A model generated the notes under the pieces. It was not told where the DNA came from, did not search any database, and saw nothing but the letters and a program-made list of their open reading frames with translations. The translations under genes and the position numbers were made by a program. From Gemmatimonadota bacterium (GTDB taxonomy: Bacteria > Gemmatimonadota > Gemmatimonadetes > Longimicrobiales > Gaopeijiaceae), in NCBI GenBank assembly GCA_026706635.1, contig JAPOYJ010000067.1, forward strand, positions 1 to 64,000: a stretch of 64,000 bases of DNA, in the 5' to 3' direction. This document shows, piece after piece, positions 1-64,000 of this stretch (positions are counted from its first letter, which is position 1; every line of letters starts with the position of its first letter).

Positions 1-4
1 TCAG

Positions 5-50
5 AACCGGACAGACTATGTGCTACGAAACCGGACAGATAATGTGCTCC
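5..50. repeat. Tandem direct repeat, probable IS-end remnant
   Basis: Two 22-bp near-identical copies, AACCGGACAGACTATGTGCTAC (5-26) and its variant at 29-50, lie head to tail with a 24-bp period. Short tandem copies of a transposase-binding sequence at a terminus are typical of several insertion sequences. No transposase is seen in the window beside it, so this is a solo end or the edge of an element lying to the left. The family is not assigned. Confidence 0.5.
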
Positions 51-181
51 CGACACGACCGGTAGCAGTCCCTTGCGCCCCTATCTCCTTTCCGATAGCG
101 TCCGAGGCTGTACGCACTTCGCCGGGGTGCCCCGCGGCGGAGAGGCCCTCAACGCGACACCGGTGTGAGTCCGACGACGCT

Positions 182-613
182 GTGAACGCAACCATTACGC
201 CCGGCCGAGCCGACATCAAGCGGGACTGGTGGGTTGTGGATGCCGAGGGGAAGCCGCTTGGCAGACTCGCAACCCAGGTTGCGGCGTACCTGCGCGGCAA
301 GCACAAGCCGTACTTCACGCCGCACCTCGACACCGGCGACCATGTGGTCGTCGTCAACGCCTCGAAGGTCGCCCTGACGGGCCGCAAGGCCGACCAGAAG
401 ACGTACTTCCGGCACTCGGGCTACATGGGTGGGGACAGGCACATCCCCTTCAGGACCATGCTGGAGCGCTTTCCGGAGAGGGTGATCGAGCTCGCGGTCC
501 GGGGCATGCTGCCGAAGAACAAGCTGGGTAGGGCGATGCGCCGCAAGCTGCGGGTCTACGCGGGGCCGTCGCATCCACACCGGGGCCAGAACCCGAGCGC
601 TCTCGAGATATGA
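182..613 (+). CDS. rplM: 50S ribosomal protein L13
   Basis: Large-subunit ribosomal protein. The product is 143 aa, matching the usual ~142 aa of bacterial L13. The body is recognisable from the [16 protein letters not shown] start, the [13 protein letters not shown] stretch and the [12 protein letters not shown] stretch. I place the start at GTG 182 because conserved sequence begins a few residues later; the frame is open further upstream but that part is not L13-like. No clear Shine-Dalgarno is visible. It overlaps rpsI by 4 nt (ATGA), the usual L13-S9 operon order. Confidence 0.95.
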
Positions 614-1011
614 GCAGCGGAGGAGAGGCGCCGATCCAGGCGGTGGGGCGCAGGAAGACGAGCGTCGCCCGCATCTTCGTGCGGCCGGGCGCTGGCCGCT
701 GGAGGATCAACGGCCGCAGCGCCGAGGACTACTTCCCGCGCGCCACCCATCGGGCGAGGATCGCGGATCCGCTGACGGTCGCCGCCTCCGATGGGCGCTT
801 CGATATCGAGGCCCGGGTTCGGGGCGGGGGACTGACCGGCCAGGCCGATGCGATCCGCATGGGGGTGGCGCGAGCCCTCCTCCTGCACGACGAGGAGCTT
901 CGCCGGCCGCTCCGCGAGGCCGGGATGCTCACAAGGGATTCTCGCGAGGTCGAGCGCAAGAAGCCGGGCCGACCCAAGGCACGCAAGCGCTTCCAGTTCA
1001 GCAAGAGGTAG
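610..1011 (+). CDS. rpsI: 30S ribosomal protein S9
   Basis: Small-subunit protein of 133 aa. It has the family hallmarks: an [12 protein letters not shown]-terminus, the [17 protein letters not shown] segment, and the basic C-terminal tail ending QFSKR that reaches into the P site in known S9 structures. The ATG lies inside the rplM stop (ATGA), which supports translational coupling. rpsB follows after 13 nt. Confidence 0.96.
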
Positions 1012-1024
1012 GTCTCCCGCCACC

Positions 1025-1936
1025 ATGACGATGCCTTCGCAGCAGGTCGAGCTCGGAGAGCTCCTGGACGCCGGCGTCCACTTCGGGCACCAGACCCGGC
1101 GCTGGAACCCCAAGATGAGCCCTTTCATCTTCGGGCAGCGCAACGGCATCCACATAATCGATCTGCGCAAGACCGTCGATCGGCTGAGCCAGGCGTGCGA
1201 CGCGGTGCGCAGGGTCGTCCTGAAGGGCGAGAAGGTCCTCTTCCTGTCGACGAAGCGGCAGCTGCGCCAGGTGATAGAGGAGGAGGCGACGCGCTGCGGC
1301 GCCCTCTACGTCACGGAGCGGTGGCTCGGCGGGATGCTCACCAACTTCCAGACGATACGGCGGCAGATTCGCAGGATGAAGGAGCTCGAGCGCGGCCAGG
1401 AGGAGAACGCGTACGAGTTCTACACCAAGAAGGAGCGCCTCCTGCTCGAGCGCGAGCGGATGAAGCTCGAGAAGTACTTCGCGGGAACGCGCGACATGGT
1501 GCGGCAGCCGGGGGCGATCTTCGTGGTCGACGCGAGGCGCGAGATCATCGGCGTGCGGGAGGCCTACCGGCTGGGAATCCCGGTGATCGCGATCGCCGAC
1601 ACGAACGCCGACCCCTCGCTGATCGACTACCCCATCCCCGGCAACGACGACGCCATCCGCTCGGTCAGCCTGATCGCGGGGCGGATCGCCGATGCCATCG
1701 ACATCGCCCGCCGCGAGGTCCCCGACGAGCAGCTGCGCCGCCAGGCCGATCTGGAGGCGACGACCTACTCGACCGAGACCGGCGAGAAGGCGGCCGACAC
1801 GCGCACCTTCAGGCCGCGTCGGCGGAGGCGCCGTCCGCTCCCCGAGGCGATCGCCCAGGTGCGCGCCGCCGGGGAGGCCGAAGGGGTGCACAAGACCGCG
1901 GACGGGGGCAAGGAGTCTCCGGCCGCCGCCGAGTGA
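1025..1936 (+). CDS. rpsB: 30S ribosomal protein S2
   Basis: S2 binds late to the small subunit and helps recruit S1. The 303-aa product contains [20 protein letters not shown], the [13 protein letters not shown] motif and the [20 protein letters not shown] motif diagnostic of S2. It is longer than typical S2 (~240 aa) because of a charged C-terminal extension of about 60 residues rich in Arg and Pro ([14 protein letters not shown]). ATG 1025 is chosen because conservation begins a few residues later. tsf follows after 8 nt, the near-universal rpsB-tsf order. Confidence 0.96.
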
Positions 1937-1944
1937 ACCCCGTG

Positions 1945-2538
1945 ATGGCGATCAAGGCGACGCTCGTCAAGGAGCTTCGCGACCGGACCGGCGCGGGGAT
2001 GATGGAGTGCAAGAGGGCGCTGACCGAGACCGGCGCCGACATCGAGGCTGCCATCGATCTGCTCCGGAGCAAGGGCGAGGCCAAGGCGGCCAAGCGCGCC
2101 GCGAAGGCGGCCAATCAGGGCGTCGTGGCGAGCTACATACATCACGGTGGCCGTATCGGCGTCCTCGTGGAGCTGAACTGCGAGACCGACTTCGTGGCCA
2201 ACACCGACGACTTCCAGGAGCTCGCGCGTGACCTCGCCATGCATGTGGCGGCGAGCGATCCGATCGCGGTCGAGTCGGGGGATGTGGATCCCGAGACGGT
2301 GGAGCGGGAGCGAAGGGTCTTTAGCGAGCAGGTCGCCCGCGAGGGGAAGCCGGAGCACATCCGCGACCGCATTGTCGACGGGAAGCTCGCCAAGTTCTTC
2401 AGGGAGCGGGTGCTGATGGACCAGCCATTCGTCAGGGACCCGGACCGGAGCGTCGGCGAGCTCGTCACGGAGGTCTCGGCGCGCACCGGCGAGAAGATCA
2501 GGGTCGGGCGCTTCTCGAGGTTCCAGGTCGGCGGGTAG
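1945..2538 (+). CDS. tsf: Elongation factor Ts
   Basis: Guanine-nucleotide exchange factor for EF-Tu. The 197-aa protein has the N-terminal UBA-like helix region (VKELRDRTGAGMMECKRAL) and the core ELNCETDFVA motif that contacts EF-Tu. It is the short form (E. coli ~283 aa; Thermus-like ~196 aa), lacking the second half of the dimerisation domain. ATG 1945 directly precedes the conserved AIKATLVKELR. It is followed 3 nt after its stop by pyrH. Confidence 0.96.
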   Translation: MAIKATLVKELRDRTGAGMMECKRALTETGADIEAAIDLLRSKGEAKAAKRAAKAANQGVVASYIHHGGRIGVLVELNCETDFVANTDDFQELARDLAMHVAASDPIAVESGDVDPETVERERRVFSEQVAREGKPEHIRDRIVDGKLAKFFRERVLMDQPFVRDPDRSVGELVTEVSARTGEKIRVGRFSRFQVGG

Positions 2539-2541
2539 CGC

Positions 2542-3291
2542 TTGCAGCGCGTGGACGAGCCACCCACGGCATTCGAGCGGCGGAGCTCGGGCTACGGGCG
2601 GGTCCTCCTCAAGATCTCGGGCGAGGCTCTCGCAGGCGGGCACGGAATCGGGATCGATCCGGCGGTTGTGGACGAGATCACCGACGAGCTCCGGGAGATC
2701 CATGAACTCGGCGTCTCGCTGGGGCTGGTGATCGGGGGCGGGAACATAGTCCGGGGCGCGATCGCGAGCCGGGAGGGAATGGACCGCGTGGCCGCCGACT
2801 ACATGGGGATGCTCGCCACGATCATGAATGCGCTGGCGGTGCAGGACCTCCTAGAGAGGAAGAACGTCGAGACCAGGGTGATGACGGCGATCCGGATGCC
2901 GCAGCTTGCCGAGCCGTACATTCGCCGCCGCGCCGTGCGCCACCTGGAGAAGGGCAGAATCGTGCTCTTCGCCGGCGGGACGGGCAGTCCGTACTTCTCG
3001 ACCGACACGGCCGCGGCGCTGCGCGCGATCGAGATGGGCGCCGACGTCGTGATCAAGGCCACCAAGGTGCGGGGAGTCTACTCGGCCGACCCGGCGAGTG
3101 ACCCGGATGCCGAGTTCATCCCGGACATCTCCTTCCGGGAGGTCGTTGCCCGCGACCTGCGGGTGATGGACGGGGCGGCGGTCTCGCTTTGTCGCGAGAA
3201 CGACCTTCCGATTATCGTTCTGAATCTCGACGAACGAGGGGCGGTGCGACGGGCGGTTGGCGGCGTGCAGGTAGGGACGCTGGTGTCGTGA
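2542..3291 (+). CDS. pyrH: Uridylate kinase (UMP kinase)
   Basis: Phosphorylates UMP to UDP; hexameric amino-acid-kinase fold enzyme. The 249-aa product has KISGEAL near the N-terminus, VIGGGNIVRG, and the GGTGSPYFSTDTAA nucleotide-binding segment. The first possible start is TTG 2542, with GTG 2551 as alternative. Conserved sequence begins only at about residue 19 (GRVLLKISGEAL). The preceding residues are encoded by a copy of the dispersed hairpin element (2547-2585), so this end is not ancestral PyrH. Same order as the classical rpsB-tsf-pyrH-frr operon. Confidence 0.94.
   Translation: MQRVDEPPTAFERRSSGYGRVLLKISGEALAGGHGIGIDPAVVDEITDELREIHELGVSLGLVIGGGNIVRGAIASREGMDRVAADYMGMLATIMNALAVQDLLERKNVETRVMTAIRMPQLAEPYIRRRAVRHLEKGRIVLFAGGTGSPYFSTDTAAALRAIEMGADVVIKATKVRGVYSADPASDPDAEFIPDISFREVVARDLRVMDGAAVSLCRENDLPIIVLNLDERGAVRRAVGGVQVGTLVS
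2547..2585 (-). repeat. Dispersed hairpin element fragment inside pyrH 5' end
   Basis: The stretch GCGTGGACGAGCCACCCACGG followed by CATTCGAGCGGCG closely matches the hairpin end of the dispersed element, for example CCCGTGGACAGACCTCCCACGG and CATTCGAGCGGCG at 32433-32472. It forms a CGTGG/CCACG stem. It lacks the double TGTAAA box and lies in the first codons of pyrH. Confidence 0.7.
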
Positions 3292-3337
3292 CCGTGCGCC
3301 GGATCCGAAGCGGCGCCGGTCGAAACGGGAGGAGCAG

Positions 3338-3889
3338 ATGGAGCAGCTGACGCAGGCCGAGACCAGGATGGGCGAGGCGGTCGCCGCCGCCGAGCGCGAG
3401 TTCGGGAAGGTGCGGACCGGCAAGGCCGTCCCCTCGATACTCGACAGCGTGCTGGTCGACGCCTACGGCGGTCGCATGCCGCTCAACCAGGTCTCCACGG
3501 TGACCGCTCCGGATGCCGCCCTCCTCGCGATCCAGCCCTTTGACGCGACGCTGATCGAAGCGATCGAGAAGGCTGTGATGGCCGCCGGACTGGGCCTCAA
3601 TCCGTCGAACGACGGTACGCTGGTCAGGGTCCCGATCCCGCCGCTCAGCGAGGAGCGGCGCCGCGAGTACGTGCGTCTCCTCCACCGGATGGCGGAGGAG
3701 GCCCGCGTCTCGGTCCGGCGTGCGCGCCAGGTGGCCAACGACCAGATCCGGGGGACGCTCCGCAGCCACGATGTCGGCGAGGACGAGGCCCGCCGGGCGA
3801 TGGGGGAGATCCAGAAGCTCACCGACGAGCATGTGCGGCGCATCGACGAGCTCCTGACGGCCAAGGAGAAAGAGGTGATGGCGATCTGA
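3338..3889 (+). CDS. frr: Ribosome recycling factor
   Basis: Works with EF-G to split post-termination ribosomes. The 183-aa length is typical (~185 aa). Family signatures are FGKVRTGKAVPSILD and a conserved central NPSNDGTLVRVPIPPLSEERRREYV stretch (abridged in this entry: NPSNDG, IPIPPL-like and EERRREYV). A good GGGAGGAG Shine-Dalgarno lies 4-10 nt before ATG 3338. Classical position after pyrH. Confidence 0.95.
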   Translation: MEQLTQAETRMGEAVAAAEREFGKVRTGKAVPSILDSVLVDAYGGRMPLNQVSTVTAPDAALLAIQPFDATLIEAIEKAVMAAGLGLNPSNDGTLVRVPIPPLSEERRREYVRLLHRMAEEARVSVRRARQVANDQIRGTLRSHDVGEDEARRAMGEIQKLTDEHVRRIDELLTAKEKEVMAI

Positions 3890-3916
3890 AGCCCGTCGCC
3901 GAACCGCCGCTACTCA

Positions 3917-4660
3917 ATGGTCTCTGACCTTCTGGACGCCGTCCGTGCAGGTTCCCGCGTGCCCCGCCATGTTGCCATCGTCATGGACGGCAACGGTCGC
4001 TGGGCCGAGAGTCGGGGCCTGGCGCGGCACCTGGGCCACGGGGAGGGGATGAAGGCCGTGCGGGAATCGGTGGAGGCCTCGCTCGCGGCCGGGGTGGAGA
4101 TTCTGACGCTCTTCGCCTTCTCGACCCAGAACTGGAAGCGCCCCGAGGTCGAGGTCCGGGCGCTGATGGAGGTGCTCCGCATCTACGCCCGCAAGGAGTC
4201 GGCAGAGCTTGCCGCCGCCGGGGTCGAGGTGCGAGTGCTCGGGGAGGTGGAGCGCCTCAACGCCGCTTCGCGCGATGCCGTCAGGCACATCGAGGAGGTG
4301 ACGGGTGGGGGCTCGGAGCTGCGGCTGAATCTCATGGTGTCGTACGGCGGCCGGGAGGAGCTCCTGCGGGCGGTGCGGTCGATGGCTCGGAAGGCGGGCG
4401 ACGGCCTCCTCGATCCGGGCTCGATCGACGCCGATCTACTCGAGGGCGCACTCTATACGGCGGGTCTCCCGGATCCGGACCTCCTCGTCCGCACCTCGGG
4501 CGAGCAGCGTATCAGCAACTTCATGCTCTGGCAGCTCGCGTACACGGAGATACACATCACGGCGACGCTATGGCCCGACTTCGACCGGGATGACTTCTAC
4601 TCCGCCCTCCTGGACTATCAGCGGCGTGAGCGCCGCTTCGGCGAGGTCGGGACCGGGTGA
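3917..4660 (+). CDS. uppS: Isoprenyl transferase (undecaprenyl diphosphate synthase)
   Basis: Makes cis-polyprenyl diphosphate, the lipid carrier for peptidoglycan. The 247-aa cis-prenyltransferase has the catalytic VMDGNGRWAESRGL motif near residues 23-36, FAFSTQNWKRP, and the C-terminal RTSGEQRISNFMLWQLAYTE substrate-site motif. ATG 3917 lies 27 nt after frr. cdsA overlaps its end by 4 nt (GTGA), matching the common uppS-cdsA-dxr-rseP order. Confidence 0.95.
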   Translation: MVSDLLDAVRAGSRVPRHVAIVMDGNGRWAESRGLARHLGHGEGMKAVRESVEASLAAGVEILTLFAFSTQNWKRPEVEVRALMEVLRIYARKESAELAAAGVEVRVLGEVERLNAASRDAVRHIEEVTGGGSELRLNLMVSYGGREELLRAVRSMARKAGDGLLDPGSIDADLLEGALYTAGLPDPDLLVRTSGEQRISNFMLWQLAYTEIHITATLWPDFDRDDFYSALLDYQRRERRFGEVGTG

Positions 4661-5580
4661 CGGAACCCGGATCTCCGCGGACTGGGACCGGCGGAGGCGC
4701 ACCCGGTGCGGGCGAGCTCCAGAGGCGGGTCATGGTCGCCGTCATCGGCGTGCCGCTCTTCGTGCTGGTCCTCTACCTGGGCGGCTGGTACCTGGGGGCG
4801 CTCGTGGCGCTGGTGGCGGCGCAGGCCACACGCGAGCTCTTCGCCCTCGCCCGGGCTGTCGGGGTGCGTCCGGTCGGGTGGCTCGGCGTCGCGGCGTCGG
4901 CGGGCACGGCTCTTCTAGCCGCCCACGAACCCGACTTTGCGGAGTGGGGTGCCCGAGTGCTGGTCCTCCTCCTCCTCGTGGGGCTCGTCTCCTCCGGCGT
5001 CCTCCTCCTGAGGAGCGGCGAGCATGAGCATTCCTTCCTAGCCTCGGCGTGCGCCACCGTCGTGGCTCCGCTGTACATCGGCGCCACACTCTCCTTTGCG
5101 CTCCTCATCCGCCACATCCCCGAAGCTCGGGGTGCACCCGCGGAGCTGCCCTGGGAGGGGACGATGCTCGTCCTCCTGGCGTTCGGCGTGATCTGGGTCG
5201 GCGACAGCGCGGCCTACTTTGTCGGCAGGGCGGTGGGGCGCAGGCGCCTCGCCCCCCGCGTGAGCCCGGGCAAGACCGTAGAGGGTGCGGTTGCAGGGCT
5301 CGTCGCCGCCACGGCGACCGGGGCTCTCATGGGTCTCGCGCTGCAGGATCTTGCGACGGCGCCCGTCTCGCCGCCGGCCGGGGCCTGGATGGGGCTGGCG
5401 CTGGGCGCCGCGGCCCAGTTCGGCGACCTGGCCGAGTCGCTCCTGAAGCGCGATGCCGGCGTCAAGGACTCCGGCACGCTCCTTCCCGGGCACGGCGGGA
5501 TGCTCGACCGCTTCGACGCAGCCTTCTTCACCCTCCCGACCGCCTACGCCCTCCTCCAGCTGGCCCGCACCCTGCAATGA
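4657..5580 (+). CDS. cdsA: Phosphatidate cytidylyltransferase (CDP-DAG synthase)
   Basis: Integral membrane enzyme converting phosphatidate plus CTP to CDP-diacylglycerol, the precursor used by PssA encoded at 40211-41062. The 307-aa product has about eight hydrophobic segments and the C-terminal family signature SPGKTVEGAVAG plus GDLAESLLKRDAGVKDSG and GHGGMLDRFDA. GTG 4657 overlaps the uppS stop (GTGA). A Pro/Gly-rich hydrophilic N-terminus of about 20 residues precedes the first membrane helix. Confidence 0.95.
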   Translation: MTEPGSPRTGTGGGAPGAGELQRRVMVAVIGVPLFVLVLYLGGWYLGALVALVAAQATRELFALARAVGVRPVGWLGVAASAGTALLAAHEPDFAEWGARVLVLLLLVGLVSSGVLLLRSGEHEHSFLASACATVVAPLYIGATLSFALLIRHIPEARGAPAELPWEGTMLVLLAFGVIWVGDSAAYFVGRAVGRRRLAPRVSPGKTVEGAVAGLVAATATGALMGLALQDLATAPVSPPAGAWMGLALGAAAQFGDLAESLLKRDAGVKDSGTLLPGHGGMLDRFDAAFFTLPTAYALLQLARTLQ

Positions 5581-6722
5581 AGCGCATCGCCGTCCTCGGT
5601 GCCACAGGGTCGATCGGACGCTCGACGCTGGCGGTCGCACGGCGCCACCCGGACCGCTTCCGGGTCGTCGCCCTCTCGGCCCTCAGCTCGGTCGCCGAGC
5701 TCGAGAGCGTCGCCTCCGAGTTCGGCGTCTCCGAGGTGGCCGTCGCCGACCCCGCCGCCCTCGGCCCGCTGGCCGGTCGGGGCTGGCGCTCCGGCCCCAA
5801 GGGTGTGGAGGAGCTGGCGCGGCTGCCGGAGGTCGATATCGTGGTCAACGCGGTAGTCGGAGCTGCGGGGCTGGTCCCGACCATCGCCGCCCTGGAGGAG
5901 GGCAAGCGCTGCGCCCTCGCGAACAAGGAGTCGCTGGTCGCCGCCGGCGAGATCGTGCTGGCGGCAGCCGAACGGGACGGGGGCGAGCTGGTGCCGGTGG
6001 ACAGCGAACATTCGGCGATCCACCAGTGCCTGAGCGGCGCCCGGCCGGGGGAGGCGCACCGCCTGATACTCACCGCGAGCGGAGGCCCCTTCCGCCAGGC
6101 GACCGACGAGGAGCTCGAGCGCGTCACCGCCGCCAGCGCCCTGCGGCACCCGACGTGGGAGATGGGGAGGAAGATCACCATCGATTCGGCGACGCTCGCC
6201 AACAAGGCCCTGGAGGTGGTCGAGGCGCACCACCTCTTCGGGATGCCCTACGACCGGATCGACGTGGTCGTGCACCCGACCTCGATCGTGCACTCCTTCG
6301 TGGAGTTCGTGGACGGATCGGTGATATCGCAGATGGGAGCTCCCAGCATGGAGGTCCCGATCCTCTACGCGCTGACGTGGCCCGGGCGGGCGAGCGACGC
6401 GCAGCTGCGGGGCTTCGACCCGGTGGCGACCTCGCCGCTGGCCTTCGAGTCCGTCGACGATCGCCGCTTCCCCCTCTTCCGCGTCGGCGTGAACGCGGGC
6501 CGGGCGGGCGGCGCGGCTCCGGCCGTCTTCAACGCGGCCAACGAGGTGGCGGTCGAGGCATTCCTCGAGGGACGGGTTAGCTTCGCAGGCATGGCCCGGG
6601 TCGTCGAGGCGACGCTGGAGGTGCTCGGCGGGCTCCCGGCCGACACGCTGGACGATGTGCTCGGGGCCGACCGCGAGGCCAGAGGTCGCGCCCGGGCCGA
6701 AATCGAGGCGATCGGAGCATGA
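5577..6722 (+). CDS. dxr: 1-deoxy-D-xylulose 5-phosphate reductoisomerase
   Basis: Second step of the MEP isoprenoid pathway, giving MEP from DXP with NADPH. The 381-aa product starts with the Rossmann motif AVLGATGSIGRSTL and carries LANKESLVAAGE and the metal/substrate motif VDSEHSAIHQCL. ATG 5577 overlaps the cdsA stop (ATGA). It ends in another ATGA overlap with rseP. Confidence 0.96.
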   Translation: MKRIAVLGATGSIGRSTLAVARRHPDRFRVVALSALSSVAELESVASEFGVSEVAVADPAALGPLAGRGWRSGPKGVEELARLPEVDIVVNAVVGAAGLVPTIAALEEGKRCALANKESLVAAGEIVLAAAERDGGELVPVDSEHSAIHQCLSGARPGEAHRLILTASGGPFRQATDEELERVTAASALRHPTWEMGRKITIDSATLANKALEVVEAHHLFGMPYDRIDVVVHPTSIVHSFVEFVDGSVISQMGAPSMEVPILYALTWPGRASDAQLRGFDPVATSPLAFESVDDRRFPLFRVGVNAGRAGGAAPAVFNAANEVAVEAFLEGRVSFAGMARVVEATLEVLGGLPADTLDDVLGADREARGRARAEIEAIGA

Positions 6723-8062
6723 TCTACGTACTCTCCACTCTCTTCCTCCTCGGAGTCCTGATCTTCGTGCACGAGCTGGGGCACTTCTGGGCCGCCAGGC
6801 TGGTCGGAATCGGGGTCGAGCGCTTCTCGATCGGGTTCGGGCCGCGCCTCTGGGGCTTCATCCGGGGCGGAACCGAGTATTGGATCGCGGCGATCCCGCT
6901 GGGCGGGTACGTGAAGATGCAGGGGATGGACGACGAGGTCATGGAGCGCCTCGAGGGCAAGGAGGCGGCGCAGAGGGAGCCCTCCGCCGCGGACTTCGAC
7001 TCCAAGTCGATCCCGGCGCGCGCCTTCGTGATCTCGGCGGGCGTGATCATGAACATGATCTTCGCATTTGCGACCTACGTCTTCGTAGCGGGCGCGTGGG
7101 GGGTGGAGAGGCCAGCCACCACGCGGGTGATGGCCGTCGAGGGCGCGATCCTCCCCGCGGGCGCCGGGGCGCTCTCCGAGATCGCCCCCGGGGCGACGAT
7201 CGTCCGCGTGGGCCACGTGACGCCGCAGACTTGGGGAGAGATCGAGCGGGCGCTGGCCGACGGCGAGCCGGGCCCGGTGCAGCTGCGCACCGAGTCCCCG
7301 GATGGGGTCTTCGAGATCGTGCTCCCGGAGGGCCGGGCCGAGCGCGGCCGGATCGCCTCATCTCTCCTCTACTGGGTCGATCCGGTCGTCGGAGAGGTTG
7401 TGCGAGGCGGTCCTGCCGCCACTTCGTCGATCGAGGTGGGTGACCTGATCACGAGCGTGGCGGGGGTGGAGGTGCGGAGCTGGACGGAAGTCACCCGCGA
7501 GCTCGCTTCGAGGCCGGGCGAGACGATCGAAATCGGCCTCCTCCGCGAGGGCAACGCCCTCTTCCGCACCGTCGAGCTGGGCGAGATCCGGTCATCGACC
7601 GGCGAGCCGGTCGGTCGGCTGGGCGTGTACGTGGCCCCCGTCGAGACGCACGCCGTCCCGGTGGGTCTCGTCGATGCGATCGCGATCGGGGCGGGGAGGA
7701 CGGTCCTGGTGACCGGCCGCATCCTGAGCTTCCTGGGCGACCTGGTGACAGGCGGCATCTCTCCGAGGGAGCTCGGGTCGCTGGGTACGATCGCGGTGGC
7801 CTCGGGCGACGCGGTGGAGCGGGGTGCGCCCGCCTACCTGGACTTCATGGCCCTCTTCAGCATCAATCTGGCGATCCTCAACATGCTGCCGATCCCCGTA
7901 CTGGATGGCGGCCACATGGTCTTCCTGGGCCTGGAGCTCGTTCGCGGCCGCAAGCTGTCGGTCAGGCAGCGGCTCCGCTGGAGCCAGATCGGGATGGTCT
8001 TCGTCCTCGCGATCATGGTGTGGGCGCTCAGCAACGACGCGCTCCGCTTCCTGGGCTTCTAG
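6719..8062 (+). CDS. rseP: RIP zinc metalloprotease RseP/MmpA
   Basis: Site-2 intramembrane protease, probably cleaving anti-sigma factors and signal-peptide remnants. The 447-aa protein has the HELGH zinc motif in the first membrane segment (about residues 16-20), a GGYVKM segment, two PDZ-like domains in the middle (the second around VVRGGPAATSSIEVGD), and the C-terminal NMLPIPVLDGGH motif with the third zinc ligand. It ends the housekeeping operon. An anti-sigma candidate exists at 16454-17104, but any link is inference. Confidence 0.94.
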   Translation: MIYVLSTLFLLGVLIFVHELGHFWAARLVGIGVERFSIGFGPRLWGFIRGGTEYWIAAIPLGGYVKMQGMDDEVMERLEGKEAAQREPSAADFDSKSIPARAFVISAGVIMNMIFAFATYVFVAGAWGVERPATTRVMAVEGAILPAGAGALSEIAPGATIVRVGHVTPQTWGEIERALADGEPGPVQLRTESPDGVFEIVLPEGRAERGRIASSLLYWVDPVVGEVVRGGPAATSSIEVGDLITSVAGVEVRSWTEVTRELASRPGETIEIGLLREGNALFRTVELGEIRSSTGEPVGRLGVYVAPVETHAVPVGLVDAIAIGAGRTVLVTGRILSFLGDLVTGGISPRELGSLGTIAVASGDAVERGAPAYLDFMALFSINLAILNMLPIPVLDGGHMVFLGLELVRGRKLSVRQRLRWSQIGMVFVLAIMVWALSNDALRFLGF

Positions 8063-8095
8063 GGCAGGTTGGGTCGGGCTTGTGGAGGCCGTCTC

Positions 8096-8803
8096 ATGAC
8101 GGAGCGAAGGATAGGCGGGGGCGTGCGGTGGATCTTACTCCTCCTAGCCCCCGGCTGTACCGACACGACGGTGCCCGGGGACACCCAGAGAGCGGCGCTG
8201 GAGGCCGTCTACGCGAGCATGGACGGCGACGGCTGGACGGTCTCCGACGGATGGCTGACGGATGCGCCGATCGGGGAATGGCACGGAGTCACCGTGGACG
8301 CGGACGGGCAGGTCACCAAGCTGGACCTGCAAGAGAACGGGGTGGGCGGGACGATTCCAGAGGAGATCGGCGAGCTGACGAGTCTGGTGGAGCTGATCTT
8401 CTGGAACAACGAGATCACCGGGCCCATCCCGGCGGAGCTGGGCGGCCTGACCCAGCTGGAGGTACTCGATCTCGACTGGAACGATCTCACCGGAGAGGTG
8501 CCGGCGACGCTGGGCAGTCTCGAAAACCTCGAGAAGCTCTACTTCGCCAAGAACCGGCTCACCGGACCGCCGCCGCCATCGCTCGGCAGGCTATCGTCGC
8601 TTACAGTGCTGCACCTGGACTGCAACGACATCGCAGGGGCGATTCCGGTGGAGTGGACGGCGCTCGCCCTCGCCGAGTTCCACTGGACGGACACCGGGCT
8701 CCGTGTGGACGATCCGGCGGTCCAGCGGTGGCTGGACACGATCCCGGACCAGGAGAGCCCGACGCCCTGCGACGTCGCGGATGGTCCGAAAGGCGCCGGA
8801 TGA
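8096..8803 (+). CDS. Leucine-rich-repeat lipoprotein
   Basis: Predicted exported lipoprotein of 235 aa. After MTERR comes a short hydrophobic stretch ending LAPGC, a plausible lipobox. The rest is one module like those repeated in the giant protein at 22985-29851: an ALEAVYASMDGDGWT-type cap, then 24-residue LRRs of the GxIPxELGxLxxLxxLxLxxNxLTG kind, and a VQRWLDTI C-terminal cap. ATG 8096 is preferred over an earlier in-frame start at 8069 because it sits directly before the signal peptide. Function unknown; LRRs suggest protein or glycan binding at the surface. Confidence 0.8.
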   Translation: MTERRIGGGVRWILLLLAPGCTDTTVPGDTQRAALEAVYASMDGDGWTVSDGWLTDAPIGEWHGVTVDADGQVTKLDLQENGVGGTIPEEIGELTSLVELIFWNNEITGPIPAELGGLTQLEVLDLDWNDLTGEVPATLGSLENLEKLYFAKNRLTGPPPPSLGRLSSLTVLHLDCNDIAGAIPVEWTALALAEFHWTDTGLRVDDPAVQRWLDTIPDQESPTPCDVADGPKGAG

Positions 8804-9050
8804 GCGCCGACCAGTCCGGTCGCCTCGTTGGCGGTGGCACGCCGAGGACCGGATCGAATGGGGTCAGCGCGATAGTCGTCGACAGCCGCCCTGCCAGTAC
8901 CGGAACGACGGGGAGGTGACCGGGTTAGGCTGTCGAACGTGCGGACGCGGGATGTGGGGTTTGGGAGGACGGGGCGACGGGGGTATTTGACTTGACTGAC
9001 TCGATAAGCCTCCAATGGCGCTCTTCCACTTCTGAATCCAAGGAACTCGC

Positions 9051-9596
9051 ATGAACGCTTTGGACGCCAGCTGCCCTTTCTGCGAGAACAACGCGAAGGC
9101 GAGAACGCTGCGCGGTGACTGTTCAGGGGTTGAATGCCCACGATGCGGCAAGTGTGAGATGGCGTCTTTTCCCCTTCCGAGCACAGCCGAACGGGCGGAA
9201 AGACTGCTCTTGGAGGCCCTGCACGGTCAGAAGCGGCTGAACGCTAGCATCAATCTTGATGACCCAAGGTTTATTGCAGCCACGTACTCGTGGGACCAAA
9301 GCGAAATGCTGGCTCTGTACTACCTGCTGATGGATCGCGGATGGATGGATTCGATGACACTAGATCCCACGGCCGAAATCACGATAGAGGGCTACATGGC
9401 CCTGACCCCGACGAACACGACGCCGGGCAGGCCGTGGCCGGGAAGATCGTTGGCGAGCGCACAGATGTTCCGCCTCAGCTCGTCGGCGTCGTCGGCGGAC
9501 TCCATGCGCGCCACCCGGTCCGACTCGAGGTCCACTCGAAGTCGGTCCAGTTCGCGTTCGTCCAGTGGGCTCATCTCTCTTCTATCTGGCCTCTAG
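9051..9596 (+). CDS. Zinc-ribbon protein, 3' truncated and fused to foreign sequence
   Basis: The first ~117 residues look like a real protein: a paired CPFCEN and CPRCGKC zinc ribbon (residues 8-34) followed by a helical part and ITIEGYMAL. From about 9400 onward the reading frame runs through the antisense of another gene (the AlbA_2 fragment at 9392-9574) and the peptide becomes Ser/Arg-rich and unnatural. The native 3' end is therefore lost and the frame is open only by chance. Ribbons of this type occur in uncharacterised accessory proteins; function not assigned. Confidence 0.6.
   Translation: MNALDASCPFCENNAKARTLRGDCSGVECPRCGKCEMASFPLPSTAERAERLLLEALHGQKRLNASINLDDPRFIAATYSWDQSEMLALYYLLMDRGWMDSMTLDPTAEITIEGYMALTPTNTTPGRPWPGRSLASAQMFRLSSSASSADSMRATRSDSRSTRSRSSSRSSSGLISLLSGL
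9392..9574 (-). pseudogene. 5' fragment of an AlbA_2 (Schlafen-like) DNA-binding domain gene
   Basis: The 60-residue minus-strand frame reads MSPLDERELDRLRV, LESDRVARMES and CALANDLPGHGLPGVVFVGV. The pattern ESDxVExKES ... ICAFANDLPGHGxPGVVFVGV is characteristic of the N-terminus of AlbA_2-domain putative transcriptional regulators/helicases. Only the first ~56 residues remain. The frame stops just after GVVFVGV, exactly where the + strand zinc-ribbon gene loses its end, so both genes were cut at one junction near 9400. A promoter still stands upstream (9621-9649). Confidence 0.6.
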
Positions 9597-9620
9597 CCTC
9601 TGGCCTGTCGCATCCGCGAC

Positions 9621-9649
9621 AAGATAGCGCGGCGGGTGTATGTCTCCAA
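9621..9649 (-). promoter_or_regulatory. Candidate promoter for the AlbA_2 fragment
   Basis: On the minus strand: TTGGAG (9644-9649), a 17-nt spacer, then TATCTT (9621-9626). The same arrangement (TTGGCG, 17 nt, TATCTT) lies upstream of lexA. The expected transcription start is about 40 nt before the ATG at 9574. Confidence 0.5.
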
Positions 9650-9767
9650 GGTCACAAGGTGTTCACGCGGGCGTCGTTCGATCTGGACTCTGGCTTCATG
9701 TCTGGGATACTCTGGCCCTCTCCCTGGCCTTCACTCCTTGCTTCCGGTCTAGCCGTGGCCTTAGGGC

Positions 9768-12700
9768 TCATGTGGCCAGTTCCGCCCGACGCCCCGGCGG
9801 GGCGCTCACGTCGATCACGATCACCCTGATCTTGGGCCGGTGTTCCGGCGCCAGCTCGTCCAGCAAGCGATCACGTAGCTCGCCGGGCGATTCTGGACGC
9901 CGACCGCTCGGGGGAGCTTTCTTCAGGTCGTCGGCACCGAACCACAGCACCAGGTAGATGCCGTAGCCGTCGGATCTGGGGTCGCGGCAGTATAGCCCCT
10001 GAAGCTGGTCGGCGGCGGCGGTCCACAGATCAGGGCTGTGGGTCTTCTTGACCTCGATGGGCACCGCGTGCCGATGGTAGTGCGCCACGATGTCGGGGCG
10101 CTTTTCTTCGGCAACCTGCTCCTCTTGGCTGACCGCGACGCCATGGGGGTCCAACAGTGGCTCCACGGCGGACACCAGGACACGGCGGCAGGGGCTCTCC
10201 GGCTTGGGTCTAATGACCGTGCGCCCAGCTTGGTCCGTCGGGTCTGTGTGCCAGTACAGCATCCAGTCGTCCGTGCTTCCGTCGCGGACTTGCTTGGCGA
10301 GGTGCTGGAGTCGTTCGGCGACCAGAGCTGCCAGATCCGCCGCGCTGGCAGGGGGCCCTTTCTCCAGCGCATCGCGGACCTCGCCCACGGCCGGCACCCT
10401 ACGCGTCGCCGTTCGACGCGTCTCGGCCTGTTCGTCCCGGGCCCGCTGGAGTCTGGCGCGCCACTTCGCCAAGGCAGGGTCGTCCGCGAGTTTGGCAAGG
10501 GCGGCGCTGGTTTCGCTGTCCATCCGGTTCACCAGGGTCTTGATCCAACCATTCATAAGTGACTCCGCCTTGATGCCAGTCTCGAGGCCATCGCCGCCCA
10601 TGAACTGGTCGGTCGAGTCGGAAAGATCATCCCGCGGCGAATGCAGTTTGGATCCCACGGCCCTGATGAGCCCGGCCAAGTGGGCAGTCGACCATTCCTG
10701 GTTCGGCAGCGGCTTCAGATCAGGCACTAGGAAGTCGACCACATGCCCGACTCTCGCCTCTCCCTCCGCCAGCAGGAAGTCGAGTAGCCCGGGCAGGTAT
10801 TCGGCTGGCGCAACAAGGCCGCCCGCGGCCAGCCAGTAGGCCTGCTGGGCTACGTCCATTCCGCTTCGGGCCAGTCTCTTCGAGACGAGCCCGGCCAGTT
10901 CGTGATCAGGCATGTACCTGATCGCCGCTAGCAAGACCTGGCGCAATGCAGACAGCTGGCCTTCCCCCGCGCAACGGGTGGGAAACGGCGTTAGCATCCT
11001 CGCCACTGCCAGCGGGGCCACCCGGGCGTATTCTCCCTTCGCCGCCATGTCATACAGGTGTTGATCGGGCAGCTCCTTGGCGCGCACGCGGGCCCGGTGC
11101 ACCGCGACGATCACGTCGGCGACCGCGTCCGGGCGGCGTTCGAGGGCATCGCGGTACCAGCGTGGCCTACAGTCTTCCGCGTGGCTGAAGTTCCCCGGGA
11201 GGGGATGACGGGTGGTTGGCAACAGTGAGCGAAAGTAGAACGCCAGGGCCCGGCGGAGTCCCACCTCGTCCAGTCTTTCGAAAGCGTCGACCTCGGCGCG
11301 TTCGTCCTCTGTCAGACCGGCGAGGAAGGGGAGCTCGTACCCGGACATCCTGCGCCGTTCCTGGAGCTGGACAATGTCCTCCATCGTCGGAAGATCGGTC
11401 CGGTCCACCAGTCGTCGGAAGCCTCGGACGACCGCATCGGCCGTGTGTCGATCCGAGCCCAGTCGGATCTCCAGCTCTGAGCGAGCCTTCTCGGGACCGC
11501 CTGCCTCGAGACCGTTGACGTAGACCCGCCCGAGTTCGTGCAGCATCTCTAGAGGTCCCTCGCCCGCCTCCAGAGTTGTCAGCTGCTCGCGAACGGACGC
11601 CACGTACCGGGACTGCTGCTCCAGCACTCGCTTGTAGCGTGGTGATTCATATCGCCGTGCCGTTTCGTCGGCCTCGCTAGCCCGCGCCTCAAGTCGCCGG
11701 TCGTTCCACTCCCGCAACCGCGGCGAATTGCGGGTCAGGGCGGCGACTTCTTCATTGCTCAAGGGCTGGCCCCACGGCTCGTTTTGCATGGTCGCCCACC
11801 ACCGGAGCTCGGTTGAAGCGCGAGGCCGGACCTCCACCATCTCAACGGCTCGCCGCAAACACCAACGGCGAAAGCCGGACGGAGGATCGTCGCCCAGGAA
11901 CTTTCGCCCGACCGAAGTATGGAGCGACCGGTCCTCGCGGGCAGACGCGTTGCGTTCAAGTCCCTCCATCAGGAGGGCCAACTGGGTATCGCGATGATCA
12001 CCGAGCCACCCGTAGATCCGCTTCTGGTCATTGGCGTGACGGGACCTTAGCAGTATGTCCTGGCAGTGGGCCGGCACCAGCCCGACACGCTCGTAGTCGG
12101 CTTCTACGAGTTCGAACCACTCGTACAGTTCGTCGACATCTGCTTCCTCGCCGAACAGTTCCAGCGCCCGCGCCAGCACACGGAAGGGCACAACCTCCAG
12201 CCCATGGTGCGCCAGTGCAATCAGCAGTTCCTCAGCCCTGGCCATCAGGATTTGCAGAAGCACCCTGACCTGCTCTGGAGACGAGTTCTCCACTAGGTCC
12301 CGCTTCCAGAACGAGGCACCCCTGCCGAGAGCGCTCGACGGCATGTAGTCCCAGATCTGCTGCGGACCGATGTGCCCCGGATAGAGATGCACCAGGAGCT
12401 CGCCGCGCAGCTCGTCGCGATCGTCTCCTCGCGCTCCATCATCGGAGAGCTCACGAAGGAGCCGAAGCAGCACCTGGGTGCCGTCGGGTTCGTCGCGCAC
12501 CACATGGATGAGGGCGCGCAGCGCCGAGTACCTGACCCAATCCCACCAGGTGTCGTCTCGAACCACCGCGAGCAACGGGTCCCGCGCCTCGGCCGCGTTC
12601 GCGCGGGCGGGATGGGCCCAGCCCGCGTCGGATCCGGCGATCGGCGTCAGACCACGGAGCAACAACTCCACCAGCTGCTGGCGTCCCGGCGAACGGTCCG

Positions 12701-13964
12701 AATCGCGAAGACGCGCCCACAGCATGTGCTTAGCCGGTCCGGCCAGCAGGGAGTCGAGCGCTGCCCAGGATGGTTCAATCCACCTGTAGCCGAGCTGCGA
12801 CTCGAGCCGCGACAGCAAGCGTTCGACCTCCTGGCGACTGAGGGGCCCCGCGTCTCCACCGAACATCACGCTCGCGGGGTCCATGTCGATTAGAGGGGCT
12901 CTGGCCTCCCGATTCATCGTCGCCAGCCATGCGGAGACTCCCAGGAGGTCCGGTGCCACCATCCCGTCGCCTCCGGCCATCAGCGCGAGGACTCTCGTGG
13001 CGGGCAGCCCGGCCCGGATCCGCCTGTCCAGGCACTTTGCCGCCAGGAACTCGGCGTACCGGCGGTGGCGCGGCGATCTACCGGTCTCCGCGCTTCCCTC
13101 GAACAGCTTCGTGTCCAATGCGAACCTGAACAGCTCCTGTGGCGCACCCGCGTCGCTCAGCGGCGGATGGTCCTCGTCTCCCAGGCCCCGCCGTGACCAA
13201 CCCAGCTTGTCCGACAGTAGAGCGATCGCGCACAGGCGGCTCGCGGCCATGACCAGCTCGTCGCCGGAGTACGGCGGACCATCGCGGGCGTCGCGGTTCT
13301 CTTGTTTCGGTTCATCCGCGAGAATGCGGCATGCGCGCTCGAAGGTGTCACGCTGGGTGTCCGGCCAGCGTTCGGAACCCGCTGCTTCGGGATGCACGAC
13401 CTCGGCGAGCAGCTCGAGAAGGAGCGGATTCCGCAGGAACGTATCCAGCCCGCGTTCGCCCGCGTTCCAGAGGAAATCGTCCGGCTCTTTGATCCCCATG
13501 GACGCCAGGATCTCTCGGGCACCGTCACTGCTCAGCGGGTCGAGGCGAAGCCGGTGAACCTCTTCACCGTTCGTTACGGAGGACAGCTCGCGGAGATCGT
13601 CTTCCCCCAGCCAAGCCTCGTCGCGGCACGAAAGCCGGAAGCGCGGCCTGCCGATCCGCTCGATTCGTCGCAGGATCCGGTTCAGCGGCTCGCCCGGGTC
13701 GCCACCCGCGGCGCGCTGTTCGTCCAGCCCATCGATGAACAGCGTATTGCCGTTCCACTCCAGAGGGTTTCCACGGATGAACTGACGGGCGGTCACGGGG
13801 TCGTGTTCACATTCGCCCCGTAACGCCGTAGTCTTCCCCGATCCCGCTTCGCCAAGCAGCACATAGGCGTGCGCCGAACGATAGTCGGCCAGCGTCTCGC
13901 CCTCCGATTCCCACCGCCGATCCCGCCACCGCGACACGGTCCGTTCAACCAACACGGTGGGCAT
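9768..13964 (-). CDS. NACHT-like NTPase with C-terminal PD-(D/E)XK-type nuclease motif, putative defence protein
   Basis: 1398-aa protein. Residues 36-46 form a Walker A loop (LLGEAGSGKTT), 76-82 a Walker B (FIDGLDE), and an SCRDEAW sensor-like motif follows near 111-117. This is the order of STAND/NACHT P-loop ATPases. A long all-helical middle of about 1000 residues (YSALRALIHVV, YEWFELVEADY and similar) resembles helical-repeat sensor regions. The last ~110 residues carry RPDIVAHY, then IEVKK and a QLQGLYCRDP/GIYLVLWFG segment: a D-(x)n-E-x-K core expected of a restriction-endonuclease fold. Known bacterial STAND defence proteins (for example Avs) couple a sensor to an effector nuclease, but in the Avs proteins the nuclease is N-terminal; the order here is reversed. 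The ATG at 13964 lies inside the end of the upstream gene (20-nt overlap), with GGAGG immediately before it. Defence role is inferred from architecture and context. Confidence 0.8.
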   Translation of the reverse strand: MPTVLVERTVSRWRDRRWESEGETLADYRSAHAYVLLGEAGSGKTTALRGECEHDPVTARQFIRGNPLEWNGNTLFIDGLDEQRAAGGDPGEPLNRILRRIERIGRPRFRLSCRDEAWLGEDDLRELSSVTNGEEVHRLRLDPLSSDGAREILASMGIKEPDDFLWNAGERGLDTFLRNPLLLELLAEVVHPEAAGSERWPDTQRDTFERACRILADEPKQENRDARDGPPYSGDELVMAASRLCAIALLSDKLGWSRRGLGDEDHPPLSDAGAPQELFRFALDTKLFEGSAETGRSPRHRRYAEFLAAKCLDRRIRAGLPATRVLALMAGGDGMVAPDLLGVSAWLATMNREARAPLIDMDPASVMFGGDAGPLSRQEVERLLSRLESQLGYRWIEPSWAALDSLLAGPAKHMLWARLRDSDRSPGRQQLVELLLRGLTPIAGSDAGWAHPARANAAEARDPLLAVVRDDTWWDWVRYSALRALIHVVRDEPDGTQVLLRLLRELSDDGARGDDRDELRGELLVHLYPGHIGPQQIWDYMPSSALGRGASFWKRDLVENSSPEQVRVLLQILMARAEELLIALAHHGLEVVPFRVLARALELFGEEADVDELYEWFELVEADYERVGLVPAHCQDILLRSRHANDQKRIYGWLGDHRDTQLALLMEGLERNASAREDRSLHTSVGRKFLGDDPPSGFRRWCLRRAVEMVEVRPRASTELRWWATMQNEPWGQPLSNEEVAALTRNSPRLREWNDRRLEARASEADETARRYESPRYKRVLEQQSRYVASVREQLTTLEAGEGPLEMLHELGRVYVNGLEAGGPEKARSELEIRLGSDRHTADAVVRGFRRLVDRTDLPTMEDIVQLQERRRMSGYELPFLAGLTEDERAEVDAFERLDEVGLRRALAFYFRSLLPTTRHPLPGNFSHAEDCRPRWYRDALERRPDAVADVIVAVHRARVRAKELPDQHLYDMAAKGEYARVAPLAVARMLTPFPTRCAGEGQLSALRQVLLAAIRYMPDHELAGLVSKRLARSGMDVAQQAYWLAAGGLVAPAEYLPGLLDFLLAEGEARVGHVVDFLVPDLKPLPNQEWSTAHLAGLIRAVGSKLHSPRDDLSDSTDQFMGGDGLETGIKAESLMNGWIKTLVNRMDSETSAALAKLADDPALAKWRARLQRARDEQAETRRTATRRVPAVGEVRDALEKGPPASAADLAALVAERLQHLAKQVRDGSTDDWMLYWHTDPTDQAGRTVIRPKPESPCRRVLVSAVEPLLDPHGVAVSQEEQVAEEKRPDIVAHYHRHAVPIEVKKTHSPDLWTAAADQLQGLYCRDPRSDGYGIYLVLWFGADDLKKAPPSGRRPESPGELRDRLLDELAPEHRPKIRVIVIDVSAPPGRRAELAT

Positions 13965-15237
13965 CCTCCAGCCAGTACTCGGCGGTCTCCGACAGGAATT
14001 CGTTGAACGGCACCCCCCTGGTTCCCACGACGAGCCGCTTCGCGTCCGGGAACCGCCGCTCGAACGCCTCTAGGCTCGCGAGGCCGCCTCGGTGCCGGCC
14101 GCTCTTCACCTCGATCGCGACGAGGCGTCGGCCCGAGGACAGCACGAAGTCGACCTCGTTGGTCCCGTCCCTCCAGTACCGGAGTCGGATGCTCCCTTCC
14201 GGCGGCAGGGTGTTCAGCAGATGCGCTCCCACCGCGCTCTCGCACAGGCGTCCCCAGAAGGTCCGGTCCCCCTTCACCTGTTCGACCGATCGCGAGGATC
14301 CGGCGGTCATCACCGCGGTGTTGAGCACGTTCAGCTTGGGAGTGGATCGCCTCGACAGGTGCGGCTTGGCGCTGTGCTTCTCCAGTCCGGCGACCAGTCC
14401 GGCATCCGCGAGCAGGTCGAGATAGCGAGCCAGCGTCGTGGTGTTCCCCGCGTCTTCGAGCTGCCCCTGCAGCTTTCGATAGGAGACGATCCGCCCGGAG
14501 TAGTCGAGCGCCAGATCCAGCAGCGCGCGCATCAGAGACGGCTTCTCCACGCGCGTCAGGAGGAGGATGTCGCGCTCGACGACGGGTCCCATCACGGCGT
14601 GCCTGACGTATTCTCGCCACCTGCGGGGGTCCCGGATGTGAACGGCGGCGCCGGGATAGCCGCCAAAGACGATGTACTCGTCGAGCGTGACCCGGAACGC
14701 CCGCTGCATCTCGTCCAGCGACCAGTGCATCACGGGAAAGGGGTCGAACCTGCCGGCCAGGCTCTCGTGGATCCCCGTCAGCATCGACCACGGAGCGGAT
14801 CCCAGGATCGCCACGCGCAGCGGGCAGCCAGTACGCCGGTCCCGGTCCCAGAGGCCCTTGACGACCCCCGACCAGTTCGGGATGCGCTGGATCTCGTCAA
14901 GGACCAGGACGAGACCGCGAGGGGAATGCTCGGCCGCCGCCCGCGCGCGTTCCCATGTGGACACGAGCCATCCCGGACCAGGCGTCCGCCCGGGGATCAG
15001 GACATGGGCGACCGGCGGAACGCTGAGCGGGGGGCCGTCGGGCGTGGGGTCGTCAACGGGCAGATACCAGCAGGGAACGCCGTCCTTCGCTAGGTCCGAA
15101 AGCGCCTGAAGGACCAGGGTGGTCTTCCCTGTCTGCCTCGGACCCGTGACCGCGACCAGCCGCATCGGCCCGTCCTCCTGGAGGAGAGCGGTCAGGCGAG
15201 CCACATGGGGGCGCCGATACGGAGGCAAGTATCGCAT
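13945..15237 (-). CDS. AAA_14/DUF4143 family ATP-binding protein
   Basis: 430-aa protein of the widespread AAA_14-DUF4143 family. It shows Walker A VTGPRQTGKTTL (about residues 29-40), Walker B LVLVLDEIQRIPNW (about 115-128), the YIVFGGYPG motif, and a C-terminal DUF4143 region with NEVDFVL and AIEVKSG, a D-(x)n-E-x-K pattern of the restriction-endonuclease-like fold. Family members occur in defence and toxin contexts, but biochemical roles are poorly known. It is the first gene of a two-gene unit with the NACHT-like protein, overlapping it by 20 nt. A strong promoter lies at 15245-15273 and would give an essentially leaderless mRNA. Confidence 0.85.
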   Translation of the reverse strand: MRYLPPYRRPHVARLTALLQEDGPMRLVAVTGPRQTGKTTLVLQALSDLAKDGVPCWYLPVDDPTPDGPPLSVPPVAHVLIPGRTPGPGWLVSTWERARAAAEHSPRGLVLVLDEIQRIPNWSGVVKGLWDRDRRTGCPLRVAILGSAPWSMLTGIHESLAGRFDPFPVMHWSLDEMQRAFRVTLDEYIVFGGYPGAAVHIRDPRRWREYVRHAVMGPVVERDILLLTRVEKPSLMRALLDLALDYSGRIVSYRKLQGQLEDAGNTTTLARYLDLLADAGLVAGLEKHSAKPHLSRRSTPKLNVLNTAVMTAGSSRSVEQVKGDRTFWGRLCESAVGAHLLNTLPPEGSIRLRYWRDGTNEVDFVLSSGRRLVAIEVKSGRHRGGLASLEAFERRFPDAKRLVVGTRGVPFNEFLSETAEYWLEDAHRVG

Positions 15238-15244
15238 GGATAGA

Positions 15245-15273
15245 ATAATACGTCATTGAGCAAAATCGATCAA
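15245..15273 (-). promoter_or_regulatory. Promoter of the DUF4143-NACHT unit, probably leaderless
   Basis: Minus strand TTGATC (15268-15273), exactly 17 nt, TATTAT (15245-15250). Only 7 nt separate the -10 from the ATG at 15237, so transcription would start at or next to the start codon. The segment is AT-rich compared with its surroundings. No Shine-Dalgarno is possible in that transcript. Confidence 0.65.
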
Positions 15274-15355
15274 GAACGTACTTAAGCGCCTCGAGGGGAG
15301 GGTCGGCCGGTTGCGGCGTATAGCGGCGGTCTCCCGATCATCGCGTCTCCTCCGT

Positions 15356-15557
15356 TCAGTGGAGCCGCCATCGTAGCCAACCTCGCCCAACCTCCTTCCA
15401 TCGCTGCCGCCGAGGAAGGCGCGGATACCGTCGAGGGTGCGAATGCGTTCGGTGCCGAGTGTCACGATCATGCTCCCATGATCTGCTCGCACCCCCGCCC
15501 ATGCTCATTTCCCGTTGGAAACCCGGTCCCCGCCCATACTCATTTCTCATTGGACAA
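15356..15557 (-). mobile_element. Relic of an insertion sequence (end plus 5' piece of transposase gene)
   Basis: Two tandem 28-bp repeats (15494-15521 and 15529-15556, period 35 bp) contain CATTTCYCRTTGGA. Immediately inside them a minus-strand frame starts at 15471 with MIVTLGTERIRTLDGIRAFL, which I recognise as the typical opening of integrase-core IS transposases of this kind (a TLxRIRTLxxIRAFxxG start). The homology fades after about 25-30 residues, so only the end and the first codons survive. The same terminal sequence recurs at 34928-34949. Confidence 0.55.
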
Positions 15558-15678
15558 CGCTTGCACTTGCATGCCCGGTAACGCGGTTGCACGTTTCCGC
15601 GCAGGTGCGAGCCGAAGGGTACATCCGGGGTATCATGCCCGAAGGGCGCGAGACGGACGTGGACAGAGGGAGGACACC

Positions 15679-15939
15679 GTGAAGCTGGTCAAGGAGTGTT
15701 TCGGTTGGATGCGGAGAAACCGAACCGTCGTCGTCGTCGGGTTGGCGGTAATTCTGGTCATGGGCCTCACCGGCGTGGTCCGGTTCCCGGCGGTGGTGAG
15801 CGTGTCGCGGACCGTGCACTGCGTCCCTGACGAGGGCAAGACGCAGGCCGACTACGTCCAGGAGACCCGGTGCTGGGGCATCCCCTTCGTCTACCGGTCC
15901 TGCAACACCGATTGGGAGGTCGCGGAATCGGAGCCGTAG
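15679..15939 (+). CDS. Small single-pass membrane protein, unknown function
   Basis: 86 aa. A GAGGGAGG Shine-Dalgarno stands 5 nt before GTG 15679, which decides the start within a longer open frame. It has a basic start (VKLVKECFGWMRRNR), one membrane helix (VVVVGLAVILVMGLTGVV), then an extracytoplasmic tail with three Cys (HCVP, TRCWG, SCNTDW). Only two are an obvious disulfide pair. I do not recognise a family. It sits alone in the decayed island. Confidence 0.6.
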   Translation: MKLVKECFGWMRRNRTVVVVGLAVILVMGLTGVVRFPAVVSVSRTVHCVPDEGKTQADYVQETRCWGIPFVYRSCNTDWEVAESEP

Positions 15940-16106
15940 CCGCGAACCAGTCCGGCGCGATGGCGGCAGACCGGATCACCCCCCGTCACCTCGTCCACCC
16001 CACCCTCGGCCATCCTCTCCAGGGCAACCTGGTACTGCGGAAACACGAAGCCTAACGCGCTAGCGGGCCGTGGGCCGGCTCGCCGCTCCCCTGCGGATGG
16101 GCCTCG

Positions 16107-16430
16107 TCATACGGGCACCACGGAGACGGGGTGCGACATGATGCGAGCGTCCCGTGTGACTAGGACGAGTCCCTCCAGCTGCGCCTGGGCAATCAGCATC
16201 CGGTCGCAAGGGTCGCGGAGATGGCCAGACAGGGCCGTGGCCCTCTCGGCCTGCTCGAAGGTCGGGGGAAGGTGGGCCGAAGCCCTTCTCCTCGACCACC
16301 ACAGCCAGATTGTCCGGCGCCACCAGTCGGCCCTTCGCCCTCTGATCGCGATTCCCCAGCTGGACACGGCGCTGACAAACACTTCGTTGCGCGGGTCCCC
16401 ACCTGATCTGGAGAATCGGGAGCCGACATC
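16107..16430 (-). pseudogene. VapC-like PIN-domain toxin, frameshifted and 5'-truncated
   Basis: The minus strand encodes DPRNEVFVSAVSSWGIAIRG, the usual VSAVSxWEIAIK segment of PIN toxins. In another frame comes APDNLAVVVEEKGFG. Back in the first frame follow EQAERATALSGHLRDPCDRMLIAQAQ and LVTRDARI, the classic HxRDPFDRxLIAQA ending. Two compensating frameshifts (about 16330 and 16265) break the middle. The N-terminal catalytic Asp segment is missing, Glu of WEI is Gly, and Phe of DPFDR is Cys. No antitoxin gene is seen upstream. Almost certainly dead. Confidence 0.65.
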
Positions 16431-16453
16431 GGCCAGTCGGCTAGCTAGCTAAG

Positions 16454-17104
16454 CTAGTGCCAGCTGTCGAGTGTGAACCTCCGCACCGCGCGGCGCTGCT
16501 CGGCCTGGGCCTGCACATAGACCCCGTTGAAGAACTGATCCTCGGGGAACTCCTCCACCGCCACGCGAGTGGCGGCCATCAGGGCTTCCAGCGCGGCGAG
16601 CTGCTGCAGCGGGTCCCGGGGTGCCGGACGGCCCTCCGCGGGGGCGGACAGCTCATGGTACGCGAAGTATGCCTCCTGCCACCTGCGCTTTGCGTCCTCG
16701 GCCGCATGGCGGGCCTCGTCGGCGCTCGCGTACGTCGCCGGACCGTCCGGAGCGCCCGCCTCGTTCTGGGTGCCGCCCGGCGTTGTGTTGGCGACCCACC
16801 CGAAGGCGGTGCCCGCGACGAAGATGACTACCGCCGCGGCGCCCTGCATCCACCTGCGCCACACCGGCGGAGCAAATAGCTGTTGCCCCTGGAGCAATCC
16901 GGCCGCCAGCAGCTTCTCCTCCAGCTCCTCCCACCCATCGGGGGCGGGAAGCACCGCGGGGAGAGTGCGCAGCTCCTCGGTCTGCGACCTGAGCGCGCCC
17001 AGCTCGCTCTGAAGCCGCGGATCGGCGTCGAGCGCCGCCTGTTCCCGCGGGGTCGGGTGCTCGTCAACCAGACGAGCCAGGTCCTCCAAGGTCAAACGTT
17101 CCAT
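16454..17104 (-). CDS. Membrane anti-sigma factor (putative)
   Basis: 216 aa, immediately downstream of and overlapping (13 nt) the ECF sigma gene. The N-terminal ~75 residues are cytoplasmic, acidic and helical (RLTLEDLARLVDEHPTPREQ), without the HxxxCxxC zinc motif of ZAS anti-sigmas. A single membrane segment follows near 85-105 (AAAVVIFVAGTAFGWVAN), then a periplasmic helical domain ending RFTLDSWH. Position and topology suggest it sequesters the sigma factor, perhaps released by regulated proteolysis (RseP-like); that is inference. Confidence 0.7.
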   Translation of the reverse strand: MERLTLEDLARLVDEHPTPREQAALDADPRLQSELGALRSQTEELRTLPAVLPAPDGWEELEEKLLAAGLLQGQQLFAPPVWRRWMQGAAAVVIFVAGTAFGWVANTTPGGTQNEAGAPDGPATYASADEARHAAEDAKRRWQEAYFAYHELSAPAEGRPAPRDPLQQLAALEALMAATRVAVEEFPEDQFFNGVYVQAQAEQRRAVRRFTLDSWH

Positions 17105-17643
17105 GCCTCCACTTCCTCCGGCCGTTTCTCGTGACCCTTCAGCATGAGCCTCATCTTGGCTCGCGCCTTGAACAGCTGCGACTTCGAGGTTCCGGACGTC
17201 ACCCCGAGTGCCTTTCCGATCTCCTCATGGGTGTACCCCTCCACATCGTGGAGGATCAGCACCTTGCGCATCCCGTCCGGAAGGTTCGCCATCGCCACCT
17301 CCAGCTTGCGCGCCAAGAGCGTGTCGCCCATACCCGGCGGCACCGCGACGACCTCCGGGAGAGGCGCCTCCCGCCGCTTCCGGGTCTTCTCCTTCCTGAC
17401 GGCCTGCAGCGCCGCATTCACGGCAATCCGGTGCAGCCAGGTGGAGAAGCGAGCGTCGCCCCTGAATGAGGGAAGCGCCCTAATCGCGCGGATCCACGCC
17501 TCCTGCGCGTAGTCCTTGGCCAGGTCGTCATCGCCCGCGATGCGCCTCACCACGGCGTAGACTCGCGGCGAGTAGCGCTGGTAGAGGGCGCGTACCGCCC
17601 GGTCGTCGCCTTCGCGGGCACGTCGTATCAGCTGGGCCTCGAT
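17092..17643 (-). CDS. ECF RNA polymerase sigma factor
   Basis: Region 2: DLAKDYAQEAWIRAIRALPSFRGDARFSTWLHRIAVNAAL. Region 4: LPDGMRKVLILHDVEGYTHEEIGKALGV and SGTSKSQLFKARAKM, typical ECF sigma. The only ATG/GTG/TTG start in frame is GTG 17553 (153 aa), but the conserved start of region 2 (IEAQLIRRAREGDDRAVRAL, YQRYSPRVYAVVRR) lies upstream in the same frame. I therefore extend to an ATC at 17643, which has GGGAG 7 nt before it (183 aa, normal for ECF). A non-canonical start, or a sequence error, is needed to explain this. Cotranscribed with the anti-sigma gene. Confidence 0.75.
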   Translation of the reverse strand: MEAQLIRRAREGDDRAVRALYQRYSPRVYAVVRRIAGDDDLAKDYAQEAWIRAIRALPSFRGDARFSTWLHRIAVNAALQAVRKEKTRKRREAPLPEVVAVPPGMGDTLLARKLEVAMANLPDGMRKVLILHDVEGYTHEEIGKALGVTSGTSKSQLFKARAKMRLMLKGHEKRPEEVEAWNV

Positions 17644-17827
17644 CCCTGAACTCCCGAATCCTCTTGTCGCGCGGTTTCTCCCGGCCCCACAGCCTCTACC
17701 GGCCCCCCGGGGTTCGTCGTGCCCGTTGGATGGTGACCAGTCAGTGTATGGTTGCCGTTCGGTTGACAGCTTGGGCTCCGGCCTCGCGGCGACTCTAGTT
17801 CAGGGATCGAACACAGAAATGAGGACT

Positions 17828-18361
17828 TCATCCGCCAGTTGTGGACGACTCGGCGCTAAACCGATAGCTGAGCTCGGGGGTCGGGACCAGGCCCCTCCTC
17901 ACCGGCCTAGGGTACGCCTTGCCCGGGCGTTTGACCGCCAGCGCACGGTTCAGGTAGATCGTGAGCGCTGGCGCGTGACGGCTGGCGAAGCTTCGCTCGG
18001 CCCCGGCTGCGGCCCGCGCCACGAGGCCCAGTCCGGTCCCCGCGTCGGTGCGAGCGACCGCGATCCAGAGGCCAGCGCCCGCGAATGGCCGCACGGCCCG
18101 CGCGCCGAAGTACTGCTTGGCGGACACCGAGAGGCTCAGGTCACGGGTGCCCCAGCTGCCGAGCTGCACCTCGACGCCCCGCTCGTCCCACCGGCGCTCG
18201 GCGACCGCGGCGATCACGCTTGCTCCCCCCATCGACACCCCAAAGCGGTACTGCGAACTGACGCTCCCGGGAGCTACCAGAGAGGCGACAGCGGTGCAGA
18301 CGACGACCGTGGCCAGAGCCCGGACGCTCGAAAGCCTCGCAACAACGGAATTGTAAATCAT
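17828..18361 (-). CDS. Small outer-membrane-barrel-like protein
   Basis: 177 aa with a signal peptide (ALATVVVCTAVASLVAPGSVSSQ) followed by alternating hydrophobic/polar strands (YRFGVSMGGASVIAAVAE, VRPFAGAGLWIAVAR, ELSYRF), as in small outer-membrane beta-barrels. The first ATG, 18361, lies inside a copy of the double TGTAAA box, so the first residues (MIYNSVV) may be element-encoded. The true start could be a little downstream. Function unknown. Confidence 0.55.
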   Translation of the reverse strand: MIYNSVVARLSSVRALATVVVCTAVASLVAPGSVSSQYRFGVSMGGASVIAAVAERRWDERGVEVQLGSWGTRDLSLSVSAKQYFGARAVRPFAGAGLWIAVARTDAGTGLGLVARAAAGAERSFASRHAPALTIYLNRALAVKRPGKAYPRPVRRGLVPTPELSYRFSAESSTTGG

Positions 18362-18467
18362 GGATTACATATTGTAAATCATAGTTTACAGTCTGACAGG
18401 CGAGCGAAGCGGTCCAGCGGAGGTGCGCGCCGCTCCTGCAGTGGGAGGTTTTGTCCACGGGCTGCTT
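18352..18467 (+). repeat. Dispersed composite element, copy with double box (complete)
   Basis: Double box at 18352-18390: TGTAAA-TCATGG-ATTACA, 3 nt, TGTAAA-TCATAG-TTTACA. It is followed by GACAGGCGAGCGAAGCGGTC and, after a variable middle, a GTGGGAGGTTTTGTCCAC hairpin and GGGCTGCTT. It lies between divergent genes and covers the start regions of both the barrel protein (-) and the phosphodiester glycosidase (+). Confidence 0.85.
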
Positions 18468-19482
18468 GGCCTCTGCGCCGCCGATCGCATGCCGCATTAC
18501 ATTAGCTTCGCCCGCCGCCCCCGCAATCCCTCTCCGGAACGCTACCACGCCCCCGAAGTCACTGGCTTCCCGCTCCCTATCGCCGCTACTCCTGGCGGCG
18601 TTCTCGGGGTGCGCGGCACCGGATGGAGGTGGCCCGGGGGCATCGCTGCCCGCCAACGCCCAGGATTGGCTGGCACCCGACTCGCTCCGCACGGCCGTGG
18701 TTGCCGAGGGAGTCCACTACCACTTCGCATGGTCGCCGCGCGGGCCGTGGGCGGTGCATCTGGCGGTAGCCGACCTGGCGCGTTGCGAGCTGGATCTCCT
18801 GGTCGTGGCGGCTCTGGAGGAGGGCGGGGAGAGCCTGGCCCGAACGAGACGGACGGTGCGGGAGATGGCACCCGGTGGCTCGCACGCGCCGCTCGTCGGA
18901 GTGAATGGTGACTTCCTCACCCCTGAAGGCTCGCCGCTCGGGCCCGAGGCGACCGCGAGGACGAGGCGGACCTCTTCCCGTCCGGCACTATCCTGGGACT
19001 CTCTGCGGAGGCCGAGCATCGGTCCGGACACCTTCGCCGCCGGGGTCGTAGCTCCGGTCGAGGGCCTACAGATCGTCGGCGGCTACCCCGAGCTCATCGA
19101 CATGGGCGAGCGGGTGGAGGGTGGGGCAATGGAGGCGAGACCGAGCTTTGCAGCGGCTCGGCATCCGCGCACCGGCGTGGGGTACGACCCGGGCGCAGGC
19201 CTCCTATGGATGGCTGTAGTCGATGGCAGGCAGGGCGACCGCTCGGCGGGGATGACGCTGACGGAGCTGGCCGGGCTCTTCGAGGCGCTCGGTGCCACCG
19301 AGGCGCTGAATCTCGACGGCGGCGGATCCTCCACGATGGTGATCGGGTCGCGTTTCGCCAACACGCCCTCCGACGTCACCGGAGAGCGTGCCGTCGCCAA
19401 CAGCCTCTGGCTGGTGAGGGATCCGTCCGGGTGTCGGCCACCCCCCCCAGCCGAGTCAGGGGCGTTCCCACCCGACCGATAG
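18451..19482 (+). CDS. Phosphodiester glycosidase (NAGPA-domain) lipoprotein
   Basis: 343 aa. A lipoprotein-like signal is seen at SPLLLAAFSGC (about residues 44-54). The catalytic domain carries HAPLVGVNGDFL, LWMAVVDGRQ, GMTLTELAGLFEALGATEAL, NLDGGGSSTMVIG and PSDVTGERAVANSLW, the conserved core of the NAGPA family that hydrolyses sugar phosphodiesters. The only in-frame start is TTG 18451, inside the dispersed element, leaving about 40 unusual residues before the signal sequence. A true start at a rare codon nearer the signal is possible. The 3' end overlaps the convergent TonB receptor gene by 27 nt. Confidence 0.8.
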   Translation: MSTGCLASAPPIACRITLASPAAPAIPLRNATTPPKSLASRSLSPLLLAAFSGCAAPDGGGPGASLPANAQDWLAPDSLRTAVVAEGVHYHFAWSPRGPWAVHLAVADLARCELDLLVVAALEEGGESLARTRRTVREMAPGGSHAPLVGVNGDFLTPEGSPLGPEATARTRRTSSRPALSWDSLRRPSIGPDTFAAGVVAPVEGLQIVGGYPELIDMGERVEGGAMEARPSFAAARHPRTGVGYDPGAGLLWMAVVDGRQGDRSAGMTLTELAGLFEALGATEALNLDGGGSSTMVIGSRFANTPSDVTGERAVANSLWLVRDPSGCRPPPPAESGAFPPDR

Positions 19483-21591
19483 CCCCAGGTAGCCGCCCCG
19501 CGTCGGCCCCGGCTCGAAGTACCTGCCACCGAATGCGTTGACCACCACCGAGGAGGCGTAGCGCCGGTTGGTGAGGTTCGTGACTGCGAAGAGCGGTACC
19601 AGGCGGAGCGGTCCCCACTCGACTGCGTCTGCTCCAATGCGCACCTCGAGGAGGGTGTGGCCTGGCGCCGTCGCGTCGTTGGCGTCGCTCAGGGGGACCT
19701 CGCCCCTGCGCTCGACTCGCAGCTCGGCGAACCACCCCCACCCGGCCTCCGCACCATCGGCCCGGAGCGTCGCCTCGGCGAGGTGGGGCGCCACCCCCGG
19801 GACCCGGTTGCCGTCCAGCCTTGCCTCGTCCACGGTGAAGTCGGTGTACCGCGCATCCAGGTACTCGTAGGCGAGGCGGACCGAGAGCGGGGAATGGAGG
19901 TCGGCGTCAACGAACACCTCGACTCCGTGCGTACGCGAACGTCCCGCATTGCGGTAGAAGCGCCGACCGGGGGCCGAGAGCACCTCGAAGGGGACGAGCT
20001 GGCCCGAGAGGTAGGTGGCGAAGAGGGTGGCATCGTAGCGGAGATCCGGGCCGAGTGCGCCCCGCGCTCCCGCCTCGACGGACCGCCCCCGCGCTGCCCC
20101 CAGCTCGGGATTGAAGCCGCCTGCTCCGCTCGGCCGATTGGCGAGCTCGGTCGTGGTCGGCGTCTCGAAGGAGCCCGAAAGGGCGGCGAAGAGGCCGTGC
20201 TCGCCGAGACCCAGGTACAGCCCGAGAGATGGACTGACCGCCCCCATCGAGCGCACGCCGGAGTCGTCGGGGTCCTCGGCCTCCACCAGACGATCGTCCA
20301 CCTGGAAGCGGAGGCGGTCGGCTCGGAGCGCGAAGGTGCCTTCCAGGCGTCTGGCGAGCGAGAGGCGCAACGTCGCGAAGGCGGCCAGCGCACCGACCCG
20401 CTCCTCCTGGTCGAGCGTCAGCGTCCCGGCCTCCCCCCCTCGGTTCCGGAAGTTCCTGCGCTCGTCGATCTGCGCCTCGGTCTCGATGCCGAAGTCGATG
20501 CGTGCGCCCTGGCCCCTACGGTGCCACTCGCTCCCGGCCTCAATGCGCACACCGCCGCCACTCCTCCCGAGGTCGATGACACTCGTGGGGATCGGATTGT
20601 CGAGCTCCCGCCTGACGCCGTAGATCGACACCGCCACCTCGGCGCCCCCCAGCGGACCCAGCCAGCGGAGCCCCGCCTGGGCCTGCCTGACGGACTTCCT
20701 GGCCCCCTGCGCCACATTGAAGGACCACGCCTGGCTGCTACCATCGTCGAAGAGCTCGGATGGCAGCGACCCCGGGTTCAGCGCATCGAGGACCACTCCG
20801 CTCGCCTGTGCGCTCAGCGACCCGCCCAAGGTGGGAAGGGAGGCGAAGGCGTTCGCGGTGGTGCGGTCGAAGCTGCTGTAGGGATCCACACCTTCTCCCG
20901 AGACGTTCTTGCGGAAGCCGTGCGCCGAGGACCGCCCGACGCTTGCCCGGTACGACGCTCCGCCGGCGCTTCCCGATGTGGCGGCGTGGGCGTTGACGAG
21001 ACCATTCGAGCCCACAACGAGCCGTGCGGAGTGCCTGGCCGCACCCGTGTAGGGGGGAGTGCTTCGGAGGATGATGACCCCGCCGGCACCGTTGCCGTAG
21101 AGCGACGCGCCCGGTCCCCGGAGCACCTCCACCCGGGCGAGTGACCCCAGCTCCAGATGGTCGAGGGTGGTCTGGCCGTCAGGGAGGGTGGCGGGGATGC
21201 CGTCCACCACGATCCTGATGCCCCGCACCCCGAACTGGGCGCGTGCGCCGAATCCCCGGATCGAGATCCTCTCGCCGACGGAGGCATTGAAACGGTTCTG
21301 GACGCGGACGCCGGGGAGGGCGTGGAGCGCCTCCTCGATGAAGAGTCCCGAATTCGCCTGGACAAGGTCGGGCCCGGCCGCCAGCGACGCCGAGAAGGGA
21401 AAACGTGCCAGGCCGGTCGGCGAACCGGTGAGCGAAACGACGACTGTGTCCAGCGCGACGGTGTCCGTAGCCTCATCCTGTGCATACGCCCCGCCTGCGC
21501 CGACGAGCTGGATGGTTGCGGCGAGCGGGAGGGCGGTCCGCCAGCATCCCCTGGCCGATCTCGCGCTAGCACCGAGGGTGGCGTTGCGCAC
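19456..21591 (-). CDS. TonB-dependent outer-membrane receptor
   Basis: 711 aa. Signal peptide ending AYAQDEA, then a plug domain (LHALPGVRVQNRF, RISIRGFGARAQFGVRGI, VDGIPATLPDGQTTLD, VEVLRGPGASLYGNGAGGVI) and a 22-strand-type barrel ending in SVGWERP. The plug resembles the ferric-siderophore/metal FepA-type receptors (PGVxVQNRFN, RGFGARAxFGVRG). Substrate not deducible: no iron- or cobalamin-specific neighbour is present. No TonB box could be identified with confidence. Confidence 0.9.
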   Translation of the reverse strand: MRNATLGASARSARGCWRTALPLAATIQLVGAGGAYAQDEATDTVALDTVVVSLTGSPTGLARFPFSASLAAGPDLVQANSGLFIEEALHALPGVRVQNRFNASVGERISIRGFGARAQFGVRGIRIVVDGIPATLPDGQTTLDHLELGSLARVEVLRGPGASLYGNGAGGVIILRSTPPYTGAARHSARLVVGSNGLVNAHAATSGSAGGASYRASVGRSSAHGFRKNVSGEGVDPYSSFDRTTANAFASLPTLGGSLSAQASGVVLDALNPGSLPSELFDDGSSQAWSFNVAQGARKSVRQAQAGLRWLGPLGGAEVAVSIYGVRRELDNPIPTSVIDLGRSGGGVRIEAGSEWHRRGQGARIDFGIETEAQIDERRNFRNRGGEAGTLTLDQEERVGALAAFATLRLSLARRLEGTFALRADRLRFQVDDRLVEAEDPDDSGVRSMGAVSPSLGLYLGLGEHGLFAALSGSFETPTTTELANRPSGAGGFNPELGAARGRSVEAGARGALGPDLRYDATLFATYLSGQLVPFEVLSAPGRRFYRNAGRSRTHGVEVFVDADLHSPLSVRLAYEYLDARYTDFTVDEARLDGNRVPGVAPHLAEATLRADGAEAGWGWFAELRVERRGEVPLSDANDATAPGHTLLEVRIGADAVEWGPLRLVPLFAVTNLTNRRYASSVVVNAFGGRYFEPGPTRGGYLGLSVGWERP

Positions 21592-21810
21592 TCAGTTCAT
21601 CCCCGGGATCCCCGGCTCGACCATCCCCCACACCTCCAATTTGCGCCTGCGCTTAGGTTGAGGCGGGTGAGCGGATCCCGTGCGAGCAGCGATCCGCGAA
21701 CCTTAGTAGTCCGTGGGAAATCTCGCCCGCGCACCGAGAGGGGCGCTGCGCTGGGCTGGCAAGGCGCTTCGCAGTGCGAATAGTAGCGCTGTTCGTGCAA
21801 GAAGCAACGC

Positions 21811-21880
21811 AGAGCGAAGCGGTCCAGCGCGGATGCAGCGCGCCTCGGATGCCGGGGGAGGTTTGTCCACGGGCTGCTGG
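21811..21880 (+). repeat. Dispersed element, copy without double box
   Basis: AGAGCGAAGCGGTCCAGCGC, then GGATGCAGCGCGCCTCGGAT, then the GGGAGGTTTGTCCAC hairpin part and GGGCTGCTGG. It matches the body of the other copies, but its left flank has no TGTAAA boxes. A further degenerate hairpin piece (TAGTAGTCCGTGGGAAATC) lies just upstream at about 21704-21722. Located between the divergent receptor and SDR genes. Confidence 0.7.
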
Positions 21881-21918
21881 TATAGCCTCCCGCGTCAACT
21901 GCATCCGCGAGTCCCAGA

Positions 21919-22698
21919 GTGGAAACTTCAGCCAATCCCGCGGGCGGCTCCCCGGTCGCCCTGGTGACGGGTGCCGGCGTCCGGCTGGGCAGGAGCATCG
22001 CGATCGGGTTGGCCGAGGCCGGGTACGACCTGGTGGTGCACTACCGCGCCTCGCGCGAGGGCGCCCGCGAGGTGGCTGAGCTGGCGCGCGAACGCGGGCG
22101 CCGAGCTGCGATCGTCGGTGCGGACCTTGCCGATCCCTCTGCCCCCCGGCGGCTTGCCGACGAGGTGCGGGAGCGGGCGGGACGGCTCGATCTGCTCGTC
22201 AACTCGGCGTCCAGCTTCCAGAGCGCGGAGCTGATGGAGGTTGAGGTGAGCAAGTGGGACAGGGTTATGGCGGTGAACTTGCGGGCGCCGTTTCTCCTGG
22301 TGCGCGAGACGGTCGATCTGCTGCGGGCCGCGCGGGGATCGGTCGTCAACATCGTGGACCTCTCTGCGCTGCAGCCCTGGACGAGCCACCCGGTCCACTC
22401 GGTGGCCAAGGCGGGGCTCCTTCACCTCACCCGCGTGATGGCGCGGAGTCTCGCTCCCGAGGTGCGGGTCAGCGCCGTCGCACCGGGCAAGGTGCTCCTC
22501 CCGGCTCACCACGGCGAGGCGGAGGCCGAGCGCGCGCGCAGGCGGGTGCCGCTGGGGCGGATCGGGACGCCGGGCGATGTGGTGGAGGCGGTGCGCTTCC
22601 TGGCGCGGGCCGACTACGTGACGGGCGAGGTGGTCGTTGTGGACGGGGGCGCGCGGTGGGGGGTAGGGGACCAGGTCGATGACGCGGGAGGGGGATGA
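21919..22698 (+). CDS. SDR-family oxidoreductase, pteridine-reductase-like
   Basis: 259 aa short-chain dehydrogenase. It has the NADPH motif TGAGVRLGRSIA (residues ~15-26) with HYRAS, the NSAS segment, catalytic Ser in VDLSALQPW, and the active-site VHSVAKAG, which reads HSVAK where classical SDRs have YxxxK; the Tyr position is His here. It ends VTGEVVVVDGG. RLGRSIA and HYRAS are typical of PTR1/FolM-type pteridine reductases, so dihydropteridine reduction is the best guess. GTG 21919. Cys/His substitution at the catalytic Tyr makes activity uncertain. Confidence 0.8.
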   Translation: METSANPAGGSPVALVTGAGVRLGRSIAIGLAEAGYDLVVHYRASREGAREVAELARERGRRAAIVGADLADPSAPRRLADEVRERAGRLDLLVNSASSFQSAELMEVEVSKWDRVMAVNLRAPFLLVRETVDLLRAARGSVVNIVDLSALQPWTSHPVHSVAKAGLLHLTRVMARSLAPEVRVSAVAPGKVLLPAHHGEAEAERARRRVPLGRIGTPGDVVEAVRFLARADYVTGEVVVVDGGARWGVGDQVDDAGGG

Positions 22699-22722
22699 TG
22701 CAGAGTCCACGCGTTCAGGCAG

Positions 22723-22800
22723 TGTAAACCGTGGATTACACATTGTAAAGTATAGATTACACTGTGGGCGGGTGAGCGGAGTGGCTCGCTTGCGAAAACC
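22723..22800 (+). repeat. Dispersed element, double box with decayed body
   Basis: Box at 22723-22761: TGTAAA-CCGTGG-ATTACA, CAT, TGTAAA-GTATAG-ATTACA. The downstream GGGCGGGTGAGCGGAGTGGC resembles the body consensus GGACAGGCGAGCGAAGCGGT but fades after about 30 nt; no hairpin end remains. Lies in the 286-nt gap between the SDR gene and the giant LRR lipoprotein. The rest of the gap holds no recognised gene. Confidence 0.8.
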
Positions 22801-22984
22801 TTCCAGCCTGCCCAAGATACGATCCCGACTCCAGATGCTCCCCACCCGCCACGACAGGTGAAGAGCCGTCCCCTATCTCTCTCCCGTCTCGCGCATGTTG
22901 GCAGAGAGGGCGATGGCCACGGGGGGCGCTTCGGCACACAGGATCAGATCAGACCAGGGCTTGCGAGCCCGGGAGGGTAATCCG

Positions 22985-25900
22985 ATGGAACTGGCTGGAA
23001 AACCAAGGACTGGAAAACCAAGGATGCTGCCGTCCGGCTCTTCGTGCTTGCGGTCGTCGCGCTTCGGAGTGGCAGCTTCGGCACTTGCGGCCATCCTCCT
23101 CGGCGCGCTGCTGCTCGAAGCCTGCGCGGACGACCCGGTTGCTCCAGCAGAGGAGGATGCCCTCGTTCTGGCCGCCATGATGGGCAACGACACCACGCGC
23201 GTCGTGGTCGAGCCCCACTGGCTGACCCTCGACACGACCGGCGTGAGCGACACGCTGACCGCCGCGGTGCTCGACGCCGACGGCGACACGATCGACGACG
23301 CGTCCGTCACATGGGAGAGCGCCGACACCGCGATCGCGACGGTGGACACGGCAGGGGTGGTCACTTCGGTCGACTTCGGCAGGACGAGGGTCACGGCGAC
23401 CTACGACTCCGTGAGCGCCTGGGCCACGGTCGAGGTCGCCCTGCCGCTCACCGACCGCGAGATCCTGGAGAAGCTCTACGAGGCGACCGGCGGCGACGAG
23501 TGGACGGACAACACCAACTGGCTGAGCGACGAGGACTCTCTTTCGGAGTGGTACGGGGTGGAGACCGACGACAGCGGCCGGGTCACCCGCCTGAACCTCT
23601 ACCGGAACCAACTGACCGGCGCACTCCCCGCGGAGGTCGGCGGACTGAGCCAGCTGAACAGTGGCCGCTTGAGCTACAATGCCCTCTCCGGCCCGATTCC
23701 GCCCGAAGTGGGGAAGCTGATCATGCTTGGTCGCCTCGAGCTGAACAACAACGGACTGGAAGGGGGACTGCCTCCGGAGATGGGCGGGATGAGGGCGCTG
23801 GACTACGTCGATGTTGCGCACAACAAACACCTGGGAGGTGCAATTCCGCGTACGTTCGCGAGACTTGAACCGGGGACGTTCTATTCCGCCTCTACCGACC
23901 TCTGCGTGCCGCCTTCGCTGAAGGCGTGGTTCGACGGGATTCCCGAAACCGACAATCCGACGCCCTGCACGGCCCGGATCATCCTCGACCCCCCGTCGCT
24001 GCGCTTCGAGGTCTCCGCGCTAGGCGACACGGCCAGACTGACGGCCGCGGCCGTCAACGCCGACGGGGACACCCTGCCGGACGTCGAGATCACCTGGGAG
24101 AGCGCCGACACCTCGATCGCCCCCGTCGATTCGACGGGACTGGTCACCGCCGCCGGCTACGGCACGGTCGAAATTACGGCCGCCTCGGACTCGCTCGCCG
24201 GAACCGCCGTGGTGGAGGTCGTCTTCAAACCCAGCGACCGGCAGGTTCTCGACAGCCTCTACCGGGTCACCGGAGGCGAGAATTGGACTGACACCACCAA
24301 CTGGCTGAGCGACGAGCCGCTCTCCGAGTGGTTCGGGGTCGAGGTCAGCGACTCGTCGGGGGAGGTCGTGGGCCTGTCGCTCGGCGACAACAACCTGACC
24401 GGCCCGATACCCGGTCTCCTAGCCGAGCTGGACTCCCTGGTCGCACTCGACCTGGGCGGGAACGCGCTCGCCGGGGAGATTCCGTGGGATTTCCGGGAAA
24501 TGCAGCAGCTTCGCCGGCTGCGCCTGAACGGGAATGCGCTCGAGGGTCTGCTGCCCCCGGTCATGGGAGAAATGGCTGGGCTCCGCTACCTCCACATCGG
24601 CGACAACGAGCTGAGCGGGGTGGTCCCGGGCCCCTTCGCCGACCTGGAGCTGGACACCCTCTACGCCTCGGGCTCGGGCGTGTGCGTACCGCCCTCGCTG
24701 AAGGAGTGGTTCGAGGGGATCGAGCAGACCGACAGCGCGGCGCACTGCGTGGCCTCCGTCGCGATCGAAGTCGTCGACCTGCCGTCGTTGAAGTTCTATG
24801 CGCCCGGCGAGACGGGTGACCTTACGGCAACCTACATCAGCGCCGAAGGGGACACCGCGCGCGACGTTTCGGCCACCTGGTCGAGCGGAGACACGGCCGT
24901 CGTATCGGTGAGCGCGGCCGGAAGAGTGACCGCGGTCGGCTCTGGCGAGACGGAGGTCACGGCCACCTACGACTCCATCACCGGGACGATCGCCGCGGTG
25001 GTCGCCCTGCCCGAGAACGACCGCGAAGTGCTGGAGGTCCTCTACGACCGGGCGCGCGGGGACGGCTGGACGGACAACACCAACTGGCTGGGCGACGAGC
25101 CGCTCTCCGAGTGGGCCGGGGTCGAGACCGACGACAGCGGCCGGGTCGTGAAGCTGAGCCTGCGCGACAACAACGTGCGGGGGCCGATCCACTCGTCCAT
25201 CGGGCTCCTGGACCGCCTGGTCACCCTCGACCTGAGCCGGAACTGGATCTCTGGCTCGATTCCGGCCGAAGTGGGGGACCTGACCTTGCTCCGAGACCTC
25301 ACGCTGAGCGTCAACGGATTGGTCGGGAGGCTGCCCCCGGAGCTTGGGACGCTGAACAGCCTGCGGACGCTGGAGGTGGTGGCGACGAGTCTCTCCGGCC
25401 TCGTTCCCGCCTCCTTCGAGGACCTCGAGCTAGAGAGCTTCCTCGTTAACGGCACCACGGTGTGCGTGCCCCCCTCGCTCGCCGAGTGGCTGGACTCGAT
25501 CGCGGAGACCGACGATCCGCCCGAGTGCGCGAGCCGGGTGGTGGTCGAGCCCGCGTCGCTCACCTTCGAGGCGAGCGGCGACACTGCCCGCCTCGAGGCC
25601 ACGGTCATCGATGCCGAGGGGGAAGTCGTGGAGGATGCGGAGGTGACGTGGAAGAGCGGCGACACAAGGGTTGCGAGGGTCGGCGCGACGGGGCTGGTGT
25701 CGGCGCGCGGGGGTGGGCTGACGACCGTCACGGCCACCTACGACTCGGTGACCTCCGCCGCAGCCGAGGTGGCGGTCAGACTTTCCGACGGAGACCGCAC
25801 GGCGCTCGAGGCCTTGTACCGCGCGATGGGCGGGGACGACTGGAAGGACAACACCAACTGGATGAGCGACGAACCGCTCGGGGAGTGGTACGGGGTCGAC

Positions 25901-28900
25901 ACATGGAGGAGCGGCCGGGTGAGGTACCTGGAGCTGCAGGACAACAACGTGGCTGGCGAGATCCCCGCCGAGATCGGGCTGCTGGACAGCCTCTTCAGCT
26001 TCAAACTGCGCGACGCTACCGTTACCGGCCCCATCCCGCCGGCGATCGGACGGCTGCAACGCCTTCGCGACCTGAACCTCCGCGAAACCGGAGTGGAGGG
26101 CCCGCTTCCCCCCGAAATGGGCGACATGACGGGGCTCGATTACATGTCCCTGAGCAACACGGAGCTCTCAGGCGCGCTGCCCGAGACGTTCGCCAACCTT
26201 ACCGTCAAGCGGTTCTACCACGACGGAACTGGCCTGTGCGTGCCGCGGTCCTTGATGAAATGGTACGAGCGACTCGGAAACGACGATCCCCTTCGCTGCA
26301 TACCGGAGACCTCGGACCGCGAGGTCCTCGTCACCTTCCATAACACGACGGGAGGTCCGGACTGGGAAAATCAATGGAACTGGTTGACATCGTTTGGCAT
26401 CAACACGTGGGAGGGCATCTACACTGACGACGAGGGGTTCGTCACTAGGATCGACCTTCCCTACAACAGGATTGCCGGTCCCATTCCTCCTGAATTCGGA
26501 AACCTTGCGCGAATCGAAGAAATCACTCTGTACGGCAACGAGTTGACCGATTTTCCCGCAGCGCTGGGCAATTTGACGACCCTTCGCTACCTCAGCCTGT
26601 CCAGCAACTCGCTTCAGGGACCGATCCCCCCCGAAGTCGGCGACATGGCCAGCCTGGAGTACCTGGGCCTGCACTGGAACTCGCTGGAGGGGAAAATACC
26701 CCCCGAGTTCGGCAACTTGAAGAAGCTGGAGGAATTCACGCTCTCCGGAAATCAGATCGAAGGACCGCTTCCTCCCGAGCTCGGCAATCTCCAGGCTCTC
26801 AAGCATCTCGTGATGGACCGGATCAGCCTATCTGGGAGCATTCCGCCCGAGCTGGGCCAGCTGTCCAACCTCGAGACACTCTGGCTCACCTACGCCGACC
26901 TGTCGGGATCGATCCCGCCCGAACTGGGCAACCTGTCCAGTCTGAAGTTCCTTGTACTTTACGAGAACAAGCTCAGCGGCCCGATCCCGCCCGAGCTGGG
27001 CAACCTGTCCAGCGTGGTCGACTTCTGGCTCACCGACAACGAGCTCACCGGAAACATCCCCGCCGAACTGGGACGTCTGCCCAAGGTAGAGAAGCTGGAA
27101 GTCTACAACAACAAACTCAGTGGACCCATACCTCCTGAACTGGGGCAGCTCTCCACCCTGAAAATACTGGATGCCTCCCGGAACGACCTCTCTGGACCCA
27201 TTCCTCCGGAGCTCGGCAACTTGTCCGGCCTGGAGCGGCTCATCCTTGACCGGAACGAGCTGTCGGGACCGATTCCGCCCGAACTGGGCAACCTCCAGGC
27301 CCTGGAGGACCTGGTTCTCCGGAGCAACCAGGTGGGTGGACCGATTCCGCCCGAACTCGGCAATCTGACCTCTCTCGCGTGGTTGGAATTGGCGCAGAAC
27401 CGTCTGTCCGGGAGCATACCGCCGGAACTGGGCGATCTTTCCAACCTGTCACGCCTCAGTCTCTGGGAAAACGAACTGACCGGGGCGTTGCCTCCCGAAC
27501 TGGGCAACCTGTCCAGCGTGATCGACTTCTGGCTCAGCGAGAACGAGCTCACGGGAACCATCCCGGCCGAACTGGGACAGCTGTCCACCGTCGTCGACCT
27601 CGGGGTCCAGAACAACAACCTCAGCGGCCCCATACCTCCGGAGCTGGGCAATTTGTCCTCACTGGCCCAACTGGCGCTCTACAACAACAACCTCTCCGGG
27701 CCGCTCCCGCCGGAGATCGGCGACCTCGGCAAGCTGGTGGACCTCCGGTTGCAGGACAATCCCGACCTCGAGGGGCTGCTGCCCAGAAGCGTCCTGAATC
27801 TCCAACTCGAATACCTCGACATCGGCGGCACGGATCTGTGCGCCCAGCTGGATAGCGAATTCCAGGAGTGGCTGGCCTCGATTCCAAATGCATACGGCTG
27901 GTGGTGTCCCGCCACCCAGGTGGAGCGGTACGCCCTCTCCGAGTTCTACGCCAGCACCGATGGGGACTCCTGGAAGAACAACGACGGCTGGAACAGCGAT
28001 GCGGATGTGGGCGACTGGTACGGCGTGACCGTGGGAGACTCGCTCGTGGAGCAGCTCAGGCTCCCCGACAATGGGCTGGACGGACCGCTCCCTCCCGAAA
28101 TCGGCAACCTGCTGGCGCTGGAATCGGTCGACCTCGCCGACAACACCCTGGACGGGGCGTTCCCCGTCGCGCTGATCATCGACGCGCTGGACACGATCAG
28201 GATTGGTGGCAACGAAGACATGGAGGGCGCGCTTCCCTTCCGCATGGTTCACCTGGAGAACCTCAGGGCGCTCGAGTACGAGGACACCGACCTCTGCGCA
28301 TCCCCGTCGAAGACCTTCCAGGAGTGGCTCGACTCGCTCGATGTGGCGGAGGGCCCGATCTGCGACAATCCCGACTCTGTCAAGCTATCCCTGCCGGTCG
28401 TCTACCTCAATCAGGCCATTCAGAGGCCCGAGGGTGACGTTCCCCTTCTCCCGGACCGGAAGGCGCTGCTCAGGGTGTTCCTGGTCGGCGACCAGGAGAA
28501 CGCCTTCTTCGAGCCGGAGGTCTTCGCGACCTTCACGCGCGACGGCGAGGAGGTGCACCGCGTGGTGATGCAGAGCAAGCAGGACCGGGTGCCCACCTTC
28601 GTGGACGAGGGCGATCTCATCAGGTCGTACAACGCCGTGATCCCGGCGAAGTACTTCGAGGACGGCACCGAGTTCGTCGTCGTGGCCGACTCCGCGGAGG
28701 TCATACCGCGCGCGGCGGGCAGCCAGACCCGCTATCCGGAGACCGGCTCGGCGGCGCTGGACGTCATCGAGGTTCCGCCGCTGGAGCTGACGGTGGTGCC
28801 GGTCCTCTACGCCGACGATCCCGACTCGTCGATCTTCGAGTGGACCGACAGCATCGACGACGACAGCGAGAATGTGGGCCTCTTCAGGTATTCGTTCCCG

Positions 28901-29851
28901 TTTTCGGAGTTCAGCGCGAGCTCCTGGGATACCGGCTACGTCACCAGTCTCGACCCGACCGAGAGTGGGTGGGAAATCCTCCTCGATCTGGAAACGGTGT
29001 ACAGGTCCGCGAAGGCCACGGGGTACTGGTACGCCGTGGCGGACAGCAAGGAAGGCTACGTGCGCGGCATCGCACGCCGGAACGGTCTGGTGAGCTACGG
29101 CAAGCCGTGGGACACCGAGCTCGCTCACGAGGTGGGGCACAACCTGAATCTCCGGCACGCCCCGTGCGGCGGGCCGTCCAACGTCGACCCGGACTTCCCC
29201 TACGACAACGGCAGCATCGGGATGTGGGGGTGGGACTCTCGCGACAGCTCGCTGGTCTCTCCCAGACACCGCCGCGACATCATGGGGTACTGCTACGAGC
29301 TAGGCTGGCTGAGCGACTTCTACTACGAGAAGGTGATCGATCTGCGGGAGGACAAGGAGGAGGGGGAGCAGGAGGAGGGAAGGGGCGGAGCCGAGGCCGA
29401 GGGGCGGATGCTGGTGCTGCGGGGAGGGGTGCTGGACGGCGAGCTGCGCATCGAGCCCGTGCATTCGATGCACACGACCGCGAAGCTGCCGGAGGAGAGT
29501 GGTCCGTACCGTCTGGACGGAATCTCCCACACCGGCGAAGTCGAGTTCTCGTTCTCCTTCACGCCGGGCGAGGACATCGACGGCAACAGGTACTTCCTCT
29601 TCTGGATCCCCATCGAGGAGGACTGGGAGGACACGCTGGACCGGATCACGCTCACGGGGCCCGAGGGCGAGGTGGCGCTGGACGACGACGATCCGCGGTC
29701 GCTCACCGTCGTCACCGATCCCGCCACCGGGCTGATCCGGGCGATACTGCACGACTGGGACCGGGCGCTGCCGGCCGTGCTGGGCGACACCACCGGGCTG
29801 GCCGTGGAGACAACGCGCGGGATCGCCGATGCCGTGCGGCTCCGGCGCTGA
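22985..29851 (+). CDS. Giant Ig-like/LRR lipoprotein with metzincin-type protease domain
   Basis: 2288 aa. Start ATG 22985 is set by GGGAGGG 7 nt upstream. Signal segment ASALAAILLGALLLEAC is followed by four repeated modules (nt ~23195-26300). Each module is a Big_2-like Ig domain (VTWESADTAIATVD, VTATYDSV) plus a capped 24-residue LRR block starting ILEKLYEATGGDEWTDNTNW and ending with a CVPPSLKxW cap. A long LRR array follows (about 26340-27830, repeats of IPPELGNLSSL), then a sixth LRR module (27925-28370). The C-terminal ~490 residues contain AHEVGHNLNLRHAPCGG, a HExxHxxxxxH zinc motif, and DIMGYC, a plausible Met-turn, so a secreted metzincin-like peptidase. A beta-rich tail ends DAVRLRR. 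Likely a surface adhesin/protease; substrate unknown. The 8096-8803 gene is a one-module paralogue. Confidence 0.85.
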   Translation: MELAGKPRTGKPRMLPSGSSCLRSSRFGVAASALAAILLGALLLEACADDPVAPAEEDALVLAAMMGNDTTRVVVEPHWLTLDTTGVSDTLTAAVLDADGDTIDDASVTWESADTAIATVDTAGVVTSVDFGRTRVTATYDSVSAWATVEVALPLTDREILEKLYEATGGDEWTDNTNWLSDEDSLSEWYGVETDDSGRVTRLNLYRNQLTGALPAEVGGLSQLNSGRLSYNALSGPIPPEVGKLIMLGRLELNNNGLEGGLPPEMGGMRALDYVDVAHNKHLGGAIPRTFARLEPGTFYSASTDLCVPPSLKAWFDGIPETDNPTPCTARIILDPPSLRFEVSALGDTARLTAAAVNADGDTLPDVEITWESADTSIAPVDSTGLVTAAGYGTVEITAASDSLAGTAVVEVVFKPSDRQVLDSLYRVTGGENWTDTTNWLSDEPLSEWFGVEVSDSSGEVVGLSLGDNNLTGPIPGLLAELDSLVALDLGGNALAGEIPWDFREMQQLRRLRLNGNALEGLLPPVMGEMAGLRYLHIGDNELSGVVPGPFADLELDTLYASGSGVCVPPSLKEWFEGIEQTDSAAHCVASVAIEVVDLPSLKFYAPGETGDLTATYISAEGDTARDVSATWSSGDTAVVSVSAAGRVTAVGSGETEVTATYDSITGTIAAVVALPENDREVLEVLYDRARGDGWTDNTNWLGDEPLSEWAGVETDDSGRVVKLSLRDNNVRGPIHSSIGLLDRLVTLDLSRNWISGSIPAEVGDLTLLRDLTLSVNGLVGRLPPELGTLNSLRTLEVVATSLSGLVPASFEDLELESFLVNGTTVCVPPSLAEWLDSIAETDDPPECASRVVVEPASLTFEASGDTARLEATVIDAEGEVVEDAEVTWKSGDTRVARVGATGLVSARGGGLTTVTATYDSVTSAAAEVAVRLSDGDRTALEALYRAMGGDDWKDNTNWMSDEPLGEWYGVDTWRSGRVRYLELQDNNVAGEIPAEIGLLDSLFSFKLRDATVTGPIPPAIGRLQRLRDLNLRETGVEGPLPPEMGDMTGLDYMSLSNTELSGALPETFANLTVKRFYHDGTGLCVPRSLMKWYERLGNDDPLRCIPETSDREVLVTFHNTTGGPDWENQWNWLTSFGINTWEGIYTDDEGFVTRIDLPYNRIAGPIPPEFGNLARIEEITLYGNELTDFPAALGNLTTLRYLSLSSNSLQGPIPPEVGDMASLEYLGLHWNSLEGKIPPEFGNLKKLEEFTLSGNQIEGPLPPELGNLQALKHLVMDRISLSGSIPPELGQLSNLETLWLTYADLSGSIPPELGNLSSLKFLVLYENKLSGPIPPELGNLSSVVDFWLTDNELTGNIPAELGRLPKVEKLEVYNNKLSGPIPPELGQLSTLKILDASRNDLSGPIPPELGNLSGLERLILDRNELSGPIPPELGNLQALEDLVLRSNQVGGPIPPELGNLTSLAWLELAQNRLSGSIPPELGDLSNLSRLSLWENELTGALPPELGNLSSVIDFWLSENELTGTIPAELGQLSTVVDLGVQNNNLSGPIPPELGNLSSLAQLALYNNNLSGPLPPEIGDLGKLVDLRLQDNPDLEGLLPRSVLNLQLEYLDIGGTDLCAQLDSEFQEWLASIPNAYGWWCPATQVERYALSEFYASTDGDSWKNNDGWNSDADVGDWYGVTVGDSLVEQLRLPDNGLDGPLPPEIGNLLALESVDLADNTLDGAFPVALIIDALDTIRIGGNEDMEGALPFRMVHLENLRALEYEDTDLCASPSKTFQEWLDSLDVAEGPICDNPDSVKLSLPVVYLNQAIQRPEGDVPLLPDRKALLRVFLVGDQENAFFEPEVFATFTRDGEEVHRVVMQSKQDRVPTFVDEGDLIRSYNAVIPAKYFEDGTEFVVVADSAEVIPRAAGSQTRYPETGSAALDVIEVPPLELTVVPVLYADDPDSSIFEWTDSIDDDSENVGLFRYSFPFSEFSASSWDTGYVTSLDPTESGWEILLDLETVYRSAKATGYWYAVADSKEGYVRGIARRNGLVSYGKPWDTELAHEVGHNLNLRHAPCGGPSNVDPDFPYDNGSIGMWGWDSRDSSLVSPRHRRDIMGYCYELGWLSDFYYEKVIDLREDKEEGEQEEGRGGAEAEGRMLVLRGGVLDGELRIEPVHSMHTTAKLPEESGPYRLDGISHTGEVEFSFSFTPGEDIDGNRYFLFWIPIEEDWEDTLDRITLTGPEGEVALDDDDPRSLTVVTDPATGLIRAILHDWDRALPAVLGDTTGLAVETTRGIADAVRLRR

Positions 29852-29909
29852 AGGAGGCGACACCAGCGGGTGTCGGACGCACGCCGAGCTAAGCCATAGG
29901 TACGGGCGT

Positions 29910-30016
29910 TGTAAACCGTGGATTACACATTGTAAAGTATAGATTACACTGTGGGCAGGCGGGAGAAGCGGACCAGCGGGGATGCAGCGCCGCTCCTGCC
30001 GTGGGAGCATTGCTAG
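29910..30016 (+). repeat. Dispersed composite element, complete copy
   Basis: Box at 29910-29948 (TGTAAA-CCGTGG-ATTACA, CAT, TGTAAA-GTATAG-ATTACA), identical in its 39 bp to the copy at 22723. The body GGCGGGAGAAGCGGACCAGC and GATGCAGCGCCGCTCCTGCC follow, then GTGGGAGCATTGCTAG. It is the first of two copies in the 356-nt gap after the giant lipoprotein gene; the space between the two copies holds no recognised gene. Confidence 0.85.
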
Positions 30017-30166
30017 GGGGCGGACCTCGGGTCTAACGTAGGCGAATGCCCGTGCGGGAGTGTGTTCCCCAGTCGTCCACCGGGTCGGAGCTTGCAGAAT
30101 GAGAAGTGCGTCGGTCCCGGCCGTTCCCACGGCAGGCGTTGGCTGAGCGAAGATAGGGGTAAGCGT

Positions 30167-30287
30167 TGTAAACCATGGATTACACATTGTAAAGTACAGA
30201 TTACATTATGGACAAGCGAGCGAAGCGGTCCAGCGGAGGTGCAGGCCTGCTCGAATGCCGTGGGAGCATTGCCCATGGGCTGCTTAG
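30167..30287 (+). repeat. Dispersed composite element, complete copy overlapping an ORF start
   Basis: Box at 30167-30205 (TGTAAA-CCATGG-ATTACA, CAT, TGTAAA-GTACAG-ATTACA), body GACAAGCGAGCGAAGCGGTC, then CTCGAATGCCGTGGGAGCAT and CCATGGGCTGCTTAG. The ATG used by the S9 peptidase (30208) is 3 nt after the box, so the element body encodes the first ~26 residues of that protein. Confidence 0.85.
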
Positions 30288-32433
30288 GCTGCGCCCGCCC
30301 GCCTTGGTCGTCGGCACCCTCCTCACCGCCGCCCTGGCCGCTGGTGCCGTCGCCCAGGGGGGGGGCTACACCCCCGAGCACTACTACCGCACAGTGGGGG
30401 TCGGCGAGGTCGCGCTCTCCCCGGACGGGCGATACGTCGCCTTCACCGTCACGAGGGTGGTTGAGGAGGAGAACCGGCGCGCCCGGCGGATCTGGCTGCA
30501 GCCGCTGGACGGGGGGCGGCCGACCGGCCCCGCGGTGGCGATCACCGGCTCCGGCGACGACTCCAGCGACCCGCGCTGGTCCCCGGACGGGTCGCTGCTG
30601 GCCTTTTCCTCCAAGCGGAGCGACGACCCCAACCCGGTCTGGTTCCTCCGCATCGGAGCGCCGGGCGGCGAGGCGTTCCACATCGAGGGGGTCCACTCCG
30701 CGCCCGTCTGGTCGCCGGACGGAACCCGCATCGCCTTCGTCGAGGCACCGGATGCGGATCGCGACGACGAAGTGCAGGGGGGGGCGCCTGCCAGCGCCGA
30801 GAGCCGAGAGGGGTGGATTGCGCCGGACGCCGTCTCGCGCACCCTCGACCCCGACCGCTTCGACGGCAGAGTCGTCACCTCGACGCGCTACAAGCGGGAT
30901 GGATGGCTGGCGCTGCAACCCCACTACCAGACGGTTCCCAAGCGGCAGATCATGGTGGTGGACTCAGAGGGCGGGGTGCCCGAGGCGCTGACCCACCTCC
31001 CCTTCCATGCGAACGAGCCGGTATGGTCGCCGGACGGCCGTTTGATCTTCTCCGCGGACGAGGGCGAGGACGACGAGTTCGCCACCGAGCCGAGCGGCGA
31101 CATCTGGGCAGTGGACGGCGCCGGGGGGACGGTTCGCCGTCTCACATCCGGCACCGGGAGCTCGGAGTCGCCTGCCGTCTCCCCCGATGGCCACCGCATC
31201 GCCTACCGGTCGCTCCCGACGAGGGGCGCTCAGCGCGATCTCCTCGTCGCGGAGATCGGCCCGGACGGGCACTTCCGGGGCGAGCCCGTCAACCTGACGG
31301 CCGAGTGGGATCTGCGGCCGGGCGAGCCGCGCTGGACGGCGGATGGAACTGCTCTCCTCTTCTCTGCCGCCGTAGAGGGCGATGCGCACCTCTTCCGGGC
31401 GGTGCCGGGCGAGGGGGTGGAGCAGGTCACGCGAGGCGCCCGCCGGCTGTCCTCCTTCTCCTTCTCGGCCGACGGCGCCAACATGGCCTTCGTGGCCACC
31501 GACGCGACCAGCCCGACGGAGCTCTACCTGGGAGACACGGAGGGGAACACCGAGGAGAAGGTCACCCGCTTCAACGACGAGTGGCTCTCGGAGGTGACGC
31601 TCATGCCGGCCGAGGAGCTTCGCTGGAGCTCTGGCGACGGGACCCAGATCCAGGGGTGGATCGTCAGGCCGGTGGCTGGGCCCGCCGAGGGGGCCTCGGT
31701 GCCGATGATACTCAAGATCCACGGCGGTCCGCACTCGGCCTACGGCAACACCTTCTTCCCGACCTTCCACCTCCTCTCGGCGGCCGGATTCTACGTCCTC
31801 TACGCCAATCCGCGGGGATCGTCGGGGTACGGGCACGACTTCGAGTACGCGACGCGCGGCGAGTGGGGCATCGTGGATCGGGACGACCTCCTCGCCGGAG
31901 TGAGGGCGACCCTCGCCACCTACCCGGAGATCGACCCGACCCGGATCGGCGTCTCCGGGGGGAGCTACGGCGGCTTCATGGCGAACTGGCTCACGGCGAC
32001 GACAGACCGTTTCGCCGCCGCGGTCACCTCGCGCTCGATCGCCAACTGGGAGAGCTGGTGGGGGACCTCCGACGCCCAGTCGCTGACCGAATACGAGTTC
32101 TACGGGCCGCCGTGGGAGGAGAGAGACCTCTACCGGCGCCTCTCGCCGATCTCCTATGTGGAGAACGTCACTGCTCCGACTCTCGTCATCCACAGCGAGA
32201 ACGACTACAGGACCCCTATCGGCGACGCCGAACAGTGGTTCATGTCGCTCAGGAAGCTGGGTGTGCCCGTCGAGATGGTGCGCTACCCCAGGTCGTCGCA
32301 CGGGCTCTCCCGGACGGGTGAACCGTGGCTGCTGGTGGACCGGCTGGAGCGCATCCGCAGCTGGTTCGTCCACTACCTGATCGACGCGGCACCGACGGGG
32401 CCTCCGCCGCCGGGCGCGGATCCCTCCGACTAG
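30208..32433 (+). CDS. S9 family prolyl oligopeptidase-type peptidase, exported
   Basis: 741 aa. Residues 1-26 come from the dispersed element. Then a signal-like hydrophobic stretch (PALVVGTLLTAALAAGAVAQ), a seven-bladed WD40/PD40-like propeller (VALSPDGRYVAFT, PRWSPDGSLLAFSS, PVWSPDGRLIFSA) and an alpha/beta-hydrolase domain. The catalytic triad is visible: Ser in GVSGGSYGGFM, Asp in SENDYRTP, His in SSHGLS. It resembles the acylaminoacyl-peptidase/DPP-like secreted S9 enzymes that degrade peptides. Its stop TAG (32431) is the edge of another element copy. The downstream gene is also a proline-specific peptidase, suggesting joint peptide scavenging. Confidence 0.88.
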   Translation: MDKRAKRSSGGAGLLECRGSIAHGLLRLRPPALVVGTLLTAALAAGAVAQGGGYTPEHYYRTVGVGEVALSPDGRYVAFTVTRVVEEENRRARRIWLQPLDGGRPTGPAVAITGSGDDSSDPRWSPDGSLLAFSSKRSDDPNPVWFLRIGAPGGEAFHIEGVHSAPVWSPDGTRIAFVEAPDADRDDEVQGGAPASAESREGWIAPDAVSRTLDPDRFDGRVVTSTRYKRDGWLALQPHYQTVPKRQIMVVDSEGGVPEALTHLPFHANEPVWSPDGRLIFSADEGEDDEFATEPSGDIWAVDGAGGTVRRLTSGTGSSESPAVSPDGHRIAYRSLPTRGAQRDLLVAEIGPDGHFRGEPVNLTAEWDLRPGEPRWTADGTALLFSAAVEGDAHLFRAVPGEGVEQVTRGARRLSSFSFSADGANMAFVATDATSPTELYLGDTEGNTEEKVTRFNDEWLSEVTLMPAEELRWSSGDGTQIQGWIVRPVAGPAEGASVPMILKIHGGPHSAYGNTFFPTFHLLSAAGFYVLYANPRGSSGYGHDFEYATRGEWGIVDRDDLLAGVRATLATYPEIDPTRIGVSGGSYGGFMANWLTATTDRFAAAVTSRSIANWESWWGTSDAQSLTEYEFYGPPWEERDLYRRLSPISYVENVTAPTLVIHSENDYRTPIGDAEQWFMSLRKLGVPVEMVRYPRSSHGLSRTGEPWLLVDRLERIRSWFVHYLIDAAPTGPPPPGADPSD

Positions 32434-32495
32434 CAGCCCGTGGACAGACCTCCCACGGCATTCGAGCGGCGCTGCATCCCCGCTCGACCGCTTCG
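32431..32495 (-). repeat. Dispersed hairpin element at a stop codon, no double box
   Basis: TAGCAGCCCGTGGACAGACC, TCCCACGGCATTCGAGCGGC and GCTGCATCCCCGCTCGACCG, then CTTCG: the reverse-orientation body and hairpin end. The TAG that begins it is the stop codon of the S9 peptidase gene. The CCGTGG/CCACGG stem could act as a 3' processing or termination structure, but there is no T-tract. Confidence 0.8.
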
Positions 32496-32508
32496 ATTCT
32501 GCTAGGAG

Positions 32509-33864
32509 ATGGCGAGAACGGGGCGCTCCGGTCCCACCTTCGACTACTCGGCCCGTCGCCAGGCTCTGTATCCCCGCCTGGAGCGCGGGGCGCTGCTCCT
32601 CCCCGCCGCGCCGGTGCGCTACAAGAACGCCGACTCCGAGTACCGCTACCGGCCCGATTCCGAGCTCCTCTACCTGACGGGCTGGGACCAGCCCGACGCG
32701 ATCGCGCTGATCAGGGGATTCGCCGCCGAGCATCGATTTGTGCTATTTGTGCCAAAGCGGGACGCGAAGGCCGAGCTCTGGAGCGGTCTCAGATCGGAGC
32801 CGGAGGAGTGCGCCGAGCGCTTCGGGGCCGACGCAGCCTACCCGATCGACGAGCTCGCCACACGTGCGCCGGCGCTCCTCGCCGACGCATCGGAGATCTG
32901 GTACCGGCTGGGAACGAGCGAGCGCTGCGACCGGGTGGTGCGGGCGGCGTTGGGGCGGGGGAGGGCCCGCCGGGTGCGCGAGGGCAGGGGGCCCGGCCTC
33001 CTCGCCGACCCCGGCGCTCTGCTGGACGGAGTGCGCGCGGTCAAGGATCCCGCCGAGATCGGGTGCCTTCGCCACGCCGCCGAGATCACGGTCGAGGCCT
33101 TTCGCGAGGCGCTTCCGCTGGTGCGAGGGGGCGCGGGAGAGTGGGAGATCGAGGCCGCGCTGGAGGGTGCCTTTCGCGCGAGGGGTGCCGACGGCCCAGC
33201 CTTCGCGACGATCGTCGCCGCCGGGGCCAACGCCTGCACGCTGCACTACGCCGCAAATTCGGGCCGCATCGAGGAGGGCGACCTGGTGGTCGTGGACGCT
33301 GGCGCGGAGTTCCGCTCGTACGCAGCCGACATCACCCGCACGGTGCCTTCGTCGGGGAGGCTGGGCGGGATCCAGCGGGATCTCTACGGGGTGGTGCTGG
33401 CAGCGCGCGGTGCCGCCCTGGAGGTCTGCGCGCCGAGTGTGGAGCTGGAGTGCGTGCACCGGGCCGCCGCAAGAGTGATCGCGAGCGGGCTCATCGAGCT
33501 GGGCGTCCTCGACTCGTCGCTGGACGAGGCGCTCGAGAAGCGGAGCTACCGTCGCTACTTCCCGCACCGCACCTCGCACTGGCTAGGGCTCGACACCCAC
33601 GACCCCGGGCCGTACCGCCCGGATGGGGAGCTGGCGACGCTCCTGCCGTCGATGGTCATTACGGTGGAGCCCGGTCTCTACTTTCCGCCGGACGATCGGG
33701 ACTTGCCAGACGGCCTCGCGGGGTGTGGCGTCAGGATCGAGGACGATCTGCTGATAACCGCAGCCGGCACCGAGGTGCTGACCGCGGGGCTGCCGGTCGA
33801 GGTGGAGGGTCTTGACGAGCTGATGGGGGGATCGACAGCGCCCGCCAACCCGAAAGGTCGCTGA
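32509..33864 (+). CDS. pepP: Xaa-Pro aminopeptidase (M24B)
   Basis: 451 aa. It removes N-terminal residues preceding proline. The creatinase/aminopeptidase-P N-terminal domain begins with FDYSARRQALYPRL and contains the SEYRYRPDSELLYLTGW motif. The pita-bread domain has the metal ligands Asp in VVVDAGAEF, Asp in AADITRTVP, His in RTSHWLGLDTHD, Glu in TVEPGLYF and Glu in GVRIEDDLL. AGGAG runs almost into ATG 32509. Its stop overlaps the next start (TGATG). Confidence 0.92.
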   Translation: MARTGRSGPTFDYSARRQALYPRLERGALLLPAAPVRYKNADSEYRYRPDSELLYLTGWDQPDAIALIRGFAAEHRFVLFVPKRDAKAELWSGLRSEPEECAERFGADAAYPIDELATRAPALLADASEIWYRLGTSERCDRVVRAALGRGRARRVREGRGPGLLADPGALLDGVRAVKDPAEIGCLRHAAEITVEAFREALPLVRGGAGEWEIEAALEGAFRARGADGPAFATIVAAGANACTLHYAANSGRIEEGDLVVVDAGAEFRSYAADITRTVPSSGRLGGIQRDLYGVVLAARGAALEVCAPSVELECVHRAAARVIASGLIELGVLDSSLDEALEKRSYRRYFPHRTSHWLGLDTHDPGPYRPDGELATLLPSMVITVEPGLYFPPDDRDLPDGLAGCGVRIEDDLLITAAGTEVLTAGLPVEVEGLDELMGGSTAPANPKGR

Positions 33865-34736
33865 TGCGGGGCCTTCGCCGCGCGGGCGTCGCGCACGACC
33901 TGGTCACGCGTCTGCAGGTGCCGGGGCCGCTCGTGGCGGTCGAACTGCGCCCCCCCAGGCTGGGTCTGGACGCCGAGCGGAGCATCGATGTCTGGATCGA
34001 CATGCATCATGCCGTCCAGCGTCTGGCACGCGACGACACCCTCGTGCTCCTCACCGACGACGCGGCGGGATTGGCCGAGGAGGAGAGCCTGGCCCACCTG
34101 AGCGCCAACCTGGGGAGATCGGCCGAGCTGCGAAACGTGCTGCCCTTCCTGACGTGCAACCACCCGCTCGACTACTGTCGCCTCTTCGTGCGCCGTGCCG
34201 CGGAGCTGGGAGTGGCCGGGGTGACGGTGGTCGGAGGGGACCCATCCCCGGAGGTGGAACGTTGCGTTCCCCACGGCAAGGATCTCCGCCAGATGCTAGG
34301 GCTCGAGCAGCCCCGGCTGCCACTGGGCGGGTGGGCGAATCCGAACCGCGACCCCGTCGAGCAGGCCAGATTCGTCGCCGCCCGCGACTTCGCCGCCGAC
34401 TACGTCCTCACCCAGATCGTCTCGCACCATTCGCTTGGCCCGGTGGAGCGCTTTGTCTCGGAGCTCCGCCGCCTGGGAGTGGCCACGCCCGTGGTCTTCG
34501 GCGTCTTCCTCTACCGGAGTCCGAACCCCCGAACTCTCGCCTACCTGGGCCGCTACTTCCCGGTGCCCGTCCGCGAAATCGCGGCGGACTTCGAGGCCGG
34601 GATGAGCGCCCACGAGATCTGCGCCGAGTCGATCCGCAGACTCCGCGATGTGGGTGCCGAAAAGGTGTATCTCAGCAACCTGCCGACGAATAAAGTAAAC
34701 GCCACTTTACAAAATGTAAAGCAGAGGCTACTCTGA
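33864..34736 (+). CDS. Methylenetetrahydrofolate reductase-like protein
   Basis: 290 aa TIM-barrel protein. FLTCNHPLDYCRLFVRRAAELGVAGVTVVGGD looks like the conserved beta/alpha region of MTHFR (LxCxxxxxxxLxxxLxxAxxxGIxNILxLxGD), and VVFGVFLYRSP matches the later PIxxGIxPxxS part. Length fits MetF (~296 aa), but flavin- and folate-contact residues are diverged, so it may act on another one-carbon or C1-carrier substrate. The last ~14 residues (NKVNATLQNVKQRLL) are encoded by the double box of a dispersed element. Starts within the pepP stop (TGATG). Confidence 0.65.
   Translation: MRGLRRAGVAHDLVTRLQVPGPLVAVELRPPRLGLDAERSIDVWIDMHHAVQRLARDDTLVLLTDDAAGLAEEESLAHLSANLGRSAELRNVLPFLTCNHPLDYCRLFVRRAAELGVAGVTVVGGDPSPEVERCVPHGKDLRQMLGLEQPRLPLGGWANPNRDPVEQARFVAARDFAADYVLTQIVSHHSLGPVERFVSELRRLGVATPVVFGVFLYRSPNPRTLAYLGRYFPVPVREIAADFEAGMSAHEICAESIRRLRDVGAEKVYLSNLPTNKVNATLQNVKQRLL
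34694..34732 (+). repeat. Double TGTAAA box inside the MTHFR-like 3' end
   Basis: AGTAAA-CGCCAC-TTTACA, AAA, TGTAAA-GCAGAG-GCTACT. Same 21-bp period as the other copies, with a weaker last half-site. Only traces of the element body follow (GACGGTCCACGG at about 34766-34777). The 127-nt gap to the next frame holds nothing else recognisable. Confidence 0.75.
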
Positions 34737-34863
34737 ATCAGAGCTCCCCGCTGCAGCGACGGTCCACGGATGATCTGGACAGACGGAAGGGGGAACGAGA
34801 GTCGCGGGTCAGCTCGAGGAGCTTGCGGCCGGGGGCAGTCAGAGCACCGGGCTGGGAGACCTG

Positions 34864-35343
34864 ATGCGCCGCAAGGACGCTGCCGGGAATGTCGCCTTCG
34901 AGAACCCCCGGGGGCCGGTTGACGTGGATGCTCATTTCTCATTGGACAAGACTTGCCCTTTGCGCGGCGGGCGGGTGGTCGCGGACCCAACCTGCGGAGT
35001 GCCTGCAGGGGACTCCCTCAACATCCCCGACCTGAACGACGAGTGCGGCATTTGGAGCGACCTCGACGACTTCCGCCTGCAGGTCCTCGAGCACGAGGAG
35101 GAGCACCAGAACAGCCTCAACAAGTGCATCGGGGCCGTGAACACCGACGGCAGGCTGGCGAAGATCGAGGCGATCGTCGGGAAGACGGAGACGGCGGCCG
35201 AAGATTCGGCCAAGACTCTGTGGACCGACGGCGTCCGGAAGGCCCTCCTCCGCGCCGAGGAGACCAACCAGGGCGACGAGTACAGCGCCTCCCCCGGCGG
35301 TCTGCCGGAGCATGTCGAGGACTGGTACCGGCGCTGCCTGTAG
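34864..35343 (+). pseudogene. C-terminal fragment of an HExxH protein behind an IS end
   Basis: The 159-residue frame runs through an IS end (34928-34949) before reaching plausible protein: GDSLNIPDLNDECGIW, FRLQVLEHEEEHQNSL, and a helical C-terminus ending HVEDWYRRCL. HEEEH fits the HExxH zinc-peptidase pattern but no third ligand or family is recognised. Because the frame enters from IS sequence, I read it as the 3' remainder of a gene truncated by insertion. It might still be expressed as a short fusion. Confidence 0.45.
34928..34949. mobile_element. Solo IS end matching the relic at 15.5 kb
   Basis: ATGCTCATTTCTCATTGGACAA (34928-34949) matches 15536-15557 in the same orientation with one mismatch (ATACTC for ATGCTC). 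It marks the left edge of the HExxH fragment. No transposase gene is attached. Confidence 0.55.
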
Positions 35344-35512
35344 CCCGGCTCCCGGGCTGGCAACGGCGGTTTCGGGCGGATGCCGATTTCTGGCCGGATC
35401 CGAGGCCCATAGGGCGACGGAGAGGCCAATACTCGACCTCCCGAGGGTTTGACAAGGTCGGGTGGGAATCGGCGCTTTTGCCGTCGCTCGGTGGAGGCCT
35501 TCGGCTAGGCCG

Positions 35513-36922
35513 CTATCTCCGCTCCGCCATGTCGACCAGCGGCGCGCGGTAGTCGCCCGAGAAGCACGCCGAGCAGTAGGGTCCCCCCTCCTTGACGGCC
35601 TCGAGCATCCCCTCCAGCGAGAGGTATCCGAGCGAGTCCACCCCCAGGCCAGCGGCTATCTCGGGCACCGATGCCGTGGCCCCCAGGAGCTCCTCGCGAG
35701 ACGGCATGTCGATCCCGTAGTAGCAGGGGTAGCGCACCGGGGGGCTGGCCACGCGGAAGTGCACCTCGGCGGCCCCTGCGGCCCGGATGAACTTCACCAG
35801 ACTTGACGACGTGGTGCCGCGCACGATCGAGTCGTCGACCACCACCACGCGCTGACCGTCCAGGACCTCTCGCACCGGGTTGTACTTGATGCGGGCGGCG
35901 AAGTCGCGGTCGGCCTGGGTGGGGCGGATGAAGGTGCGGCCGACGTAGTGGTTCCGAAGCAGTCCGAGCTCGTAGGGGATGCCGCTCTCCTCGCTGTAGC
36001 CGAGCGCGGCCGAGTTGGCGCTGTCGGGGACCGCGATCACGCAGTCGCCCTCGACCGGGTGCTCCCGCGCCAGGGACCGGCCGAGAGAACGTCGCGCACG
36101 GTCGACCGAGACGCCCCAGAGGCTCGAGTCCGGACGGGCGAAGTAGACGAGCTCGAAGACGCACGCCGCCGGCTCCTCGGGGTGGACTCCGTGCAGGCTG
36201 TCGGCCCTGCCCGCGCGAAGGCGGACCAGCTCGCCCGGACGGACGTCGCGCACGAAGTCCGCCCCCATGATGTCGAGGGCGCACGTCTCGCTCGTAACCA
36301 CATGCCCGCCGTCGAGCTCGCCCAGGACAAGCGGCCTGAAGCCGCGGGGATCGCGCACGGCGTACATCACGTCGCCCACGGTGACGACCAGGGCGTACGC
36401 ACCCTCGATGAAGCTGAGCGCGTCGCGCAGCTGCGACTCGATTGTCCGGTGCCGCGAGCGCGCCACCAGGTGCACGATCACCTCCGAATCGGACGAGCTC
36501 CTGAAGATGGCGCCCTCGCCGACGAGCTGGTCGCGCAGCGTGTACGCGTTGGTGATGTTGCCGTTGTGCACGATCGACAGGTCGCCCTCCGCGTACCTCA
36601 CGACCATCGGCTGTGCGTTGACGCGCTGGCCATCGCCCGCGGTCGAGTAGCGCACATGCCCCAGCGCGGTCGAGCCGTCGAGCGAGGCTATGCGCTTCGC
36701 GTCGAAGACGTCCGAGACGAGACCCAGCTCCTTGAAGAGCTTCGTCCGCCCGCCGTTGGTGGCGCAGATCCCCGCCGCCTCCTGTCCCCGGTGCTGAAGG
36801 GCGTAGAGGCCGAGGAAGACGAGCTCCGACGCGCTCTCCACCCCCGTGACCCCCACGATTCCGCACTCCTCGCGGGGACGGTCGTCGAGGAGGGGGAGGT
36901 GCACGTCGGTCGGTTTGGTCAC
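35513..36922 (-). CDS. purF: Amidophosphoribosyltransferase
   Basis: First committed step of purine synthesis: PRPP plus glutamine to phosphoribosylamine. 469 aa. After a short propeptide the catalytic N-terminal Cys is in REECGIVGV; the Ntn glutaminase half has [11 protein letters not shown] and [10 protein letters not shown]. The PRTase half has [15 protein letters not shown]. The GTG start at 36922 overlaps the purL stop (GTGA). It is the last gene of the minus-strand purine operon. Confidence 0.95.
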
Positions 36923-39201
36923 GGCTCGTCGTCCATGGCTCTGGGAATTGCGCCGAAGTAGCGGTCGGCGAGAAGGTCGAGCGGCAGCTCGAGGGACTCT
37001 CCCCGAAGGTGGATCCGCAGCGAGGACCGCTCTTCGCCGACCGTGCCGATCGGCGTGCACGGGACCCCGTGCCTCGCGGCGATCTCCCGCACCTCGGCCT
37101 CGTCGGCCGGGCTCGCGCTCACGATCACCCGTCCGTGGTCCTCTCCGAAGAGGAGGGCGGCCGGAGGCAGCGCGTCGTGCAGGTGTAGGGAGGCGCCGAC
37201 CGGCCACCCGGTGCGGGGGCGGCCCAGGCAGCACTCGGCCAGAGTGGCCGCCAGGCCCCCGGTCGCCACGTCGTGCGCCGAGCCGAGCACGCCGCGCGCG
37301 GCCATCGCGGGGAGGCAGCGGGTCAGGGCGCGCTCGGCCTCCAGGTCGACCCTCGGAGGCTCTCCCGCGACGACGCCGTGGAGTGCGTAGAGGTACTCCG
37401 AGCCGCCGAGCTCGCCCCTGTTGTGGCCGAGGAGGAGGATCGCGTCGCCCGGGCGGCGGAAGGAATGGCCGACGACGTTGGCGACGTCCGCGATCGTGCC
37501 GACCATGCCGATGACCGGGGTGGGGTAGACGGCCTTGCCGTCGGTCTCGTTGTAGAAGGAGACGTTGCCCCCGGTGACCGGAGTCTCGAGGTGGGCGCAG
37601 GCGTCGCGGATGCCGAGCACGGCCTCGCGGAACTGATGGCGGATCTCGGCCTTGAGAGGGCTACCGAAGTTGAGGCAGTTGGTGATGGCCAGCGGGGTGG
37701 CCCCGGTGCAGGCCACGTTCCTGGCCGCCTCGACGACCGCGCCCGCCGCGCCGCTTCGCGGATCCAGGTAGCAGTGGCGGCCGTTGCAGTCGGTGGAGGC
37801 CGCCACGCCGAGATCGGTTCCCGGGATCCGGATCAGCCCCGCCGACCCCCCGGGGCGCTCGATCGAGCTGGCGCGCACAGTCGTGTCGTACTGCTCGTAG
37901 ATCCACTGCTTGGAGGCCACGGCGGGGGTGCCGACCACCTCCAGGAAGGCCACCCGGAGATCGTCGCCCGAGAGCTCCCCGTAGCGCGAGATGTCCTGGG
38001 CGCGGAGAGCCCGCACCTCCCCCGACTCCTCGCCCGGGCGCTCGTAGGCCGGGCAGCCCTCGGTCAGCGGCAGCGCCGGTATCTCCGCCACGGGCACGCC
38101 GTCCTCCAGGACCCGGAAGGTCCCCCTGTCGGTGACCTGGCCGATCGTCGCAGCCTCGAGCTCCCACTTCTCGAGTATCTGGCAGGCCGCTTCCTCCCGA
38201 CCCGCTCTGGCGACGACAAGCATCCGTTCCTGCGACTCGGAGAGGAGGATCTCGTACGGCGTCATCGCCTCCGCGCGGACCGGCACCCGCGCGACGTCCA
38301 TCTCGACTCCCGTCCCCGATCGCCCCGCCATCTCGGCGCCGCTCGAGGTCAGCCCCGCGGCGCCCATGTCCTGAATCCCCACGATCTCCCCGCTTGCGAT
38401 CAGCTCGAGCGAAGCCTCCAGGAGGAGCTTCTCGGTGTAGGGGTCGCCTACCTGCACCTGCGGGCGGCTCGCCTCGTCGTCCCCCTCCGAGAGCTCCTCC
38501 GAGGCGAAGGTGGCACCGTGTATTCCGTCTCGCCCGGTGCGTGCGCCCACCGCCATGAGGGTGTTGCCGACCCCCTCGGCGGTGCCCCGGATCAGCTCGT
38601 CGCAGCGCATGATCCCGAGGCACATGGCGTTCACGATCGGGTTCTCCTCGTAGCCCCGGTCGAAGTGGACCTCGCCCCCCATCGACGGGATCCCGACGCA
38701 GTTGCCGTAGTCGCCGACCCCCCTGACGACCCCGGCAAGGAGGTAGCGCACGCGTGCACCCTCCAGATCGCCGAAGTGGAGCGAGTTGAGGGTGGCGACC
38801 GGACGTGCCCCCATCGTGAAGACATCGCGCAGGATCCCGCCCACGCCGGTGGCTGCGCCCTGGTAGGGCTCGACCGCCGATGGGTGGTTGTGAGACTCCA
38901 TCTTGAAGGCGAGGGCCCAGCCGCCGCCGATGTCGATCACGCCAGCGTTCTCGCCCGGCCCCTGAATCACCCATGGGGCGGTGGTCGGGAGCAGCCGCAG
39001 GAGGCGCTTCGAGTTCTTGTAGCCGCAGTGCTCCGACCACATCGCCGAGAAGACGCCCAGCTCGGTGAAGGTCGGCTCCCGCCCCATTATCTCCACGATG
39101 AGCTCGTACTCCGATGGCGAGAGGCCGTGGTCCTCCACCAGCTCCGGAGTGATCGGGGGGTCGCCGGGCCGGGGCCGGGGAGCGCCGTTGGCCCTGCTCA
39201 T
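36919..39201 (-). CDS. purL: Phosphoribosylformylglycinamidine synthase subunit PurL
   Basis: FGAM synthase large subunit, small-type (760 aa), which requires PurQ and PurS as separate proteins; both are encoded upstream. Recognisable parts are [40 protein letters not shown], the [17 protein letters not shown] motif and [20 protein letters not shown]. The start overlaps the purQ stop by 4 nt. Confidence 0.95.
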
Positions 39202-39944
39202 CGGGCGGTCCCCGCAAGCGCCCTGCCCTCCGCTGCCGCCATCTGGGCCGGAGTGCGCTGGTGGACCGAATCGACGAGCGACTCGAAGAGGGGAAGTCCG
39301 TCCTGCGAGCCCAGCGCCAGATCGATGGCGCGGTCGGGGTGCGGCATCAGCCCGAGCACGTTGCCGCCCTCGTTCACAATGCCGGCGATTCGGTTCAGCG
39401 AGCCGTTCGGGTTGGCCTCCTCGGTCGACTCGCCCTCCGCGTCCGAGTAGCGGAAGAGGACGCGTCCCTCGGACTCCAGCTCCTCCAGGGCGCCGCGGTC
39501 GGCATAGTAGTTGCCGTCGGCGTGTGCCAGCGGCATCCGGATGACCTGCCCCTCGCGGTAGCGGCTGGTGAAGGGCGTGTCGGAGCGCTCCACCCGGAGT
39601 GCGCAGTCGTGCGACTGGAAGCGGAGCGAGCGGTTCCTGAGCAGCGCTCCCGGGAGCAGCCCCGCCTCGCAGAGGATCTGGAAGCCGTTGCAGATCCCGA
39701 CCACGAGCCTCCCGGCGCGGGCGAACTCGACGACCGGCGTCATTATCGGGCTGAAGCGGGCGATCGCGCCTGGGCGCAGGTAGTCGCCGTGGGCGAAGCC
39801 CCCCGGGACGATCACAGCGTCGGTGCCCCCGAGCGAGATCTCGCGATGCCAGACCGGAACCGCCGTCGCCCCGGCCGCCTCGACCGAACGGTGGCAGTCC
39901 TGGTCGCAGTTGGAGCCCGGGAAGGTGATGACCGCTATCCTCAC
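39198..39944 (-). CDS. purQ: Phosphoribosylformylglycinamidine synthase subunit PurQ
   Basis: Class I glutamine amidotransferase subunit delivering ammonia to PurL. 248 aa. [15 protein letters not shown] at the N-terminus, nucleophile Cys in [20 protein letters not shown], and the His/Glu of [14 protein letters not shown] 39944 overlaps the purS stop (GTGA). Confidence 0.95.
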
Positions 39945-40198
39945 GCCTCCCCCCTGACCGTGACGGTGAAGTCCTCGGTGACCGGATTCGCCAGGAGCCT
40001 GCGGCACGACTCCTCGACGCGGGCCGCGGCGGTGGCGGCGGAGTCGGCTGCGACCTCCAGGTAGATGGCCTTGCCCACGCGCACCTCCGCGACCTCGTCG
40101 TAGCCGAGCGAAGCGAGCGCGTGGTGGATGGCGCCGCCCTCGGGGTCCAGCAGGCCCGGGCGCGGGGTGACCAGGACCTCGACTCTGAATCGGCTCAA
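39941..40198 (-). CDS. purS: Phosphoribosylformylglycinamidine synthase subunit PurS
   Basis: Small bridging subunit of the FGAM synthase complex. 85 aa, usual size. The [18 protein letters not shown] start and [11 protein letters not shown] segment match the family. Overlaps purQ by 4 nt; 12 nt separate it from pssA. Confidence 0.93.
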
Positions 40199-40210
40199 GA
40201 AGCGCTCTCC

Positions 40211-41062
40211 TTACCGGTCGTGCAACTTTACTTCGCGGGTGAGCTCGTGGTAGTCCAGCTCGCGCGGCTCGACCTCGGCGCCGGCCGGATCCAGGAGCGG
40301 ATCGCGCTCCGGGAGACGCTCCGTCAGGCCGAGAGCGACCGATCGGCCGAGCCCCCAGAGGGTGTAGGCGACGAGCGCCGGAAAGAACCAGTACGCCGGT
40401 ATCGCGAGTGCGGGGACGACGCTCGCGCAGACGAGGACGGTGCGCACCACGCCCCGGCGGGTCGTCAGATCGATGCTCGGCACTTTGGCGTAGGGGATGT
40501 GGCTCAGCATCAGGATTGAGGCGATGACCATGGCGATCACCATGATCTGCGACCACGGCAGCATCCCAAGGTACGACTCGAAGGCGGGTGTCTGCGAGAG
40601 GGGGTAGTGCGTGGCCAGCATCATCGCTGCCGCCGGGGTCGGCAGTCCGTGGAAGTGACGCTTGGCCTCGCCCCCCTGCTCGACGTTGAAGCGGGCGAGC
40701 CGCACGACGACCGCCGCGAGGTAGACGAAGCCAATCACCCAGCTCCACCCCCCGTCGGAAAAGTAGAGGAGCACCATGATCAGCGCGGGCGCCACACCGA
40801 ACGACACCGCGTCGGCGAGGGAGTCCATCTCGGCCCCGAAGGCCGATCCGGTGCGGGTGAAGCGGGCCACCCGGCCGTCGAGCAGGTCGAGGGTGGCGGC
40901 GAAGACGACGAACCACGCCGCCCAGAGGAAGTCCCCCCTGAGCGCCGCCACGACCGCGTACATGCCGAAGAAGAGGTTTCCCATCGTGAAGGCCGACGGG
41001 AGGATGATGACGCCCCGCCGGAGTCGACCCTTCCCGGCCGCCCTGCGGCGCGCCGGTCTCAC
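40211..41062 (-). CDS. pssA: CDP-diacylglycerol-serine O-phosphatidyltransferase
   Basis: Makes phosphatidylserine from CDP-DAG. 283 aa membrane protein with the CDP-alcohol phosphotransferase motif D-G-x2-A-R-x8-G-x3-D-x3-D: visible as LLDGRVARFTRTGSAFGAEM followed by DSLAD. About seven hydrophobic segments follow. It overlaps psd by 4 nt; psd decarboxylates its product. The N-terminus (RPARRRAAGKGRLRRG) is strongly basic. Confidence 0.93.
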   Translation of the reverse strand: MRPARRRAAGKGRLRRGVIILPSAFTMGNLFFGMYAVVAALRGDFLWAAWFVVFAATLDLLDGRVARFTRTGSAFGAEMDSLADAVSFGVAPALIMVLLYFSDGGWSWVIGFVYLAAVVVRLARFNVEQGGEAKRHFHGLPTPAAAMMLATHYPLSQTPAFESYLGMLPWSQIMVIAMVIASILMLSHIPYAKVPSIDLTTRRGVVRTVLVCASVVPALAIPAYWFFPALVAYTLWGLGRSVALGLTERLPERDPLLDPAGAEVEPRELDYHELTREVKLHDR

Positions 41063-41745
41063 GGGCTCTCACCTCTGAATGCTCCGACCGGTGCCAGCGC
41101 GACCGGCGTCGCGCCTCCGCGCACCCGATCGCCCACGCAAACCGTCACCCGCCAATCCCTCGGCACGATCAGCTCCACGCGCGAGCCGAAGCGGATGAGA
41201 CCGATCCGCTCGCCCTTCTCCACGCGGTCGCCGCCCCGGGGGTAGGTGACGATCCGCCTCGCCACCAGCCCCGCGATCTGGCGCACCTCGATCGGCCCGG
41301 CGTCGGTCTCCGACCCGAGCGATGCCTGCTCGTTGACACGGCCCGCCTCCGGGTGCCACGCAGCCAGGTAGCGGCCCGGCCGGTAGCTGTACTCCGTCAC
41401 CCGTCCCGCCATGGGGGCTCTCTGCACATGCACGTCGAAGATGCTCAGGAAGATCGATATTCTGGTCGCCGCCCGCCCGGCCGATCCCCCGACCGGCTCC
41501 CCGGCTGGTTCTACCCCGACGACCTTGCCGTCCGCAGGCGCCACGACGACGCCGGGATCGGCGGGCGAGCTCCGCTCGGGGTCGCGAAAGAAGTACGCTA
41601 CGAAGAGTGCGAGCGCCAGCGAAAGGGCGGGCACTGCGCTCTGGAGGCCCCAGCCCCCGCGGTGCGCCCAGAGCAGCGCCGCGGCAGCCGCTAGGACGCA
41701 GACGAGGACGAAGGGGATCCCCTCGCGCGCCAGCGGAAGCCTCAC
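41059..41745 (-). CDS. psd: Phosphatidylserine decarboxylase
   Basis: Converts phosphatidylserine to phosphatidylethanolamine. 228 aa, the short membrane-anchored form: N-terminal hydrophobic hairpin (FVLVCVLAAAAALLW; LSLALALFVAYFF), FRDPERSSPADPGVVVAPADG, VHVQRAPMAG, and the self-cleavage site in IRFGSRVEL (Gly-Ser giving the pyruvoyl group). GTG 41745 overlaps the purC stop (GTGA). Confidence 0.93.
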   Translation of the reverse strand: MRLPLAREGIPFVLVCVLAAAAALLWAHRGGWGLQSAVPALSLALALFVAYFFRDPERSSPADPGVVVAPADGKVVGVEPAGEPVGGSAGRAATRISIFLSIFDVHVQRAPMAGRVTEYSYRPGRYLAAWHPEAGRVNEQASLGSETDAGPIEVRQIAGLVARRIVTYPRGGDRVEKGERIGLIRFGSRVELIVPRDWRVTVCVGDRVRGGATPVALAPVGAFRGESP

Positions 41746-42734
41746 GACGCTCCGCTTGGCACGGGGGAGAAGCTCGGCGGCTCGAAGTCGTCGATCGAGA
41801 CTCCGGTCAGTCGCTCGAAGAGCTCGCGGTAGCGCTCCGAGGTGGCGGAGACGACCTCGGGGGGCAGCCTTGGGGGAGGGTAGCGCTTCTCCCATCCACC
41901 GAGACCCTCCAGGAAGTCGCGAAGCGGCTGCTTGTCGAGCGAGGGCTGGCCGCGGCCCTCCCGGTAGAGCTCGCGGGGCCAGAAGCGCGAGGAGTCCGGA
42001 GTCAGCACCTCGTCGATCAGGATCACCTCGCCACCCTCGGCCAATCCAAATTCGAATTTTGTATCGGCCAAGATGATCCCGGCCTCGGCCGCAGCCTCCC
42101 GTCCGATGTCGTAGATCGCCTGCGAGCGCTCGCGGAGCTCGTCGGCGAGACCGGACCCGATTAGCCCGCGTGCCTCTCGGAAGGGAATGTTCCGGTCGTG
42201 GCCGCCACGCGCCTTCGTCGCCGGCGAGAATAGCGGGCGGGGCAGAAGGCCGCTCTCGACCAGCCCCCGCGGCAGCGGCTCGCCTGCGAGGGTGCCGCTC
42301 CTCCTGTACTCCGCCCACGCCGAACCCGCCAGGTAGCCCCTCACCACGCACTCGACCGCGATCGGGTCGGCCCGGCGCACCAGCGTCGCCCGGCCCTCCC
42401 AGGCCGTGCGGCATCCGGCGAGCTCGGGCGCCGCGCGGACTATCTCGTCGGCGCGCACCGAGACGAGGTGGTGCGGCACGTCGCCCAGGTGCGCGCTCAG
42501 CCACCACGCGGTGATCTGCGTCAGGATGCGGCCCTTCTCCGGCACCGGCTCGGCCATCACGACGTCGAAGGCGCTCACCCGGTCGCTTGCGACGATCAGC
42601 AAGTGTTGGTGGCCGCCCTCCCCGGCTGCGTCCGGCACCTCGTAGAGCTCCCGGACCTTGCCGCTGGCGACGAGCGGCAGCGGCAGCGTCCCCCCCTCCG
42701 CCCCCGGCGCACCTTCGGGCTGGCTGCCCCTCAA
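41742..42734 (-). CDS. purC: Phosphoribosylaminoimidazole-succinocarboxamide synthase
   Basis: SAICAR synthetase, joining CAIR and aspartate with ATP. 330 aa, the longer eukaryote/plant-like version. SGKVRELYEV near the N-terminus, VASDRVSAFDVVMAEPVPEKG, VECVVRGYLAGSAW and DTKFEFGL, VLTPDSSRFWP are diagnostic. TTG 42734 overlaps the purB stop (TTGA), which decides the start. Confidence 0.94.
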   Translation of the reverse strand: MRGSQPEGAPGAEGGTLPLPLVASGKVRELYEVPDAAGEGGHQHLLIVASDRVSAFDVVMAEPVPEKGRILTQITAWWLSAHLGDVPHHLVSVRADEIVRAAPELAGCRTAWEGRATLVRRADPIAVECVVRGYLAGSAWAEYRRSGTLAGEPLPRGLVESGLLPRPLFSPATKARGGHDRNIPFREARGLIGSGLADELRERSQAIYDIGREAAAEAGIILADTKFEFGLAEGGEVILIDEVLTPDSSRFWPRELYREGRGQPSLDKQPLRDFLEGLGGWEKRYPPPRLPPEVVSATSERYRELFERLTGVSIDDFEPPSFSPVPSGAS

Positions 42735-44176
42735 ACGCGCACCTCCGCCCCGGCCGCACCCGACCGCGCCGGGTAGCGCTCCAGCACCGGCGCCACGCTG
42801 CGGGCGAGGAAGGCGCGCACCTGCCAGCCCGCGCGCCCGGTCAGCGCAGCCGGTTCGGCGAGCGCTTCGAGCTGGGCCTGGGTGATGTCGAGCCCCTCGT
42901 CGCCCGCAACCATCTCGAAGAGGCTGCCCAGCTCTCCGGCGGCGATCCGCCGGGCCGCCTCCAGCGAGTGCCGCCGGATCCGCTCGTGTGCGGCCTGCCG
43001 GTCGCCGCCTTCGCGGGCCGCCGTGTGCATCATGGCGGCCTCCATCGCCATGAAGGGCAGGTGCTCGTCCAGGTTGGCCGACACGACGGCCTCGTTCACC
43101 CGGAGCCCGGCGGCGACGTTCGCCGCAAGCAGGAGGACCGCGTCGGTCGCCATGTAGGCGTCCGGAATCGCGATGCGCCGGTTGGCCGAGTCGTCGAGGG
43201 TGCGCTCCAGCCACTGCGTCGCGGCCGTTTGCGCCGGTCCGGCCGAGAGCGCCATGACGTGTCGGGCGAGGGCGCAGATCCGCTCGGAGCGCATGGGGTT
43301 CCGCTTGTAGGGCATCGCCGACGACCCGACCTGCTCCTCCTCGAAGGGCTCCTCCACCTCGCGCAGGTGCGAGAGCAGCCGGATGTCGTGGGCCATCTTC
43401 GAGCAGGAGGAGGCCACCCCGGCGAGCGTCGCCATGAGCGCCTGGTCGACCTTGCGCGGGTACGTCTGTCCGCTTACCGGGTAGCACTCGTCGAACCCCA
43501 GGCGGGTGCACACCGCCCTCTCGAGCGCGTCGACCTTCCCGTGGTCGCCCGCAAAGAGCTGGAGGAAGGAGGCCTGGGTGCCCGTCGTGCCCCGCACGCC
43601 ACGCATCTTGAGCGCCTGGAGCCGGTGCTCGATCTCGTCGAGGTCGATCAGCAGATCCTGAATCCAGAGGGTGGCTCGCTTCCCGACCGTGGTCGGCTGG
43701 GCGGGCTGAAAGTGCGTGTAGGCCAGCGTAGCCACCTCACCGTGCTCCTCGGCGAATGCGGCCAGGGCGCGGACCGCCTGGACGACCCGGTCCCGCACCA
43801 GAGTCATCGCCTCGCGATGCTGGATCAGGTCGGCGTTGTCGCCTACGAAGGCGCTGGTGGCGCCCAGGTGGATGATTCCCCGCGCGGCGGGCGCGGCGTC
43901 GCCGAAGAGGCGTATGTGCGCCATGACGTCGTGACGGAAGCGCCGCTCGTAGTCGGCAGCAGCCTCCAGGTCGATATCGTCCAGATGCGCGCGCATCTGC
44001 TCCGTTGCCTCGGCGGGGATCTCCAGCCCCAGCTCGCGCTGCGCCTCCGCGAGCGCCAGCCAGAGACGCCTCCAGGTGCCGAAGCGAAATGCCGGGGAGA
44101 AGATCCGCTCCATCGTCCGAGAGGAGTAGCGCTCGGAGAGCGGGTGTCGATAGCGGTCGGCCGAGCTCGTCGCCAC
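42731..44176 (-). CDS. purB: Adenylosuccinate lyase
   Basis: Cleaves SAICAR and adenylosuccinate. 481 aa, fumarase/aspartase superfamily. The signature GSSAMPYKRNPMRSERI contains the catalytic loop; YTHFQPAQPTTVGKRA and GTQASFLQLFAGD are also typical of the longer ASL group. GTG start at 44176, 2 nt after the degP stop. Confidence 0.93.
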   Translation of the reverse strand: MATSSADRYRHPLSERYSSRTMERIFSPAFRFGTWRRLWLALAEAQRELGLEIPAEATEQMRAHLDDIDLEAAADYERRFRHDVMAHIRLFGDAAPAARGIIHLGATSAFVGDNADLIQHREAMTLVRDRVVQAVRALAAFAEEHGEVATLAYTHFQPAQPTTVGKRATLWIQDLLIDLDEIEHRLQALKMRGVRGTTGTQASFLQLFAGDHGKVDALERAVCTRLGFDECYPVSGQTYPRKVDQALMATLAGVASSCSKMAHDIRLLSHLREVEEPFEEEQVGSSAMPYKRNPMRSERICALARHVMALSAGPAQTAATQWLERTLDDSANRRIAIPDAYMATDAVLLLAANVAAGLRVNEAVVSANLDEHLPFMAMEAAMMHTAAREGGDRQAAHERIRRHSLEAARRIAAGELGSLFEMVAGDEGLDITQAQLEALAEPAALTGRAGWQVRAFLARSVAPVLERYPARSGAAGAEVRV

Positions 44177-44178
44177 TC

Positions 44179-45672
44179 CTACCGCCCGGTCCAGGTGAGG
44201 AGGCCGGTCCGCACCAGGCGGCCTCCCCGCTCGAAGGCGAGGACAAAGGAGCGGTCGCCCCGCTGGGTGCGCCGCAGCTCCTCGGCCGCTTCGTCGGCGG
44301 TGCCCACGCGGCGGTTGTTCACGCCCAGCAGCACATCGCCCGTGGCGAGCCCGGTGCGGCTACTCAGACTCTCCGAGATCGAGACGACGAGCGCCCCCTC
44401 CGACGACGCCAGACCGCGTTCGGACCGAATCGCGGGGGTGACCGTCACCACCTCCAGGTCGCGCAGGAGCTCGACCCGCTCCGCGGTGACCGAGGGAAGC
44501 TGGGCGGCCCGCACCCTGATCGGCGTCTCGCCCTCGACCTCCACCTCGACCACGTCGCCCGCGCGCAGGTCGAGGAGCGCAGCTTCGTAGTCGAGGGGGG
44601 TGGCGATGCGGGCTCCGCCGACGCGCAGGAGGCGTGCTCCGGGCCGCAGCCCCCCGAGGGCCGCGGGCGAACCTGGCGAGACCCGCGCCACCCCGACCCC
44701 CTGCGAGCGTCCGAAGGCGTCCGCCTCCACCGCGTTCACGTCGAAGCCGAGCCAGGCGCGGCGGACGGTGCCGTGCTTGGCAAGATCGCGGGCCACCCTG
44801 AGTGCGCGGTCTATCGGTATCGCGAAGCCGAGCCCCTCGCTCCCACCTGAGCGTGAGAGGATCGAGGCGTTGATCCCGACCACCTGGCCCAGCGCGTTGA
44901 CGAGCGGCCCGCCGGAGTTCCCCGGGTTGATGGAGGCGTCGGTCTGGATCATCCCCAGGTGGAAGCCCTCGTCGTCGCCGTCGGGGACGAGGTGGCGGCC
45001 GAGCGCGCTCACGACCCCCGCGGTGACCGAGGGCTGGTGGTTCGAGAGCAGCCCGCCGAAGGGGTTGCCGATAGCGATCGTCCACTCGCCGATCATCAGG
45101 TCGGTGGCGGTACCGAGAGGTGCCACCGGGAGTTCGGAGGCGTCCTCCAGGGCGAGCACCGCGATGTCGCTGGCGGGATCCGATCCGACGAGACGGGCGT
45201 CGAAGTCGCGGGCGTCGGGAAGGGTGACGAGAATCTGCGCCGCTCCGCTCACCACGTGGTGGTTGGTGAGAACCGTGCCGGCAGCGTCGACGATGAAGCC
45301 GGAGCCTATGCCGTGAGTCTCGCGGAAGGGCAGGTAGTAGGGATCGAAGAAGGATCGCCGCCGCGCCCGCTCCAGCCTGAGCACCGAGATCGTGACTACG
45401 GCGGGCGCCACATGGCGCGCGGCCCGGACGATGGCGGTCGAGCGGCTGGAGGAAAGTCCCTCTGCGGCCTGGGCCTCCTCGGACGCAGTCCGGCTCCCCT
45501 CGGCCGCCTCCTGGGCGTCGTCCGCCCACCCCCCAGTCTGGGGAGCCGCACCCGTCCCGCCGAGCGCCTGCGCCTCGGCCACCCTCCCCTCCGCCCCGTC
45601 CGGGGGCCCGCAGCCTCCGCAGAGGAGGGCCGCCGCCACCCCCGCGATCCAGAGTGGATGATTCGGCGGCAC
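44179..45672 (-). CDS. DegP/HtrA-type serine protease with two PDZ domains
   Basis: 497 aa. Lipoprotein-like signal PPNHPLWIAGVAAALLCGGC from a GTG at 45672, then a Gln/Ala/Glu-rich linker. Trypsin-like domain with His in LTNHHVVSGAA, Asp in SDIAVLAL and Ser in NPGNSGGPLVNALG. Two PDZ domains follow (VARVSPGSPAALGGLRPG; a second ending GDVLLGVNNRRV). Periplasmic chaperone/protease by family. An earlier in-frame start would read through the double box at 45709-45747; I prefer the GTG next to the signal. It heads the purine operon on the same strand. Confidence 0.85.
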   Translation of the reverse strand: MPPNHPLWIAGVAAALLCGGCGPPDGAEGRVAEAQALGGTGAAPQTGGWADDAQEAAEGSRTASEEAQAAEGLSSSRSTAIVRAARHVAPAVVTISVLRLERARRRSFFDPYYLPFRETHGIGSGFIVDAAGTVLTNHHVVSGAAQILVTLPDARDFDARLVGSDPASDIAVLALEDASELPVAPLGTATDLMIGEWTIAIGNPFGGLLSNHQPSVTAGVVSALGRHLVPDGDDEGFHLGMIQTDASINPGNSGGPLVNALGQVVGINASILSRSGGSEGLGFAIPIDRALRVARDLAKHGTVRRAWLGFDVNAVEADAFGRSQGVGVARVSPGSPAALGGLRPGARLLRVGGARIATPLDYEAALLDLRAGDVVEVEVEGETPIRVRAAQLPSVTAERVELLRDLEVVTVTPAIRSERGLASSEGALVVSISESLSSRTGLATGDVLLGVNNRRVGTADEAAEELRRTQRGDRSFVLAFERGGRLVRTGLLTWTGR

Positions 45673-45708
45673 TCGGGACGAGGAGCATCGCCCCTTGGTT
45701 GTCAGAAA

Positions 45709-45827
45709 AGTAAACGTTACTTTACACAATGTAATGTTTATCTTACATGTTGCAGATGCTGGAGTCCCCACCTGGGCGGGTGCCGCCCGGCTCGCACGCC
45801 GTGGGAAGTCTGTCGACGGGCTGCCGG
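45709..45827 (+). repeat. Dispersed composite element in the truA-degP junction
   Basis: Box at 45709-45747: AGTAAA-CGTTAC-TTTACA, CAA, TGTAAT-GTTTAT-CTTACA. The hairpin end is recognisable as GCACGCCGTGGGAAGTCTGT then CGACGGGCTGCCGG. The body lies in the 3' end of truA, whose stop codon (45743-45745) is inside the box. Confidence 0.7.
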
Positions 45828-46579
45828 TCGAACTCCACACCGGTCAGGAAGAGCCCCCCCGGTGGTGCTGGCCGCGAGGTCAGTAGACCCGCGGCGCCCT
45901 CGAGCAGCATCTCCATCTCCTCCTCGCTCCTTCGTCCGAGCGCGATCTCGACCATGGTGCCTACCAAGTATCGCACCATTCGGTGCAGGAAGCGGTTCGC
46001 GGTGATCTCGAACGCGAGTCCCACATCCCCCCAGGGCATCCAGTCGGCGCTCTCGACCTTGCAGAGGTGCCCCCGGTGCTCCTGCCCGGCCTTGGCGAAG
46101 CGGCGGAAGTTGCGCACCCCGACGAGGACCCGGGACGCCCGCCGTGCGGCCTCTATGTCGAGCTCGCGGCAGAGCGGCCAGCACCAGCGCCGCCGAAAAG
46201 GCGACGCCGCCTCCGGCCTCACCCCGACGCGGTAGCGGTAGCTGCGCCCCACGGCGTCTCGGCGCGGGTGGAAGTCCGGCGGGGCGGCCCTGGCGGCCTC
46301 GACCCAGATCGACTTTGGCAGCACGGCGTTTAGAGCGCGGGCCAGCTCCACCCCGCCCCAGCTGGTGGGCATGTCGAGGGCGGCGACCTGCCCGGTGGCG
46401 TGCACCCCGGCGTCGGTCCGTCCCGCGCCCATGACCATTCGGCGCCCGCCTGCGATCCGCTCGGCGGCCCTCTGGAGGGCACCCTGGACCGTGGGCTGGC
46501 CGGGCTGCGCCTGCCACCCGCAGAAGTCGCTCCCGTCGTAGTGCAGAAGCAGCCTGAAGCGCCCCTCCGGCTCGGCCAT
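45743..46579 (-). CDS. truA: tRNA pseudouridine synthase A
   Basis: Pseudouridylates positions 38-40 of tRNA anticodon stems. 278 aa. Catalytic Asp in GAGRTDAGVHATGQVAAL, plus LLLHYDGSDFCGWQ and NRFLHRMVRYLVGTM. The last ~24 residues (VDRLPTACEPGG ... ICNM) are read from the dispersed element and have no TruA counterpart that I recognise. Shares the strand with degP. Confidence 0.92.
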   Translation of the reverse strand: MAEPEGRFRLLLHYDGSDFCGWQAQPGQPTVQGALQRAAERIAGGRRMVMGAGRTDAGVHATGQVAALDMPTSWGGVELARALNAVLPKSIWVEAARAAPPDFHPRRDAVGRSYRYRVGVRPEAASPFRRRWCWPLCRELDIEAARRASRVLVGVRNFRRFAKAGQEHRGHLCKVESADWMPWGDVGLAFEITANRFLHRMVRYLVGTMVEIALGRRSEEEMEMLLEGAAGLLTSRPAPPGGLFLTGVEFDRQPVDRLPTACEPGGTRPGGDSSICNM

Positions 46580-46653
46580 CGGACGGCTCGCTCGGGCTGC
46601 TAGAAGTCCGTGAATGATCTCGCGCGAGCACCGAGAGCGGCGAAGCGCTGGCG

Positions 46654-46708
46654 GTCCGTGGACAGGCCCGGGCGAGCACCGAGGGGACGTTTTTCCACGG
46701 GCTGCTAG
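46654..46708 (+). repeat. Dispersed hairpin element at the lexA stop, no double box
   Basis: CCGTGGACAGGCCCGGGCGA, then GCACCGAGGGGACGTTTTTC and CACGGGCTGCTAG: CCGTGGA and TCCACGG can pair around a 33-nt loop. The CTAG end supplies the lexA stop codon (TAG on the minus strand, 46705-46707). Confidence 0.7.
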
Positions 46709-47307
46709 TACTTACGGACGAGTCCCACGACGATCCCCTGCACCTGCACCTCTGCGGCGGGCTCCACGATCGGCGCCACCTCCGGGTTGGCGGGCTGGAG
46801 GCGCACCCGGTCGCCGGGCTCCCGGTAGAGCTTCTTCACCGTGGCGGCCTCGCCGCCAACCAGCGCCACCACCATCTCGCCGTCGGCGGCCGTCTCGCCC
46901 GACCTCACCACGATGTGGTCGCCGTCGCGGATCTGCTCGTCGATCATCGAGTCGCCCTCCACGCGTAGCACGAAGTGCTCGCCGCCGCTCCCGACCATCT
47001 CGCCGGGGATCGACATCTCGCTGGCGTCCTCGATAGCCTCGATCGGTGCTCCGGCTGCCACCGTGCCGAGGAGTGGAAGGGCGGCGGCTGGCTCGACCTG
47101 GGACTCGATCTCGACCGAGCGACTCCGCCGGAAGGAGCGGCGGATGTACCCCTTACGCTGCAGGTTGGTCAGGTGCTCGTGGACCGTGGCCAGCGAGGCG
47201 TACCCGAAGTCCTGGCGGATCTCGTCGAAGCTGGGAGCATAGCCGTTGTCGGCGATGAAGTCCCCCAGGTAGTCCAGAATCTCCCTCTGTCGCTTGGTGA
47301 GCGGCAT
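46705..47307 (-). CDS. lexA: LexA repressor
   Basis: SOS repressor. 200 aa. Winged helix-turn-helix LTKRQREILDYLGDFI and ASLATVHEHLTNLQRKGYI. The cleavage site is Ala-Gly in GTVAAGAPIEA. Catalytic Ser in VEGDSMIDEQIRDGD and Lys in ATVKKLYRE. Ends with RKY and a TAG that belongs to an element copy. GGAG 9 nt before ATG 47307. Promoter at 47354-47382; I could not identify a LexA operator with confidence. Confidence 0.95.
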   Translation of the reverse strand: MPLTKRQREILDYLGDFIADNGYAPSFDEIRQDFGYASLATVHEHLTNLQRKGYIRRSFRRSRSVEIESQVEPAAALPLLGTVAAGAPIEAIEDASEMSIPGEMVGSGGEHFVLRVEGDSMIDEQIRDGDHIVVRSGETAADGEMVVALVGGEAATVKKLYREPGDRVRLQPANPEVAPIVEPAAEVQVQGIVVGLVRKY

Positions 47308-47353
47308 CTATGGCTCCGTGGCCCGCAGTGGGTTACCGAACAGCTTCCGAAAT

Positions 47354-47382
47354 AAGATAGCGCGACGACGCTCCGCCGCCAA
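47354..47382 (-). promoter_or_regulatory. lexA: Candidate lexA promoter
   Basis: Minus strand TTGGCG (47377-47382), exactly 17 nt, TATCTT (47354-47359). The predicted leader is about 40 nt. The same -35/-10 pair with 17 nt is upstream of the AlbA_2 fragment. Confidence 0.55.
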
Positions 47383-47505
47383 CCTGCCGCCGCCCCGGGG
47401 CGGCGGATTGGCCCATTTGCGCTCCAAGGCGCTAGTTTGGCGGGGTGCCCGCTGGCAGTCGCGGGCCAATCCTCGAATCCTCGTGCATGGGCGAAAGGAC
47501 CGCAA

Positions 47506-48606
47506 ATGGCACTGCAGTTGCGATTGCTGGCGGCAGGAACTGTGTTGGGGGGGTGGCTCGGGGTGGCCGCTGCGCCCGCCGGGGCCCAGGAGATCAAGGC
47601 CCGGACAGGCTCCACCGTGACGGTCGGGGGGCGGGTGCAGGTTCAGTACGAGGCCTCAAGCGCTCGCGACTCCGTCAGCTCTTTTTCCGTGCGCCGGGTG
47701 TGGGTCACCATCGACGGCCGGGTCAGCGACAGAGTCGGCGGGCGGGTTCAGTTCAACGCGGATGGCGCCACGGTGCTGGACGCCTACCTCGAGCTCGCGC
47801 ACTCGCCGGCCCTCAAGATCCAGGTGGGTCAGTTCAAGCGGGCCATGTCGCACTTCTGGCTGGCCGTGAACGCCGACCTGCCGATGATCGAGCGCGACGC
47901 CCGGGTCACGGGTGTCAACCACTGTCCAGGCGTGGGGGGCGTCTGCTCCTTCGGGCAGCTGACCGGGGCCCTGGGGCTTGACACCTACGAGCCGGGCATC
48001 CTCGCCACAGGCCGTCTCGGTGGCGGAAGTCTCGGCTACAGAGTCACGCTCACCAACGGAGAGGGGATGGCGTCCGATGTGAACACGGCCAAGTCCGCTT
48101 CGGGGAGATTGTCGTTCTTCCCGGCGGAGGGGACGCGCCTCTCCGCCTATCTGGCGCTCGACGAGACCCTTGGCTCGCGCGGACAGACGATGAGGGTGCC
48201 TGCCTACGGTGCCGAGCTGGAGATCGGGTCGTGGCGCAACGGTCCCCACCTTCTGGTCAACGGCCTGACGGGCCGCAACTGGGAGGTCGACGACGTCGCC
48301 ACCTTCACCGCCTTCCAGCTGATGGCTCTCTGGTACCGCCCCCTTGAGAGTCAGTCGCTGGCCGGTGTGGAGCCGATGCTGAGGTTCAGCTGGGCCTCCA
48401 CCGAGCGCCCCGGGCTCGTCCCGTATTACCGGGGCGGCGGGGACGGAAGCGACGCCAACTTCAGAGACGTCACCGGGACGGTGATCACACCCGGCTTCAT
48501 GGTCTACTTCGCTGGCCGCAACGGGGTCGCCGTGAACCTTGACCTGTATCGCTCCGGCGAAGTGAGGGAGTGGTCCCTCAAGCTCCAGGCATTCGCCTTC
48601 TTCTAG
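47506..48606 (+). CDS. Phosphate-selective porin (OprO/P-like)
   Basis: 366 aa. AAGGA 7 nt before ATG 47506 decides the start in a longer open frame. Signal peptide ends APAGAQEI. VGGRVQVQYEASSARDS, FSVRRVWVTIDGRVSDRVGG and a C-terminus ending in WSLKLQAFAFF (aromatic end as in outer-membrane porins) fit the OprO/P porin family. Substrate not determined. It ends 41 nt before an element copy and faces the STAS gene. Confidence 0.8.
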   Translation: MALQLRLLAAGTVLGGWLGVAAAPAGAQEIKARTGSTVTVGGRVQVQYEASSARDSVSSFSVRRVWVTIDGRVSDRVGGRVQFNADGATVLDAYLELAHSPALKIQVGQFKRAMSHFWLAVNADLPMIERDARVTGVNHCPGVGGVCSFGQLTGALGLDTYEPGILATGRLGGGSLGYRVTLTNGEGMASDVNTAKSASGRLSFFPAEGTRLSAYLALDETLGSRGQTMRVPAYGAELEIGSWRNGPHLLVNGLTGRNWEVDDVATFTAFQLMALWYRPLESQSLAGVEPMLRFSWASTERPGLVPYYRGGGDGSDANFRDVTGTVITPGFMVYFAGRNGVAVNLDLYRSGEVREWSLKLQAFAFF

Positions 48607-48646
48607 CGGTCCGCGCGCCGCCGGGCTGAGCCCTGGGCACAGTTAC

Positions 48647-48765
48647 TGTAAACCGTGGATTACATATTGTAAGGCATACTTTACGGTAGGACAGGCGAGC
48701 GAAGCGGTCCAGCGCGGATGCCGCGCGCCTCGAATGCCGTCAGGGTTTCTTCCACGGGCTGCTAG
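48647..48765 (+). repeat. Dispersed composite element, complete copy between convergent genes
   Basis: Box at 48647-48685: TGTAAA-CCGTGG-ATTACA, TAT, TGTAAG-GCATAC-TTTACG. Then GGACAGGCGAGCGAAGCGGT, CCAGCGCGGATGCCGCGCGC, CTCGAATGCCGTCAGGG, TTCTTCCACGGGCTGCTAG. It lies between the 3' ends of the porin (+) and STAS (-) genes, so it cannot serve there as an ordinary promoter operator. Confidence 0.88.
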
Positions 48766-48789
48766 CACCCGCGACCGGCGAGGGCGCCA

Positions 48790-49128
48790 CTACTGCGCGA
48801 AGCTCTCCTTGGCCTCGTCGGCGGTGGCGAAGACCTTTGTCAGGCGAACGAAGCCGCTGACCTCCAGCACCTCGCGCACATGGTCCGGAACGGCACAGAG
48901 CGCCAGTCCGCCCCCCCCCTCGTTGGTCCTTCGAATGGCGATCAGAAGGACGCGCAGCCCGGCGCTGCTGATGTAGCTAAGGCCGCCACAGTCGATCACC
49001 AGGCTGCTGACGCCCTTGCCGATGATGGCGCTGAGCTCCTCGTCGAACTCCTTGGCGTTCGCCGAATCGATCCTGCCATGGACTTCCGCGACGGCGATGC
49101 TCCCAGCGTAGCTGGTCTCCACTTTCAT
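48790..49128 (-). CDS. STAS-domain anti-sigma-factor antagonist
   Basis: 112 aa, SpoIIAA/RsbV family. VAEVHGRIDSANAKEFDEEL is followed by the phosphorylation segment LSYISSAGLRVLL, with the conserved Ser. It is expected to be phosphorylated by the RsbW-like kinase next door and dephosphorylated by the PP2C protein encoded at 49863. ATG 49128 overlaps the kinase stop (ATGA). Confidence 0.88.
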   Translation of the reverse strand: MKVETSYAGSIAVAEVHGRIDSANAKEFDEELSAIIGKGVSSLVIDCGGLSYISSAGLRVLLIAIRRTNEGGGGLALCAVPDHVREVLEVSGFVRLTKVFATADEAKESFAQ

Positions 49129-49577
49129 CTTTGTTCCTCCGAGTGCGCCCCGATCGGCTGCACCAGGTTGAGGCGGTTCCGCCCGTCAACTCTCTCGTAG
49201 CTGAGGGTCTGTACGAACGCCTTGGTGAGGTGAATGCCGAGCCCGCCCACGCGGCGATCTTCGGCGGAAAGGCTGAGGTCCGGCACGGGCGCGTCCCGAA
49301 GGGGGTTGAAGGGACGGCCGTTGTCTTCGACGGTCGCCTCCAGCGTGGAGTCGGTCACAGCAAGCGCCAGGGAGATGCTCGGCTCGACCTCGGCGTCCTC
49401 GGCGTCCTCGAAGGCGTACGAGACCGCGTTGGTCAGGAGCTCGTCCAGCGCCAGCTGGAACTTGAAGATGAGCCCCATCGGCAGGTTGTGCCCGAGCGCG
49501 AACTGCTCGAACCGCTCCATCGCCTTGCGCGGAGCGTCGCGGTGCAGTCCGACCTCAATGTCGAGCCTGTCTTCCAA
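49125..49577 (-). CDS. RsbW/SpoIIAB-like serine kinase (HATPase_c)
   Basis: 150 aa. HATPase_c boxes: N-box in FQLALDELLTNAVSYAF, then EDNGRPFNPL and GGLGIHLTKAFVQTLSYER. TTG 49577 is chosen for the GGGAGGG 4-10 nt upstream; the open frame extends to 49754 without homology. RsbW-type proteins bind either a sigma factor or, when ADP-bound, the STAS antagonist. No cognate sigma lies adjacent, so it may control another target. Confidence 0.82.
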   Translation of the reverse strand: MEDRLDIEVGLHRDAPRKAMERFEQFALGHNLPMGLIFKFQLALDELLTNAVSYAFEDAEDAEVEPSISLALAVTDSTLEATVEDNGRPFNPLRDAPVPDLSLSAEDRRVGGLGIHLTKAFVQTLSYERVDGRNRLNLVQPIGAHSEEQR

Positions 49578-49734
49578 GTCTCCCTCCCACGGCTGATCGC
49601 TCCCACCACGCTGGGGGTCTCCAGTCGCGCCGCAGTGCAAAGGTACGATGCAGGTGGGTCCAGATCCAGAGCGAGTATGGCGAGTCGGCATTTCCCGCCG
49701 CAACCGGCAGTCGGCCGCTGGGGGGGGCCACGGT

Positions 49735-49762
49735 TTGACTGAGGCTGCCGGCACCGTACATT
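49735..49762 (+). promoter_or_regulatory. Candidate promoter of the RR-PP2C operon
   Basis: TTGACT (49735-49740), 16 nt, TACATT (49757-49762), about 100 nt before the ATG at 49863. A single weak candidate in the 285-nt divergent intergenic region; no other recognisable feature is seen there. Confidence 0.35.
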
Positions 49763-49862
49763 ACCACGTGCGCGGCCCCGTGCCGACCGGCTGTGGGGCT
49801 GGCGACTTCCTGCGGGCTGCATGTGCACTCCGCCCGACCCAAGGACCGAGTTCCAGTACCAT

Positions 49863-51020
49863 ATGGCCAAGATCCTGGTTGTTGACGACGAGCCCGATCT
49901 CGAACTGCTGTTGCGCCAGAAGTTTCGCCGCCGGGTGCGCAAGGGCGAGCTCAACCTGGTCTTCGCCCAGAACGGCGTCGAGGCTCTCGAACGGCTCGAG
50001 GAGCATCCTGACGTGGACATGGTCCTGTCCGACATCAACATGCCGCAGATGGACGGGCTCACCCTCCTGAGCCAGCTAAACGAGCTCAGCTACGATGTCC
50101 GCGCTGTGATCGTGACCGCCTACGGTGACATGCGGAACATCCGCACCGCCATGAATCGGGGCGCCTTCGACTTCGTGACGAAGCCCCTCGACTTCGAGGA
50201 CCTCGAGGCCACCATCGCCAAGACGCTCTCCCACCTCGAGATCATGCGGGACGCCCTCCGCTCCCGCGACGAGCTGGTGGCGATCCGCCAGGAGCTGGGG
50301 GTGGCGGCGCGCATGCAGGAGTCGATCCTGCCGACCCACTTTCCGGAGGATCCGCGCTATCAGCTTCACGCCTGGATGACGCCGGCCAAGGAGGTTGGCG
50401 GCGACTTCTACGACTTCTTCCGGCTCGAAGACGGGCGCGTCGGGATCGTGATGGCGGACGTTTCGGGGAAGGGGGTGCCGGCCGCCCTCTTCATGATGGT
50501 CAGTCGGACGATCATGAAGGGGACCGCAATCGGACAGAACGACCCCTCGCTCTGCCTCGGCGAGGCCAACCGTCTCCTGTCGGAGTCGAACGAAGAGGCG
50601 ATGTTCGTGACGCTCTTCTATGCCAGCTTCGACCCCGAGACGAGGCTAATGGAGTTCGCCAACGCAGGCCACAACCTGCCCCACGTCGTCAAGGACAGCG
50701 GCGAGGTCGCCACGATCAGGTGCGAGTCCGGACTGGTGCTGGGGGTGGTTCCCGAGTTCAGCTTCCCCGGCGGCTCGATGACGCTGGAAGCCGGAGACAC
50801 AGTCTTCTTCTACACCGACGGGATCACCGAGGCGATGGACGAAGAGGGGGTCGAATTCGGCGACGACGAGCTGGTCGAGGTGCTCGCCGAGACCGGGGGC
50901 CTTGCGGCCGGAGCGGTCTGTGGGAGGGTGGTGCAGGCGGTCCAGGAGCACGCCGGCGAGGCGGACCAGTCCGACGACATCACCTGCCTCGCTCTGCGCG
51001 TGCTTGAACCGGGGGCGTGA
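49863..51020 (+). CDS. Response regulator with PP2C (SpoIIE/RsbU) phosphatase domain
   Basis: 385 aa. Receiver domain with acidic pair in KILVVDDEPDLE, phospho-acceptor Asp in MVLSDINMPQMDG and Lys in DFVTKPLDF. A linker helix leads to the SpoIIE domain (ARMQESILP, KEVGGDFYDFF, VMADVSGKGVPAALFM, VFFYTDGITEAMD, QSDDITCLAL), which has the metal-binding Asp residues. Probably dephosphorylates the STAS protein once its receiver is phosphorylated. An upstream ATG at 49821 is possible. Its stop overlaps the next gene (GTGA). Confidence 0.9.
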   Translation: MAKILVVDDEPDLELLLRQKFRRRVRKGELNLVFAQNGVEALERLEEHPDVDMVLSDINMPQMDGLTLLSQLNELSYDVRAVIVTAYGDMRNIRTAMNRGAFDFVTKPLDFEDLEATIAKTLSHLEIMRDALRSRDELVAIRQELGVAARMQESILPTHFPEDPRYQLHAWMTPAKEVGGDFYDFFRLEDGRVGIVMADVSGKGVPAALFMMVSRTIMKGTAIGQNDPSLCLGEANRLLSESNEEAMFVTLFYASFDPETRLMEFANAGHNLPHVVKDSGEVATIRCESGLVLGVVPEFSFPGGSMTLEAGDTVFFYTDGITEAMDEEGVEFGDDELVEVLAETGGLAAGAVCGRVVQAVQEHAGEADQSDDITCLALRVLEPGA

Positions 51021-52234
51021 GCCCGGGGCCGAGGTCCCGTCGCGGCCGGGGTTTCGCAGCCCCGCTTGCGGGGTCGCTGCTCGCGGCCTTGCCGTTCGCT
51101 CCGGGGGACGCTCAGGGGCAGACCGACGGGGTTCCCGGCGACGGGGTATTCGCCGACTCGATAGTGTTCGGCCAGTCGGCCGCCCTTAGCGGTGCCGCGC
51201 ACAGGCTCGGAGACAACATGCGCCTGGGCGTCCTGGCGGCCTTCGACGAGGCCAACCGGGCCGGGGGAGTGCTGGGGCGCACACTCCGCCTCGTGGTGCG
51301 GGACGATCGGTACGAGGCCGAGGCGGCGGTCTCCAACACGCGCGAACTCATCGCCAAGGGGGTGTTCGGGCTGATTGGGGCGGTCGGCACCCCCACCTCG
51401 CGGGTGGCCGAGCCGATTGCGAGCGAGGCCGGAGTCCCGTACATCGGGGCCTTCACCGGCGCGGAGCTGCTCAGGGGACCCGACCAGCGCCACGTCGTGA
51501 ATCTGCGGGCCTCCTACTATCAGGAGACAGAGGAGATGGTGGAGAGGCTCACTGCCGACCTGGGCTTCACGCGCATCGCCATTCTCTACCAGGACGACAG
51601 CTACGGACTCGCCGGGCTGAACGGCACCGAGCGCGCGCTCGGTAGGCGGGGCATGGCGCTGGTGGCCGAGGGCACCTACGTGCGCAACACGGCCGCCGTG
51701 AAGCGCGCGCTGCTGAAGATCCGCGACGCGAGACCGCAGGCCGTCATCATCATAGGCGCCTACCGGCCAGCCGCCGAGTTCATCAAGTGGGCTGGCAAGA
51801 TCGGCTTGCGGTCGGTCTTCGTGAACCTCTCCTTCGTGGGCAGCAACGCGCTCCTGGAGGAGCTGGGACCCCACGGCGAGGGGGTTATCGTCACCCAGGT
51901 CGTTCCCTTTCCGCGCGACGTCTCCATACCCGTCGTGGCAGACTACCAGGAGGCGATCCGCGCCTACGACCCGCGGGCGCTCCCCGGCTTCGTCTCGCTC
52001 GAGGGCTACCTCGCCGGCCGGCTCGTGATCGAGGTGCTCAGGGGTCTCTCGGACGAGCCCGAGGGCACCCCGACGCGCGAGGGATTCCTCGGCGCGCTGA
52101 AGGAGATGAGTCCTCTCGACCTCGGCGGGTTCGTCGTCGGCTACGGTCCCGGCGACAACCAGGGCTCGGACGCCGTCTTCCTGACGGTGATTCGAGACGG
52201 TCGTTTCGTGCCCGTGGAGCGCCTCTCGCGATGA
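51017..52234 (+). CDS. Periplasmic ligand-binding protein (Peripla_BP_6 type)
   Basis: 405 aa. Signal sequence around AAPLAGSLLAALPFAPGDAQG, then IVFGQSAALSGAAHRLGDNM (LivJ-like opening), ARELIAKGVFGLIGAVGTPTS-type and IAILYQDDSYGLAG segments, and a periplasmic-fold end. Such proteins serve branched-chain amino-acid or urea ABC transporters, but no permease or ATPase gene is near. It is overlapped by 4 nt on both sides by the RR-PP2C and histidine-kinase genes. I infer it senses a ligand for the kinase. Confidence 0.85.
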   Translation: MSPGPRSRRGRGFAAPLAGSLLAALPFAPGDAQGQTDGVPGDGVFADSIVFGQSAALSGAAHRLGDNMRLGVLAAFDEANRAGGVLGRTLRLVVRDDRYEAEAAVSNTRELIAKGVFGLIGAVGTPTSRVAEPIASEAGVPYIGAFTGAELLRGPDQRHVVNLRASYYQETEEMVERLTADLGFTRIAILYQDDSYGLAGLNGTERALGRRGMALVAEGTYVRNTAAVKRALLKIRDARPQAVIIIGAYRPAAEFIKWAGKIGLRSVFVNLSFVGSNALLEELGPHGEGVIVTQVVPFPRDVSIPVVADYQEAIRAYDPRALPGFVSLEGYLAGRLVIEVLRGLSDEPEGTPTREGFLGALKEMSPLDLGGFVVGYGPGDNQGSDAVFLTVIRDGRFVPVERLSR

Positions 52235-54468
52235 CGAGTCGCTCCAAGTCGATCGACGCTCGCCTACACCATGGCTTCGAGTGGCTGCTGGAGCGGCTGC
52301 CGAGCCGGCTGGGGTCCCGACTCAAGCGGGCGACGGGCGGACGTCTGGGCATCGGCACCCAGATCGTGGCGGGGCTGGGGGGGGGGGTGCTCCTCACGAT
52401 CGTCTCCATCCTGCTGGCGCTTGTCCTGATGTCGGTCGTCAGCGGCCGCCAGCGAGAGATCACCCTAGACCACATTCCGGCGGTCGTGGGCGCCTTCGAC
52501 GTGGCGCAGCGGAGCGCCGAGCTTGTCGGCGCGACGCCGGGACTCCTGGCGGCGACCTCTGCGGACGAACTCGAGCGGATACTCGCTGAGCTGGAGGCCA
52601 CCGAGGACCTTCTGAAGGAGACGGTCGCGGTCGTTGCGGAGTCGCAGGACGGGGAGCCGGAGTCCTCGGTCGCGGTGCGTAGCGAGGTGGTGCCGCTCGT
52701 CGACAGCCTCGTCGACGTCGTGCAGGATATCGGCACCTCGGTGGCATCGCGGCTCAATCACCAGAGCCGACTGCGGGAGCTGGGCGTCGCCCTGGACGAG
52801 GTGAGCCTCAACCTGCAGCAGCGCATCGAGGGTGAAGTTGACGACCAGCACTTCTTCATGCGCGTGGGGCTGCGCGAATTGGAGGGTGTGCCGGTCCCCG
52901 ACTCCCGCCGCAGGACGATGGCCGAGCTGAACCACTACAGCGGGCTACTGCTCTTCAAGGCGTACCAGAACGAGGTCGCGGCCCAGGTCGCGCAGGCGAT
53001 GATGGAGAGCGACCGGCAGCAGCTTCGCGTCAATCGCGAGCGCTTTCAGACGGCGCTGAACGACGTGGAGGAGGCGCTGGGCGAGGTGCGCCCCCGCGCC
53101 CGAGATCGGCTGCGCGAACTGATGGAGGAGATGGAGAACCTCTCCGTCAGCCCCCGCGGCGTATTCGAGACGAGGGACGGCGAGCTGGAGGAGATAGCCA
53201 GCGCCGAGGCCCTGGTCGTGAGGAGCAATCGGATCGCCGAGCGGCTGGTGGGGCGGGCGGAGATGCTGAAGCAGGATGCGGATTCGGCGGCATTCGGGGC
53301 GGCCGCCAGCTCCCAGACGCTTGTGCAGCTGGGATTCTGGTTCATGGTCGTCGTCTCCGTCCTGACGATCGGCCTGGGCCTGGTCGCCTGGAAGGCCTTC
53401 GGCGAGCGGCTGCTAGTGAGGATGCGGCGACTGTCGATCGCGACCCGCAAGATGTCCAGGGGCGACCTCGAGGTGCAGGTCGAGATCGAGGGCAACGACG
53501 AGCTGACCGACATGGCGGATGCGCTCGAGGTCTTCAGGCAGCACGCGCTGGAGGTCCAGCGCCTCAATCTGGTGGAGGAGCTCGCGAAGCAGGTCCAGGC
53601 GAAGAACAGCGAGCTGGAGGAGACTCTGGACAACCTGCAGCGCACCCAGCAGCAGGTGATCAAGCAGGAGAAGCTCGCCTCGCTGGGCGCGCTGACCGCC
53701 GGGGTCGCCCACGAGATCCGCAACCCCCTGAACTTCGTGAACAACTTCGCCACCCTCTCGACCGAGCTCATCGAGGAGCTCGGAGAGGAGATCACCGACC
53801 TTGGCAAGGATGGCGGCGAGGAGCCGGACCAGGAGTACATCGGAGAAATTCTCGCCGACCTCAGGATGAACCTCACCAAGGTGAACGAGCACGGGCAGCG
53901 CGCGAACAGCATCGTGGACGGGATGCTCGCGCACTCGCGCGACGAGGCTGGCCATGTCGAGTCGGTGGACATCAACTCGCTGGTGCGCGAATACGCCAGG
54001 CTGGCCTACCACGGGATGCGCGGCACAGACTCCTCGTTCAACTGCGACATGATCTACCAGATCGACCAGGATGCCGGCAGGATCGACGCGGTCACCAGCG
54101 ACCTGAGCCGCGTCTTCCTCAACGTCATCACCAACGCCTGTCACGCGACCCAGGCCCGCGCCGCCAACGAGGACGACTCCTACATGCCGGCCGTGACGAT
54201 CACCACGGAGGGCGGCGAGGACGAGGTGACCGTGAGCGTGCGCGACAACGGCACCGGGATCCCCGAGGAGATCCTCGGCCGCATCTTCGATCCCTTCTTC
54301 ACCACCAAGCCGGGCACCACGGGGACGGGGCTGGGGCTCTCCATCTCCCACGAGATCGTCCAGGAGCACGGTGGCAGCTTCGAGGTGGACACGGAGCCGG
54401 GCTCCTTCACCGAGTTCAGGATCACGATCCCGCGCAAGGGCGAGGACGCGGCGGTCTCCGGCCTCTGA
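52231..54468 (+). CDS. Membrane sensor histidine kinase
   Basis: 745 aa. Two membrane helices (about residues 45-75, GIGTQIVAGLGGGVLLTIVS onward; about 365-390, LGFWFMVVVSVLTIGLGLVA) flank a ~290-residue helical extracytoplasmic sensor. Then HAMP (RRLSIATRKMSRGDLEVQVE), a coiled coil, HisKA with the phospho-His in GVAHEIRNPLNFVNNF, and HATPase_c (ITNACHATQA, VRDNGTGIPEEIL, FDPFFTTKPGTTGTGLGLSI). ATG 52231 overlaps the binding-protein stop (ATGA). Probable partner of the receiver-phosphatase. Confidence 0.92.
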   Translation: MTSRSKSIDARLHHGFEWLLERLPSRLGSRLKRATGGRLGIGTQIVAGLGGGVLLTIVSILLALVLMSVVSGRQREITLDHIPAVVGAFDVAQRSAELVGATPGLLAATSADELERILAELEATEDLLKETVAVVAESQDGEPESSVAVRSEVVPLVDSLVDVVQDIGTSVASRLNHQSRLRELGVALDEVSLNLQQRIEGEVDDQHFFMRVGLRELEGVPVPDSRRRTMAELNHYSGLLLFKAYQNEVAAQVAQAMMESDRQQLRVNRERFQTALNDVEEALGEVRPRARDRLRELMEEMENLSVSPRGVFETRDGELEEIASAEALVVRSNRIAERLVGRAEMLKQDADSAAFGAAASSQTLVQLGFWFMVVVSVLTIGLGLVAWKAFGERLLVRMRRLSIATRKMSRGDLEVQVEIEGNDELTDMADALEVFRQHALEVQRLNLVEELAKQVQAKNSELEETLDNLQRTQQQVIKQEKLASLGALTAGVAHEIRNPLNFVNNFATLSTELIEELGEEITDLGKDGGEEPDQEYIGEILADLRMNLTKVNEHGQRANSIVDGMLAHSRDEAGHVESVDINSLVREYARLAYHGMRGTDSSFNCDMIYQIDQDAGRIDAVTSDLSRVFLNVITNACHATQARAANEDDSYMPAVTITTEGGEDEVTVSVRDNGTGIPEEILGRIFDPFFTTKPGTTGTGLGLSISHEIVQEHGGSFEVDTEPGSFTEFRITIPRKGEDAAVSGL

Positions 54469-55847
54469 CCTTCGGCTCGCGGAGGGATCGGGCGCCGCAG
54501 CGCCTTTCGGGGTTTCTCCCCGCAGCGGTCGACTTTCGCCGGCTGCTGGCGCTGGCCGCCCCGGTTGCGCTCGTGCAGGTGGGGATTCTGGCCCAAGGGC
54601 TCGTCGACACCGCGATGGTGGGGAGGGTGGACGCCACCCAGCTGGGGGCGGTGACGCTGGGGAATCTCTACTTCTTTGGGGTCTCGGTCTTCGGGATGGG
54701 GCTCCTCCTGGCTCTGGACCCCATCGTATCGCAGGCCTTCGGCGCCGAGGACCGGGATGCCATGGAGGTCGCGGTGCAGCGCGGCTTCGTTCTGAGCTTC
54801 GCCGTCGCGGTGCTGGCCGCCGTGCCGCTGGCGCTGGCGGAGACATTCTTCACGGTGATGAGGCAGCCCGAGGAGGTAGTGCCCGTCGCCGCCGCCTACG
54901 CGCGCACCCAGATACTGGCGCTGCTGCCCTTCTACGCCTTCCTCGTCGTCCGCCAGGTCCTGCAGGCCGTGGGCCGGGTCTCTCCGGTCGTCTGGACGAT
55001 CGCCGCGGCGAACGTCGTGAATGTGGTCGCCAACTGGATTCTGGTCTTCGGCAACGTGGGGGCGCCCGCCATGGGCGCGGTGGGGTCCAGCTGGGCCACC
55101 GCCATCTCGAGGTGGTGCATGTGGATCGGTGCGCTTGCCCTAGGGTGGAGGGTGATCGGCCCCTTCCTGCGCCGATTGCGGAGCGATCTGCTCGCCCCGG
55201 AGGCGCTGATGCGGCTCCTCCGCCTTGGCTCTCCGATCGGCCTCCAGCTATTCCTCGAATTCGGCGCCTTCGGGGCAATCGGACTCCTGATGGGGTGGCT
55301 GGGCACCGTTGCGATGGCTGGCCACCAGATCGCACTCAACCTGGCTGCCTTCACCTTCATGATCGCGCTCGGCATCTCGCAGGCGGCTACGGTGCTGGTG
55401 GGGCGCGCGGTCGGCAACGGCGACGCCGGACTGGCGAGGCGGGCGGCGGGCAGCGCGCTCCTCTGCTGCCTGGGTGCGATGGCCTTTACGGCGCTCGTCT
55501 TCCTGCTCCTCCCCGGCCCGTTGGCACGTGCCTTTACGACGGACCCCGGCGCGGCCGCGGTGGCGGCGCTGCTCATCCCCGTGGCAGGCGTCTTTCAGCT
55601 CTGCGACGGGGTGCAGGTCGTCTGCACCGGCGTGCTGCGCGGGGTGGCCGACACGCTCAGGCCGATGGCGTACCACGTCCTTGGATTCTGGTTCGTCGGA
55701 ATGCCGATCAGTCTCTGGCTCGGATTCGGGGCCGGAGTGGGCCCGGAGGGGCTCTGGTGGGGCCTGGCGGCAGGGCTCGCCGCGGTGGCCGCCCTCCTCC
55801 TGGCGCGGGTGTGGAGGCACCTGCAGGGCGAGCTGGAGCGGTTCTGA
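54465..55847 (+). CDS. MATE-family multidrug/Na+ antiporter
   Basis: 460 aa if started at CTG 54465. MATE signatures: LLALAAPVALVQVGILAQGL, VDTAMVGRVDATQLGAVTLG, FLVVRQVLQAVGR, LGSPIGLQLFLEFGAFGAI, GHQIALNLAAFTFMIALGIS. About twelve membrane helices. The first ATG/GTG/TTG in frame is GTG 54573, which would cut off the conserved first part of helix 1. CTG 54465 overlaps the kinase stop as CTGA, the same 4-nt overlap style used by most gene pairs here, so a CUG start is plausible. Confidence 0.8.
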   Translation: MTFGSRRDRAPQRLSGFLPAAVDFRRLLALAAPVALVQVGILAQGLVDTAMVGRVDATQLGAVTLGNLYFFGVSVFGMGLLLALDPIVSQAFGAEDRDAMEVAVQRGFVLSFAVAVLAAVPLALAETFFTVMRQPEEVVPVAAAYARTQILALLPFYAFLVVRQVLQAVGRVSPVVWTIAAANVVNVVANWILVFGNVGAPAMGAVGSSWATAISRWCMWIGALALGWRVIGPFLRRLRSDLLAPEALMRLLRLGSPIGLQLFLEFGAFGAIGLLMGWLGTVAMAGHQIALNLAAFTFMIALGISQAATVLVGRAVGNGDAGLARRAAGSALLCCLGAMAFTALVFLLLPGPLARAFTTDPGAAAVAALLIPVAGVFQLCDGVQVVCTGVLRGVADTLRPMAYHVLGFWFVGMPISLWLGFGAGVGPEGLWWGLAAGLAAVAALLLARVWRHLQGELERF

Positions 55848-55884
55848 GTGTCGTCGATAATGTAGGGGCCCGCGTAACAGGCGT

Positions 55885-55965
55885 TGTAAGCCATGACTTA
55901 CATATTGTAAAGCATATTTTACACTTCGGGGATTCGGCGCTGCTCCTGGCGTGGGAGGCTGCTAG
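55885..55965 (+). repeat. Dispersed composite element, short copy between convergent genes
   Basis: Box at 55885-55923: TGTAAG-CCATGA-CTTACA, TAT, TGTAAA-GCATAT-TTTACA. The body is shortened: GGCGCTGCTCCTGGCGTGGG then AGGCTGCTAG. The CTAG end supplies the murB stop (TAG on the minus strand, 55962-55964). Lies between the 3' ends of the MATE (+) and murB (-) genes. Confidence 0.82.
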
Positions 55966-56972
55966 AAGTCGCCTACGAGGCCGATCTCCGTCTCGAGCTC
56001 GTAGCCGGTCTCCCGCATGACGGTCGACCGCGCCAGCTCGATGAGGGCGCACACCTCGGCCGCCGTCGCACCCCCGAGATTCACGATGACGTTGGCGTGG
56101 CGATGGAAGATCTCGGCCGCGCCGTGCACACGCCCCTTCAGGCCGCACTCGTCGATGAGCCGACCGGCGCCGATCCCCTCGATCTTCTTGAAGATCGACC
56201 CCACGCACGGGTAGAGCCAGAGATCCGGGTGGCGCTCGTTCCTCCAGGCCAGGTTCTCGCGGATGACGCGGCGCAGCTCCTCCCTCTCCGTCGGGACGAG
56301 CCTGAGGGAGACGTCGAGCACCACGTCGCCGGTGTCGTGGATGACGCTGTAGTCGTAGCCGAAGCGGAAGTAGCTGGTGTCGACGCTGCGAATCCGGCCC
56401 TCGGGGTCGAGGATCGTGGCACCCTCCATCACCTCCTCCCAGAAGACGGTCCGCTCCCTCCCGGGGGCAGGTGCGAGGAAGTGCAGGTTCTGCCAGACCG
56501 CACCCCCCACGGTGCTGGGAATGCCGACGAAGTGGTGAATTCCCCCGAGGCCGCGGGCCACCGTGGCGTTGATCAGATCGGGGAAGGTGTCGACGCCGGC
56601 CCCCGCCACCACCAGGCCGTCGTCGCCGAGCTCCACCCCGCCGATCTCGCAGCGGATCACCACCCCCCGATAGCCAAGGTCGGCGACCAGGATGTTGGCG
56701 CCCCGGCCTAGCACGAGGTAGGGGATGCCCATCTCCCTGGCTGCGCCGACGGCCCGGGCCAGCTCGTCGACCGATCGGGCGCCGTAGAAGAGGTCGGCCG
56801 GCCCGCCGATCCGAAAGGTGGTGAAGGGTGCCAGCAAGACGTCCCGCCGAACCCTCACCGGGTCCACCACCTCCGAGTATGCGTCGGCGAGCGCCGGCGC
56901 CAGAGGTCTCACCGCTGCGGTCCGAGCACGGGGTCCATGCCCAAGTCTGGCGCTGGCCACCCTCCAGGGCAA
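55962..56972 (-). CDS. murB: UDP-N-acetylenolpyruvoylglucosamine reductase
   Basis: FAD/NADPH enzyme of peptidoglycan synthesis giving UDP-MurNAc. 336 aa. [89 protein letters not shown] and [11 protein letters not shown] are typical. The stretch before about residue 45 is not conserved; GTG 56912 is an alternative start. It is the FAD-domain GIPSTVGGA form; catalytic Ser appears as the GSIFKK Ser. Confidence 0.9.
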
Positions 56973-57103
56973 CCGACCACGCGGGCCGGGCGCCGGGGCG
57001 GCCCGCTGGCGTCTGCCTTATCTTGCGAGGAGTCCACGAACCCACTGCCAGGCGCCTGCCACCCTATGGAACCACCTCGCACATCGCTCCTGGAGCGCTG
57101 AGG

Positions 57104-57523
57104 ATGTCCTTCTCCGACCGGCGGGTCCGGGTTCTCGTGGCAAAGCCCGGACTGGACGGCCACGACCGCGGCGCCAAGGTGATTGCGGCCGCCTTTCGCG
57201 ACGCGGGCTTCGAGGTCGTCTACACCGGCCTGCACCAGACGCCGGAGATGATCGTGGCGGCCGCCGTGCAGGAGGATGTGGATGTAGTTGCGATGTCGGT
57301 GCTTTCGGGGGCTCACATGACGCTCTTTCCGAGGGTTCGCGAGCTCCTCGACCGGGAGGGTCTGGAGCATGTGCTGCTGACCGGAGGCGGGATCATACCC
57401 GACGAGGACGCCGCCGCCCTGGGGGAGCTCGGGGTGGGTCGCATCTTCGGACCGGGCACTGCCACCACCGAGGCGATCGCCTACATCCGCGACTGGTACT
57501 TGTCTCGGGAGCAGCCCTATTAG
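57104..57523 (+). CDS. Cobalamin-binding subunit of methylmalonyl-CoA mutase-type enzyme
   Basis: 139 aa B12-binding domain. [20 protein letters not shown] carries the DxHxxG motif (His ligand to cobalt); [10 protein letters not shown] and [15 protein letters not shown] complete the fold. The stand-alone small subunit is encoded without its large mutase partner in this window. The stop codon TAG 57521 starts an element-like sequence. Neighbouring genes suggest a role in propionyl-/methylmalonyl-CoA metabolism. Confidence 0.9.
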
Positions 57524-57560
57524 CAGCCCGCGGAGGGTCGGCGGACCCGCAGCGACTCCC
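57521..57560 (-). repeat. Degenerate hairpin-element end at a stop codon
   Basis: TAGCAGCCCGCGGAGGGTCG then GCGGACCCGCAGCGACTCCC. The TAGCAGCCCG core is shared with the copies at 32431 and 61973, but the remainder is diverged and no double box is present. The TAG is the stop codon of the cobalamin-binding gene. Confidence 0.5.
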
Positions 57561-57578
57561 ACCGATTCCGGCCGCCGC

Positions 57579-59192
57579 ATGGAGAGACTCGGCCGGGAGC
57601 TCCTCGAGATCCGCCGTCGCCTCGAGCTCGGCGGGGGTGCCGAGAGGATCCGCCGGCAGCGCGAGCGGGGCAAGCTCACCGCGCGCGACCGCATCTCGCA
57701 CCTCCTGGACCCAGGCGCCACCTGGGCCGAGGTGGGGCTCCTGGTGGCCCACGACCGCTACGAGGGAGAGGCACCCGCCGCGGGGGTGGTCACCGGGGTG
57801 GGCGTGGTGGAGGGGCGCGAAGTGGTGGTCGTCGCCAACGACGCGACCGTCAAGGCGGGATCCTGGTGGCCCGAGACGATCGCCAAGATACTGCGCGCCC
57901 AGGAGATCGCGATGCGATGCCGCATCCCGATCGTCTACCTGGTCGACTCGGCCGGGGTCAACCTGCCCTACCAGGAGGGCGTGTTTCCCGGCCAGTACGG
58001 GGCGGCTCGCATCTTCTACTACAACTCCATCATGCGCCGCTACCTGAAGGTTCCCCAGTTCGCCGCCGTGATGGGTCCGTGCATCGCAGGCGGGGCGTAC
58101 CTCCCGGCGCTCTCCGACGTGATCCTGATGGTCGAGGGGACTTCGTTCATGGGGCTGGGCGGCCCCAATCTGGTGAAGGGGGCCACCGGGCGCACCGTCG
58201 GGCGCGAGGAGCTGGGCGGGGCGGCGATGCACACCGGAGCGAGCGGGGTGGCCCACTACCGGTGCCGGGACGACGAGGAGTGCATCGGCAGAATTCGGGG
58301 GCTGATCGCCGACACGACGAAGGTCGGCGGCGGCGCGGCTCCTGGGGTTCGGCCTGCGGTGCCTCCGGTGCGCGAGGCCCGGGATCTCTACGATCTCCTC
58401 CCCGACGACCACCGCCACCCCTACGACATGCACGCCGTGCTGGAGGCGCTCCTCGACGGCGACGGACTCACCGAGTTCCAGCCCGACCACGCCGCCGAGA
58501 TCATCTGCGGCACCGGCAGGGTGGCGTCGATCCCGGTCGCGGTCCTGGCGAACTCTCGCCACATCGTGAAGGACCGGCGCGGAGGCCCCCCGCGACTCGG
58601 GGGGATCATCTACACCGAGTCGGCCGAGAAGGCGGCCTACTTTATCGACAACGCCAACCGGCAGGGTCTGCCGATCCTCTTCGTGCAGGACGTCTCGGGC
58701 TTCATGGTCGGCCCGGAGGCCGAGCGGAGCGGGATCATCCGGGCGGGGGCGCGCTTCGTCGAGGCGATGGCCACCGCGGTCGTCCCCAAGGTGGTCCTCA
58801 CCCTGAACCACGCCTCGGGCGCAGGGTACTATGCGATGGCGGGGCAGGGCTTCGATCCCGACTTCATCCTTACGCTCCCGACGGGACGGATGGGGGTCAT
58901 GGAGGGTGCCAGCGCGGCGATGGCGCTCTTCGGCCCCGAGCTGGAGAAGCTCAGGGCGGAGGGTGCCGAGCCGGGCCCGGAGCTGAAGGAGCGCATCGAG
59001 AGCGTCCATTCGGACTACGAGGAGCAGCTCGGCGCCATCTACGCCGCGGCCCGGGGATTCGTCGACGCCGTGGTGCTCCCCGAGGAGGTGCGCGACTGGC
59101 TCGCCCTGCTCCTCCGGGCTTCAGGCAGGAATCCAGAGCCGCACCTGGGGCCCTTCGTGCTCCCGGCAGGGCTCGGCGAGGCCCACAGATGA
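57579..59192 (+). CDS. Acyl-CoA carboxylase carboxyltransferase subunit
   Basis: 537 aa, biotin-dependent carboxyltransferase (crotonase fold, N and C halves). It contains RDRISHLLDPGATWAEVGLL, PIVYLVDSAGVNLPYQEGVF, GPCIAGGAYLPALSDVILMV, GSTF-like segments, and the C-half ILFVQDVSGFMVGPEAERSG and LNHASGAGYYAMAGQGFDP. Similar to methylcrotonyl- or propionyl-CoA carboxylase beta subunits; the substrate cannot be fixed by eye. Its biotin-carboxylase partner is not in the window. Confidence 0.9.
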   Translation: MERLGRELLEIRRRLELGGGAERIRRQRERGKLTARDRISHLLDPGATWAEVGLLVAHDRYEGEAPAAGVVTGVGVVEGREVVVVANDATVKAGSWWPETIAKILRAQEIAMRCRIPIVYLVDSAGVNLPYQEGVFPGQYGAARIFYYNSIMRRYLKVPQFAAVMGPCIAGGAYLPALSDVILMVEGTSFMGLGGPNLVKGATGRTVGREELGGAAMHTGASGVAHYRCRDDEECIGRIRGLIADTTKVGGGAAPGVRPAVPPVREARDLYDLLPDDHRHPYDMHAVLEALLDGDGLTEFQPDHAAEIICGTGRVASIPVAVLANSRHIVKDRRGGPPRLGGIIYTESAEKAAYFIDNANRQGLPILFVQDVSGFMVGPEAERSGIIRAGARFVEAMATAVVPKVVLTLNHASGAGYYAMAGQGFDPDFILTLPTGRMGVMEGASAAMALFGPELEKLRAEGAEPGPELKERIESVHSDYEEQLGAIYAAARGFVDAVVLPEEVRDWLALLLRASGRNPEPHLGPFVLPAGLGEAHR

Positions 59193-60592
59193 GCGGCAGG
59201 GGCGCTCTGTCGAGCGGGCGTCCGGGGAGAGTGCGGGTCGCCAGCGGCCAGGGTTTCTGGGGGGACGACCTCGAGGCGCCGGTGCGGCAGGTCGAGGGTG
59301 GCCGGATCGACTATCTCATGCTCGACTACCTGGCCGAGGTGACGATGTCGATCATGCAGAAGCAGCGGTCGCGCGACCCGGGAGCCGGATATGCCCGCGA
59401 TTTCGTCACCCTGATGGAGCGGATCCTACCCGCATGCGTCGAGCGAGGCATCCGAGTGGTGACGAACGCCGGAGGGGTGAGCCCCCAGGAGTGCGCCAGG
59501 GCGGTGGCCGAGGCCGGAAGGCGGGTCGGCGCAGGGGGACGCGCGAGGATCGGCGTGGTCACCGGAGACGACCTTATGGACCGCCTCGACGACCTCGCCT
59601 CTGCCGGTCACCCGCTCGCCAACATGGAGACCGGCGAGCCGCTGGCGTCGGTCCGCGACCGGGTGCGGAGCGCGAATCTGTACCTCGGCGCCGGTCCCAT
59701 CGTACAGGCGCTGGAGGAGAACGCGACCGTCGTGGTGACGGGCCGCTCCACCGACACCGCGCTCACCTACGCCCCGCTCGTGCACGAGTTCGGGTGGTCG
59801 TGGAGCGACTGGGACCGGCTGGCGAGCGGGATCGTCGCTGGCCACATCAACGAGTGCGGGGCGCAGGCCAGCGGGGGCAACTGCTCGGCAGAGTGGTGGA
59901 GCATACCGGATCTCTCCGGGGTCGGCTTCCCCATAGTCGAGGCGTCGCCCGACGGGAGCTTCGTCGTGACGAAGCACCTGGGATCGGGCGGCGCTGTCAG
60001 CCTCCGCACCGTCAAGGAGCAGATCCTCTACGAGATGGGGGATCCGTCGAGCTACATCACCCCCGACGCGACGGCCGACTTCACCACGATCCGCCTGGAG
60101 GAGGACGGATCCGACAGGGTCCGGGTCCACGGCGTGAGAGGCGCCCCGCCGACCGGCTACCTGAAGGTCTCGGTGGCGTACGGGGCTGGCTACAAGGCGG
60201 TCGGCACCCTGGTCTATGCCTGGCCCGATGCCGCCGCGAAGGCCCGCGCGGGCGCCCGGATTCTCCGCGAACGGATGGACCGCCTGGGGCTCGCCTTCGA
60301 TCAGGTGCTCGTCGAGCTCGTCGGGTGGGACTCGACGCATGGCCACCTGGTGGGGCACCCCCCGCCGGATATCCCCGAGGTGCAGCTCAGAGTCGGCGTG
60401 AGAGGCGGCGACGGGGCGGCGGTGGGGCGCTTCACCCGCGAGATCGCGCCACTCGTCCTGACGGGGCCTCCCTCGGTTACCGGATTCTCGGGGGGACGGC
60501 CCCGCGTCCAGGAGATAGTCGCCTACTGGCCGGCGCTGATCGAGCGCACGGCCGTCGAGCCGGAGATCTCTGTGGAGGTGTACGAGCTGTGA
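59189..60592 (+). CDS. AtuA-family (DUF1446) protein
   Basis: 467 aa. RVASGQGFWGDDLEAPVRQV, DYLMLDYLAEVTMSIMQKQR, VTNAGGVSPQECARA, VVTGRSTDTALTYAPLVHEF and HINECGAQASGGNCSAEWW match the AtuA/DUF1446 family (acyclic terpene utilisation; biochemical role unresolved). ATG 59189 overlaps the carboxyltransferase stop (ATGA) and its end overlaps the next gene (GTGA), implying one functional unit. Confidence 0.85.
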   Translation: MSGRGALSSGRPGRVRVASGQGFWGDDLEAPVRQVEGGRIDYLMLDYLAEVTMSIMQKQRSRDPGAGYARDFVTLMERILPACVERGIRVVTNAGGVSPQECARAVAEAGRRVGAGGRARIGVVTGDDLMDRLDDLASAGHPLANMETGEPLASVRDRVRSANLYLGAGPIVQALEENATVVVTGRSTDTALTYAPLVHEFGWSWSDWDRLASGIVAGHINECGAQASGGNCSAEWWSIPDLSGVGFPIVEASPDGSFVVTKHLGSGGAVSLRTVKEQILYEMGDPSSYITPDATADFTTIRLEEDGSDRVRVHGVRGAPPTGYLKVSVAYGAGYKAVGTLVYAWPDAAAKARAGARILRERMDRLGLAFDQVLVELVGWDSTHGHLVGHPPPDIPEVQLRVGVRGGDGAAVGRFTREIAPLVLTGPPSVTGFSGGRPRVQEIVAYWPALIERTAVEPEISVEVYEL

Positions 60593-60990
60593 GCGGGAGT
60601 GAGGAGCTGGTCGAGGTGAGCCTCCTCGAGCTCGCCCACGCGCGCTCCGGAGACAAGGGAGACACCGCGAATGTGGGCTTGATCGTCTACGATGAAGCAG
60701 ACTATAATATTATTGTGAAACAAGTTACTCCAGAAAGAGTGAAGCATCACTTTAAGGATATGGTCAGGGGTGAGGTGGAGCGCTTCCGCCTCGACAACCT
60801 CTGCGCCGTCAACTTCCTGCTGCACGGAGCGCTCGACGGAGGCGGAACCGTCTCGCTCAAGACCGATGCGCAGGGCAAGGTGCTGAGCACGGCGCTTCTC
60901 CGCATGAAGGTCGAGGTGCCGCGCGGGGTCGCCGCGCGGGTGCGGGGGCGGGGGCGTCTGCCTGCGGGCGCCGCAGGGGAGGGAGGCTGA
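60589..60990 (+). CDS. AtuA C-terminal-like (ferredoxin-fold) small protein
   Basis: 133 aa. LLELAHARSGDKGDTANVGLI, LDNLCAVNFLLHGALDGGG and LKTDAQGKVLSTALLRMKVE are the conserved parts of the small AtuA-like domain, which is often fused to the large AtuA domain; here it is separate, starting at GTG 60589 in a GTGA overlap. Nucleotides 60691-60762 are only about one-third G+C while the rest of the gene is strongly GC-rich; the reading frame is intact through that patch. Confidence 0.82.
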   Translation: MSGSEELVEVSLLELAHARSGDKGDTANVGLIVYDEADYNIIVKQVTPERVKHHFKDMVRGEVERFRLDNLCAVNFLLHGALDGGGTVSLKTDAQGKVLSTALLRMKVEVPRGVAARVRGRGRLPAGAAGEGG

Positions 60991-61763
60991 TGGCCGATCG
61001 CCAGAGAGCGCCGGTGCGGCTGGAGCTCCGGGGCGGGGTTGCGCGCATCGCCCTCAACCGGCCCGGCCGGCGCAACGCGCTCTCGGCGGAGATGGTCGAG
61101 CTCCTGGGGCGGCATCTCGCGCGCCTAGCCTCGGATCCCGAGGTGAAGCTGGTCACGCTCAGCGGCGTTGGCGCCGACTTCTGCGCGGGAGCGGACCTGG
61201 AGGAGATCGCCGCCTCCCAGCGCGGTCCGATCGAGGATGCGCTGGCCGACGCCGACGCCCTGGGCGACCTCCTGGTCCGGATTCGCCGAGCCCCCGTGCC
61301 AGTTGTGGCGGTCGTGCGGGGGCGGGCGATCGGTGGCGGTGCGGGACTTGCCGCGGCGTGCGACATCGTGCTCGCCCATCGGGACGCCTCCTTTGCCTTT
61401 CCAGAGGTGCGGATCGGCTTTGTCCCGGCGGTGGTGCTCGCGGTCCTGAGGCGCAAGGTCGGCGAGGCCAGCGCCTTCGAGATGGCGATTCGAGGACAGG
61501 TGCTCGGCGCGGCCGAGGCTGCGAGGGTGGGGCTAGCGACCCGGGTGGTCGAGGGCGACGACTTCGACGACGCGGTCGAGAGCTACTTGGACGAATTGGC
61601 GGCCCGCCCGGCGTCGGCCGTCTCGCTGACGAAGCGCCTCTTCGTGGGACTCGACGGCGTCTCCTTCGAGGACGCCATCGCGAGAGGGGCGGAGGCGAAT
61701 GCAATCGCCCGCATGACGCGCTCCTGCCGGGACGGGGTCAGGCGCTTCCTGGATCGCAGGTAG
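60990..61763 (+). CDS. Enoyl-CoA hydratase/isomerase family protein
   Basis: 257 aa crotonase-fold enzyme. ARIALNRPGRRNALSAEMVE, GADFCAGADLEEI, GRAIGGGAGLAAACDIVLAH (oxyanion-hole region) and FPEVRIGFVPAVV are visible. Possibly a methylglutaconyl-CoA hydratase, given the carboxylase/AtuA neighbours, but the exact substrate is inference. ATG 60990 overlaps the previous stop (TGATG). Confidence 0.9.
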   Translation: MADRQRAPVRLELRGGVARIALNRPGRRNALSAEMVELLGRHLARLASDPEVKLVTLSGVGADFCAGADLEEIAASQRGPIEDALADADALGDLLVRIRRAPVPVVAVVRGRAIGGGAGLAAACDIVLAHRDASFAFPEVRIGFVPAVVLAVLRRKVGEASAFEMAIRGQVLGAAEAARVGLATRVVEGDDFDDAVESYLDELAARPASAVSLTKRLFVGLDGVSFEDAIARGAEANAIARMTRSCRDGVRRFLDRR

Positions 61764-61777
61764 GCTGGGACTGGCCG

Positions 61778-61966
61778 GTGTTTCGTCCCTCCCGCAGGCG
61801 CGGACGGAGTAGCGGCGACCACCTGTCCTGGAGGGTCGGCCTCCTGGGGGCGGGGGCGCTCCTCGGCCTTGCCGGGATGGGGAGCTCGCACGGGTGGCTT
61901 GTCTGGGTGGGCGTCGGGGTCCTTGTGGTCGGGCTCCTGCTCCGCTTCCTGCCGAGAGGCGAGTAG
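61778..61966 (+). CDS. Small membrane protein, unknown function
   Basis: 62 aa from GTG 61778. Basic N-terminus FRPSRRRGRS, then two short hydrophobic segments (LLGAGALLGLAGMG; LVWVGVGVLVVGLLLRF). No family recognised. It follows the hydratase by 14 nt, and its stop is 4 nt before a dispersed element. Confidence 0.5.
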   Translation: MFRPSRRRGRSSGDHLSWRVGLLGAGALLGLAGMGSSHGWLVWVGVGVLVVGLLLRFLPRGE

Positions 61967-61970
61967 CGGC

Positions 61971-62224
61971 CTAGCAGCCCGTGGACGAGGCTCCCACGGC
62001 GGGAGCGTCGCTGCATCCCCGCTGGACCACTTCGCTTCCGTGTTGCTTCTTGCGCTCGAGGGCATCTGTTCAACCGGGTTGCCCCCCCCCGGAGCTGGCC
62101 CCAATCGCCATTCCATCGCCCCGCCTCGGGCCCTTTCATTACCCTTGGGGGGCGGGCCCATCCGTTGCCTGCGCTCCCTCCTGCATGTAATCTTCACTTT
62201 GCAATATGTAAACTATCGTTTACA
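61971..62224 (-). repeat. Dispersed composite element, reverse copy interrupted by ~100 bp
   Basis: CTAGCAGCCCGTGGACGAGG and CTCCCACGGCGGGAGCGTCG, then CTGCATCCCCGCTGGACCAC, TTCGCTTC at 61971-62038. After about 145 bp of unrelated GC-rich sequence the double box appears at 62186-62224: TGTAAT-CTTCAC-TTTGCA, ATA, TGTAAA-CTATCG-TTTACA. It occupies nearly the whole gap before recQ; the recQ start codon follows the box by 1 nt. Confidence 0.75.
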
Positions 62225-62225
62225 A

Positions 62226-63746
62226 GTGACGAGCACCCCCGTCACCTTGTCGGCAGCCCGCGCCACCCTCCGCAAGGAGTTCGGCTTCGACGCCTTCCGC
62301 CCCGGACAGGAGCGCCTCGTCGCGAGCGTCCTCTCTGGACGCGACACCTTGGGCGTGCTCCCCACCGGGGGCGGCAAGACCCTCTGCTATCAGCTGCCGG
62401 CCTTCATGATGCCGGGTCTGGTGCTGGTGGCGAGCCCGCTCATCTCGCTCATGCAGGACCAGGTAGAGCGAGCGCGGAGCCTGGGTCTCCGGGCTGCCTC
62501 TCTCACCTCCCAGATTCCCAGGCACGAGCAGCGCCGGGTGGAGGCTGCGCTCCCCGCCGGCCGCCTGGACCTACTCTTCTGTTCGCCCGAGCGCCTGGAG
62601 AGCGAGCGGCTCCGCCGCCGCCTGGGCGCTTCGCGGGTCTCGCTCGTCACCGTTGACGAGGCCCACTGCATTTCGGAGTGGGGCCACGACTTCAGGCCTT
62701 CCTTTCGTCGCATCCACCGTCTGCGCGATGTCGTCTCCGCCCCCGTCCTGGCTGTCACGGCAACAGCCACCCCCGCCGTGCGCGACGACATCGCAGGCGT
62801 GCTCCGCATGGCCGACCCCACCCGTGTGGTCACCTCCTTCGACAGGCCCAACATACGCTGGCTGGTGTCGGAGATGCCGCCCGGCGCCGAGCGGGTGCGC
62901 AGGATCGCCCGCATCGTCCGGGGCGCCGCCAGGGGGGCGCGGGGCGGCCCGGGCCGGGCCGTCATCGTCTACGCGCCCACCCGCAGGACGGTGACGAGCG
63001 TCCGCCGTGCGCTGGCCGCGCTCGGTGTGGCGGGAGAGGCGTACCACGCCGGGCTGCCCGCCGAGGAGAGAGGGGCCGTGCAGGAGCGCTTCCTCTCCGG
63101 CGCGTCGCAGGTGATCGTGGCGACGTGCGCCTTCGGGATGGGGATCGACCGGGGGGATGTCGGGGCGGTCTTCCACTACACCCTCCCTGGTTCGGTGGAG
63201 AGCTACTACCAGGAGGCCGGTCGCGCCGGACGCGACGGGGAGAAGTCCGTGGCGCTCGGCTTTGTCCACCGGGGCGACTGGCGAGTCCCGGAGATGTTCC
63301 TGGAGCGCGCCTATCCGAGCCCGCGCAAGGTCCTGGCGCTCCATCGGGCGTTGAGGTCACGGAGATCGCGCCCCCGCCTTGACGGCACCGATCTCGTCCG
63401 CAGAGGCGCAACTCACATTCCCCGTCTCCGTTGGCTGGTACGTGCCGACGCGGTGAGGGTGGACAGCGCCCTGGCCGAGTGGCTGGACGACTGGCCGCAC
63501 CGTGCGGGCGACGCTCCCCCGAAGGTTGCGGACGAGCCGGTCAGGGCTGCGGGGAGCGAGCCCGACCTGACCCCCCTGGTCGCGGCGCGTCGCCAGGCCA
63601 GGGCGCGGCTGCGGGGCATTCGGCGGTACGCGCGTTCCCGATCGTGCCGTAGGGCTGCGCTGCTGCGTTACCTTGGAGAGGAGCCCCCAGGGCGTCGCTG
63701 CGGGTCGTGCGACCGCTGCGAAGGACGGCGCACCGTGGCTACATAG
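62226..63746 (+). CDS. recQ: ATP-dependent DNA helicase RecQ
   Basis: 506 aa SF2 helicase. Motif 0 FRPGQERLVASVLSGRD, Walker A LPTGGGKTLCYQLPA, DEAH box VDEAHCISEWGHDFRP, motif III TATATPAVRDDI, motif VI QEAGRAGRDG, and the C-terminal zinc-binding CGSCDRC. The HRDC domain is absent, so it is a short RecQ. GTG 62226 is 1 nt after the double box. It interrupts an otherwise acyl-CoA-related gene series. Confidence 0.92.
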   Translation: MTSTPVTLSAARATLRKEFGFDAFRPGQERLVASVLSGRDTLGVLPTGGGKTLCYQLPAFMMPGLVLVASPLISLMQDQVERARSLGLRAASLTSQIPRHEQRRVEAALPAGRLDLLFCSPERLESERLRRRLGASRVSLVTVDEAHCISEWGHDFRPSFRRIHRLRDVVSAPVLAVTATATPAVRDDIAGVLRMADPTRVVTSFDRPNIRWLVSEMPPGAERVRRIARIVRGAARGARGGPGRAVIVYAPTRRTVTSVRRALAALGVAGEAYHAGLPAEERGAVQERFLSGASQVIVATCAFGMGIDRGDVGAVFHYTLPGSVESYYQEAGRAGRDGEKSVALGFVHRGDWRVPEMFLERAYPSPRKVLALHRALRSRRSRPRLDGTDLVRRGATHIPRLRWLVRADAVRVDSALAEWLDDWPHRAGDAPPKVADEPVRAAGSEPDLTPLVAARRQARARLRGIRRYARSRSCRRAALLRYLGEEPPGRRCGSCDRCEGRRTVAT

Positions 63747-63776
63747 CACCCCGGCCAGGAGGCGACCGACGCTGCC

Positions 63777-64000
63777 GTGGAACCATACCTCGACGAATCC
63801 CATCTGAGACTGAAGGCCGCGGTGCGGCGCTTCGGCCTCGAGAGGGTGGTGCCTGTGGCGCGCGAGCTCGACGAGACCAGCACCTTCCCCTGGCAGAATG
63901 TGAAGGAGATGGGGGACAGGGGGTGGCTCGGCGTGCCGTGGCCCAGGGAGCTCTCGGGGATGGGCCTCGACTACCTCAGCTACATCGTGGTCGTCGAGGA
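63777..64000 (+). CDS. Acyl-CoA dehydrogenase (N-terminal part, runs off the window)
   Basis: From GTG 63777 the frame reads LRLKAAVRRFGLERVVPVAR and ELDETSTFPWQNVKEMGDRG, then WLGVPWPRELSGMGLDYLSY, the start of an acyl-CoA dehydrogenase (helical N-terminal domain with GWLGVPxPxELGGxGLDY). AGGAGG is 14 nt upstream of the GTG, a bit far. The rest lies beyond 64000. Confidence 0.75.
   Translation, partial: MEPYLDESHLRLKAAVRRFGLERVVPVARELDETSTFPWQNVKEMGDRGWLGVPWPRELSGMGLDYLSYIVVVE

Follow-up and report, generated by a model that had tools for sequence, protein, structure and literature searches.

In the 2.8-Mb Gemmatimonadota genome studied here (G000), a MITE appears to have inserted among the codons for the signal-peptide n-region of an S9 peptidase gene, and translation of this gene would now start inside the element, adding 26 residues before the native signal. 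Judged from the sequence, we give this reading a probability of about three in four. The gene lies in the window, a 64-kb stretch of DNA (G000:C52).

The element family

The repeat is a MITE-like element of ~250 nt with terminal inverted repeats and an internal double box of 39 nt, the latter made of two 18-nt dyads (TGTAA-N8-TTACA) with a 3-nt spacer. Double boxes number 256 in the 2.8 Mb of G000, where a control pattern gave 0, and 9 in the window, against 0 in 100 shuffles. Arms and fusions were counted in 1.57 Mb of G000 (56% of the genome, taken as stretches), which hold 156 boxes and 202 right arms; in 464 kb, 60 of 65 boxes were intergenic. Aligned copies begin with (CTA)GCAGTCCGTGGATAATC... 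and have a left arm of ~130 nt 5' of the box (consensus CGCAGAGCGAAGCCACGGGTACGGGCAT), of which shorter variants occur, and an 81-nt right arm, GTATGGACAGGCGAGCGAAGCGGTCCAGCGGGGATGCAGCGCCGCTCGAATGCCGTGGGAGGTTTGTCCACGGGCTGC(TAG). Box-less copies also exist. The terminal inverted repeats are about GCAGYCCGTGGA, often flanked by CTAG; the two ends read GCAGTCCGTGGATAA... and ...TTGTCCACGGGCTGC. Like a MITE, the element is short and multicopy and has no transposase gene, for which ~250 nt is too short. TA within CTAG is found on both sides of several copies and is absent from others, as read from aligned copies. A search for an autonomous partner with matching terminal repeats in G000, made for the DDE_3 family alone, found none, and an IS630-type transposase was rejected as the driver, the single G000 copy having different ends (TGTCGTGTCCC). 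The assembly is a draft, with contig breaks at element repeats.

Boxes are present in 21 of the 22 other genomes of the genus, at 22 to 197 per genome, while outside the genus only single box matches were found, in a few of 36 genomes. In the other genomes of the genus the box often stands solo, without arms, in gene gaps (L079, L081, L085, L087-L089, L091, L093, L097 and others, at position 1501), and such solo boxes frequently adjoin or overlap gene stop codons, the TAA of TGTAA serving as the stop. Genome G009 has arms and no boxes. Box and MITE look like separable modules. Genome G021 carries three near-identical element copies in tandem at a spacing of 249 nt (L132:7279, 7528 and 7777).

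Read on the element's own strand, the right arm has two open frames. Frame A, taken from the box+3 codon, gives MDRRAKRSSGDAAPLECRGRFVHGLL, and frame B gives ...MPWEVCPRAA, whereas frame C terminates in TAG. By our own estimate from base composition, two open frames over an 81-nt GC-rich arm are about the chance level and give no evidence of design.

The S9 peptidase gene and its start codon

Table 1. Element copies and coding features around the S9 peptidase gene (window coordinates).
Feature	Position	Strand	Remarks
First, upstream element copy, double box	29910..29948	+	0 mismatches; right arm aligned
Candidate remnant of native start	30099..30146	+	ATG, GGAG 8 nt upstream; proposed by analogy with lptE
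Short or degraded left arm, outer limit uncertain	30137..30166	+	left-arm consensus CGCAGAGCGAAGCCACGGGTACGGGCAT in other copies
Double box, TGTAAACCATGGATTACACATTGTAAAGTACAGATTACA	30167..30205	+	0 mismatches; two dyads 3 nt apart
Right arm, predicted to encode 26 N-terminal residues, MDKRAKRSSGGAGLLECRGSIAHGLL, from ATG 30208	30206..30285	+	
S9 (prolyl oligopeptidase family) peptidase ORF with signal peptide	30208..32433	+	PF00326; orthologues 72-75% identical
Box-less 75-nt copy	32430..32504	-	0 mismatches to GTCCACGGGCTGCTAG

The protein belongs to the S9 family by its peptidase domain (PF00326, E 7.6e-51), PD40 propeller (PF07676, E 2.1e-33) and GGSYGGF motif. An earlier note on this DNA had it begin inside a dispersed element and take 26 residues from it, and this was borne out: the box is a perfect match, ATG 30208 lies 3 nt past its end, and codons 30208-30285 give a peptide with 73% identity to that of the arm consensus. 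The frame then continues RLRPPALVVGTLLTAALAAGAVAQGGGYTPEHYY, native sequence resuming about 30286 at RLRPPALVV. The 80 nt after the ATG, described in the note as element body and hairpin, are indeed element body (the right arm), but the arm folds no more strongly than shuffles (z 0.10) and a stable RNA hairpin was rejected.

Comparison with orthologues, which the note had proposed as a check, agrees with an acquired N-terminus. In none of 22 genomes of the same genus does the best match share this N-terminus, and 20 of the 22 matches have no element there; most have a short native n-region such as MAPQRVHRLRSALVAILAV, MTPRRFHRLHF... or MASRPSRFAM.... The remaining two, G007 and G018, have a double box at the N-terminus with an in-frame ATG inside the box, and supported branches of the S9 tree force three separate origins for the N-terminal elements of these two genomes and G000. 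The native signal of the G000 protein, RLRPP-ALVVGTLLTAALAAGAVAQ, has counterparts of both RLR and hydrophobic core in the orthologues; the element therefore replaced or extended the n-region and did not create the signal peptide. Of the suggestion that the repeat created a signal-peptide start, the part about the start is supported by the replacement of native starts by the element in rdgB and lptE, whereas the core and RLR are native. Nor does the basic stretch sit directly before the core, as had been supposed: further element residues and the native RLRPP intervene.

Upstream of the S9 element lies another copy with arms spanning roughly 29880-30018 (Table 1). Between the two, ATG 30099 reads MRSASVPAVPTAGVG and then meets a TGA inside the left arm, in a frame other than that of S9. 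By analogy with lptE (see below) this ATG could be the native start, now stranded, the orthologue n-regions being too variable to prove it. A putative native Shine-Dalgarno sequence just 5' of the element (GATAGGGGTAAG, like relatives' GGATGGGGGTAAAG) was rejected as left-arm sequence. Downstream, the box-less copy fills the gap between S9 and an M24 peptidase gene, which begins at 32509, and the S9 stop codon TAG (32431-32433) falls within the CTAG at the end of that copy; the element may favour stop codons as targets.

The last stop in the S9 frame sits just before 30193, and the next in-frame ATG, GTG or TTG after ATG 30208 is TTG 30304, within the hydrophobic core. The earlier note's view of this TTG as the sole alternative holds among those three codons, but the frame also contains CTG 30247, 30280 and 30289. 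Its further view that this TTG would leave no positive charge holds, but a start at CTG 30280 or 30289 would keep charge, which the native RLR supplies as well. We infer that translation begins inside the element, at ATG 30208, before which there is no Shine-Dalgarno sequence. A start at or after the element end, from CTG 30280 (MLRLRPPALVV...), CTG 30289 or TTG 30304, would make the element a 5' UTR contributing at most two residues and not MDKRAKRSSGGAGLLECR...; all three codons are in frame, and (M)LRLRPPALVV would be an n-region about as long as those of the orthologues. We consider this improbable: CTG starts are rare in bacteria and have no Shine-Dalgarno sequence ahead of them here, TTG 30304 leaves the n-region without charge, and two genes described below, rdgB and a MobA-like gene, have no such escape codons, so that in-element starts are used elsewhere.

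Constraint on the S9 gene

It could be argued that the insertion simply broke S9, leaving a gene neither translated nor exported and an in-frame reading that is accidental, with one chance in three. The element did enter coding DNA, and the G000 branch in the S9 tree is long (0.5 against a median of 0.06), which could mean relaxed constraint. Yet the 709 native codons contain no stop or frameshift, where about 6 stops would be expected had the ORF drifted neutrally by 10%, and dN/dS is low, at about 0.2-0.25. This constraint and the lack of stops indicate that the gene was probably kept after insertion. The right arm at S9 is 14% diverged from the consensus without an indel, hence not a very recent copy, although insertion ages from consensus divergence are rough, and lptE and rdgB are arranged alike. 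A broken S9 is accordingly very unlikely. Among 69 unfused arms diverged by 10-20%, frame A remains open in only 28. On the element residues in S9 themselves no selection is visible (4 synonymous and 7 non-synonymous changes).

The divergence of the S9 arm also bears on misassembly, by which S9 might have been joined to an unrelated element copy in a draft genome where several contigs (C5, C21 and C85) begin in element copies. At 14% off the consensus, the S9 copy can be assembled uniquely; lptE and rdgB, which both carry elements, are separated in G000 by about 8.5 kb, a spacing similar to that in relatives, and related genomes show the same phenomenon. We regard such an artefact as barely credible.

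Other genes read from the element

In the 1.57 Mb of G000, eight genes are read from frame A without a usable native start: those for S9, LptE, a beta-propeller lipoprotein, another lipoprotein, a MobA-like transferase, an AddA-like helicase, RdgB and a PEMT-like membrane protein. Frame B is used once, for an exported protein at C60:9923, giving a ratio of frames A, B and C of 8 : 1 : 0 among fusions that lost the native start; this list was drawn up manually, using a simple scan for coding potential and inspection. Hydrophobic N-termini occur in six of the nine fused proteins, compared with 25% of 1,196 called genes (binomial P 0.01, for this hand-made list).

The decisive cases are rdgB and lptE. 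For rdgB, all 19 of 19 orthologues place an ATG, GTG or TTG immediately ahead of the conserved LLLATRS, whereas in G000 the site of the start codon is occupied by the element (...RGRLFHGLP|DLLLATRS) and the Ham1 domain starts at residue 2 past it. Since the start site is element sequence, translation must begin in the element or not at all. For lptE (PF04390, E 2e-12), most orthologues share a start like MWTRFRRTSG or MWTRFRRTSGTPGG. In G000 the native start MSRRFRRISGTPDA is intact upstream of the element, but its frame differs and meets a stop in the left arm; LptE itself continues from the right arm. The lptE n-regions of G014 and G009 also contain in-frame element sequence, in frames A and B, with the peptides ...RRSRCSGGFIHGLL... 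(L282, G014) and ...ARMPLGVCPRAAS... (L291, G009). Comparison of these two genes with their orthologues thus supports the use of element starts in G000, both having lost their native start. The AddA-like case is weaker, because relatives start several codons upstream of this point and at a less constant position.

In the MobA-like gene (G000:C13:68685-68805) the ATG that usually follows the box reads ACG; the box itself contains an in-frame ATG and has lost its in-frame stop (TGTAA to TGTCA). Loss of the in-frame box stop is weakly associated with fusion (3 of 8 against 15 of 119, P 0.085); at this P value it was rejected as proof of selection for upstream starts. Frame B also seems to enter internal parts of a GlcF-like gene (G000:C8:27895) and a HupE-like gene (G000:C81:25732), which are possibly element insertions inside genes.

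How the element may supply a start

We propose that the MITE landed among the n-region codons of S9 and cut the gene off from its native start, with stops in the relevant frames within the left arm and box. As the right arm is open from the ATG 3 nt past the box to the terminal repeat, translation would start inside the element and place its peptide ahead of the native RLRPP. The survival of S9 may be due to the tolerance of n-regions, in which nearly any basic sequence will do, and insertions would persist where the arm ATG at once replaces the lost start. Transcription most likely arrives from upstream or from within the element. Initiation would take place at the box-proximal ATG, in a non-SD or leaderless manner, and export of S9 presumably remains intact. 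About half of the called genes of G000 have no Shine-Dalgarno sequence, by a biased estimate.

That frame A is used eight times and frame B once hints at a preference for the box-proximal ATG. This usage would also fit an element that is mainly a promoter or operator, its double box directing transcription from near 30208 into a leaderless mRNA, with coding secondary. The ATG 3 nt past a conserved double dyad without a Shine-Dalgarno sequence, the preference for the box-proximal over the distal ATG, and the boxes without arms in relatives all agree with this. Against it, solo boxes lie in all types of gene gap, often adjoining stop codons rather than promoters, and no consensus sigma-70 promoter was found on the + strand. 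Such a role is compatible with a translation start inside the element, and as the main function of the repeat we think it unlikely. A regulon operator was rejected, given the spread of relatives' solo boxes over all gap types. A more sweeping possibility, about which we are doubtful, is that the MITE acts as a portable translation-start cassette, in which box-linked, perhaps leaderless, transcription would bring ribosomes to the ATG and insertion ahead of a gene or among its first codons would regularly give it a new, basic N-terminus suited to signal peptides, and that dozens of N-termini in the genus have been re-founded in this way, the same genes repeatedly.

Relation to known elements

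In-frame fusions of repeats to genes are already known in bacteria; what is added here is start takeover in lptE, rdgB and repeatedly hit exported proteins. This offers a clear, testable route by which mobile DNA could rewrite protein N-termini without killing the gene, and a caution for gene callers and signal-peptide predictors, as starts may fall in repeats usually treated as non-coding.

The closest precedents are the Rickettsia palindromic elements and the RU-2 element of Yersinia. The former are repeats of about 150 bp with an open frame, found in frame within many unrelated genes, whose products thereby gain an element-encoded peptide (Ogata et al., in the review PMC10969869). As with them, the present element inserts in frame into coding genes and keeps an open frame, with eight frame-A fusions in 1.57 Mb; unlike them, it mostly takes over the start codon and N-terminus rather than adding an internal segment, and its host is a Gemmatimonadota bacterium. 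They are an analogue, likened by description and with no claim of membership, the box here being confined to one Gemmatimonadota genus. The enterobacterial MITEs RU-1, RU-2 and RU-3 have open frames fused to genes (Delihas 2007, PMC2759123; PMC2229807), and RU-2 sits within the predicted signal peptide of Yersinia YPO1552 (PMC2759123, PMC2229807). Those cases were described gene by gene, some of them small or hypothetical, whereas here housekeeping lptE and rdgB lost their native start and several species were hit independently in the same gene. Another short intergenic element with terminal inverted repeats is RUP of Streptococcus pneumoniae, an IS630-type MITE with a TA-type target (PMC2229807); copies of the present element are often flanked by CTAG. 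In contrast to RUP, no autonomous partner was found in the DDE_3 search, the lone IS630-type transposase of G000 having other ends (TGTCGTGTCCC). Set beside these systems, the repeated takeover of start codons, housekeeping genes included, appears to be the new aspect.
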